From: Methanomicrobiales archaeon
Lineage (GTDB): Archaea > Halobacteriota > Methanomicrobia > Methanomicrobiales > Methanospirillaceae
Length of the DNA: 36,500 nt
Assembly: GCA_025350045.1 (NCBI GenBank)
Contig: JANXYM010000062.1
Span: forward strand, 1-36,500
Direction of reading: 5' to 3'
The position numbers were made by a program, and so were the translations under genes. Shown piece by piece: positions 1 to 36,500 of the stretch. Each line of letters opens with the position of its first letter. Position 1 is the first letter of the stretch. The notes beneath the pieces were generated by a model. That model saw nothing but the letters and a program-made list of their open reading frames with translations. It was not told the DNA's origin and did no database searches.

Positions 1-882
1 CAAAAACTCGAGTTAATCCGGGACGGAAAAATTACCCGTGGCGCAATACTGCTGTTTGGGAAAAATCCCCAGGCATCATTCACCTCTGCCCAGATACACA
101 TGGGCCGGTTCAAGGACGCCATTACCATCATCGATGACAAAATCCTGAAAGGCAATCTCTTTTCACAGGTGGATGCAGCGGTACAACTGTTCCAGCAATA
201 TATGCAGGTCCGGTATGAATTCAATGAAAAGCCGACCAAAACGGAGCCGCTGTCTGCAATGCAACGAACCGAGATCTGGGATTATCCGATCAAAGCCTTG
301 CGTGAAGCGGTTATCAATGCACTTATTCACCGGGATTATTTCCAGACCGGCGCCGAGATCCAGATCCGCGTTTACGATGACCATGTGGTGATCACGAACC
401 CCGGTGGGCTTACGGGAGGGATGACTGTCGATGAACTCCGGCAGGAGGGACATCGTTCATTGCCGCGAAATACACTGCTTGCCCAGGTCTTTTATTATGG
501 GGAATTGCTGGAGAAGTGGGGCACGGGCACGAGCCGCATGATTACCCTCTGTCAGAATCATGGGATACCTGAACCAGAGTTTTCTGCACATCCGGATTGG
601 TTCAGTGTAACATTCGCCAAAGATTTCTACACGGATGAGCGACTTATCGCAATGGGACTTTCTGACCGGCAGGTTCAGGCAGTGCACTACGCGAGGGAGC
701 AGGGGGCGATTACCAATAAGGGGTATCGTGAAAATTCGAAGGTCAGTACGAGTCTTGCATTGCGTGAATTAAATGATCTCTGTACCCGGGGGATTTTTAT
801 GAAGAGAGGAAAAACAGGACGTAATACTGAGTACATTCTCAATAAAGCGAGATCTGATGAACCCTCCACAAACATGTCTTAA
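1..882 (+). CDS. AlbA_2/HATPase_c_4-type regulator or helicase-like protein, 3' part
   Basis: The reading frame is open from base 1, so the gene begins upstream of the window; 293 codons are visible. The first residues read like the end of an AlbA_2 (schlafen-like) domain (KLELIRDGKITRGAILLFGK). The middle holds the ATP-binding HATPase_c_4 region: ALREAVINALIHRDY (N-box-like), then a glycine-rich stretch ITNPGGLTGGMTVDEL and RNTLLAQVFYYGELLEKWGTGTSRM. The last 80 residues look like a winged-helix domain. Proteins of this architecture are usually annotated as ATP-dependent DNA helicases or transcriptional regulators and are common in mobile or defence-rich archaeal regions. The true substrate is unknown. 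The stop codon lies inside the first copy of a direct repeat. Family assignment is confident; function is not. Confidence 0.85.
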   Translation, partial: QKLELIRDGKITRGAILLFGKNPQASFTSAQIHMGRFKDAITIIDDKILKGNLFSQVDAAVQLFQQYMQVRYEFNEKPTKTEPLSAMQRTEIWDYPIKALREAVINALIHRDYFQTGAEIQIRVYDDHVVITNPGGLTGGMTVDELRQEGHRSLPRNTLLAQVFYYGELLEKWGTGTSRMITLCQNHGIPEPEFSAHPDWFSVTFAKDFYTDERLIAMGLSDRQVQAVHYAREQGAITNKGYRENSKVSTSLALRELNDLCTRGIFMKRGKTGRNTEYILNKARSDEPSTNMS

Positions 883-937
883 ACCCTTCAAACCCTTCAT
901 GAACCCGCCTTAAACCCTTCAAACCCTTCATGAACCC
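878..937. repeat. Tandem direct repeat, two 29-bp copies with 31-bp period
   Basis: Two identical 29-bp copies (878-906 and 909-937) are separated by 2 bp. Each copy itself contains AAACCCTTC followed by AAACCCTTCATGAACCC, so there is an internal 9-10 bp repeat. The first copy includes the stop codon of the upstream gene. No protein is encoded. It may be a slippage-generated minisatellite at the edge of the decayed region. Confidence 0.85.
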
Positions 938-1183
938 TGCATAATTTCCACATTTTCCCGGGTAGTCTCCATCTCATTATTTTTATAATTCATTCCCTGA
1001 AAAAAACGACCCTCATATTCGCATTCCGGCAGCCTTTCCAGGCCCGGATGGCATAAACTAAGTGGCAAAATAAACCCCGATTTAAATGCCATTGGCAGCC
1101 CCCAAATAAAATCCACCCCTGCCGTATTTTGTCAATCAGAGCGATATTCAGGCACTTATTTTACACCCTCAAATTAGACGATT
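938..1183. other. AT-rich gap without a recognised gene
   Basis: This stretch between the 31-bp repeat and the truncated antitoxin shows only short open frames on either strand, none with a convincing start or family resemblance. It is likely decayed DNA downstream of the minus-strand antitoxin, where a partner toxin gene would be expected. Confidence 0.4.
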
Positions 1184-1387
1184 TTACGGGCTTTTCCGGA
1201 CAAAGGTATGGTAAACGAAGTCCAATTTGGGCGTATTATATTGGATCCCAAGTTTGGCCCGTAACTCTTTGGTTGAGTAGACACGCCCCTTCAAAATATC
1301 CTCTTCAGCCTCGGCTATGTCTTTTAAATCCTGCTCGTCCAAGGATGTGTCCGGGTTACGGCATTTCCGCTTGATAAGCTCGGGCAT
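1184..1387 (-). CDS. Small antitoxin-like protein, probably truncated or fused at its 3' end
   Basis: A 67-residue minus-strand frame starts at ATG 1387 with AGGATG about 12 bases upstream. Residues 1-45 (charged, with SLDEQDLKDIAEAEEDI and GRVYSTKELRAKLGI) have the composition and motif style of small RelB/YefM-like antitoxins, in which the protein usually ends close to KLGI. The last 20 residues do not continue that pattern. They may be read-through into the remains of a toxin gene that should follow on the minus strand; no intact toxin is seen at 938-1183. The family call rests on pattern recognition only. Confidence 0.45.
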   Translation of the reverse strand: MPELIKRKCRNPDTSLDEQDLKDIAEAEEDILKGRVYSTKELRAKLGIQYNTPKLDFVYHTFVRKSP

Positions 1388-1464
1388 ATCATATCATCAT
1401 CCTGTGGGACTATCAAATTTAGTATCGTTCAAAGTTGAAAAAATTAAACCCGCCAAACGCGCCA

Positions 1465-1632
1465 TTACTCCGACATTTCCACGCAGTTGTCATATTCCCT
1501 TTTTGAAAGTACTTTGGAAGGATCGGCTGCTGCAATATCCTCCCATCTCGTTCCTACTATCAGCGCCCGCCCCCTTCCATGAAATCGCCACCGCCTCATA
1601 TCAATAGCAAAAACGGGTTTGCGGTATTGCAT
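1465..1632 (-). CDS. Possible small protein (55 aa) inside the dispersed repeat
   Basis: A minus-strand frame from ATG 1632 to TAA 1465 gives a 55-residue basic peptide containing MRRWRFHGRGRAL and later ADPSKVLSKREYDNC. The first half lies in the 115-bp repeat. The other copy (minus strand near 3090-3020) keeps the same frame without indels and reads MRRWRFRGRGRAL. This could be a genuine small gene family or merely an open frame in a non-coding repeat; substitutions between the copies are often non-synonymous. An internal ATG at 1599 is an alternative start. No ribosome binding site is evident. Confidence 0.3.
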   Translation of the reverse strand: MQYRKPVFAIDMRRWRFHGRGRALIVGTRWEDIAAADPSKVLSKREYDNCVEMSE

Positions 1633-1663
1633 GAAGCAAGGAAGGCCAGGCGATTATTGGAGG
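1549..1663. repeat. Dispersed 115-bp repeat, copy A
   Basis: This segment aligns without gaps to 3016-3130 (constant offset 1467) with about 21 mismatches in 115 positions by eye. The conserved core is CAGCGCCCGCCCCC and CCACCGCCTCATA. The outer parts can pair: the CCCCC-TTCC run at 1570-1578 with GGAGGGGG at 1659-1666, and AATCGCC with GGCGATT, giving an imperfect long hairpin. A hicA-like scrap lies about 140 bp to the right, just as hicBA follows copy B. Confidence 0.75.
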
Positions 1664-1805
1664 GGGTTTCAGCCAGATGTAATTTATATGAACAGGTCCC
1701 GGAGAAAAACGGATAGATTGGCGGGATTATCCCTTTTGCTCATCCACATGAAGTTGTAGTTTATGTAACGGGCATGTAACTGGCCGGAGATATATCCGGG
1801 CTGTT
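1664..1805. other. Decayed intergenic stretch between repeat copy A and the hicA scrap
   Basis: No intact gene is seen. If copy A and its hicA scrap arose by duplication of the copy B/hicBA segment, this is where a hicB remnant would lie, but no hicB similarity could be recognised by eye. Confidence 0.35.
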
Positions 1806-1853
1806 GTCATTCTTCATGCCGGACGTGATCTCGGTGTGGAAATGCCCGGCTGA
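1806..1853 (+). pseudogene. HicA toxin scrap
   Basis: The plus-strand frame reads VILHAGRDLGVEMPG and stops. The HAGRDLG core and its DNA (CATGCCGGACG, GATCTCGGT) match the hicA copy at 3583-3605 with a single mismatch over about 22 bases. Nothing else of hicA, including the GSHH catalytic region, remains. It is interpreted as the surviving fragment of a second hicA gene. Confidence 0.5.
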
Positions 1854-1910
1854 TAAAGAAACGTCCTCCAGCATAGCATTTTTCATGTTGGCCATGCTTA
1901 CACTGTGATC

Positions 1911-2069
1911 ATGTCCGCAATGAAACGAATCCGGGTGGCGGAACCCGTCTTGAAGGATCTTGCTGAAATGTGCCTCGTCGAGGAGCGTAAAAAAGCACGT
2001 CTTACACGGGATATGCAGCGTATTGAGGAAGAAGGTACGTTCGTCCCCTTCTCGGGGATTCGTTCTTGA
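1911..2069 (+). CDS. Small hypothetical protein, about 49-52 aa
   Basis: ATG codons at 1911 and 1920 are in frame; from 1920 the product is 49 residues, highly charged, with LKDLAEM and EERKKARLTRDMQRIEEEG suggesting one or two helices. GTGATC just before 1911 resembles a ribosome binding site suited to the 1920 start. After the TGA at 2067 a +1 frame continues to 2160 with a plausible sequence (ALFIEKEQKYYVILWKS), so the gene may originally have been longer and be frameshifted near 2065. No family was recognised. Given the surroundings it could be part of a toxin-antitoxin remnant. Confidence 0.35.
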   Translation: MSAMKRIRVAEPVLKDLAEMCLVEERKKARLTRDMQRIEEEGTFVPFSGIRS

Positions 2070-2176
2070 CCTTTGCGCTGTTCATCGAAAAGGAGCAGAA
2101 ATACTACGTGATTCTCTGGAAAAGCAACCAGCATTTTCTTAGCCAGAGTAATAACTCCTAGCCGGAATGAAAATTT

Positions 2177-2719
2177 TCAGCGGGCATTAACTGAATTTTC
2201 TTCATCCCCGATCTTATTGAGATCGACGACCATCTGAACAGTATCAGAATTTTGGGTTATTTTTATGAATCCACCGTAGTTTTCATAGAATTGGATAGCT
2301 CGTGGATCTCTTTTTGCATCCACCTTGACAAACCTGCAACCGATATGCCCGGTTAATCTGAACGCCATGGCAAAAACGTGTTTCAGCATTTCACGTCCTA
2401 TGCCCTGACTGCGCAGCCCGTCTTTTGTTGCCATCCTGGCCAGCAGTAATGCCGGATATTTATTCGGGGGATCTTCTATCTCAAGAGACATTTTTTTTAC
2501 GGAGTCCGATGTGATACATCCCATAGACAGGGAGAAAAACCCTACGAGTTCGGTGCCAGAATGGACAAGATAGGTAGTACTGATCTTTTCCTGTTGCCGG
2601 TTTTTTGCATCGTTCCTTAAAAAATCTTCAAGATCTTTGGAATCGGAACAGGCAAATGATGAAACTTCGGAGTCATCAGATAATTTTGAAAAAATGAGAG
2701 AATGAATATCAATAGTCAT
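2177..2719 (-). CDS. GNAT acetyltransferase, TacT-like toxin candidate
   Basis: The product from ATG 2719 is 180 residues, the usual length of TacT/AtaT-type GNAT toxins, which acetylate aminoacyl-tRNA. The frame is open further upstream, but that part overlaps the small partner gene and is compositionally unlike protein. The N-terminal part has the family pattern SKDLEDFLRNDAKNRQQEKISTTYL. The acetyl-CoA pyrophosphate-binding motif is at LARMATKDGLRSQGIGREML (R/QxxGxG type). The end has RAIQFYENYGG with the usual tyrosine. It lies 7 bases downstream of a 49-codon gene in the same direction, the standard antitoxin-toxin arrangement. Assignment to GNAT is firm; the toxin role is inferred from architecture and neighbour. 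Confidence 0.8.
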   Translation of the reverse strand: MTIDIHSLIFSKLSDDSEVSSFACSDSKDLEDFLRNDAKNRQQEKISTTYLVHSGTELVGFFSLSMGCITSDSVKKMSLEIEDPPNKYPALLLARMATKDGLRSQGIGREMLKHVFAMAFRLTGHIGCRFVKVDAKRDPRAIQFYENYGGFIKITQNSDTVQMVVDLNKIGDEENSVNAR

Positions 2720-2726
2720 TTTGTGG

Positions 2727-2876
2727 TTATGGCCATTCTTTTGAGAGCTTGCGGGCTTCCCGGAAGAGAACCTTGCTCTCTTTGGTGAAGTGCTGCTTTG
2801 GGGCCTCGACGTATTTGTTGAACGCCCGTGCTTCTTCACCTCTTAACACAGTCTCTAATTCGATCTGTTTTGCCAT
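2727..2876 (-). CDS. Small antitoxin candidate paired with the GNAT gene (49 aa)
   Basis: Reading ATG 2876 to TAA 2727 gives a 49-residue, charged, mostly helical peptide (MAKQIELETVLRGEEARAFNKY at the start, ending in KLSKEWP). AAGGTGGT sits 6-13 bases before the start, a strong archaeal ribosome binding site. It is followed after 7 bases by the GNAT gene, so the two are almost certainly co-transcribed. TacT-like toxins normally pair with ribbon-helix-helix antitoxins of 80-95 residues; this one is much shorter and no clear ribbon-helix-helix motif is visible. It may be a minimal neutraliser lacking a DNA-binding domain. Two direct AAGGTAAC copies (2924-2931 and 2946-2953) lie upstream. Confidence 0.6.
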   Translation of the reverse strand: MAKQIELETVLRGEEARAFNKYVEAPKQHFTKESKVLFREARKLSKEWP

Positions 2877-3015
2877 GTCTGACCACCTTTTTGTAGTACG
2901 GTATTTCTTCCTTTTCTATCATTAAGGTAACCTCTGCAACTCTTCAAGGTAACTTATTGTGATGTCCTGCTGATGGGCTTCTCTTTTTCCAAACGGTTTC
3001 GGACTTTCCGCATTT

Positions 3016-3130
3016 CGCTCCTATTTTCAGCGCCCGCCCCCTACCGCGAAATCTCCACCGCCTCATAGCAAGCGCAGAAACTGGTTTGGGGTATTTCATG
3101 ACGTAAGGAAGGTCACGCGATTTCCGGAGG
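3016..3130. repeat. Dispersed 115-bp repeat, copy B
   Basis: Gapless partner of 1549-1663. The minus strand keeps the frame MKYPKPV then MRRWRFRGRGRAL seen in copy A. GAAATC near 3049 can pair with GATTTC near 3119, and flanking C-rich and G-rich runs extend the stem. Copy B lies 61 bp before hicB. Confidence 0.75.
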
Positions 3131-3190
3131 AGCCGCCAACCAAAAACCTCCCGCCTCCCACTCACATATCTTTATTGAAGCACCCGGCAT

Positions 3191-3451
3191 ATGGTAAATA
3201 TAGATCAGATTATGAAATTCTCAATTTTTATCGAACAGGATGAAGACGGGCGGTATGTAGTGGAATGCACCGACTTGCCGGGATGCATGACCGAAGGCGA
3301 TACCCTCAGGGAAGCAATTGAAAATATCAATGAGGCAATTGTCGGCTGCATTAAGTCCCGGTTGAAGACAGCATTGGATGAGATCCACATCACGTCCCTG
3401 CCTTCCCACATGAGTATCGATGTCGATACTTCCGGTATAAATTATGCCTAA
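3191..3451 (+). CDS. hicB: HicB-family antitoxin
   Basis: The product is 86 residues from ATG 3191, or 79 from ATG 3212, where the typical HicB opening MKFSIFIEQDEDGRYVVECTDLPGC begins. HicB antitoxins share this degraded RNase H-like fold of about 70 residues and bind the HicA mRNA interferase. The DLPGC and EGDTLREAIENINEAI motifs are clear. No DNA-binding domain follows, so this is the short HicB type. A TATA-like CATATCTTTA at 3164-3173 lies about 25 bases before 3191, suggesting a leaderless transcript. The gene overlaps hicA by 8 bases. The partner is frameshifted, so this antitoxin may now be solitary. Confidence 0.85.
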   Translation: MVNIDQIMKFSIFIEQDEDGRYVVECTDLPGCMTEGDTLREAIENINEAIVGCIKSRLKTALDEIHITSLPSHMSIDVDTSGINYA

Positions 3452-3684
3452 ACTTCCGCGGGCTGGCGGTAAAAAAGCACATCGCTGCATTCAAGCGGGC
3501 AGGATGGGTGGATAACCACGTTGAGGGCAGCCACCATCTCCTGACAAAAAAGGGAAGTCTAGTTCATCTCTCAATCCCGGTGCATGCCGGACGAGATCTC
3601 GGTATTGGATTGTTGTGCAAGATGATCGATAAAGCCGGTATGACTCAGGAGGAATATTGTGCATATTTCTCCGGAGAAAAATAA
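3444..3684 (+). pseudogene. hicA: HicA-family mRNA interferase, frameshifted
   Basis: Starting at ATG 3444 the frame reads MPKLPRAGG and then runs to an early stop. One frame over, from the A-tract, the rest of HicA is intact: KHIAAFKRAGWVDNHVEGSHHLLTKKG, then HLSIPVHAGRDLGIGLLCKMIDKAGMTQEEY to TAA 3684. The break falls in a run of six A (3471-3476); five A would restore a normal 79-residue HicA with the catalytic histidine in GSHH. The gene overlaps hicB by 8 bases, as in functional hicBA pairs. It may be an inactivated toxin, a slippage-prone phase-variable site, or a homopolymer sequencing error. Confidence 0.8.
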
Positions 3685-3773
3685 GGTGCCGGTAGTTTGC
3701 CATAATTATTGACCCATTTTTACTGATTTTTGTCCGCTTGGGACTTTTTTTGAGAATTTTGTTGAACGGATCT

Positions 3774-4213
3774 TGATTTCGATTTTTCAACCAAATCCTG
3801 ATTGTAAACTTCTCATCGCGATTCTGATCGCGATTGAAAAACTGATCAGGATCAATCGAACCTTGATTGAAAACTTTCAGGCAAACCCTGATTTCAAATT
3901 TTTAAGCAGACTTTGATTTAGAAATTTTAACCGGACCTTGATTGCAACATGGATTCGATGATGCCCCTGCAAGGGGAATTTCAGACGTAAACTTCCTTTG
4001 TCAATTCAATCAAACCCTGATTTGAAATCCTCAACCGGATCCCGATTTCAATTTTTTAAGCAGACTTTGATCTCGATTTTTCCACCGGACCTTGAATGCA
4101 AAATTTTCACCGCGATCAGAATCGCGATTGAAAAGTTTGATCCGGATCAATCAAACCCTGATTTGAAATTCTCGACCGGATCCTGATTGCAATTTTTTTA
4201 AGCAGACTTTGAT
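3774..4213. repeat. 25-bp-period tandem array with hairpin spacers
   Basis: A TGAT core recurs at 3774, 3799, 3864, 3889, 3914, 3939, 4018, 4043 (CGAT), 4068, 4093 (TGAA), 4159, 4184 and 4210. Steps are exactly 25 bp (one of 26) within blocks and 65, 79 and 66 bp between blocks. Units start TGATT, have an A/T-rich middle and end in one of four tails in a set order: CAAACCC, CCGGATCC, GCAGACTT, CCGGACCT. Two of the spacers are homologous to each other and carry hairpins: ATCGCGAT-TCTG-ATCGCGAT at 3815-3834, CGCGAT-CAGA-ATCGCG at 4111-4126, and the palindrome TTGATCCGGATCAA at 4137-4150. The period is not a multiple of three, so it is not a coding repeat. It resembles an iteron or partition-type array, but no replication or partition gene is adjacent. 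Confidence 0.85.
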
Positions 4214-4414
4214 GGAAAAACAACAGGATCCCGGAAAGTTCCCCTCAGTTTGGCGTGTCCTGAGCGCTTCCCGGCACTCCCTATTATCCTCATCAAAGCA
4301 ATACCGCGGCACGCATTTCGATCATTACAAGTACCCGTATGAATATATTTTTCTGGGACATCCGGTATGCAGCGGCCTGTCAATGGCTGACTGTTCAACC
4401 GCAAACATAAATTA
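4214..4414. other. Stretch between the 25-bp array and the small gene
   Basis: A plus-strand frame of 68 codons spans this stretch, but its product has no recognisable character and begins inside the repeat array. It is treated as non-coding, with an AT-rich part near 4341-4352 (GAATATATTTTT) that could serve as a promoter element. Confidence 0.4.
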
Positions 4415-4609
4415 GTGCAGGTAAAAAGCGTGACGGACTATTACAAATACAGTGCTGAGTTGCCCAGTATCAGTGAGATCCAGCGTCTTGTCGCCGGGTA
4501 TCCGGATGAAGAAGCGCTTATCGGGATCATCATGCGATCCTATGATTATATCCAGAAATTACCTTTGCAGGGTATTGTTGAAAACTATACCCAGATCACC
4601 GAGTCGTAG
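4415..4609 (+). CDS. Small conserved-looking hypothetical protein (64 aa)
   Basis: The frame opens with GTG 4415; a second in-frame GTG at 4430 follows AGGTAAAAAGC and gives a 59-residue product. The acidic sequence (SISEIQRLVAGYPDEEALIGIIMRSYDYIQKL) reads like a real folded helical protein and its codon use resembles neighbouring genes. It has no membrane segment and no motif I recognise. It ends 90 bases before the cation transporter but that gene appears to have its own promoter. Confidence 0.5.
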   Translation: MQVKSVTDYYKYSAELPSISEIQRLVAGYPDEEALIGIIMRSYDYIQKLPLQGIVENYTQITES

Positions 4610-4664
4610 TGTGGCATACTGTCTCCTTTGCATGCCCTTCTGCTGAATTGCTGTTTCACTGATG

Positions 4665-4675
4665 TTTTTAATTAT
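4665..4675 (+). promoter_or_regulatory. TATA-like promoter element of the cation transporter gene
   Basis: TTTTTAATTAT lies 25-35 bases before ATG 4700. With the usual archaeal TATA-to-start distance this gives a transcript with almost no leader. Confidence 0.5.
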
Positions 4676-4699
4676 CCTTTCCTACAGGTACAGACATAC

Positions 4700-5635
4700 A
4701 TGACAACCGATGAGATCCCTGATGATGCAGGAGAAGCCGGAGAGTCCCGGCAGCAGCTGGTCTTTACCGGGCTCTGCATAGATCTCCTCATCCTGATCCC
4801 GGAGTCATTGGCAGTCCTCCTCTCAGGATCTGCCACACTCTTAGCGGATGTCATCAAGGGTGCAAACGAGATCCTCGCCACCTCCTTTGCCCTCCTGATC
4901 ATACGGCGGGTGACGCTGGGCGGGAAGTTCACGTACGATTACGGGATGGGAAAGTTCGAGTCCCTAACAAGGATCATCACGGGTGGCGTGATGCTGGTAT
5001 CCCTTGTTATCCTGCTCATCTTCACCATCAACCGGATTGTCAATCCCGAACATTTCGATATGGATGCTGCGTTCATCGGGATCCCGCTCATGATCCTTGC
5101 GGGTATTGCAGACTCGTACCACTGGAAGAAGAATTATCGCCTTGCCCAGAAAGAGCCCTCCCCTATCATGGAGGCCCAGTGGCGGCTCCGGCGGGCCAAG
5201 ACCTTCTCCGATCTCCTGATCCTCGTTGCGCTGGTACTCTCGGTTCTTCTCGTCCAGTACAGCTGGGCGGAGTATATCGATCCCGTTGTCTCCTTTGTCA
5301 TCATCGGGTTCCTGCTGCTTGCGGGATACCGGGAGATCTCCTCGTCGCTTCCGGATCTCTTTGACAAGACCCTGGAAGAAGAGCTCCAGATTGTCATTTT
5401 AAAGGAACTGGTCGGCTCGTTCGACAAGTTCGATGAATTCCACGGAGTCCGGTCGCGCCGGTCCGGGGCCAGGATCTATATCGACATCTTCCTCGGGTTC
5501 GATCCTGCGCAGAAGGTGGGGGATATGCAGGATAACATCGACTTCTTGAAAAGATCTATTGAAACCCTGATTCCCGGCAGTGTTGTCTGCATTATCCCCA
5601 CTAGCGAAAAGGACGTCCGGCCTGTCTCTTCATAA
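4700..5635 (+). CDS. Cation diffusion facilitator family transporter with atypical metal-site residues
   Basis: The product from ATG 4700 is 311 residues, with six predicted membrane segments and a C-terminal cytoplasmic domain of about 90 residues, the CDF layout. The frame is open to 4628 but that part does not resemble the family. Family marks are SGSATLLAD (residues 42-50), YGMGKFE (81-87) and DPVVSFVIIG (194-203). In canonical zinc or cadmium exporters the TM2 and TM5 sites are HxxxD. Here TM2 reads K53-GAN-E57 and TM5 reads K167-TFS-D171, so both histidines are lysines and one aspartate is glutamate. Proton-coupled efflux of a divalent metal is the family function, but the substrate of this variant cannot be inferred. 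It may not bind Zn2+ at this site. Confidence 0.85.
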   Translation: MTTDEIPDDAGEAGESRQQLVFTGLCIDLLILIPESLAVLLSGSATLLADVIKGANEILATSFALLIIRRVTLGGKFTYDYGMGKFESLTRIITGGVMLVSLVILLIFTINRIVNPEHFDMDAAFIGIPLMILAGIADSYHWKKNYRLAQKEPSPIMEAQWRLRRAKTFSDLLILVALVLSVLLVQYSWAEYIDPVVSFVIIGFLLLAGYREISSSLPDLFDKTLEEELQIVILKELVGSFDKFDEFHGVRSRRSGARIYIDIFLGFDPAQKVGDMQDNIDFLKRSIETLIPGSVVCIIPTSEKDVRPVSS

Positions 5636-5873
5636 CCGGGGTATAACCGAACCCTGGTTTTTTCCCGTTCATGACCTGCCCGCACTGCTGTTGTCCAGGT
5701 ATTTTCCGCAGGATCCTCTCATAAGCTACAGATCGTTTGTGTCCCGTTCCGGCAGGTTCGTATCCCCACCTTCCTGCGCAAGATTTTTCCTGCTGCACTC
5801 AGGCTTCATTTTTCCCGGAAGGATAAACGGATACTGCAATGCCATAATTCGTCCTATCGATACGGTCGAGAAC
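5636..5873. other. Intergenic region upstream of the padR promoter
   Basis: No gene is supported here. Short open frames exist on both strands but lack start signals and family resemblance. It separates the transporter gene from the padR promoter. Confidence 0.5.
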
Positions 5874-5883
5874 CTTATATACC
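5874..5883 (+). promoter_or_regulatory. TATA box of the padR operon
   Basis: CTTATATACC is the clearest archaeal TATA element in the region. Transcription would be expected about 25-30 bases downstream, at roughly 5900-5908, which places the start at the adjoining inverted repeat and leaves a leader of about 140 bases before padR. Confidence 0.65.
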
Positions 5884-5904
5884 AATGAACCATAGTAATA
5901 ACAT

Positions 5905-5925
5905 GTATCTTGTTATGCAAGATAC
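5905..5925. promoter_or_regulatory. Perfect inverted repeat, probable PadR operator
   Basis: GTATCTTG (5905-5912) and CAAGATAC (5918-5925) are perfect reverse complements with a 5-base spacer. The site coincides with the predicted transcription start, where a bound repressor would block RNA polymerase. PadR regulators are dimeric winged-helix proteins that bind such dyads and commonly repress their own operon. Assignment to PadR is inferred from position. Confidence 0.6.
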
Positions 5926-5937
5926 TGTGTAAAACGC

Positions 5938-6022
5938 GTATGCCCGCCAATCAGCCCTCTCAAACCCCCGGCAGCGCTGGGAAAACCCCCGGGTGCAATC
6001 GGCTGCCGGGAACCGGGCATAC
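5938..6022 (+). promoter_or_regulatory. Nested hairpin leader upstream of padR
   Basis: Three nested pairings can be read: GTATGCCCG (5938-5946) with CGGGCATAC (6014-6022), CCCGGCAGC (5967-5975) with GCTGCCGGG (6002-6010), and CTGGG (5977-5981) with CCCGG (5988-5992) closing an AAAACC loop. The two outer stems are perfect 9-bp helices. The structure ends 20 bases before the padR ATG and just ahead of its GGGAGATG ribosome binding site. It could affect translation or stability, or act as a protein- or ligand-responsive leader. A 38-codon frame from ATG 5940 also runs through it and overlaps the padR start. Confidence 0.5.
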
Positions 6023-6042
6023 ATTCCAACCAGGGAGATGCC

Positions 6043-6369
6043 ATGAATATCCAGTTTAAAAAAGGCGTACTCGAGATCTGCGTTCTTTCTGTTCTGGCGC
6101 ACAAGGACTGTTACGGGTACGAGCTGGTCAACGAGATCTCCAAACAGATCGATATCTCGGAAGGCACCATCTACCCGCTCCTGCGTCGCCTGAAAGATGA
6201 AGGGTATGTCACCACATACCTTCAGGAGTCTGTCGAGGGACCGCCCCGTAAGTATTACCTGCTGACAGAAAGCGGAAGGAAAGAAGAACATGAACTCAAA
6301 GAGGAATGGATGCGGTTTACGACAGCGGTAAATGCGCTCCTCGTGGGGAAGAACGATGCTGCAGAATGA
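6043..6369 (+). CDS. PadR-family transcriptional regulator
   Basis: 108 residues, the length of short PadR subfamily-2 proteins. The winged-helix part opens with [33 protein letters not shown] and includes the family mark [20 protein letters not shown], followed by [13 protein letters not shown] and a C-terminal dimerisation helix. GGGAGATG lies 4 bases before the ATG. It is the first gene of a tightly packed operon; the next gene starts within its last codons. PadR-DUF1700 pairs are a known arrangement in bacteria in which PadR represses the module, and the inverted repeat at 5905-5925 is the likely operator. The inducing signal is unknown. Confidence 0.92.
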
Positions 6370-6949
6370 ACAGGAATACATACGGATATTAACCGATCGG
6401 CTCTCGGGAACGCTTGCGGTCGAAGATCTTGAAGACCTCCTTTCTGATTACCGGGAGCATTTCAGGATCGGAAAGGCAAACGGAAGATCCGAAGCAGAGC
6501 TCTTCTGCTCCCTTGGCTCGCCCGATGAGGCTGCCAGGGAGATCCGGGCAACCCATCTGGTAAAAAAAGCCGAGCATACCTGTTCGTGCGGCAATATCTT
6601 TCATGCCATTGCCGCTACCCTCGGGCTTGGCCTGTTCAACCTGGTATTTGTCCTGGCACCGTTCCTGGTCCTCGTAGTTCTCCTCCTGGTTGTATTCCTG
6701 GTTGGTGTTGCCTTCACCGTATTCGGGCCGGCCGCCTTTGTCTATGCAATCCTGCAGATCCTGGGATCCCCGTCGTTTTCCATCTGGCTGTCTCCGGTTG
6801 CCGGACTGTTCTTCTCCGTGGGGATGACTGCCATCGGGATTCTCCTTGTTATTGGTGACTTCTACCTGGCCCGGTTCTTCTACCACATGGGCATCCGCTA
6901 CCTGAAATGGAACATTCATATGATCACCGGGACGGGATGTGCACAATGA
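6356..6949 (+). CDS. DUF1700-like (HAAS domain) membrane protein
   Basis: 197 residues from ATG 6356, which overlaps the end of padR by 14 bases and follows GTGGGG; an upstream in-frame ATG at 6332 is less likely. Residues 1-75 form the soluble HAAS-like helical domain ([27 protein letters not shown], then [11 protein letters not shown]). Three to four hydrophobic segments follow from about residue 85 to the end. In bacteria such proteins are encoded with PadR regulators and are thought to be membrane signalling or scaffold proteins. The context suggests that it senses or organises the envelope complex encoded by the rest of the operon. Confidence 0.8.
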
Positions 6950-7791
6950 GCGCAGAGATACCGAAAGAAGAAAAAAATTGTGGCATCAGGTGCCTGCCGT
7001 TCGGCTCAGGCATAACGCCGACACGGCTGATCCTGTGGCTGAGTGCCATTGCGATTGTATCATTCGTAATCGGTTTTGGCATCATGGCCATATCCGGGGA
7101 ATTTTCATCCGGAACTGCTCACACAAATTCTCCGTTTACCCATAATGCCTGGATCACTTCCAATACAACGGACATCCCGCTGGATGAGGCCACATCAGGA
7201 AATATTTCTGTCACCATGGGTGCAGGGGAGATCACGCTCACGGGTGGTGCACAAGAACCGGTTCTGATGGAAGCGACCGTTTTTTCAAAAGCCCCTGAAT
7301 GGCAACCGGATTATTCAACAGTCCTTGAAAACCGGACAAAAACGGTCAGGATGATCGATAAAGGTCATACCGGGAAAGCCTGGTTTGCCGTACATTCTCC
7401 AAACATCTGGGAGATCCGCGTCACGGATACCGTTCCGGTTGCGCTTGATGTGAAAATCGGCGCCGGGGATTGCCGGCTGAATCTCGATACGATCAATATC
7501 CGCTCTCTCAATGTGCATTCGGGTGCCGGGGATACCGAGATAGATCTTGGCCGGTACCGGGGCGGCAGGTTCGATGCAACCATCATGAGCGGTATCGGGG
7601 ATCTTACCCTCAAGGTTCCCGGTTCGGGCAATACCCGTATTACGGTTGACCAGGGTGTTGGTGATATCACCGGCTCCGGGTTTGCCATGAACAACGGGGC
7701 GTACGTTTCCCCGGGTTACAATCCAGCCCTTCCTGTCAACGAAATAACCGTAAAACAGGGTGTTGGCTCTGTCTACCTTGAGATGGTTTGA
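6946..7791 (+). CDS. Toast-rack/DUF4097-like membrane-anchored protein
   Basis: 281 residues from ATG 6946, which overlaps the previous stop as ATGA; ATG 6937 is an alternative start. One hydrophobic segment near residues 22-45 anchors the protein. The rest is a repetitive beta-rich domain with recurring glycine motifs: MGAGEITL, IGAGDCRLNL, SGAGDTEIDLG, SGIGDLTLKVPG, QGVGDITGSG and QGVGSVYLEMV. This stacked G-x-G-[DE] pattern is typical of toast-rack/DUF4097 domains, found in envelope-stress and LiaF-like proteins. The domain would face outside the cytoplasmic membrane. Its role is presumably ligand or surface sensing. Confidence 0.75.
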   Translation: MSAEIPKEEKNCGIRCLPFGSGITPTRLILWLSAIAIVSFVIGFGIMAISGEFSSGTAHTNSPFTHNAWITSNTTDIPLDEATSGNISVTMGAGEITLTGGAQEPVLMEATVFSKAPEWQPDYSTVLENRTKTVRMIDKGHTGKAWFAVHSPNIWEIRVTDTVPVALDVKIGAGDCRLNLDTINIRSLNVHSGAGDTEIDLGRYRGGRFDATIMSGIGDLTLKVPGSGNTRITVDQGVGDITGSGFAMNNGAYVSPGYNPALPVNEITVKQGVGSVYLEMV

Positions 7792-7871
7792 TTATGAGTA
7801 CCTGCCAGAATTTATTAGTACTTCAGAATAAAAAAGAAGAAACATTTTCTCCCGTCAGCAGAGCGATAGTT

Positions 7872-9131
7872 ATGAAATGGACAATCCCAATTCTTGTTAT
7901 CTTTGCGCTCCTGAGCGCAATTGTGGTGCCTGTTTCCGCAGAAGGTGCACCCACCGTAACGATCACCGACTATAAAGTGACCCCCTCGGTGCTCATGCCC
8001 GATAGTTCTGGCACTATCACGATAACGGTAAAAAATACCGCAACCAGTGCTTCGGTCGTCCAGAAGATTGGGCAGATGTCGGACACCGCGTATGATACTA
8101 CAAAAACGATGGATATCAATGTCAATATCGAAAGTATCAAACTTGAAGGAAACGGCATCAAGGTCCTGAGTAAGAGTTTCGATCGTATCGGCGAGATCGG
8201 CCCGGGACAGTCATTCCCCATTACCTTCTATATCCATACCCCTTCAAAGAGCGGAATGTATTATCCGGAAGTCTGGATTGATACTACCGGGGGAAAGAGC
8301 ACCAAGTACCCGGTACCGGTAAATGTCAACACGGCCGTGGGCATCGAAAGACAGGCAATCCTGATCATGGATTCATCCCTTGGAGGTACGGCCAATCCCG
8401 GTGAAGAGATCCCGGTGACCCTCACCCTCCGGAATGCAGGGCAGACTCTTGCGGATAATGTGGTTGTAAAAATCGAGAATACGAGTGCGGTGGTAGCACC
8501 GAAGAACGCTGATCTCTACCATGTGGGAGCTATCAGCGGTGGGGGAGAGCAGACGGTACAACTGGTGTTCCTCTCGGATAAGAAAGCAAACGCCGGTCTT
8601 GTCCGGATACCCGTGACCATCAGTTACAGTACCCTCGATGGCATCCCCCGCACCCAGAGCTCCGGGATCGATCTGATGATGAAAGGCAAAGCTGAACTGG
8701 GTTTCGTATCCGTGGATACCAATCCGCCACGGCTTACCGAAAATACCCCCTTTGATCTCACGATCCGTATTGAGAACACCGGAACCGGTGAGGCAAAACA
8801 GGTATCAGCAACCATCGATCTCCCGGCAGAAGGAACAAAGGAGGCATTCATCGGCAAGATCAAGCCCGGTAACGATGCCCCCGCAGTCTACCTCCTGGAA
8901 GGGGCCAAAGCGGGCAATCATCCCTACACACTTACGATCACCTACACCGATGACATGGGTGTGCACACGATGACCCGGCAGATGAATGTCAGGGTACCGG
9001 CAGGGGATAATTCAGGAAACATCATCCTTGGTCTCATCATCCTGGGGGTCCTGCTGTTCGTTGCCTACCGGTACTGGTACCTGCCAAAGAAGAACGGGGA
9101 CGGAACATTCCCATGGGTAAGAAAGAACTAA
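7872..9131 (+). CDS. COG1361-like exported protein with CARDB-type domains
   Basis: The frame is open back to 7788. ATG 7872 is preferred because it gives a standard signal peptide (MKWTIPILVIFALLSAIVVPVSAEG); ATG 7794 would add 26 unlike residues. The 419-residue product has at least three Ig-like/CARDB repeats, each of the form PGEEIPVTLTLRNAGQTLADNVVVKI or ENTPFDLTIRIENTGTGEAKQVSATID. A C-terminal membrane helix (NIILGLIILGVLLFVAYRYWYL) and a short basic tail follow. COG1361 proteins are S-layer-associated envelope proteins of archaea and are often encoded next to MacB-like transporters. It overlaps the permease gene by 19 bases and is probably an accessory component of the exporter. Confidence 0.8.
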   Translation: MKWTIPILVIFALLSAIVVPVSAEGAPTVTITDYKVTPSVLMPDSSGTITITVKNTATSASVVQKIGQMSDTAYDTTKTMDINVNIESIKLEGNGIKVLSKSFDRIGEIGPGQSFPITFYIHTPSKSGMYYPEVWIDTTGGKSTKYPVPVNVNTAVGIERQAILIMDSSLGGTANPGEEIPVTLTLRNAGQTLADNVVVKIENTSAVVAPKNADLYHVGAISGGGEQTVQLVFLSDKKANAGLVRIPVTISYSTLDGIPRTQSSGIDLMMKGKAELGFVSVDTNPPRLTENTPFDLTIRIENTGTGEAKQVSATIDLPAEGTKEAFIGKIKPGNDAPAVYLLEGAKAGNHPYTLTITYTDDMGVHTMTRQMNVRVPAGDNSGNIILGLIILGVLLFVAYRYWYLPKKNGDGTFPWVRKN

Positions 9132-10333
9132 AGGTCGCGTTCCTGCTGGCGCTGCGTTCGCTCCAGCGGGGAAGCCGCTCAAGTGTGATCTTAACCATCC
9201 TGATCATCGGCATGTGTTTTACCAACATGATCTTCCTGCCCTCCATGTTCAACGGGATCGGCCAGAGCATCACCAAACAGGTCGTGGACTACGAGGTCGG
9301 AAACGTGCTTGTCAGCCCTAAATCCGGCGACCAGTACGTTGCCGATAGTGGTGCAACACTCGATCTCATCAACGGGATGCCCGGCGTTGAACGGGCCACT
9401 CCCCATTTTACCAAAGGGGCGACCCTCAAGTACCGCCAGCGCGTTCTCGGGGTCTCGGTCCGGGCGATATCGCCCAGTGATGAGAAGCTCATCTCCCCCC
9501 TCTATACCAAGATGGTTGCCGGCAGTTATCTCGGTGAGGCCGATACCGGGGAAGTCATTATCGGCAGGCCGGTAGCAGGTGACGCATCGGTCCGGCAGGA
9601 AGACGAGTTTCAGGCATCACTCGGGGGCGTGCGGGTCGGCGACTCGATCACGATCGACTATGGCAACGGGTACGTGAAGGACTACCGGGTGAAAGGGATC
9701 TATTACACCGGCTGGAGCCAGGCGGACAGCGCAGTGTACGTTACCTCGACAGATATGGCGCTGGTTGACCCAAAGGCGCTTGACAATGCGGATTATATCA
9801 CGGTCAAGGCAAAACCCGGGTATTCCGAGACGTTCATCAAGAACGAACTCCTTGCGTACGGTGTCGGGGGGAACGGGAAGGTCCAGACCACCGCAGACCT
9901 GCTGAGCAAGAGCATGGGAAGGGCTCTCCAGAGTTTTGCCATCATCAACATGGTGTCCCTGGTTGTCAGCATCATCATCACTACGGTCGTTTTGTTCATC
10001 GTCATCACCATCAAGACCATCAGCAGCCGCAAACAGATTGGGATCCTCAAGGCTATCGGGGTGGATAAGGAAGTCATCATGCATAATTATGGGTTCCAGG
10101 TCATCATTCTCGGCATCCTGGGCATTATCCTGGGGATCATCCTCACCCTGGTTCTTGCAGCCTACATGGCATATCACCCCATTGTCACGCCGGAATGGTC
10201 TGCAACCCTGTATATCACCCCCATGGATCTTCTCGTAAACTCCGTGATTCTCTTTATTGCGGCAATTGTGGCCGGCTATGTCCCCGCCTATCAGATCTCC
10301 CGTGAGGATATTCAGACTGCCATGAGGACCTGA
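9113..10333 (+). CDS. ABC transporter permease, MacB/FtsX (LolC) family
   Basis: 406 residues. An N-terminal helix (about residues 20-42) is followed by a large extracytoplasmic MacB_PCD-type domain of about 220 residues (SPKSGDQYVADSG to LGGVRVGDSITIDYGNGYVKDYRVKGIYYTGW) and three C-terminal helices. The FtsX core signature lies after about residue 280, with TIKTISSRKQIGILKAIGVDKEVIMHNYGFQ, the coupling region. Such permeases act as mechanotransmitters rather than classical channels and work with a partner ATPase and extracytoplasmic partners. Here these are the gene that follows and the COG1361-like protein before it. Confidence 0.9.
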   Translation: MGKKELKVAFLLALRSLQRGSRSSVILTILIIGMCFTNMIFLPSMFNGIGQSITKQVVDYEVGNVLVSPKSGDQYVADSGATLDLINGMPGVERATPHFTKGATLKYRQRVLGVSVRAISPSDEKLISPLYTKMVAGSYLGEADTGEVIIGRPVAGDASVRQEDEFQASLGGVRVGDSITIDYGNGYVKDYRVKGIYYTGWSQADSAVYVTSTDMALVDPKALDNADYITVKAKPGYSETFIKNELLAYGVGGNGKVQTTADLLSKSMGRALQSFAIINMVSLVVSIIITTVVLFIVITIKTISSRKQIGILKAIGVDKEVIMHNYGFQVIILGILGIILGIILTLVLAAYMAYHPIVTPEWSATLYITPMDLLVNSVILFIAAIVAGYVPAYQISREDIQTAMRT

Positions 10334-10337
10334 TGCC

Positions 10338-11033
10338 ATGATCATTATCGAAAATCTGCGGAAAACCTATCGCATGGGGGATGTCGAAGTCAATGCCCTT
10401 GACGGGATAACCCTCAATATCGCAAAAGGCGAGTTCCTTGGCATCATGGGGGCAAGCGGCAGCGGCAAGACCACCCTGCTCCACATGCTGGGACTGCTGG
10501 ACGAACCCACATCAGGGAGGATCACGATAGATGATGTCGATGTCGGCCGGCTCAATGATTACGAAAAGACCCAGTTCCGGCTCTACAAGCTCGGGTATGT
10601 CTTCCAGGACTATGCTCTCGTCCCCGATCTCACGGTGATGGAGAATGTCTCCCTTCCTGCAATGCTGCGGGTGGACCGTACGGAAGAACAGACTCATGCT
10701 GGCAGTTTTGAGGTGCTGCAGAAGATCGGCCTGTGCGACCGCAGGGATCATCTCCCGCGCGAGTTGTCCGGCGGCCAGCAGCAGCGGGTCTCGATTGCCC
10801 GGGCCATGGTCAACAAGCCGGATATCCTGTTTGCCGATGAACCCTGTGCAAATCTCGATTCGGAAAACTCCCGTCTGGTGCTTGACCTGTTCAAGGAGAT
10901 CAATGAAGAGTTCCACCAGACCATTGTGATGGTCTCGCATGAGGACTGGCATAAGGACTACTTCCACCGGATCATCCGTCTCAAGGATGGGAAAATTATC
11001 CGCGACGGGACGAATGGATCATCGGCACACTAG
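10338..11033 (+). CDS. ABC transporter ATP-binding protein, LolD/MacB type
   Basis: 231 residues, standard length for LolD-like ATPases. Walker A is GASGSGKTT (about residues 37-45), the Q-loop lies in GYVFQDYALVPDLTVMENV, the signature is LSGGQQQRVSIARAMV, Walker B is ILFADEPCANLDS, and the H-loop is MVSHE. It starts 4 bases after the permease stop and closes the operon. It powers the MacB/FtsX-type permease. The stop is TAG, which shows that TAG functions as an ordinary terminator in this genome. Confidence 0.95.
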   Translation: MIIIENLRKTYRMGDVEVNALDGITLNIAKGEFLGIMGASGSGKTTLLHMLGLLDEPTSGRITIDDVDVGRLNDYEKTQFRLYKLGYVFQDYALVPDLTVMENVSLPAMLRVDRTEEQTHAGSFEVLQKIGLCDRRDHLPRELSGGQQQRVSIARAMVNKPDILFADEPCANLDSENSRLVLDLFKEINEEFHQTIVMVSHEDWHKDYFHRIIRLKDGKIIRDGTNGSSAH

Positions 11034-11100
11034 TTAGGTGCATGCAGAATCCTGCTCTTTTTTTTGTTCCCGGTTCCTAGTTCTTTACATCTCTGCTGTC

Positions 11101-11772
11101 ATGGACGATATTCCCATAGAAAAAATAGTCCGCTCCCGTCGCCGGAGCATAGCACTCGTCATCACACCGGACGGGCACCTGATCGTGCGGGCACCTCTCA
11201 AGACCCCGGTTGCTTTGATCCATGCGTTCGTGAAAGAGAAGCACGGCTGGATTGAAAAGACGGTGGGGAAGATGAAACAGCGGCCTGCAGCAACGGAACA
11301 CGCGTACGAGGAGGGTGAGACCTTCTTCTATCTCGGGCGTGTATACCCGCTGCATATCGTGGAGAGCGGCAACAGCCCCATTGAACGAACGGACCGGCTG
11401 TGCGTGTGCCGGTCACTGCTCTCCGATATCAGGCACCGGCTGAAATGCTGGTACATGCAGGAGGCACAGAGGGAGATCCACGCCCGCTGCATGTGGTTTT
11501 CGATGACGACCGGGTATACCCCGAAATCGATCCGCATCACGGATGCCCGGCAGCGGTGGGGATCCTGCACCAGCACGGGAGGGCTCAACTTCAGCTGGCG
11601 GCTCATCCAGGCACCCCTCGAAATTGTGGATTACGTGATCGTTCACGAACTTGTCCACCTTAAGCAGCCCGACCACTCGAAGAAGTTCTGGGCGAAAGTG
11701 AAGGAGATCATGCCGGATTATGAGCGGCGGAAAGAATGGCTAAGGGAGAACGAGCGGCTGCTGAGGATATGA
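11101..11772 (+). CDS. YgjP-like (M48-related, DUF45) zinc metallopeptidase
   Basis: 223 residues from ATG 11101; TCTTTACATC about 25 bases upstream is a possible TATA element. The N-terminal half is the UPF/YgjP beta region (RSRRRSIALVITPDGHLIVRAP). The conserved middle motif is DARQRWGSCTSTGGLNFSWRLIQAP, followed by the zinc site VDYVIVHELVHLKQPDHSKKFW (HExxH-type with the downstream HSxxFW). These marks define the YgjP/DUF45 family, predicted metal-dependent hydrolases whose substrate is unknown. It is a single gene and converges on the UbiA gene. Confidence 0.88.
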   Translation: MDDIPIEKIVRSRRRSIALVITPDGHLIVRAPLKTPVALIHAFVKEKHGWIEKTVGKMKQRPAATEHAYEEGETFFYLGRVYPLHIVESGNSPIERTDRLCVCRSLLSDIRHRLKCWYMQEAQREIHARCMWFSMTTGYTPKSIRITDARQRWGSCTSTGGLNFSWRLIQAPLEIVDYVIVHELVHLKQPDHSKKFWAKVKEIMPDYERRKEWLRENERLLRI

Positions 11773-11805
11773 AAAAGTGAACATTGGGTTTTGAATGGGC
11801 TGTTG

Positions 11806-11868
11806 ATAATGCCCCCCTCTTGTGCCACCAGTCCCCCGTTGGGGGACGGGGCAAAAGGGGGGCATTAT
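11806..11868. terminator. Long hairpin between convergent genes
   Basis: ATAATGCCCCCC (11806-11817) pairs perfectly with GGGGGGCATTAT (11857-11868), and inside it GTCCCCC (11831-11837) pairs with GGGGGAC (11841-11847) around a GTT loop. The intervening arms are partly complementary. It lies between the convergent metallopeptidase and UbiA genes and could act as a bidirectional transcription end, although archaeal terminators usually need only T-tracts. Alternatively it is a small palindromic mobile element. Confidence 0.5.
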
Positions 11869-11912
11869 GAAAATGATTAGTGACGCAGGGTGGTGTTTCC
11901 AATCTATATTCT

Positions 11913-12809
11913 TTACAACAACGCCCCCGCTGCAATCCCCGCAGCATACAGCACCATCGCGACATGGAAGCACGGCAGCACCTTAAGCGCTGCATCAGGG
12001 GACTTATCCTTCAGGATAACAGCATTCGCATACAGGAGCAGCACGAGTCCCGCACAGATGCCGATGCGTGCAATCCCGTCAAGCCGTACCATGAAAATGA
12101 TAGCAGTCAATACGTGGACTGCGGTAAAACCGGCAATCCAGTACGCGGTACCGTTCATGCTGAACATCGTCGGGATCGTGTTCATCCCCCGCGCCCGGTC
12201 GTTTACCACATCGATCAGGTCATTCGCCCCAAGATGGGCGAGGGCAAACGGGTAGAAAAAGGCGAAGTACAGGACTGCATTTAAGTCCGGGCTCCCGATG
12301 CAGAGGTATCCCGCCACCGGGAATAAAGCGAAATCGGTCCTGCCGATGAGTTGTGCATAAGGGAACTTCTGGTTGCGTTTCTCTTCCTGGTAGAAGATCT
12401 CTATTGCAAGGCAGTAGAGCATGAGGATGAGCACATAGACCGAATGCGGGGCAGGGAGGGTTGCGATAAGGCATGCAGTTATCGCAGCAAGCACGAGAAT
12501 GAGTGTGACTGCCGCCCGGGGGGAAACGAGCCCTGCCGGTATCGGCCGTGTGCCAAACATCCTCCAGTATTTCGTCAGTTTACCGGATTCTGTATCTTTT
12601 TTATCAAACTCGCGATCAATGTAGTCATTCAGGACAAGACCGGTTTCAAACCCGAAAAAACCGATCAGGGCAACCCGTACAAGATCAAGCCACGCAAATC
12701 CCCCGTAGGTGACCGTGGCGAGGAGGTACCCGGAACAGAAGAGCAGGGGCCAGGCAAACGAGAACTGCAGCCGGGTCAGGTCGATATATGCCCGCAGGGT
12801 CGCATTCAT
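11913..12809 (-). CDS. UbiA-family prenyltransferase
   Basis: 298 residues from ATG 12809 (MNATLRAYIDLTRLQFSFAWP); the frame is open to 12884 but that extension is not family-like. About nine hydrophobic segments are visible. The first aspartate-rich motif is NDYIDREFDKKD, followed by the conserved substrate loop RPIPAGLVSP. The second motif is in NDLIDVVNDRARGMNT. UbiA enzymes transfer isoprenoid chains to aromatic or polar acceptors in the membrane. In archaea one member makes the second ether lipid bond (DGGGP synthase), others are unassigned. The acceptor of this one cannot be told from sequence. It is not in an operon. Confidence 0.88.
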   Translation of the reverse strand: MNATLRAYIDLTRLQFSFAWPLLFCSGYLLATVTYGGFAWLDLVRVALIGFFGFETGLVLNDYIDREFDKKDTESGKLTKYWRMFGTRPIPAGLVSPRAAVTLILVLAAITACLIATLPAPHSVYVLILMLYCLAIEIFYQEEKRNQKFPYAQLIGRTDFALFPVAGYLCIGSPDLNAVLYFAFFYPFALAHLGANDLIDVVNDRARGMNTIPTMFSMNGTAYWIAGFTAVHVLTAIIFMVRLDGIARIGICAGLVLLLYANAVILKDKSPDAALKVLPCFHVAMVLYAAGIAAGALL

Positions 12810-12970
12810 TTGCTTAAACGATTGGCATCCCTGCTTAATACACGCTGTGATCAAAAAGAGGGCTGTATCCTGTTCTCCTGTCATTCATCCCCTCGCCGTT
12901 CATCCGGTCCGGGAGGAATTCCTGCGTGAACTCTTACAAATAGTATAAACCGTTCAAAGGCAATCAGAAG

Positions 12971-13549
12971 ATGTGGAAAACTATGACGGAAACATCTGAC
13001 GTATCTGATGGAATGATAAACTGGACGAGCCTTTTGCCCTGGTGGGTTGTGCTCCTGTGGGGATTGTTGTCCCTGATCATCGGGATTATGTTCCTTACTA
13101 CCCCCGGTATGACCACCCTCCTCCTGATCACATTCCTGGGGGCATACTGGCTTGTGGGCGGGTTCTTCACCCTTGGCAGTCTTGCCGTTGATAAAACCAA
13201 CATGGGCCTCAAGATCTTCTTATCGGTCGTGAACATTCTTGCCGGGATTGCCATTCTCCTGTACCCGCTGTACAGCACCGTGTTCATTCTCTCATTCTTT
13301 GCGATCTTCATTGGTTTCTGGGGATTGTTTATCGGGGCTGTCCACCTGATCCAGGCATTCAAAACCAAGGATGGCGGCAATGGGCTGCTCGGGGTAATCA
13401 GCATCATCTTTGGAATTATCATTCTGGTGTACCCGCTTATCACTGCAGAGTTAATCCCCTTTGTTGCGGGTGCATTTGCTCTGGTGAGCGGAATTGCAGC
13501 GGTTATTGCTGCGTTCCAAGTCAGGAAGGCCACTGCTTCTCCAGCGTGA
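12971..13549 (+). CDS. HdeD/DUF308 family membrane protein
   Basis: 192 residues from ATG 12971; ATG 12983 (MTETSDVSDG) is also possible. Six hydrophobic segments fall in three similar pairs, each with a GIMFL/GIAIL/GIIIL-YP motif, typical of the duplicated DUF308 repeat: IIGIMFLTTPG, LAGIAILLYPLYS and IFGIIILVYPLI. HdeD was named for acid resistance in E. coli, but the molecular function is not known and archaeal members are uncharacterised. It is a single gene facing away from the UbiA gene. Confidence 0.88.
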   Translation: MWKTMTETSDVSDGMINWTSLLPWWVVLLWGLLSLIIGIMFLTTPGMTTLLLITFLGAYWLVGGFFTLGSLAVDKTNMGLKIFLSVVNILAGIAILLYPLYSTVFILSFFAIFIGFWGLFIGAVHLIQAFKTKDGGNGLLGVISIIFGIIILVYPLITAELIPFVAGAFALVSGIAAVIAAFQVRKATASPA

Positions 13550-13671
13550 GTACAGCAATTTCCCTCTCTCTTTTTAAAAAGGCAATCTCCTCCTGAAGAA
13601 AAGCACAGGACCCAGGGGGCACACCTGGTACTACCAGCCATGATTTATCCTCGAAACACCTATAGGAGAAG

Positions 13672-14217
13672 ATGGGATCTTTTTTTATCCGTACGGAAAC
13701 ACCGTTCGATATCAAGGAGATTTTCGCTATGCATTACGATGCCTTTGCGCAGGATGGTGAAGCACGGCTCGTCAATGCCCTGCGCAATGACGGAGATTTT
13801 ACCCCGGATCTCTCTCTTGTCGCCGTTCATGATGACCGGATTATCGGGCATGTGCTCTTCCCCCCGATAACCATTGAATCTGCCGATGGAACCCAAAAAA
13901 GCGTACCCGCACGAGCGCTGGCACCCCTTGGCGTGGACCCGGCGTTCCAGTGCCTGGGTGTCGGAGCTGCCCTTCTTGAAGAAGGGCTCAACACCTGCCG
14001 CCAGCTCGGGCACCGCGCCGTGATCGTTGTCGGACACCCGGGATATTATCCGCGATTCGGGTTCTCCAATGCCCGGAACTTTGGGATCACAGCCCCCTTT
14101 CCCTGTCCGGATGAGGCGTTCATGGCTCTCGAACTGGTGCCCGGTGCACTCGATGGTGTGCATGGAACGGTCCGGTATCCTCCCGCGTTCGATGCAGAAG
14201 GCGCCCACACCGGATAA
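13672..14217 (+). CDS. GNAT N-acetyltransferase, YhbS-like
   Basis: 181 residues; AGGAG lies 4-8 bases before the ATG. The GNAT core is visible as LVAVHDDRIIGHVLF (beta 4) and LAPLGVDPAFQCLGVGAALLEEGLNTCRQLGH, the acetyl-CoA pyrophosphate loop being QCLGVGAAL. The end has VVGHPGYYPRFGFSNARNFGI, the characteristic YhbS-type motif with the conserved GYYxRFGF. Members are usually stand-alone acetyltransferases of unknown substrate. No neighbouring antitoxin-like gene is present, so unlike the gene at 2177-2719 a toxin role is not suggested. Confidence 0.9.
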   Translation: MGSFFIRTETPFDIKEIFAMHYDAFAQDGEARLVNALRNDGDFTPDLSLVAVHDDRIIGHVLFPPITIESADGTQKSVPARALAPLGVDPAFQCLGVGAALLEEGLNTCRQLGHRAVIVVGHPGYYPRFGFSNARNFGITAPFPCPDEAFMALELVPGALDGVHGTVRYPPAFDAEGAHTG

Positions 14218-14309
14218 GAAATAGAAAAATCTGTTTTGAGATTTTGTCTTGAGAATCCCCCGGTTTTGCCTGTTTAAACCAGAGCGGATATACGCTTCTT
14301 CAAATAAAC

Positions 14310-15569
14310 GTGTACATTGTGAAGGGATCGAAAACAGTGAATGGGAGCCAGATGGGATTTGGCAGCACACTTGCAGGATTCACGAGTGAGGCTGGCACTC
14401 CCACCCTTGCAGAGCCCCTTGATCCTCTGGAACCGGCACTCAGGAAATACACCAATGAGTTCTGGACCTCCCGCCAGCGGCAAGCCTCCTCAATTCATGA
14501 GATCTCGTACCGTGCCTGTTTCAAGCCCCAGCTCCCCCGGTTCTTCATCGATCTCCTGACCAAAAAGGGAGATGTAGTGTATGATCCCTTCAGCGGGCGG
14601 GGAACAACGGTCATCGAAGCGGGGCTCGCGGGGCGCAATGTGATCGCAAATGACGCAAACCCCCTCTCCCGCATCATGACCGAACCCCGGTTCTTTCCTC
14701 CGGACTGCACAGCAATAGAAAAAAGACTGTTGTCCATCCCCGATGAGAGCAGCTCGTCTGATATTGATCTCTCGATGTTCTACCACCCTGATACCGAAAA
14801 GGAGATTGCCGCCCTGCGGCAGTACCTTCTGGAACGACACACTGCATCCCGGGATGATATGCTCGATCGCTGGATTGCGATGGTTGCGACCAACCGGCTG
14901 ACCGGGCACTCTTCCGGTTTCTTCTCGGTCTATACCCTTCCCCCCAACCAGGCTGTATCGCAACGGAGCCAGGAGCGGATTAATACCAAACGCAACCAGG
15001 CGCCCGAATACCGGGACACCCACCGGATCATCTTAAATAAGACAAAAAGCCTGCTCCGAAGTCTTTCTCCCGAAGAAGAGAAGAACCTGAACCATGCAGG
15101 CAAAAACGCCCGGCTTCTGACCGGGGATTCCCGGGCTACGCCGGTAATTCCTGATGACTCTGTGCAGCTTACTGTCACATCACCCCCGTTTCTCGATATT
15201 GTCCAGTATAATGAGGACAACTGGCTTCGCTGCTGGTTCAACGGTCTCAACGACAAGGAGATTGGGGGCCGGATCACGATGGCAAGAACAGTGGAGGCAT
15301 GGTCTGGTGTTATGGGTGCGGTATTCACTGAGCTCTACCGCATCACCCGCCCCGGAGGATATGTCGTTTTTGAGGTGGGGGAGGTCCGGAAGCGGTCGAT
15401 CCGGCTGGAAGAGCATGTCGTACCGCTGGGGATCTCAGCGGGATTTGCATGCGAATGTGTGCAGATCAACCAGCAGTCCTTTACAAAAACCTCCAACATC
15501 TGGGGGGTGGATAACATGGCATCCGGTACCAATACCAACAGGATCGTGATCTTCTCAAAGAACGTGTAA
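14310..15569 (+). CDS. DNA adenine/cytosine-N4 methyltransferase, orphan
   Basis: 419 codons from GTG 14310; ATG 14352 with GGGAG 5 bases upstream is an attractive shorter start. The SAM-binding motif I DPFSGRGTT is near residues 92-100, followed by IEAGLAGRNVIANDANPL. The catalytic motif IV is TSPPF at 290-294 (TSPPFLDIVQYNEDNW), and PGGYVVFEVGEV follows. SPPY/SPPF is typical of N4-cytosine enzymes, DPPY of N6-adenine, so N4-cytosine methylation is more likely. Motif I precedes motif IV with about 190 residues between them. No restriction endonuclease gene is adjacent, so it is probably a solitary methyltransferase; the target site is unknown. Confidence 0.82.
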   Translation: MYIVKGSKTVNGSQMGFGSTLAGFTSEAGTPTLAEPLDPLEPALRKYTNEFWTSRQRQASSIHEISYRACFKPQLPRFFIDLLTKKGDVVYDPFSGRGTTVIEAGLAGRNVIANDANPLSRIMTEPRFFPPDCTAIEKRLLSIPDESSSSDIDLSMFYHPDTEKEIAALRQYLLERHTASRDDMLDRWIAMVATNRLTGHSSGFFSVYTLPPNQAVSQRSQERINTKRNQAPEYRDTHRIILNKTKSLLRSLSPEEEKNLNHAGKNARLLTGDSRATPVIPDDSVQLTVTSPPFLDIVQYNEDNWLRCWFNGLNDKEIGGRITMARTVEAWSGVMGAVFTELYRITRPGGYVVFEVGEVRKRSIRLEEHVVPLGISAGFACECVQINQQSFTKTSNIWGVDNMASGTNTNRIVIFSKNV

Positions 15570-15714
15570 GGGGAAACCAAGTCCCTGTCAGAATACAGGG
15601 TCCCGGTACCAGAACGGGATACCTGTAATTATCCCGGTGTTTTACCCTCTAATGCCATTCCATCCCCCACGGCGAAAAGCACGCCTTAAGTACCACCACT
15701 GCCAATAGATATGC

Positions 15715-17370
15715 ATGGTCACCCGTATCAGGCGGTATGCGCAGATCGCGGATGTGCTGGGCCAGTACGGCTTCAGTATCGGGCTTGAAAAGTTATTTCC
15801 CGGCAGAGCCCGGTTCCGGCTTCCCTCATCCGGCAAAGCCCCGGAGTCATCCACGGTCTACGAACGGATACGGCTCACGCTTGAAGATCTGGGACCGACC
15901 TTTGTAAAGTTCGGGCAGATCATGAGTACCAGGACGGAACTTCTGCCGCCCGAGCTGATCGAAGAGCTCAAAAAACTGCAGGACCATGCAAAGCCGATCC
16001 CGTTTTCTGAAGTGCGGGCAGTGATTGATGAGAACTGCCCGGATTTTTTCGACTCGTTCTGCGAGATCGAAGAAACGCCCGTTGCCTCTGCCTCGATTGG
16101 ACAGGTTCACCGCGCTGTCCTTAAGGATGGAACAAAAGTTGCCGTGAAGATCCAGCGCCCGGGTATTGGCGAGATCATCGAGACTGACATAACGATCCTG
16201 AAATCCATGGCTGAAAGGATCGAGACCGTTTTTCCCGAGACCCGGATCTATAATCCTTCCGGCATGGTAGAGGATTTTGCCCACCAGATTGTAAAGGAAC
16301 TCGATTATACCCGGGAAGCCCGCAATGTCGAGAGGATGGCCCGGAATTTCCGGGATGTCCCCGGTATACGGTTCCCGAAAATTTACTGGGAATATACTAC
16401 CACACACGTGATGGTGATGGAATTTGTCGAAGGGGTCAGGATAGATAACCCTGAATCTATCACCGAACTGGGACTGGACCCGCACGAGATCGGGGTGCGG
16501 GGATTCCATGCCTACCTCAAGATGATCTTTGAAGACGGTTTCTTCCATGGTGATCCGCACCCGGGTAATTTGTTTGTGACTGCCGAAGGCGACATTGTCT
16601 TTCTGGATTTCGGAATTGTGGGTATCTTAAGACCTGAGAAACGGCAGAATTTTATCAATCTTCTCTTTGCTCTGGTTACCGATGATATCGAGCTGATGCT
16701 CCGGTCGCTTGAGGGTTTTGGGATTGTCATTGCCGAAGAGGACAGGGAGGCAATGCGGGACGATCTCTATATCATGATGCACGATTTCGGTGGGGGAGAT
16801 GAAGTCTCACAACTGAACTTTAAACTTGTGGTAACCGAGCTCACCGAATCGATGCGCCGTTATCAGCTCAAAGTGCCCTTGAACCTGATGCTGCTCTTAA
16901 AGGTCTTTATGATGGTGCTTGACATCGGCGTCCGGCTTGACCCGAAGTTCAACTTAGGAAAAGAGGTCACCCCCTACTTGATGAAACTTGCCGATACCAA
17001 CACCCTCTCTGCCGGGTACGTCAAACGGGCATCCACCTCTCTGCTTGATGGTGTCGACGCCCTTCTGGACATGCCCCGGAACCTCAACCTGATGCTGCGG
17101 CGTTTGTCTACGGGGACGTTCAAACTCGAGATCGTGGACACCGATATCCAGAAACTCCAGATGTCCCTCGATAAAGCCAGCGATAAACTGATGATCGGCA
17201 TGGTTGTCGCATCGCTTGTCGTCGGGTCTTCTTTAGTACTCCAGTCCTCTTCGTTCGCCCTGCCAAAAGAGGTCTCATGGATTGCGATCCTGGGGTATAC
17301 CGCTGCGGTGCTGGTCGGTTTCTATGCCATCTACCACGTCATCTTCTTAAAATTCCGTATGGGGCGGTAA
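15715..17370 (+). CDS. ABC1/UbiB (AarF) family atypical kinase
   Basis: 551 residues, normal length. Family marks are FVKFGQIMSTR (KxGQ, residues 65-68), the alanine-rich loop VASASIGQVHRA, the ATP lysine in VAVKIQRPG, the ExD motif in ELDYTREARN, catalytic HGDPHPGNLF and the metal-binding FLDFGIVG. Two C-terminal hydrophobic helices (about 490-545) place it at the membrane. In bacteria and mitochondria UbiB/COQ8 supports ubiquinone synthesis through ATPase activity. Most Methanomicrobiales have no quinone, so here it likely handles another isoprenoid lipid. The start ATG 15715 is chosen because MVTRIRRYAQIADVL matches the usual N-terminus. It converges on the glycosylase gene after 11 bases. 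Confidence 0.93.
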   Translation: MVTRIRRYAQIADVLGQYGFSIGLEKLFPGRARFRLPSSGKAPESSTVYERIRLTLEDLGPTFVKFGQIMSTRTELLPPELIEELKKLQDHAKPIPFSEVRAVIDENCPDFFDSFCEIEETPVASASIGQVHRAVLKDGTKVAVKIQRPGIGEIIETDITILKSMAERIETVFPETRIYNPSGMVEDFAHQIVKELDYTREARNVERMARNFRDVPGIRFPKIYWEYTTTHVMVMEFVEGVRIDNPESITELGLDPHEIGVRGFHAYLKMIFEDGFFHGDPHPGNLFVTAEGDIVFLDFGIVGILRPEKRQNFINLLFALVTDDIELMLRSLEGFGIVIAEEDREAMRDDLYIMMHDFGGGDEVSQLNFKLVVTELTESMRRYQLKVPLNLMLLLKVFMMVLDIGVRLDPKFNLGKEVTPYLMKLADTNTLSAGYVKRASTSLLDGVDALLDMPRNLNLMLRRLSTGTFKLEIVDTDIQKLQMSLDKASDKLMIGMVVASLVVGSSLVLQSSSFALPKEVSWIAILGYTAAVLVGFYAIYHVIFLKFRMGR

Positions 17371-17381
17371 CCTCCCGGTTA

Positions 17382-17912
17382 CTATTCCCCCTCATTTTCG
17401 CAGTTCGCCCGGACAATCTCCCACGCAATCACTTTTTCTGCCAGGGTATACCGGGTGTTGGCAGGGCTCGTTGATGGCAGGATATGGTTTTCAATAGCCG
17501 TGGGGATATGCAGCCGGGTATAGTATCGGCCGGCTGTATTTCCGTTCAGTACAATGAGCCGCACGGTGGGATGTGCGGTGACGAACCCGCTGATATCGTT
17601 GAAGACCGGATTACGGATCTCCTGATCCAGACTCCCTTCTCTTTTACAGGTCCGGACTACATCCCAGAGTGCGATATGGTGCCCGGTAAGGTATGCCATT
17701 CGATCCCGGTACGGGAGATGGTGATCGAGAGAGAACAGCGCATCCATGATCTTCCAGAAGTGGTTCTGCGGGTTGCCGTAATACTCGCAGTGCCGGAGTG
17801 ACTGAACGCTGGGAAAACTGCCTAAAATGAGGACCCGCGGAGATTCACCGGTCACCGGAACAAAACCTGCGGATATGGCGGCAGGAGAACTGATTCTGTG
17901 TATATCGGCCAT
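17382..17912 (-). CDS. DNA-deoxyinosine (hypoxanthine) / uracil-DNA glycosylase superfamily
   Basis: 176 residues, the usual length of family 6 UDG (hypoxanthine-DNA glycosylase). The active-site region is VLILGSFPSVQSLRHCEYYGNPQNHFWKIM, with GNPQNHFW characteristic of the HDG/Mug-like group, and the second loop is LPSTSPANTRYT. It would excise deaminated adenine (hypoxanthine) or uracil from DNA to start base-excision repair. It lies 33 bases downstream of the ferredoxin:thioredoxin reductase gene on the same strand, with poly-T tracts between them, so co-transcription is uncertain. Confidence 0.85.
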   Translation of the reverse strand: MADIHRISSPAAISAGFVPVTGESPRVLILGSFPSVQSLRHCEYYGNPQNHFWKIMDALFSLDHHLPYRDRMAYLTGHHIALWDVVRTCKREGSLDQEIRNPVFNDISGFVTAHPTVRLIVLNGNTAGRYYTRLHIPTAIENHILPSTSPANTRYTLAEKVIAWEIVRANCENEGE

Positions 17913-17929
17913 TGCTCGGAATATTCCTG

Positions 17930-17944
17930 AAAAAATAAAAAAAA
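17930..17944 (-). terminator. Poly-T terminator after the FTR gene
   Basis: On the minus strand, immediately after the stop codon at 17945, there are eight T, one A and six T. Oligo-T runs like this are the intrinsic terminators of archaeal RNA polymerase. The flanking CCTGA/TCAGG can also pair around the tract. Confidence 0.55.
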
Positions 17945-18226
17945 TCAGGGTTCCTTAAAATACAGGTTGCAGTGGCAGTGACCCTGTTTTGCGACTTCTT
18001 CCTTATGATAGATGCAGGGACATTCAATTGCACGATCCTTCTCCTCGTCCCCGCTTCGTATGCGGCAGGGACAATAGGGATGGCCGGATTTTGTCTTGTT
18101 GCGCACCAGTCCCCGAATCACAGTCATGAGCTGCTTCTCATCGGTGTTGAGTGACCAGCCGTGTTTATGCGCATAGCCTTTTGCCCATTTGAGCATATCT
18201 TCATGCTCTGCACTTTCGTCTGTCAT
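17945..18226 (-). CDS. Ferredoxin:thioredoxin reductase catalytic chain (FTR beta)
   Basis: 93 residues with the complete cysteine pattern CPC (52, 54), CPC (69, 71), CHC (84, 86) that binds a [4Fe-4S] cluster and provides the redox-active disulfide. The protein passes electrons from ferredoxin to thioredoxin or glutaredoxin-like partners. Methanogens use such FTR catalytic chains without the plant-type variable chain. AAGGTCAG is close to the ATG and a TATA-like ATACATAAAC lies about 40 bases upstream on the minus strand. No thioredoxin gene is next to it. Confidence 0.92.
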   Translation of the reverse strand: MTDESAEHEDMLKWAKGYAHKHGWSLNTDEKQLMTVIRGLVRNKTKSGHPYCPCRIRSGDEEKDRAIECPCIYHKEEVAKQGHCHCNLYFKEP

Positions 18227-18451
18227 GGTATCTGACCTTTCAATATCCTGCTTCGATAGTTTATGTATTCGAGACGTTAGTCTTTGCGCTCATGAACCCG
18301 TTCATTGGTCCGTTATGCGTTTTTAACCTGTTTCCTGAACGGGCTCTCGTGCAATCGTTCAGGGTGAGGTGTAATGGCAATGGCCGTTGACATCATGGGA
18401 CCGGGGGAGTTCCGGTCAGGCCCGGACACATCTGCGGGTAAGTACCTGTTT
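18227..18451. other. Intergenic region between purC and the FTR gene
   Basis: This holds the FTR promoter on the minus strand. On the plus strand a 30-codon frame (18374-18466) begins after AGGGTGAGGTGTA, a good match to the archaeal ribosome binding sequence, and runs into the end of purC. The peptide (MAMAVDIMGPGEFRSG at the start) has no recognised family, and coding status is doubtful. Confidence 0.35.
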
Positions 18452-19177
18452 TCAATGCTTCTTTGAAGGGGTTGTGATCCGCTTTGTCACCCGGTTATAG
18501 GTTGCCATTACATCGCCTTTTTCGAAGCGGTACACATCCTTGTCAAGTGACTCCCCGCTCTTCTTGTCCCAGAGCCGCATCGAATCCATGCTGATCTCAT
18601 CTCCAAGACAGATTGTTTTACCCTGCCTTCCGAACTCGATCTTAAAGTCCACAAGGGTGATACCCTGCACTGCAAGGAGATCAAAGAGCAGCCGGTTTAT
18701 CTCCAGGGCAACCTTTTTGATCTTTTTGAGCTCTGCCGTTGTGGCGAGTCCAAGAGCAACAATAAGATCATCATTGAGCATGGGATCATGCCGTGAATCG
18801 TCCTTGTAATCGATCACGATGACCGGGGGATCCAGTTTTGTTCCCTCTTTGAACGGGTAGTTCCTTACAATCGAACCGGCGGCTACGTTACGCACGATCA
18901 CTTCGAGCGGGATCATCTGGAGTTCGCGCACAACCATATGGCGGGGATCGATCATGCTGACAAAATGGGTCTTTACCCCGTTTTTCCCAAGGTATTCAAA
19001 GAGAAATGCCGAGACTTCAGCATTGTAGCTGCCCTTGTTCTTGAGTACATCTTTCTTACCACCGTCAAACGCGGTGATATCGTCACGGAACTCAACAATG
19101 AGTTTCCCATCCACGTCGGTACGGAATACCGATTTTGCCTTTCCGGCGTACAGGAGTTTTTTCTGCTTCACGGTCAA
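18452..19177 (-). CDS. purC: Phosphoribosylaminoimidazole-succinocarboxamide synthase (SAICAR synthetase)
   Basis: 241 residues, normal for the small stand-alone enzyme. It joins aspartate to CAIR in de novo purine synthesis. Family marks are LLYAGKAKSVFRTD at the start, the signature VEVIVRNVAAGSIVRNY-type region (read here as LEVIVRNVAAGSIVRNYPFKEG), and LVDFKIEFGR with GDEISMDSMRLWD. The start is TTG 19177 or GTG 19171; AAGGAG lies just upstream. Its start overlaps the cofG stop by 4 bases (TTGA), so it is translated as the second gene of a cofG-purC operon. Confidence 0.95.
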   Translation of the reverse strand: MTVKQKKLLYAGKAKSVFRTDVDGKLIVEFRDDITAFDGGKKDVLKNKGSYNAEVSAFLFEYLGKNGVKTHFVSMIDPRHMVVRELQMIPLEVIVRNVAAGSIVRNYPFKEGTKLDPPVIVIDYKDDSRHDPMLNDDLIVALGLATTAELKKIKKVALEINRLLFDLLAVQGITLVDFKIEFGRQGKTICLGDEISMDSMRLWDKKSGESLDKDVYRFEKGDVMATYNRVTKRITTPSKKH

Positions 19178-20157
19178 CTGCTCCTTAGCTTAACTGTTTG
19201 TGCGAGCCGGTTTATTAGAGATTGCAAATCGGGGTGGTACCAGCCCCGCTCAATATACTGCGGGTAGATGCAGAGCCGTTCCCTGAGTTCGGCCTCTCCC
19301 GCGATGATCTTGAGTTCTTCGAACGCGGGCCACGGGTGTTCAGGGTTCACGTAATCGATGGTGAGTGGCGAGACGCCTCCCAGATCTTCCACCCCGCACG
19401 GGATAAGCAAAGAGGCATCGATGAGATTGGGGGGGATCTGGATCGCGATGTCGCGGGGCAGGATCTCACGTGCCATCCGTATCGTCTTACATATTTCATC
19501 GGTTGTGGGAACCGGCTGATTCGCCATGGGGGTGCCGGGTTTGGGGCAGAAATTCTGGATGATGCACTCCTGGATGTGATGATACCGCCGGTGAATATCC
19601 CGGATTGCACAGAGAGACTCCTCCCGGTCAGCCATGGTCTCGCCAATGCCAAGGAGCAGGCCGGTGGTGAACGGGATTTTGAGTTTGCCGGCATCTTCCA
19701 TCATCGCGAGCCTCACTTCCGGCTCCTTGCCTTTCGATGTGGCATGAGCCGGGATCCGCGCAGTGGTTTCGAGCATCAGTCCCATGCTGGCATTCACGGA
19801 CCGCAGGTGCTCCATCTCCTCAAATGTGAGTATGCCGGCATTCGTGTGCGGCAGGACCCCGTATTCGATACTTTTCCTGCACATCGCCTCGCAGTAATCG
19901 AGAATGGTGGTATAGCCCAGTGGTCGGAGATATTCCTTAAACCCTGGCTCTTCTTCCGGGCGTTCGCCGAACGTAAATAGTGCTTCGGTGCATCCCATCG
20001 CCGCACCATGACGCAGTGTTGTTTCGACCTCCTCTTGTGCCATCAGGCAGCCGTTCCCGACCGGGGTCCGGAAACAACAGTACCCGCACCGGTTCCGGCA
20101 CACTGTAGTGAGGGGTAAAAAAACGTTTTTTGAGAAGGTGATGATCCGGTGCTGCAT
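19174..20157 (-). CDS. cofG: 7,8-didemethyl-8-hydroxy-5-deazariboflavin synthase, subunit 1 (FO synthase)
   Basis: 327 residues from ATG 20157; an upstream TTG at 20163 is less likely. It is a radical SAM enzyme with the cluster motif CRNRCGYC (CxxxCxxC) near residue 20, followed by EALFTFGERPEEEPGF and later IQIPPNLID, both typical of CofG. With CofH it forms the deazaflavin FO from tyrosine and a pyrimidine intermediate, the chromophore step of F420 synthesis. No cofH is found in this window. It leads a two-gene operon with purC. A dyad at 20174-20193 sits in its promoter region. Confidence 0.95.
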   Translation of the reverse strand: MQHRIITFSKNVFLPLTTVCRNRCGYCCFRTPVGNGCLMAQEEVETTLRHGAAMGCTEALFTFGERPEEEPGFKEYLRPLGYTTILDYCEAMCRKSIEYGVLPHTNAGILTFEEMEHLRSVNASMGLMLETTARIPAHATSKGKEPEVRLAMMEDAGKLKIPFTTGLLLGIGETMADREESLCAIRDIHRRYHHIQECIIQNFCPKPGTPMANQPVPTTDEICKTIRMAREILPRDIAIQIPPNLIDASLLIPCGVEDLGGVSPLTIDYVNPEHPWPAFEELKIIAGEAELRERLCIYPQYIERGWYHPDLQSLINRLAQTVKLRSS

Positions 20158-20173
20158 AGACAAAGTTCTCTTT

Positions 20174-20193
20174 ATTACCTATTGAAAGGTAAT
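20174..20193. promoter_or_regulatory. Inverted repeat upstream of cofG
   Basis: ATTACCT (20174-20180) and AGGTAAT (20187-20193) are perfect reverse complements spaced by six bases, 17 bases upstream of the cofG ATG. The same AGGTAAT half-site occurs in a palindrome in the glyA promoter. It is a candidate operator for a shared regulator, not yet identified. The divergent histidine kinase gene is 124 bases away. Confidence 0.45.
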
Positions 20194-20316
20194 GCCCTGA
20201 TTCGAAAACCAGGGTTGGGAGAAAAACGAAAATGGTAAGGATAAAGTACTGCACAGTGCAAAGATGACAATACTGTATTAACCAGCCAACAGGCAATCAG
20301 GATCTCGGGTGGGGGA

Positions 20317-21093
20317 ATGTCGGAACGGGTTAATGAAGCGGGGGAGTCCAATAATTCAGCTAACGGCTACCGTGAAGAAAGTGTCCCCGCTGAACAGACA
20401 CAAGCTGACCTGAAAAGAGCACTGGAGTTTGCATTAAAGAAACTCCAGATTGTCGGGAGTGTGACCCGGCATGATGTGCTCAACCAGCTGACAGCGGTTG
20501 TGGGGTATAACGAACTACTCGGGATGATGGTGGAAGACCCGAAACAACGTTCGTTTATAGAAAAGGAGAAACAGGCGATAGATAAAATACGGCGTCAGTT
20601 CAGTTTTGCCAAGGATTACCAGAATATTGGTATTGAACCCCCCCGCTGGCAGCTGCTGAAGAACGTGATAAACCGGGCAATTGAGGATGCCGATATACGA
20701 ACAATCCGGGTCACTGACCTGACGGGGAGCACATCGATATATGCCGACGCCCTGTTTGAAAAGGTCTTTGCAAACCTGTTCGAAAACACCCTGCGCCACG
20801 GTGGTGCTGCGACCGAGATCCGTATATTCATTATCCCAAAAGACCCCGGTACCGTGCTGGTTGTGGAAGATAATGGAACCGGCATACCTGCGGATGACAA
20901 GGCCCGGGTCTTCGAGCGGGGGTACGGACAGGGGACCGGCTGGGGGTTATTCCTTGCAATGGAGATTCTGGCCTTTACCTGTATGACCATAACAGAGACC
21001 GGAGTGCCCGGAAAAGGCACCCGGTTCGAGATTCTTATCCCGCAGGATAATAGCCGTGAAGGCGGGGAGCCGCAGGTACCGGCTCATCAATAA
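20317..21093 (+). CDS. Soluble sensor histidine kinase-like protein
   Basis: 258 residues, no membrane segment. After a polar N-terminus and a short coiled coil (residues 28-48) comes the phospho-acceptor region TRHDVLNQLTAVVGYNELL with His52. The ATPase domain has the N-box NLFENTLRHGG, G1 box VEDNGTGIP and a G2-like GQGTGWGLFLAMEI. No PAS, GAF or receiver domain is present, so signal input must come from a partner protein. Such short HisKA-ATPase proteins are abundant in Methanomicrobiales. GGTGGGGGA abuts the start codon. No response regulator gene is adjacent. Confidence 0.85.
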   Translation: MSERVNEAGESNNSANGYREESVPAEQTQADLKRALEFALKKLQIVGSVTRHDVLNQLTAVVGYNELLGMMVEDPKQRSFIEKEKQAIDKIRRQFSFAKDYQNIGIEPPRWQLLKNVINRAIEDADIRTIRVTDLTGSTSIYADALFEKVFANLFENTLRHGGAATEIRIFIIPKDPGTVLVVEDNGTGIPADDKARVFERGYGQGTGWGLFLAMEILAFTCMTITETGVPGKGTRFEILIPQDNSREGGEPQVPAHQ

Positions 21094-21112
21094 AAGCAGA
21101 CGGTTTTAATAA

Positions 21113-21844
21113 TTATTTTTTCCACAGCCACGCAAAGCGGATGACTTGTTTCGGGCAGATATCCACGCAGCTCCCGCAGAGGATGCATTCCGGATTCTGC
21201 ATACGGTCGCTTTTTACCATCTCTTCGACACTCAGGCTCATGGGACAGGAGGTATCGCATTTTTTGCAGTGGATGCAGTCATCCGGTTGTGCTTTGAGGT
21301 GAAGCGAGGGAATCCTGAGCAGATCCTTGATTTTTGTGATAACCATGAAGACTACTGACATCGGGCAGAAATAATTGCAGAATCCTCTGCGGCCCAGCAC
21401 CAGGGCAATGGCGAACACGACCAGCAGGATTGCGTAAAAGACAACATACGTGGCAAGCGTCCATGGAGGTATCCCAATACCCATCTGGAAGAGCGGGTTG
21501 AAGATAAGATTTCCTGCCGCAATTGTCAGCAGGGTAATACTCCCTACCCAGAGGATCGCGAACAGGTATTTCAGGGGGCGCAGATAGGGTACGGGCCGGA
21601 TATTGATCTTCACTGCCCGGTCAATGATCATCTGCTCTGCCCCCGTGGGACAGGCATAGCCGCAAAAACTTCTGCCGAAGATGAATGCGAGAATGAACAT
21701 TAAAATCCAGAAGATGAGTCCTGCTGCGATCACACCCTGTGAGAGTCCCATCATCATGATGACCGGTGAGATATAGACAAAAGTCACCGACATGATAAGA
21801 AACGATAGGATAAGGATGGCAGAACGGATCTGTTGTCGCTTCAT
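21113..21844 (-). CDS. NapH/MauN-like membrane-bound 4Fe-4S ferredoxin
   Basis: 243 residues with about five hydrophobic segments. Two membrane-edge motifs, FCGYACPTG (about residue 60) and FCNYFCPMS (about residue 155), are typical of the NapH/RdxA/CcoG family. Two C-terminal clusters follow, CIHCKKCDTSCP and CILCGSCVDICP, each a full CxxCxxCxxxCP for [4Fe-4S]. The protein would carry electrons across or along the membrane. In nitrate reducers NapH serves quinol oxidation, while in methanogens the partner is unknown. It is a single gene close to a GyrI-like gene on the same strand. Confidence 0.88.
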   Translation of the reverse strand: MKRQQIRSAILILSFLIMSVTFVYISPVIMMMGLSQGVIAAGLIFWILMFILAFIFGRSFCGYACPTGAEQMIIDRAVKINIRPVPYLRPLKYLFAILWVGSITLLTIAAGNLIFNPLFQMGIGIPPWTLATYVVFYAILLVVFAIALVLGRRGFCNYFCPMSVVFMVITKIKDLLRIPSLHLKAQPDDCIHCKKCDTSCPMSLSVEEMVKSDRMQNPECILCGSCVDICPKQVIRFAWLWKK

Positions 21845-21946
21845 GGTACAGACTTGGGCAAGGGTACCAGATAATCATTCCACTCCGGGCATTTTTATTC
21901 CCGGGGTTCTTCTGTGGCCGGGCAACCGGATGCGGAAAAAGAAGAG

Positions 21947-22447
21947 TTACTCCCGGAGTCTTTCGAGTTGTTCTGGATCGACTGCGATATACACGTAGAT
22001 CTCCTTATTCTCCGGGCGGGTGAACCGGCCATCGTACCATTCGAAATCGCAGGTATAGGTCCGGGGGAGATTTGTTCCCCATACCGACATCCAGACTGCA
22101 AGGAGCGCATCCGGCATGGGCCCGGCCGCTTTAAAAACTGCATAGGACTGGGCAGGGATCCGGGTGACGGCGAGACCCTCCGGGATCTTGTCAGCTTTGG
22201 TCACTTCGCTTCCAATCATGAAGGAATACTCGCCGGTCCAGTCACTCTCGTACTCTGAGTATACGGCAAAAAAAGCCGGGGTCTTTGCGCGGTTGGGGAT
22301 CTTTGCAGCCACGTTTTGCGAGAGAAAATCCTGCCAGCATGCAGGAATATCGGTGACACTCCGGCCATCCGCATTTGAAGTCCGGCGTTTGATGCCCATC
22401 ACAATCCTTGCGGGCATCTTCTTTACCGTAAATTCAGGTTCATCCAT
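21947..22447 (-). CDS. GyrI-like / effector-binding domain protein
   Basis: 166 residues. The sequence shows the AraC effector-binding (GyrI-like) fold pattern: MDEPEFTVKKMPARIVMGIKRRTSN at the start, a central FFAVYSEYESDWTGEYSFMIGSEV, then LAVTRIPAQSYAVFKAAGPMP and a conserved terminal YTCDFEWYDGRF. Stand-alone proteins of this class bind small hydrophobic molecules. No DNA-binding domain is present. It lies 102 bases upstream of the NapH-like gene on the same strand and may be co-transcribed; a functional link is not known. Confidence 0.8.
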   Translation of the reverse strand: MDEPEFTVKKMPARIVMGIKRRTSNADGRSVTDIPACWQDFLSQNVAAKIPNRAKTPAFFAVYSEYESDWTGEYSFMIGSEVTKADKIPEGLAVTRIPAQSYAVFKAAGPMPDALLAVWMSVWGTNLPRTYTCDFEWYDGRFTRPENKEIYVYIAVDPEQLERLRE

Positions 22448-22554
22448 GCCGGAAATATCAGCAGCAGGGATGTTAAACCTGCGGGATTTCTCTCATCACG
22501 GAAAAAAAGCACATCAGTATCTTTTTTTCTTGACCCTGCGTACACCGGTATGCA

Positions 22555-23181
22555 ATGTGCCCGCACGCTCTTATCCCGTACAAACCAGTCAACCCGAAGA
22601 CACGCCTGTCCTGTATTCTCGACCAGGCGGAACGGGAGGCATTTGCCCGTGCCATGCTGCAGGATGTCATCACTACCACCATTGATGCTCTCTGCACCCC
22701 GGTTATCGTCAGCACGGAACTCTACGACAGCGAGGATGTCCAGATCACGATAACGGATGCAGATCTCAGCAGTTCGCTGAACCAGATACTCCCGGACTGT
22801 GTTGGCCCGCTTCTCATTCTCATGGCCGATTTGCCTCTTGCAGATCGCGCATCCATTATGCGGGTCACCGGGACAACCAGTGATATGGCGATAGTGCCCG
22901 GGCGTGGCGGGGGCACGAATGTGATCTTTATTAAAGATACCAAGCGGTTCCATGTCGACTATTATGGGATGAGTTTTTTAAAGCACATGAAAATCGCGCA
23001 GGATGAAGGCCTCTCCTGTGAAGTGATAGACTCGTTCCGGCTTCATACAGACATCGATGAGAAAGAGGATCTGGCAGAGCTCCTGATTCATGGTACTGGC
23101 AAGAGCAGGGCATATCTTGAAGGACTGGGGATCTCTCTTGTTGTGGAGAAAGGCCGGGTCGGGGTAGAGCGAAAGCGATAG
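22555..23181 (+). CDS. cofC: 2-phospho-L-lactate (or enolpyruvyl) guanylyltransferase
   Basis: 208 residues, normal for CofC. The N-terminus has the nucleotidyltransferase motif IPYKPVNPKTRLSCIL, followed by LILMADLPLAD and the family region DMAIVPGRGGGTNVIFIKD. It activates 2-phospholactate (or a related three-carbon phosphate) with GTP, giving the donor that CofD joins to FO. The start at ATG 22555 follows a T-rich tract (TCTTTTTTTCTTG) about 25 bases upstream. It is followed by rnc after 32 bases. cofD is not in the window. It ends in TAG. Confidence 0.93.
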   Translation: MCPHALIPYKPVNPKTRLSCILDQAEREAFARAMLQDVITTTIDALCTPVIVSTELYDSEDVQITITDADLSSSLNQILPDCVGPLLILMADLPLADRASIMRVTGTTSDMAIVPGRGGGTNVIFIKDTKRFHVDYYGMSFLKHMKIAQDEGLSCEVIDSFRLHTDIDEKEDLAELLIHGTGKSRAYLEGLGISLVVEKGRVGVERKR

Positions 23182-23190
23182 TTTTATCCT
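23181..23190 (+). promoter_or_regulatory. TATA-like element upstream of rnc
   Basis: GTTTTATCCT lies 24-33 bases before ATG 23214, the distance expected for a leaderless archaeal transcript. It suggests that rnc can be transcribed independently of cofC. Confidence 0.45.
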
Positions 23191-23213
23191 GACGCTCGGC
23201 AGAATCCCATGGT

Positions 23214-23933
23214 ATGAACGGGCAGTCCGGACTCTCGCTGATAGAACTCCTCCATAGCCCGGATCCCGATGTCACCCGGATTATCAATACTTTTGTCACC
23301 CGGTTCAATGCAGCCTATGGCATACCGGGTACTGACCGGTGGGACATTACAAAAGAGGACTGGCAGCGGTATGAGTTCCTCGGTGACCGTGTCCTGAGCC
23401 TTATCATCGCCCAGTCGCTCTTTACCCAGAGGGATGCGGTACTGGATGAGGGGTCGATGACGAAGATTCTGAGCGGTGTGGTTTCAAACCGCGCCCTTGA
23501 TATTCTGACTCGCCAGCATGAGAAGAAGGCCTTTACACGCCTGATCCCAAACTCCATAGGCGTGCAAAATACTTATGGTGAAAAAATCACCGGCGGAGCG
23601 TTTGAGGCATTTATCGGTGCCCTGTACTGCGAAGTCGGGCTGGATGATGTGGTCTTTTTTGTCAACGCTATCATGGCAGATACCCTGAACAGCTACAACC
23701 CGAACCAGAATGCCAAGGGCATCCTGCAGGAATACTTTCAGAAGAATGACCGGTCCGATGTCCCGGAATACCGGGAAACTATGAAGAAGGGTCCGGATCA
23801 CAAACCGGTCTCCACCTGCCAGGTTTTTTTCCGGCATGCACTTCTGGGTGAGGGAACCGGGGAGAGCAAGCAGCTGGCAGAACAGGCAGCTGCCAAGCGG
23901 GCGCTCGAAACGCTTGGACTGATTCACCGGTGA
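23214..23933 (+). CDS. rnc: Ribonuclease III with a divergent active site
   Basis: 239 residues: an RNase III domain (about 15-155) and a dsRNA-binding domain (about 165-239, ending ESKQLAEQAAAKRALETLG). The signature is YEFLGDRVL; E54 and D58 match the first-motif metal ligands, and the downstream DEG and AFEAFIGALY (E131) are present. Compared with E. coli RNase III the aspartate equivalent to D114 is glycine (G128), and E38 is glutamine (Q51). RNase III is rare in archaea, so this is either a divergent working enzyme or a dsRNA-binding protein with reduced cleavage. It lies downstream of cofC on the same strand. Confidence 0.88.
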   Translation: MNGQSGLSLIELLHSPDPDVTRIINTFVTRFNAAYGIPGTDRWDITKEDWQRYEFLGDRVLSLIIAQSLFTQRDAVLDEGSMTKILSGVVSNRALDILTRQHEKKAFTRLIPNSIGVQNTYGEKITGGAFEAFIGALYCEVGLDDVVFFVNAIMADTLNSYNPNQNAKGILQEYFQKNDRSDVPEYRETMKKGPDHKPVSTCQVFFRHALLGEGTGESKQLAEQAAAKRALETLGLIHR

Positions 23934-23969
23934 ATGAGGAAACATACACTCGGTAGCAAACATCCCCTG

Positions 23970-23991
23970 TTTTTTGCTAATCGCTTTTTTT
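23970..23991 (+). terminator. Paired poly-T tracts after rnc
   Basis: Six T at 23970-23975 and seven T at 23985-23991 lie 37-58 bases past the rnc stop. Such oligo-T tracts act as intrinsic terminators for archaeal RNA polymerase. Confidence 0.6.
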
Positions 23992-24331
23992 AGTGGGTAC
24001 GATACGTTTTGAGTAGGTTACAAAGATGGGGGCCGATGCTCCCATACCCCCAGATCCGATGAACACCGCCGCCCCAGCGGCGGTTCAATTGCAGTTTTTT
24101 GCTCTGCAGATGTCATCTGTTTTTTCCCTGGACGCTCTGTTGGGCATGCTCGCATATCTCGCCACCATGGCATCTCCCCACGGCGATAGCGATGCAGGGG
24201 GTTAGAGTTCTTGTACGAAAAAGGGAGTCAAGGAGTGCTCCCCAGGGACTGCTTCCCCCTTTTTGGGAGAGAGGGGGTCACACTCACAATCTCCAAAGAG
24301 CATGGACGAAATGATCGATAAAACAGGATTT
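23992..24331. other. Structured intergenic region between rnc and cofE
   Basis: No gene is supported. The stretch contains a strong hairpin ACCGCCGC-CCCA-GCGGCGGT (24065-24084), a second hairpin CAGAT-GTC-ATCTG (24107-24119) followed by six T, which is terminator-like on the plus strand, and a CCCCCT/AGGGGG pair around TTTTGGGAGAG near 24256-24278. The 71-codon frame at 24099-24314 has no protein character. This could be a transcription end region for both convergent operons or an unrecognised small RNA. Confidence 0.5.
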
Positions 24332-25105
24332 CTACTCCGCTGAACTATTCCTCAGCACACCCATGAAAAGGCACTCATCTGCGGTGATCGACTCAATACC
24401 CACCCGGTCCCCGATAGGAAGCCCTATGCCCCGGATAATGGCCGCAGGAGTACACTCATCTGCCTCCCCCATCACCAGTTCGGCAGCTGATACGATGTTG
24501 TCTCCCACCGCCCGTTTGGTCACTTCGAGTTTGCGCCCGAAGAGATCGCTCCTGCCCCGGTCATCGATGACCGCGACAATCCCCGCGCAGCCGATCGCAA
24601 CCCCGCTGCACCCGAGACGCATTGCGTGCGTCCGGCTGTCCGCGATGATGACTCCGACCTTCACGCCGTACCTGCGTTCGATCACTGCCTTGATGGCAAG
24701 GGCGCTTCCGTCAGGGTTTTTGGGAAGGGGCGTTACGCATCCCGGGGGTGCGTTGGAAGCGTCGACACCGGCATTGGGCAGCAGGGTGCCGGCTTTCATG
24801 CACAACAGGAAGCCGGGTATCCCGCCGACAATTGAATCGCTTTCCCGCAGCACGACTTCTGCGGTGCAGGGATCCATCTGGTATTTTTTCCCCAGCTCGA
24901 TTGCCTGGGGAGAAGGGGTAATGGTGGCAAGATCGATGATGTTTCCTTCGGCAGATGCGACCGCCGTCTCGGCAAAGACCAGGATATCTCCGTCATGGAT
25001 GCCCCCGCATTGCCGATCCGCTGCATCCGCTGCACGCTCTGCAATGGAGTCACCGCTGCGGATGATTCCGGTAGATAACCCAAACACCTCAAAAGAGGTG
25101 TTCAC
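24332..25105 (-). CDS. cofE: Coenzyme F420-0:L-glutamate ligase
   Basis: 257 residues. It adds glutamate to F420-0 using GTP. Family marks are FGLSTGIIRSGDSIAE at the start, DGDILVFAETAVASAEGN, LLPNAGVDASN and the metal/nucleotide region VGVIIADSRTHAMRLGCSGVAIGCAG, ending ADECLFMG. Start is GTG 25105, which overlaps the stop of the upstream gene as GTGA. It is the last gene of glyA-folD-dihydropteroate synthase-like-cofE. Its length fits the archaeal stand-alone enzyme, without the FbiB nitroreductase extension of actinobacteria. Confidence 0.95.
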   Translation of the reverse strand: MNTSFEVFGLSTGIIRSGDSIAERAADAADRQCGGIHDGDILVFAETAVASAEGNIIDLATITPSPQAIELGKKYQMDPCTAEVVLRESDSIVGGIPGFLLCMKAGTLLPNAGVDASNAPPGCVTPLPKNPDGSALAIKAVIERRYGVKVGVIIADSRTHAMRLGCSGVAIGCAGIVAVIDDRGRSDLFGRKLEVTKRAVGDNIVSAAELVMGEADECTPAAIIRGIGLPIGDRVGIESITADECLFMGVLRNSSAE

Positions 25106-25914
25106 GGCCGCTTCACCATCCGCTCAAAGACTGCAATGAGATCCCGGGTCTGCGGCACATCGTGTGTGCGGACAATGGATGCCCCTTTCTGGAGCAGCAC
25201 CATGGTTACGGCAAGGCTGCCGGCAAGCCGGCCTTCGGGTTCCCTGTTTACAAGGTTTCCGATGAAGCTCTTCCGCGATATCGCGGCAAGGACCGGGCGG
25301 CCGAACCCGGAAAAACGTTCATAGTTCTGGCAGAGTTCCCAGTCATTGTCGAGCGAACGCAGGGGGCTCCAGTAGCCGACACCCGGGTCGAGCACATAGT
25401 TATCGATCCCCGCAGATTTGCAGCGATCGACAACGGTCCGGAGCGTTGTCATCGTAGCATCCAGTCCGACTGCGTCCCCGGGGTTGTAGTTTGCCGCCAT
25501 CAAAATGGCCGGCAGCCCGGCATCGGCCACCTTCCTGGCATACACCGGCGATGACAGGCCTGAGATATCGTTTGCGGCGTGGATGCCGTGCTTGAGACAG
25601 ACATCGAGCACCCACGGGTTCATGGTGTCAACAGAAATAGTAAAGCCGGTCCCATCCAGCTCCTTGAGTGCAGCATCAATGCGGGATGCTTCCTCGGCCC
25701 CGCTGATAGCCTGTGCATTGGGGGCCGTGCTGCGGGCGCCGAGATCGATGAGGTCCGCCCCCTGCTCGACCATCTCCACCGCCTTCTTGTGCACTTCGTT
25801 GGTCGGGATATATGAATCGGTATAAAACGACTCATAACTGCAGTTGATGACCCCCATAATCCTTACGGGAGCATCTCCCCCGATTGCAATCTTGTTGATT
25901 ACGCACTGTTGCAT
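25102..25914 (-). CDS. Dihydropteroate synthase-like protein, methanogen type
   Basis: 270 residues from ATG 25914; the longer frame to 26016 runs through folD and is rejected. The TIM-barrel pattern of pterin-binding enzymes is visible: [12 protein letters not shown] (replacing bacterial MGILNVTPDSF), [11 protein letters not shown] (replacing DIGGESTRP), AANDISGL and the terminal [11 protein letters not shown] and IVRTHDV. The divergent pterin and substrate loops are typical of archaeal members thought to condense the pterin with ribofuranosylaminobenzene phosphate in methanopterin synthesis, but folate synthesis cannot be excluded. It overlaps folD by 16 bases and cofE by 4. Confidence 0.85.
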
Positions 25915-26744
25915 GCCTTCACCTTTGCTGCCCGGAACGTGTTCTCCATCAGGGTGGCAATCGTCATCGGGCCAACACCGCCCGGAACCGGGGTGATGGC
26001 GGATGCAACTTCGCAAACCTTTGCAAAGTCCACATCGCCTACCAGTTTGCCATCGAGCTGGTTGATGCCGACATCGATGACAACCGCGCCCGGCTTCACC
26101 ATTTCAGGCTGAATGAAATGCGCTTTGCCAATCGCAGAGATGAGAATGTCGGCCCGCTTGAGTTCTTCAGCGAGTGCTTTTGTCCTGCTGTGGCAGATGG
26201 TCACCGTCGCATCGGCATTGAGTAATAACGCCGCCATAGGGCGCCCGACATCAATACTGCGCCCGACAACGACAGCCCGTGCCCCTGCGAGCGGAATCTT
26301 GTATTCTTCTAAGAGGGTCATGATCCCCGTGGGTGTGCACGAGCTAAACCGGGGCCGGCCCGAGTAGAGGAGCCCGATGTTCTCCGGGTGATACCCGTCC
26401 ACATCCTTCTCCGGGTTTATCGCTTCGATCACGCGTTCGGCATCCACCTGTTTCGGGAGGGGAAGCTGAACGAGGATCCCGTCAATATCTGCATCCCGGT
26501 TGAGCTGCCTGACAGAGTCCAGCACTTTTTTCGTAGTCGAATCACCGGGCAGTTCAATGCCCACCGATCCTATACCTACCTGCTCGCAGGCGCGGTGCTT
26601 CATCCGCACATACATCTTTGAAGCCGGGTCGCTGCCCACGATCACCGTAGCGAGGTGGGGATAGAGCCCGGAATCCAAAATCTCCTCCTTGAGGAGTTCA
26701 AGGCGCATCTCCGAGCACTTTTTTCCATCGAGGATTAGGACCAT
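25899..26744 (-). CDS. folD: Methylenetetrahydrofolate dehydrogenase/cyclohydrolase
   Basis: 281 residues, normal for FolD. Conserved motifs are [14 protein letters not shown] with the catalytic-type YxxxK tyrosine and lysine, [36 protein letters not shown] (NAD(P) loop) and the terminal [16 protein letters not shown]. It oxidises methylene-tetrahydrofolate to formyl-tetrahydrofolate. Methanogens carry most one-carbon flow on tetrahydromethanopterin, so this points to a real folate pool or to an adapted enzyme. It starts 27 bases after glyA on the minus strand. Confidence 0.95.
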
Positions 26745-26771
26745 AAGAATTCCTTAAAAAATGAAGGTGAA

Positions 26772-28010
26772 TTATTCCGGATAGATCGGAAATTTGCTGG
26801 ACATTGCATGGACTTTTGCATGGATGTCCCTTATTGCGGCTTCGTTCTGGACATCCTTGACAATCATTGCAATCCAGTTACCGATATTGCGCATCTCTGC
26901 CTCTTTCATGCCCCGGGAGGTGACGGCGGGGGTGCCGACCCGGAGGCCGCTGGTGACGAACGGGCTCTTGGTCTCGTTGGGGATGGTGTTCTTGTTCACC
27001 GTTATGCCGGCTTTCCCGAGCGCTACTTCTGCTTCGAGACCGGTGATACCCTGTGCGGTCAGGTCAAGGAGCATCAGGTGGTTGTCGGTACCGCCCGAAA
27101 CGAGCCGTAGGCCGTTGCTCATCAGGGTCTCGGCAAGTACCTTTGCGTTCTTTACTACCTGCTGGCTGTAGACTTTGAAGGAGGGCTTGAGCGCTTCTTC
27201 GAAACAGACTGCTTTTGCCGCAATGGTGTGCATGAGCGGACCGCCCTGCATGCCGGGGAAGATCGCTTTATCGATGGCCGCAGCATACTCGTTGTTGCAC
27301 ATGATTGCGCCGCCCCGGGGTCCCCGGAGGGTCTTGTGGGTGGTGGTGGTGGTGAAGTTCACTACGCCGACCGAGTTCGGGTGGACACCTGTTGCGCACA
27401 GCCCGGCAATATGGGCGATATCGGCCATACAGTATGCGCCTACGCTATCAGCAATCGACTGGAATGCCTTGAAGTCGATGGTACGGGGGTACGCGGATGC
27501 ACCGCAGACCAGCATCTTGGGCTTCTCCTTCTTTGCCAGTTCCTCGACTGCACCATAATCGATGGTCTCGGTCTCCGGGTCAACCCCGTACTGGGCAACC
27601 TTGTAGAACTTCCCGGTAAAGCTGACCGGTGAGCCGTGGGACAGGTGACCGCCCTGCTGGAGCTTCATGCTCATTAAGGTGTCTCCCAGGTTCATGGTCG
27701 CAAAATAGACCGCCATGTTTGCCTGGGTGCCGGAGTGTGGCTGCACGTTCGCATGCTCTGCGCCGAACAGTTTTTTCAACCGGTCGCGTGCGAGATTCTC
27801 GGCCTCGTCATGGAACTCGCAGCCGCCGTAATACCGCTTCCCGGGATAACCTTCGGCGTATTTGTTGGTCATGATGGACCCCATAGCTTCGAGTACCGCA
27901 TGAGAGACGAGATTTTCAGACGCAATGAGTTCGAGCCCGTTGGTCTGTCGAAGTCGTTCTTTTTCGATAATATCTGCTATTTCTGGATCAGTTTTAGACA
28001 GATAAGACAT
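26772..28010 (-). CDS. glyA: Serine hydroxymethyltransferase
   Basis: 412 residues from ATG 28010 ([11 protein letters not shown]); an upstream in-frame GTG at 28016 is less likely. It is a PLP enzyme converting serine to glycine with a pterin one-carbon carrier. Motifs visible are [25 protein letters not shown], the PLP-aspartate region [10 protein letters not shown], the Schiff-base lysine in [15 protein letters not shown], and [14 protein letters not shown]. It leads the four-gene minus-strand operon. A TATA box at 28049-28055 and a palindrome at 28033-28045 make up its promoter. Confidence 0.96.
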
Positions 28011-28032
28011 ATGCACTAGGGTTCGTTCGGAT

Positions 28033-28055
28033 AAGGTAATACCTTTTCTTATATT
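28033..28055 (-). promoter_or_regulatory. glyA promoter with a 13-bp palindrome
   Basis: On the minus strand AATATAA (28055-28049) is a TATA box whose expected start site is near 28026. The palindrome AAGGTAATACCTT (28033-28045) lies between the TATA box and the start, where a bound repressor would interfere. Its AGGTAAT half-site is shared with the cofG dyad. Confidence 0.5.
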
Positions 28056-28283
28056 CGCATTGATTTTAGGGACGTGCGGGCCGGCTGGGGTTGTGAGTGC
28101 CCCTTTCCCTTACACGAGGCACTTACTTCGCGAACAAACCGTTCCAGAAACAACCGATTCATGTCCACTTCCGAATTATACTTTTTATGAGGGAATATTA
28201 CGCACAAGGAAAATTCGGAAAGGGTCTCCGGGCGGATGAACCACAATTATTTTGCGCAATAAAGCACAAACCTTTTTTCCTAA
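28056..28283. other. Divergent intergenic region between glyA and the smc operon
   Basis: No convincing gene. GTGAGTGCC (28093-28101) pairs with GGCACTTAC (28118-28126) to form a 9-bp hairpin with a pyrimidine-rich loop. A second minus-strand TATA-like element lies at 28173-28186 and could give a longer glyA leader that contains this hairpin. A 37-codon minus frame (28162-28049) is present without other support. Confidence 0.4.
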
Positions 28284-28323
28284 TCAGGCGTTCAATAGTA
28301 TTATTTATAAGGCTAGCGCCTGA
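28284..28323 (+). promoter_or_regulatory. smc-operon promoter flanked by an inverted repeat
   Basis: The TATA-like TTTATAA (28304-28310) lies inside an inverted repeat, TCAGGCG (28284-28290) and CGCCTGA (28317-28323), with arms of 7 bp. The expected start is near 28335. The dyad could bind a regulator that covers the TATA element. Confidence 0.45.
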
Positions 28324-28359
28324 ACACCACTGTACAGGCTCTATAAAGACGAAAAGCTG

Positions 28360-28908
28360 ATGCAAAGATCAGGTATCCTAACCGAGGAAAGCCGTATACA
28401 GGAGAACATGACACTCATGATGGAAAATTCAGGAAGCGGGGCTGCAACCGAGGATCGGATCGCAGCGCTTGAAAAGAAGATGAGAGATATGGAGGCGCTG
28501 GTCAAGGGTTTGACAGGAGAGCTTCTGGATCTTAAATCAATCGCTATGAAAATGTCCAAGCAGACTGACGAACGCATCAAGCAGGATCTCAGGCGTCCGG
28601 CAGCCATTGTACAGGGTGCCCAGCCATCACCGTCTGCCGATGTTGCGGGTTCATCATCCGGAGGGAGCACGGTAGTCATGCGCAAAGGAGCACGTCAGCC
28701 CGATGTTCCGGCGACACCCCCCGAACCGGTCATGGATATGATCATGCAGCAGGACGGGACCATGAAACTGGAACCCCGGCGGGGAGACAAGGATTACATC
28801 GTGGCACGTGCCGGTTATGGCCAGAAGAAAGGAGCCGCGGGTAAGCCTAAGCAGGCTGACCTTATCTACGCCGCAGAAGAAGACAAAAAGGATCCTGCAA
28901 AGAAGTAA
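28360..28908 (+). CDS. Uncharacterised coiled-coil protein preceding smc
   Basis: 182 residues from ATG 28360; ATG 28408 (residue 17, preceded by GGAG) is also plausible. Residues 25-75 form a coiled coil with regular heptads (EDRIAALEKKMRDMEALVKGLTGELLDLKSI). A low-complexity Pro/Ser/Gly linker follows, and a C-terminal conserved-looking part has QQDGTMKLEPRRGDKDYIVARAGYG and a basic KKDPAKK end. No known family was recognised. It is 12 bases upstream of smc and shares its promoter, so a role as a chromosome-condensation partner or loader is plausible but unproven. Confidence 0.75.
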   Translation: MQRSGILTEESRIQENMTLMMENSGSGAATEDRIAALEKKMRDMEALVKGLTGELLDLKSIAMKMSKQTDERIKQDLRRPAAIVQGAQPSPSADVAGSSSGGSTVVMRKGARQPDVPATPPEPVMDMIMQQDGTMKLEPRRGDKDYIVARAGYGQKKGAAGKPKQADLIYAAEEDKKDPAKK

Positions 28909-28920
28909 GGAGCCGGATCT

Positions 28921-31900
28921 TTGCATATCACAGAACTCGAGATAGATAATTTCAAGTCTTTTTCCAAAAAGACAAAAATCCCTTTTTTAGAAGGGTTTAC
29001 GGTTATATCCGGGCCCAACGGGTCCGGTAAAAGTAACATCATCGACTCTGTTCTTTTTGTACTGGCACTTTCGAGTTCCCGCAATCTCCGGGCCGAGAAG
29101 CTTACCGATCTGATCAACCTGAACTCCGGGCGCAATATCGCTGAGGTCGCCCTCCAGTTCTCAGATGGCACAAAGATACGGCGAAGGATCAAACGGACCG
29201 GCAACGGGTATTACAGCTATAACTACCTCAATGACCGGCTCTGCAAGCAGAGCGATATTGTCGAACATCTTGCAAAGCACGGGATCAAACCGCACGGGTA
29301 TAACGTGGTGATGCAGGGCGATGTGACCCGCATCATGGAGATGAGCGATTTCGAGAGGCGCAAGATTATCGACGAAATTGCCGGGGTCTCTGAATTTGAT
29401 ACCAAGAAACAGCTCGCGCTCTCCGAGCTCGATATTGTACGGGAGCGGATCGAACGTGAGGAACTCCTGCTCATCGAGCTGAGTAAACGGGCCCACGAGC
29501 TCAAACGCGAACGGGAGCATGCTCTTGAGTACCAGAAATGGCAGAAAGATCTCTCGTATTTCCAGAACTGCCGCTCAGCTGCCCAGCTGCATGTCCGGGA
29601 AACGGAACTCGGCTCGCTCCTGCGTTCAACTGAAGAGCACAATCTCCACCTGACCCGTATCACCTCCGACCGGAGCCTAGAGGAGAATGAACTCGCCTAC
29701 CTAAAGGCGGATCTCAAGGATATTGACGATCTGATCAACAAGAAGAGCGGATCGGATTACCTGAAACTGATAGCAGAATTAGAAGAAGCCAAGAGCGGCA
29801 TTAAACTAGCCGAGCAGACGATTGTGCGCCTCAGGAAGGAAAAAGAGACCAATCTGGAGGCTATCAACCGCGTCTATATGGATACAAAACGGGCCGAAGC
29901 CCGGGTAGCCGAATGCACTGACCTGATCCGGTCCCTTACCATTGATCGGACGAATGTTGCCATGGAAGTGGCCACGTTCAGGGCCCAGCTCGAAAAAGTC
30001 GAGACCGAGTTAAAGGCCCATTCCGAGGATACCGAAGGTTCGCGGGAGAAGCTGTTTGCACTCCTCAAGGAGAGCGAGGAGAAGAAGGGGCAGCGCTCGG
30101 AGATCCTGCACCAGCAGGATATGCTGATCGAGAAGAGCAGGATGCGTACTACTGAGCTGGAACGTCTTACCCTTCTTTTAAAACAGCTCGATGAGGAGTA
30201 TACGGCAAAAAAGACCCAGCTCACCGACAGCGAAAAGAGTGTCGGGGACCTCGCTTCCGAGAAGAAGGAACTGGATCGCAATCTCTCGGAACTCGAAGGT
30301 GCGATGTTTGCCCAGCGTTCCACCCTTGAACGGCTGAAAAACGAGATCCGGTCCGCCGAACAGGATGTGTACCGTCTTGAGGCTGCCCAGCAGGCCCGCG
30401 GGGAATCAGGTGGCAAGGCGATTGAGGCGATCATGGCCATGGAGGGTGTCCACGGAACCATAGCCGACCTCGGAAAAGCGCCTCCCGAGTATGCAAATGC
30501 GCTCAATATCGCGGCAGGAAACAAGCTCCAGTTCGTGGTCTGTGACGACGACCAGATCGCAGCGGATGCCATACGGTATCTCAAGGAGGAGCGGCTCGGG
30601 CGGGCTACATTCCTTCCTCTCAATAAATTAAAGCCCCCCCAGCTTCCGCCACTCAAGGAGCAGGGTGTGATCGATTATGCAGTGAACCTCATCGATTACG
30701 ATCCGAAATTTGACCGGGCGTTTGCTGTTGCACTGGGCGGCACGGTCGTGGTCGATACCCTTGACCGGGCACGTAAGCTGATCGGGAAGTACCGTATGGT
30801 CACCCTCGAAGGCGAGATACTCGAAAAGAGCGGTGCGATGACGGGAGGGTCGCAGAAGAAACAGGTGATCCGGGGTTTTGGTGCCGCAGTTGACGATGAG
30901 ATCCTGCGGATCCGGTCGCACCTGGGCGAATTGCAGGGAGAAGCTGCCACACTCGAAGCGGGCGTGAAGCGTCTCGTTGAAGAGGTGGATGCCCGGCGTG
31001 CCACACGGAATGATATAGATCAGAAAGTTGCCCGCTTCGGCATGTTTTCTGAGGAGTTCTCGCGCAGGTTTGAGGCGATAACGGTTGAGAAGCAGACCAT
31101 TGAAGCAGCGGTAGCCCGGCAGACGGAAGAGACCCGGAACGGCGGGGCAGAGCTGGGAGCTCTTGAAGGCGAGCTGGACAGGACAACCGAGGCGATCAAT
31201 GTGATCAATGGCCGGATCGAGGAGATCAAGAAGCGTCTCGATGATACGAATATTCCTGCTCTCACCGACCAGATGGAACGGAAGCGAAAGGAGATTGAGG
31301 AATCGGAACGCCGGCTCCGCAATAAGGAAGCGGACATCAATGATGCCCAGCGCGAACGCCAGCATTTCAATGCCCGCCTTATCGAACTGGGCGAGGATCG
31401 CGCCCGGCAGGATGAGCGCAACCGCCAGATCGATGCGGATATCGCAGGTTCGAACGAGCAGATAGGTACCCACAGGACGCAGATTGCGGCACTTGAAGAA
31501 CGGCAGAAGGAGTTCTCCGGCGTACTCGACGAGCTCCGGGCCAAACGCGGCGAAGCTTCGCAGCATATCCAGGACTCGGAACTCAAACTCATGAAGTTCG
31601 ATGCCGACAAGGAGCGAATCACCATCCAGCTGGGTGCAATCGATGAACGCGCCCGTACTCTTGCGATCGAAGTCGAGATGCTCAGGCAGCAGGTAGGAGA
31701 TATGGATGTCACTCTCTCGCTTTCGGAAATCGAAGGAAAGATTGCAGAAGCGGATGGGGCACTGCGTAAGATCGGCTCTGTGAACATGCTCGCCATTGAA
31801 GAGTATGAAAAAGTGCAGCGCCAGGTGGGCGAACGGACGGAGCGCAAGGAGACGCTTTCTTCCGAACGTGCAAGCCTGATCGAGCGGATCGAGCAGTTCG

Positions 31901-32370
31901 AGCAGATGAAATTCGAGGCATTTACCGCTGCATTCAAGGCTATTGACACCAACTTCCGTGAGATTTTTGCCCGTCTTACCAGCGGAAGCGGGAATCTTGT
32001 TCTGGAAAACGAAGAGGATCCGTTTGCCGGGGGAATGACGTTTGCTGTAAAGCCCCGGGACAAGAAAGTGCATCTCCTCTCGTCACTTTCCGGCGGGGAA
32101 AAGTCCCTTACCACCTTAGCATTTATCTTCTCTATCCAGCGCTACATCCCTGCCCCTTTCTATGCCTTCGATGAAGTTGATATGTCTCTCGATGGTTCTA
32201 ACGTGGAGCGGATCTCGTCCATGGTCAAGGAACTGGCTCCCAACTCGCAGTTCGTTATCGTCTCGCTGCGTAAACCGATGATCGATGCAGCACAACGGAT
32301 TATGGGTGTTACCCTGCGTTCCGACAAGAGCACGCTGGTCACCGGGGTCAAGGCACATGGCGGAGCCTGA
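28921..32370 (+). CDS. smc: Chromosome segregation protein SMC
   Basis: 1149 residues, typical length. The start is TTG 28921, supported by GTAAGGAG 8-15 bases upstream and the normal N-terminus MHITELEIDNFKSF. Walker A is GPNGSGKSN (residues 31-39). Long coiled coils flank a hinge at about residues 495-640, followed by GAMTGGSQKK. The C-terminal head has the signature LSGGEKSLTTLAF and Walker B FYAFDEVDMSLD. SMC dimers extrude DNA loops and organise the chromosome. scpA overlaps its last 14 bases, giving an SMC-ScpA operon; scpB is not in the window. Confidence 0.97.
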   Translation: MHITELEIDNFKSFSKKTKIPFLEGFTVISGPNGSGKSNIIDSVLFVLALSSSRNLRAEKLTDLINLNSGRNIAEVALQFSDGTKIRRRIKRTGNGYYSYNYLNDRLCKQSDIVEHLAKHGIKPHGYNVVMQGDVTRIMEMSDFERRKIIDEIAGVSEFDTKKQLALSELDIVRERIEREELLLIELSKRAHELKREREHALEYQKWQKDLSYFQNCRSAAQLHVRETELGSLLRSTEEHNLHLTRITSDRSLEENELAYLKADLKDIDDLINKKSGSDYLKLIAELEEAKSGIKLAEQTIVRLRKEKETNLEAINRVYMDTKRAEARVAECTDLIRSLTIDRTNVAMEVATFRAQLEKVETELKAHSEDTEGSREKLFALLKESEEKKGQRSEILHQQDMLIEKSRMRTTELERLTLLLKQLDEEYTAKKTQLTDSEKSVGDLASEKKELDRNLSELEGAMFAQRSTLERLKNEIRSAEQDVYRLEAAQQARGESGGKAIEAIMAMEGVHGTIADLGKAPPEYANALNIAAGNKLQFVVCDDDQIAADAIRYLKEERLGRATFLPLNKLKPPQLPPLKEQGVIDYAVNLIDYDPKFDRAFAVALGGTVVVDTLDRARKLIGKYRMVTLEGEILEKSGAMTGGSQKKQVIRGFGAAVDDEILRIRSHLGELQGEAATLEAGVKRLVEEVDARRATRNDIDQKVARFGMFSEEFSRRFEAITVEKQTIEAAVARQTEETRNGGAELGALEGELDRTTEAINVINGRIEEIKKRLDDTNIPALTDQMERKRKEIEESERRLRNKEADINDAQRERQHFNARLIELGEDRARQDERNRQIDADIAGSNEQIGTHRTQIAALEERQKEFSGVLDELRAKRGEASQHIQDSELKLMKFDADKERITIQLGAIDERARTLAIEVEMLRQQVGDMDVTLSLSEIEGKIAEADGALRKIGSVNMLAIEEYEKVQRQVGERTERKETLSSERASLIERIEQFEQMKFEAFTAAFKAIDTNFREIFARLTSGSGNLVLENEEDPFAGGMTFAVKPRDKKVHLLSSLSGGEKSLTTLAFIFSIQRYIPAPFYAFDEVDMSLDGSNVERISSMVKELAPNSQFVIVSLRKPMIDAAQRIMGVTLRSDKSTLVTGVKAHGGA

Positions 32371-33301
32371 AGGTTCTGGTAATCAGCGGGATCCGGAACA
32401 GATCCCTGTGGCTGCATCGCAGACTCCTGTGGACAAGATCGTTACGGATACTCCCGCAGGCACGGGAAGAGACCCGGAAAATGAGGGGGATCCTGCAGCA
32501 CCCTCGGAGGAGGTGCTGCCGGCAACCGAAGCAGAGAATGGCGGGGCACTGGAAGATCCGATCGAGATCCTGGTAGGGCTTGCCGAGCGGGGAGAGATCG
32601 ATCCGTGGAATATCAATATCATCGAAGTGACCGATCGTTTTCTCTCCGAGCTTGAGCGCCGGCGTGAACTCAATCTCAAGCTCTCGGGACGTACCCTCTT
32701 TTATGCAGCCACGCTCCTGCGCATGAAATCAGAGCAGCTCCTGATCCTTGCGACGCCGGAGGATGAAGTGGGTGAGGATGATGGCGACTCCTCTGATGAA
32801 GACTATGGGGGGTTTGCGGATGGGGAGATTGAATATACCGGCAGGCTGGGGATTATCGAACGGCTCGAACACGAGATCCAGCGCAGGCTCGATCGTAAGA
32901 ATATGCGGCAGAGCCCGATCACCCTGTTTGAGCTGATCACCGAACTCAAGAACATCGAGAAGGAAGAGCGACGACGCAGGCGGATGGCCGCGGATCCTAC
33001 AGAAGCGTTGCTTATCGATGCGGATGATGTGGTCAGCATTGCCCATGACGAGGGTTACCAGGCATCCTCATCGGTAGTGCTGGAGGAATGTCTTTCCCTC
33101 CTTGAGATTGATGGGGAGATGACCCTTGCCGATCTTTGCGGGAAACTGGGGTGGGGAATGCCGGAAGTGTATATTCCGTTGCTGTTCCTTGCACACGAAG
33201 GGCGGTGTCAGCTCCGGCAGGAAGAGTTCTTCGGGGATATCTGGGTGCAGCTCTGTCGGGTGGATGGGGAAGAACCCATTTCCGGGTCCGGTGCTGAGTA
33301 A
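32357..33301 (+). CDS. scpA: Segregation and condensation protein A (kleisin)
   Basis: 314 residues from ATG 32357, overlapping smc by 14 bases. After an acidic, probably disordered N-terminus of about 60 residues comes the kleisin core: DPIEILVGLAERGEIDPWNINIIEVTDRFLSELE and LSGRTLFYAATLLRMKSEQLL. The middle is acidic and variable, and the C-terminal winged helix (about 240-310) reads SLLEIDGEMTLADLCGKLGWG. It bridges the SMC heads. The acidic extension is longer than in bacterial ScpA (about 240-260 residues). Confidence 0.93.
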   Translation: MAEPEGSGNQRDPEQIPVAASQTPVDKIVTDTPAGTGRDPENEGDPAAPSEEVLPATEAENGGALEDPIEILVGLAERGEIDPWNINIIEVTDRFLSELERRRELNLKLSGRTLFYAATLLRMKSEQLLILATPEDEVGEDDGDSSDEDYGGFADGEIEYTGRLGIIERLEHEIQRRLDRKNMRQSPITLFELITELKNIEKEERRRRRMAADPTEALLIDADDVVSIAHDEGYQASSSVVLEECLSLLEIDGEMTLADLCGKLGWGMPEVYIPLLFLAHEGRCQLRQEEFFGDIWVQLCRVDGEEPISGSGAE

Positions 33302-33361
33302 TTATCCGGAACCCGCGTGCCTTTTTGTGCCACCGCTGCGAATCACTAGAACGGATACGAA

Positions 33362-34306
33362 ATGGATGTCAGCCAATATGTCCTGGAATCTGCTGCCTTT
33401 ACCCGGGCAACTCTTGCCGGGAGCTGGTCCCGCTGGCTGATTATCGTCCTGCTTGGTCTGCCGTGGATGCTTCTCTCCTCGCTTGCGGAGAGTAAGAAGA
33501 TCCTTGAAGGCACGACCATTCACTGGAATTTGATTCCCTGGCAGGAGACAGGGCTGCTGGTTGGTGCCGGTATCATCTGCAATTTCTTCATCTCCGGGTA
33601 TATCGTGCGCCTGCTGAAAGGCGAGCCCGTCCCCCCGGAGTTCGATAACAGGCCGCAACTCTGCCTTGACGGGATAAAAGTCCACGTCATCCCGCTGGTC
33701 TGGATGCTGGTACCTTCCGTCCTTGCCTTCATAGAGTATAATATCGGTTCCGGAGGACTGCTGCCCGGCACCCGGTGGGGAACAACCCTCGGATCCATCC
33801 TGATCCTGCTGCTTCTGGTCATCCAGCTCGTGATCCTGTTCATAGCAGTGCAGTATATGGTCATCGGCGCAATCCGGTACGCCCGGACGGGAAGTGTCCG
33901 GGAGGCGTTCGCTGTGATTGAAATCCGGGATACCCTCAGCCGGATCGGGGTCGTGAATTATTTCGTTGCGCTGGGGATCATCACTTTCGTCTGGCTTGTC
34001 TTCTCCTGTGGGCTCCATGCACTATCATTCGTGCCATACCTAGGAGGAATTATAGCCCTTGGTCTCTGGCCACCCCTGGTGATCTTCTGTGTCCGGTTCA
34101 TGGCACATTTCTGTGATGAGGATATGTCCCCTGCAGGGGGAGTGCCGGGCGTGTCCGGGAACGTTCAGTCCCCGATCCGAATGCCAACCCGGAGCATGAT
34201 AGTGGAGATCCTTACCTGGCTTCTCATACTCTTCGTGCTTTTTGCTCTCTGTTTTACCCCGCTGGCCCTTGTCGTCGGTTCTTTCAGCGGGCTTTTCCTG
34301 CGGTAA
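33362..34306 (+). CDS. DUF4013 family membrane protein
   Basis: 314 residues with about six hydrophobic segments. The pattern of an N-terminal helix, then FFISGYIVRLLKGEPVPPEFDNRPQLCLDGIKV, followed by repeated GxxxI helices and a last pair near 280-314, is the DUF4013 layout seen in Methanomicrobiales and haloarchaea. The function is unknown. It starts 60 bases after scpA, but no shared promoter or overlap links them. The C-terminus is hydrophobic to the stop. Confidence 0.82.
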   Translation: MDVSQYVLESAAFTRATLAGSWSRWLIIVLLGLPWMLLSSLAESKKILEGTTIHWNLIPWQETGLLVGAGIICNFFISGYIVRLLKGEPVPPEFDNRPQLCLDGIKVHVIPLVWMLVPSVLAFIEYNIGSGGLLPGTRWGTTLGSILILLLLVIQLVILFIAVQYMVIGAIRYARTGSVREAFAVIEIRDTLSRIGVVNYFVALGIITFVWLVFSCGLHALSFVPYLGGIIALGLWPPLVIFCVRFMAHFCDEDMSPAGGVPGVSGNVQSPIRMPTRSMIVEILTWLLILFVLFALCFTPLALVVGSFSGLFLR

Positions 34307-34393
34307 AATGACTTGTCGTCCAAGTATTTGCAGATCCTGATACACAACATCGCCGATGAGAGCCGGCAGTCCTTTTCTGATGGAACCCACAAT

Positions 34394-34402
34394 TTCTTAT
34401 AC
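34394..34402 (+). promoter_or_regulatory. TATA-like element before the PEGA gene
   Basis: TTCTTATAC lies about 25-33 bases before ATG 34427, the spacing of a leaderless archaeal transcript. The promoter therefore looks intact even though the gene is broken. Confidence 0.45.
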
Positions 34403-34426
34403 CCCCTGCGTTGAATTCAGATTTCC

Positions 34427-35524
34427 ATGTCCCTGAATTATCGTATTATCCTGTTTGCTGGAGTGATTCTGTCCTGCCTTGTCCTGGGTATCTCCCCGCA
34501 GCAGAAGGTACGCAGTTTCGTGTCTTTTCTGACCCTTCGGGTGCCACTTTCTGTGTCGATTACCACTGTGGCTATACAACTCCCGATAATTTCGCCGTGG
34601 ATCCCAATACCTGGCAAACCATCACCGTGTCTATGGAAGGCTACCAGACGCGGAGCAGTTATGAAAATGCAGGTGGTGCCGGAACGAGCGTCATCAATGC
34701 AAACCTTGTACAAAATGCCCCGTCATTCGGGTGGTTTGACACCAATCCATTCGGTGCAGACATTTACATAGACAATAATTACTATGGAAACGGTGCCCAG
34801 ACCATTGCTCTGTCACCGGGAAGCCATTCCCTTGCCATCAAAAAGCCCGGTTATAACGATTATCAGGGACAGATCACAATAACTGCCGGTTAGACCAAAA
34901 CCTATAACCCCGGGATGACCCCGTACACACAGTCGTCCGGTTATGGGGATCTCCAGATCCAGTCAACCCCCACAGGTGCAACGATCTTCGTGAACGGGAA
35001 CTATAAAGGTACAACCTATCTAGGAGATTCTGTGTATGTCACCCAGCTCGCACCGGGAACCTACACGGTCAGTCTTACTATGCAGGATTACCAGCCTTAC
35101 ACTCAAAACGCCGTTGTTCAGGCAGGCATAACTAATGATATCTGGGCAACCATGGTTCCCGCAACGCCCGGCACGGCTTCTGATGCCACCGGCCAGATCA
35201 TCGTCGGCTCCACCTGCCGGGGCTGGCATCTATCTTGACAATAAGTACCGCGGTGTCACGCCAGTCGTGCTGGCAGACATTCCTGCAGGGAGCCACACCT
35301 TCGTACTCCGCCAGAACGGGTACGCAGAGTGGACATCGGCAGTTACCGTTAACGGGGGAAGTTATACAGAGATATCCGGAAAACTCGTCCCTGCTACCGT
35401 TCCCATGAACCCTGCGACAGCGAATCCCTTACCCCAGCTGACAAAGTCCGGACTCTCAGTTATTCTTCCTTTTGCCGGTATCGCGATCTGCGGTGCACTT
35501 GTCCTCCTTCAAATGAAGGAGTAA
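34427..35524 (+). pseudogene. PEGA-domain surface protein, broken in three places
   Basis: The gene opens with a signal peptide (MSLNYRIILFAGVILSCLVLG). At a C-run (34494-34497) the frame shifts. The next frame encodes PEGA repeats FRVFSDPSGATFCVD, then FGWFDTNPFGADIYIDNNYYG with IALSPGSHSLAIKKPGY. A TAG at 34891 interrupts that frame where family proteins usually have a glutamine (CAG to TAG). The third repeat (STPTGATIFVNGNYKG) follows in the same frame. A second frameshift near 35208-35216 leads into the fourth repeat (GAGIYLDNKYRGVTP) and a C-terminal membrane anchor. Four PEGA domains of about 70 residues once made a cell-surface protein of about 360 residues. Three lesions argue for a pseudogene rather than one sequencing slip. 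Confidence 0.82.
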
Positions 35525-36214
35525 CGGGATCTTCTTTTTTGTGCACTGGAGATACCTTCTCTCAGTTGTCATGGGGTTCAGGTACCGTCCCCAGCATAGT
35601 TCACCGGTAGTCCTTTAGAAAATATTTCAGTTCCGGTGTAATCACCCTGTCAGCCCGGTTCTCAATTCGTTTCAGGCTCCTGGTATTGCTGTGTGTGTGG
35701 AGGCGTATTCCGGAATCATTTACTCATCTGACGTTCAGCATCTGCACCCGAATGTTGATCAAAAGTGGTGGGGTTTTTATGCTGCGGTCCTGATCAGGGA
35801 GAATGGGCGGGTCCGATAAATCCTTGGTGGTCAGCCTTTATGGGGGTCGGAGGGGTCGATCATGCTGAAGTATGGGCCCTTTCGTGTCTGTGTTCAGGAT
35901 AGACTTTCGGGATCATTTTGATCAGGATTAACGGTGTTGGAATGATTCGTTTCACGATCGTACCTGCGGGCAATTGAAGGGGCCGTACGATCCATCCCTT
36001 GCACAAAAAAAGTAGTCCGACCCCCCCGACCCCCCCTTGTTTTTAGGCCCATTTTTTGCTTGCAGAATGGCGGGGTTTCACGATATAAAAATGGATCCAC
36101 AGGGCCGGTTTTGGTTGGTGAAATGGCAATGGGGGGGTCGAACACACATTGCAAGTCACCCTCAGGAACAATTGCGGCGGGGTTATTTGTTTTCACATTA
36201 CTTTCAAAAAAAAA
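35525..36214. other. Gene-poor region with G/C homopolymer tracts
   Basis: No credible gene is seen in nearly 700 bases. Notable are GGGGGTCGGAGGGGTCG near 35840-35857 and a complementary-type CCGACCCCCCCGACCCCCC near 36017-36035, which could pair over about 180 bases, and a third GGGGGGGTCG near 36130. A TATA-like GATATAAAAATGG lies near 36080. The 134-codon frame 36037-36441 spans this edge but has no protein character. Confidence 0.45.
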
Positions 36215-36394
36215 ATGCGCGATTGCACAGACTGCGGATATCGTGCAGATCTAACATGCACAGGATGGATTATATGCCGTCTTACGGAGCATGCGCGATA
36301 GCGGCCAGGGCCCGGACGAAATTCAGCCAAACCTTTCATTCTTCGACGGAATCCCACCTATTACAAAGAATGCGCTCATGCCATTTCTGTGTAA
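36215..36394 (+). pseudogene. Small cysteine-rich protein frame interrupted by TAG
   Basis: From ATG 36215 the frame reads MRDCTDCGYRADLTCTGWIIC, with a CxxC and further cysteines suggesting a zinc-binding fold, then meets TAG at codon 29 (36299-36301). In the same frame it continues for 30 more codons (RNPTYYKECAHAISV at the end) to TAA 36392. Cysteine-rich content on both sides of the stop suggests one protein of 59 residues broken by a nonsense mutation. TAG is a normal stop elsewhere in this window, so read-through is not assumed. The family was not recognised. Confidence 0.4.
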
Positions 36395-36500
36395 AAAAAG
36401 ATCAGTCTGGACTCTTTCAGATCAGTTCGCGCAGTACGTAAGAATGAACTATTAACTCAAGAATATGTGACCTGAAGAGAGTTTCAGAGCGATTTTGAGA

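Follow-up and report, generated by a model that had tools for sequence, protein, structure and literature searches.

Architecture of the locus

The window analysed here, meaning the whole 36.5-kb stretch of DNA, contains a non-coding repeat array on the plus strand. Upstream of it lie genes for HicB (PF15919) and HicA (PF07927), and on the opposite side lies a cation-efflux (CDF) gene (4700–5635, plus strand; PF01545), which is outside the array and by which the orthologous arrays of other species were recognized. A preliminary description of this DNA had placed the array beside hicBA in a variable region; hicBA is indeed upstream, but this is incidental, as it is the cation-efflux gene that is conserved beside the array. 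A frameshift at a poly-A tract breaks the hicA frame (3444–3684) close to its start, and the remainder still matches HicA; the break may reflect either a pseudogene or an error of assembly.

A unit profile together with a repeat search delimited the array to 3762–4222 (plus strand), slightly wider than the 3774–4213 first assigned to it. It comprises 13 units in four runs parted by three spacers. Run 1 (3762–3811) consists of two 25-bp units and is followed by a first copy of spacer A (40 bp, 3812–3851), which holds the palindrome CGCGATTCTGATCGCG at 3817–3832. Run 2 (3852–3951) contains four 25-bp units; the 54-bp spacer behind it (3952–4005), recognized by a step of 79, occupies the place of the canonical 66-bp spacer B. 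Run 3 (4006–4105) again has four 25-bp units and leads to a second copy of spacer A (41 bp, 4106–4146) with the palindrome CGCGATCAGAATCGCG at 4111–4126. A 14-bp palindrome, TTGATCCGGATCAA, spans the end of this copy (4137–4150), and run 4 (4147–4222) has three units, of which the last is degenerate and preceded by a 26-bp step. By the unit profile, the start-to-start steps of the 13 units were 25, 65, 25, 25, 25, 79, 25, 25, 25, 66, 25 and 26 bp. The preliminary description had reported 13 units at 25-bp steps with one of 26, which holds within the runs but not across the spacers that part them; the hairpins that it saw in two homologous spacers, and its 14-bp palindrome, were both recovered as the elements given above. 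CGCGATTCTGATCGCG is the exact reverse complement of CGCGATCAGAATCGCG, a relation that an inversion of the spacer A core would produce.

The self-match of the array at lag 25 was 0.454, and the best lag in 300 dinucleotide shuffles did not exceed 0.376, indicating that the periodicity is no product of chance. The window holds no further array.

The 25-bp unit carries a 19-bp dyad and probably acts as DNA

The consensus of 440 units from several species was TCAAYCRRACYYTGATTGA, a 19-bp imperfect dyad, followed by a 6-bp A/T linker. The half-site reads TCAAYCRRA, and two positions are nearly fixed, C6 (97%) and G14 (96%). When the unit profile was compared with its own reverse complement, it matched in a single register (r = 0.74; next best 0.38), indicating that the unit is a 19-bp imperfect dyad and then 6 bp. 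All units of one array share one orientation; matches on the opposite strand are each unit's own dyad, offset by 6.

Single array sequences folded better than shuffled ones on both strands (negative z-scores), a stability that DNA dyads yield anyway. No covariation between dyad partners was detected in the 440 units beyond the expectation for independent columns, and the consensus RNA fold of 34 full modules reached merely −5.9 kcal/mol with few supported pairs. We therefore took the array as a DNA element, and the pattern suggests that the family works as double-stranded DNA.

Eight orthologous array pairs of genomes G018 and G021 were used to examine constraint. The substitution rate per unit position ranged from 0.05 (C6) up to 0.24 and fell with the information content of the position (Spearman −0.80), while that of whole arrays was no lower than in the best-aligned flanks. 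Gene conversion could contribute to this pattern and to the likeness of the units. Small indels per substitution were 0.025 in arrays versus 0.043 in other intergenic DNA, a modest gap built on few events, so that selection on unit spacing is only weakly supported by this comparison. Large indels in arrays included unit multiples (25, 50 and 141 bp).

Units are arranged in a 281-bp higher-order module

The fixed order of unit types noticed at the outset proved real and belongs to a genus-wide higher-order module. This module consists of four units, the 66-bp spacer B, three units and the 40-bp spacer A, 281 bp in all, and 34 complete copies were found in several species. The palindrome CGCGATCATGATCGCG sits in its 40-bp spacer. 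Among the steps in 949 units of 89 arrays, 607 were 25 bp, 99 were 65 bp and 40 were 91 bp, with just 28 of 24 or 26 bp. Genus-wide, the 65-bp steps contain the conserved spacer A, TCATCGCGATCATGATCGCGATTGAAAA...GATCCGGA, and the 91-bp steps contain spacer B, with conserved TCCGTCGTgaA and CAnGTnnTTAACTTTT. The array in the window is a variant of this module, in which the 54-bp spacer replaces B.

The array belongs to a dispersed family specific to Methanoregula

A search at E ≤ 1e-6 detected the family in 27 of 39 Methanoregula genomes, with ~8–15 dispersed arrays per genome; in the window's own genome it was found on ~14 contigs. No match was obtained in 16 genomes representing ten further genera of the order. 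When ~85,000 species genomes were scanned with a two-unit pattern, 44 stretches were obtained, and Methanoregula or Methanomicrobiales MAGs accounted for 42. The two outlying matches, on a Proteobacteria contig and a Pricia contig (L164, L168), carry no array. The array is thus one copy of an interspersed element family specific to Methanoregula and no lone minisatellite. None of the titles and abstracts listed in a literature search described such an element in Methanoregula, although an earlier description may exist.

We also considered a mobile origin via viruses or plasmids. The sole viral match (L182) was a chance similarity within coding sequence, and neither the 72,556 plasmid records nor the phage sequences searched contained a match; this origin was rejected.

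Orthologous loci, gain and loss

The locus of the array in the window is orthologous in at least three other species. Arrays lie beside the same cation-efflux gene in G018 (L189), G021 (L198) and G053 (L219), with neighbour proteins 70–77% identical, and an array of G015 (L024) shares a gene further along the region. Another array, L009, pairs with L193/L201, where the neighbours are just 56% identical. The recurrence of neighbour genes reflects orthologous loci instead of a single shared function.

A comparison of copy number between genomes, proposed in the preliminary description for strains, gave unequal counts at shared loci (18 versus 10 and 15 versus 10 units). A locus with 18 units in G018 is reduced to a ~90-bp remnant in G021, and in G011 one array site has no array, its flanking genes being separated by 123 bp. 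Arrays thus decay to remnants, and whole lineages are without them. In an RpoB tree rooted at its midpoint, a five-genome clade that includes G011 lacks arrays, with a single weak match in one of the five, and in a 23-genome clade 21 genomes carry them. Three label changes are enough, as for one gain and two losses, and a single gain plus later losses would fit this tree; because the root is a midpoint, loss in the array-less clade is also conceivable. Since a sister clade is without arrays and others are eroded, the arrays are dispensable. The family is ancient, and its arrays have apparently kept their positions through a large part of the genus's history. The earlier suggestion of a recently amplified minisatellite was rejected: it agrees with the changes in copy number but not with the genus-wide distribution, the orthologous positions and the strongly diverged units.

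Gene context and chromosomal position

Every array examined was intergenic. Of 55 arrays closely flanked by genes on either side, 25 lay in convergent gaps (background 12–16%) and five in divergent gaps (background 25–27%); some of these arrays are mutually orthologous, so that p-values from these counts are too small. Nearly half of the arrays sit between co-directional genes. T runs of ≥5 occurred at 9.8–11.6 per kb on both strands of arrays versus 4.1 in other intergenic DNA; runs of ≥7 were not clearly enriched.

The origin could not be placed by GC skew in 20 samples of G021, so orc1 with its ORB-like elements was used as the marker; orc1, with these elements upstream of it, marks the likely origin. 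The orc1 regions of six genomes contained no arrays, only ORB-like elements, and the arrays were rejected as replication origins. Arrays were nearer orc1 than a uniform distribution predicts in G018 (p = 0.02) and G021 (p = 0.03), but not significantly so in G053 (p = 0.48). Twelve array flanks from other species, mapped on G018 on the assumption of conserved gene order, were also nearer orc1 (p = 6e-4). In a control, origin-distal genes were not less conserved; one fragment set of the origin control was stripped of low-complexity pieces before the search. Because G018 and G021 share loci, the mapping assumes gene order and the idea came from the same data, the origin bias is only suggestive.

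Comparison with known repeats

Iteron arrays of plasmid origins and partition sites are tandem protein-binding repeats of ~20 bp at a fixed pitch. The Methanoregula arrays differ from them in occupying many chromosomal loci, in having no plasmid match and in not being located at the origin. An iteron or origin role, one of the options first raised, is not supported, given the many arrays per chromosome, the ORB-like elements beside orc1 and the plasmid search. In eukaryotic higher-order satellites, diverged monomers stand in a fixed order within a longer repeat and copy number changes. The arrays resemble these in their diverged, ordered monomers, but they are prokaryotic, reach only hundreds of bp and lie dispersed between genes. 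The preliminary description had also excluded CRISPR architecture, and we agree: in place of near-identical repeats with unique spacers, the units are contiguous and diverged, and spacer sequence is conserved from locus to locus and across species.

BIMEs of bacterial REP sequences are presented in PMC2817692 as proposed protein-binding sites with roles in chromosome organization and transcription termination. As characterized there, BIMEs share with the arrays an extragenic, dispersed arrangement of regularly spaced palindromic units and other conserved spacers (PMC2817692). The arrays differ in being archaeal and in keeping one unit orientation at a 25-bp pitch, whereas the BIME units of that account alternate (PMC2817692). 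They also have no compensatory stem, their consensus is without a GTAG-type 5' tetranucleotide, and there are ~8–15 large arrays per genome compared with hundreds of small BIMEs. Because the compensatory stem and the alternating orientation are missing, we call the arrays BIME-like in organization and not BIMEs.

For archaea, PMC12284271 describes the 13-bp SegB motif TCTAGASTCTAGA as mostly single and intragenic. SegB sites in that description are, like the arrays, palindromic and scattered unevenly over an archaeal chromosome, and SegB is linked there to chromosome organization (PMC12284271). The arrays, in contrast, are tandem, intergenic and built of 19-bp dyads, and the TCTAGASTCTAGA motif is absent from the unit and module consensus.

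A tandem binding array as the leading explanation

Of the roles first proposed for the repeats, a protein-binding array gave the best fit, given the dyad units, the maintained 25-bp phase and the constraint on the half-sites. We tentatively interpret the arrays as tandem sites for a putative dimeric DNA-binding protein with a chromosome-organizing or gene-boundary role, an explanation that may well be right but on which we would not insist. Each 25-bp unit would be the site of a homodimeric, sequence-specific protein, made up of the 19-bp dyad with half-site TCAAYCRRA and the 6-bp A/T linker. With a fixed pitch, many dimers could bind adjacently and perhaps cooperatively, and the palindromic spacer A and spacer B would provide extra contact points. 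By analogy with bound repeat clusters of bacteria, the resulting nucleoprotein blocks at gene ends would most likely mark boundaries or organize the chromosome. We favour this explanation because of the single-register dyad profile, the 25-bp phase, the stereotyped module, the lack of covariation between dyad partners, the constraint by position, the orthologous loci, the preference for convergent gaps and the restriction to one genus. Counting against it, the arrays are dispensable, and whole arrays do not evolve more slowly than their best-aligned flanks. A bolder version, in which the putative protein assembles on dyad arrays gained once in Methanoregula and bundles, insulates or segregates the origin-side chromosome as an undescribed archaeal organizing or partition system, is rather unlikely.

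The close rival is a BIME-like interspersed repeat without current host function, which we regard as a real but lesser possibility. Here an old satellite-type module would have spread once and would be tolerated mainly where no promoter is harmed; slippage by whole units, together with recombination and gene conversion, would have kept its copies alike. Variable copy number at orthologous loci, large indels with unit multiples, decay to remnants and absence from whole lineages are all consistent with it, and tolerance alone would deplete arrays from divergent gaps. It does not explain why the position constraint matches the dyad, why an exact 25-bp phase persists among strongly diverged units, why two different conserved spacers keep a fixed order, or why convergent gaps are enriched more than mere promoter avoidance would produce.

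The preference for convergent pairs and the enrichment of T runs of ≥5 on both strands also point to a bidirectional terminator or read-through barrier, in which the linkers would supply T-tracts to either strand at 25-bp intervals, with or without a roadblock protein. We consider this improbable, since T-tracts require no 19-bp dyad, 25-bp phase or two conserved spacers, the longer T runs show no clear enrichment, and co-directional gene pairs flank almost half of the arrays. A partition role, likewise anticipated in the preliminary description, is conceivable but decidedly improbable. In this case a segregation protein would load on mostly origin-side arrays, forming a centromere-like or origin-organizing site; the proximity to orc1 in G018, in G021 and for the 12 mapped flanks, the ORB-like elements at orc1 and the conservation of origin-distal genes agree with this. 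The non-significant result in G053, the shared loci of G018 and G021, the origin of the hypothesis in the same data, and complete genomes without any array (G011, G016) argue against it. Transcription into a structured non-coding RNA would account for the way single sequences fold on either strand, but DNA dyads alone explain this, dyad partners do not covary, and the window has no Rfam match; we regard such an RNA as very improbable. A non-autonomous, MITE-like element mobilized by a transposase in trans is disfavoured and the least probable of all: the family is dispersed and multi-copy with a fixed-order module, but its positions are orthologous across species, array ends vary, loss leaves a partial remnant and no clean empty site, and viral or plasmid copies were not found.

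How chromosomes are marked, organized and segregated is largely open in most euryarchaea. A large, regular DNA element, apparently gained once within a single genus, kept at orthologous gene ends and lacking in sister lineages, offers a natural presence/absence comparison, and the array DNA is a ready bait for its putative protein. If the family is a mere repeat, its origin in an archaeon would still make it a well-placed example of an emerging BIME-like element.

Array polarity and other features of the window

Within ~150 kb of orc1, arrays pointed away from the origin in 4 of 5 cases in G018, 4 of 4 in G053, 2 of 2 in both G054 and G042, and 2 of 3 in G006; the loci are partly orthologous, and we take this polarity only as a hint. 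Two arrays, L183 (G018, 434.7 kb) and L014 (G000:C11), lie near a second orc1/cdc6 gene, on opposite sides of it.

In the window, a 31-bp tandem repeat (878–937), present in about two identical copies and containing AAACCCTTC sub-repeats, is located directly behind the gene at 100–882 and is distinct from the array. An SMC gene (SMC_N, SMC_hinge) is found at 28921–32370, ~25 kb from the array, and its presence in the same window is probably a coincidence.
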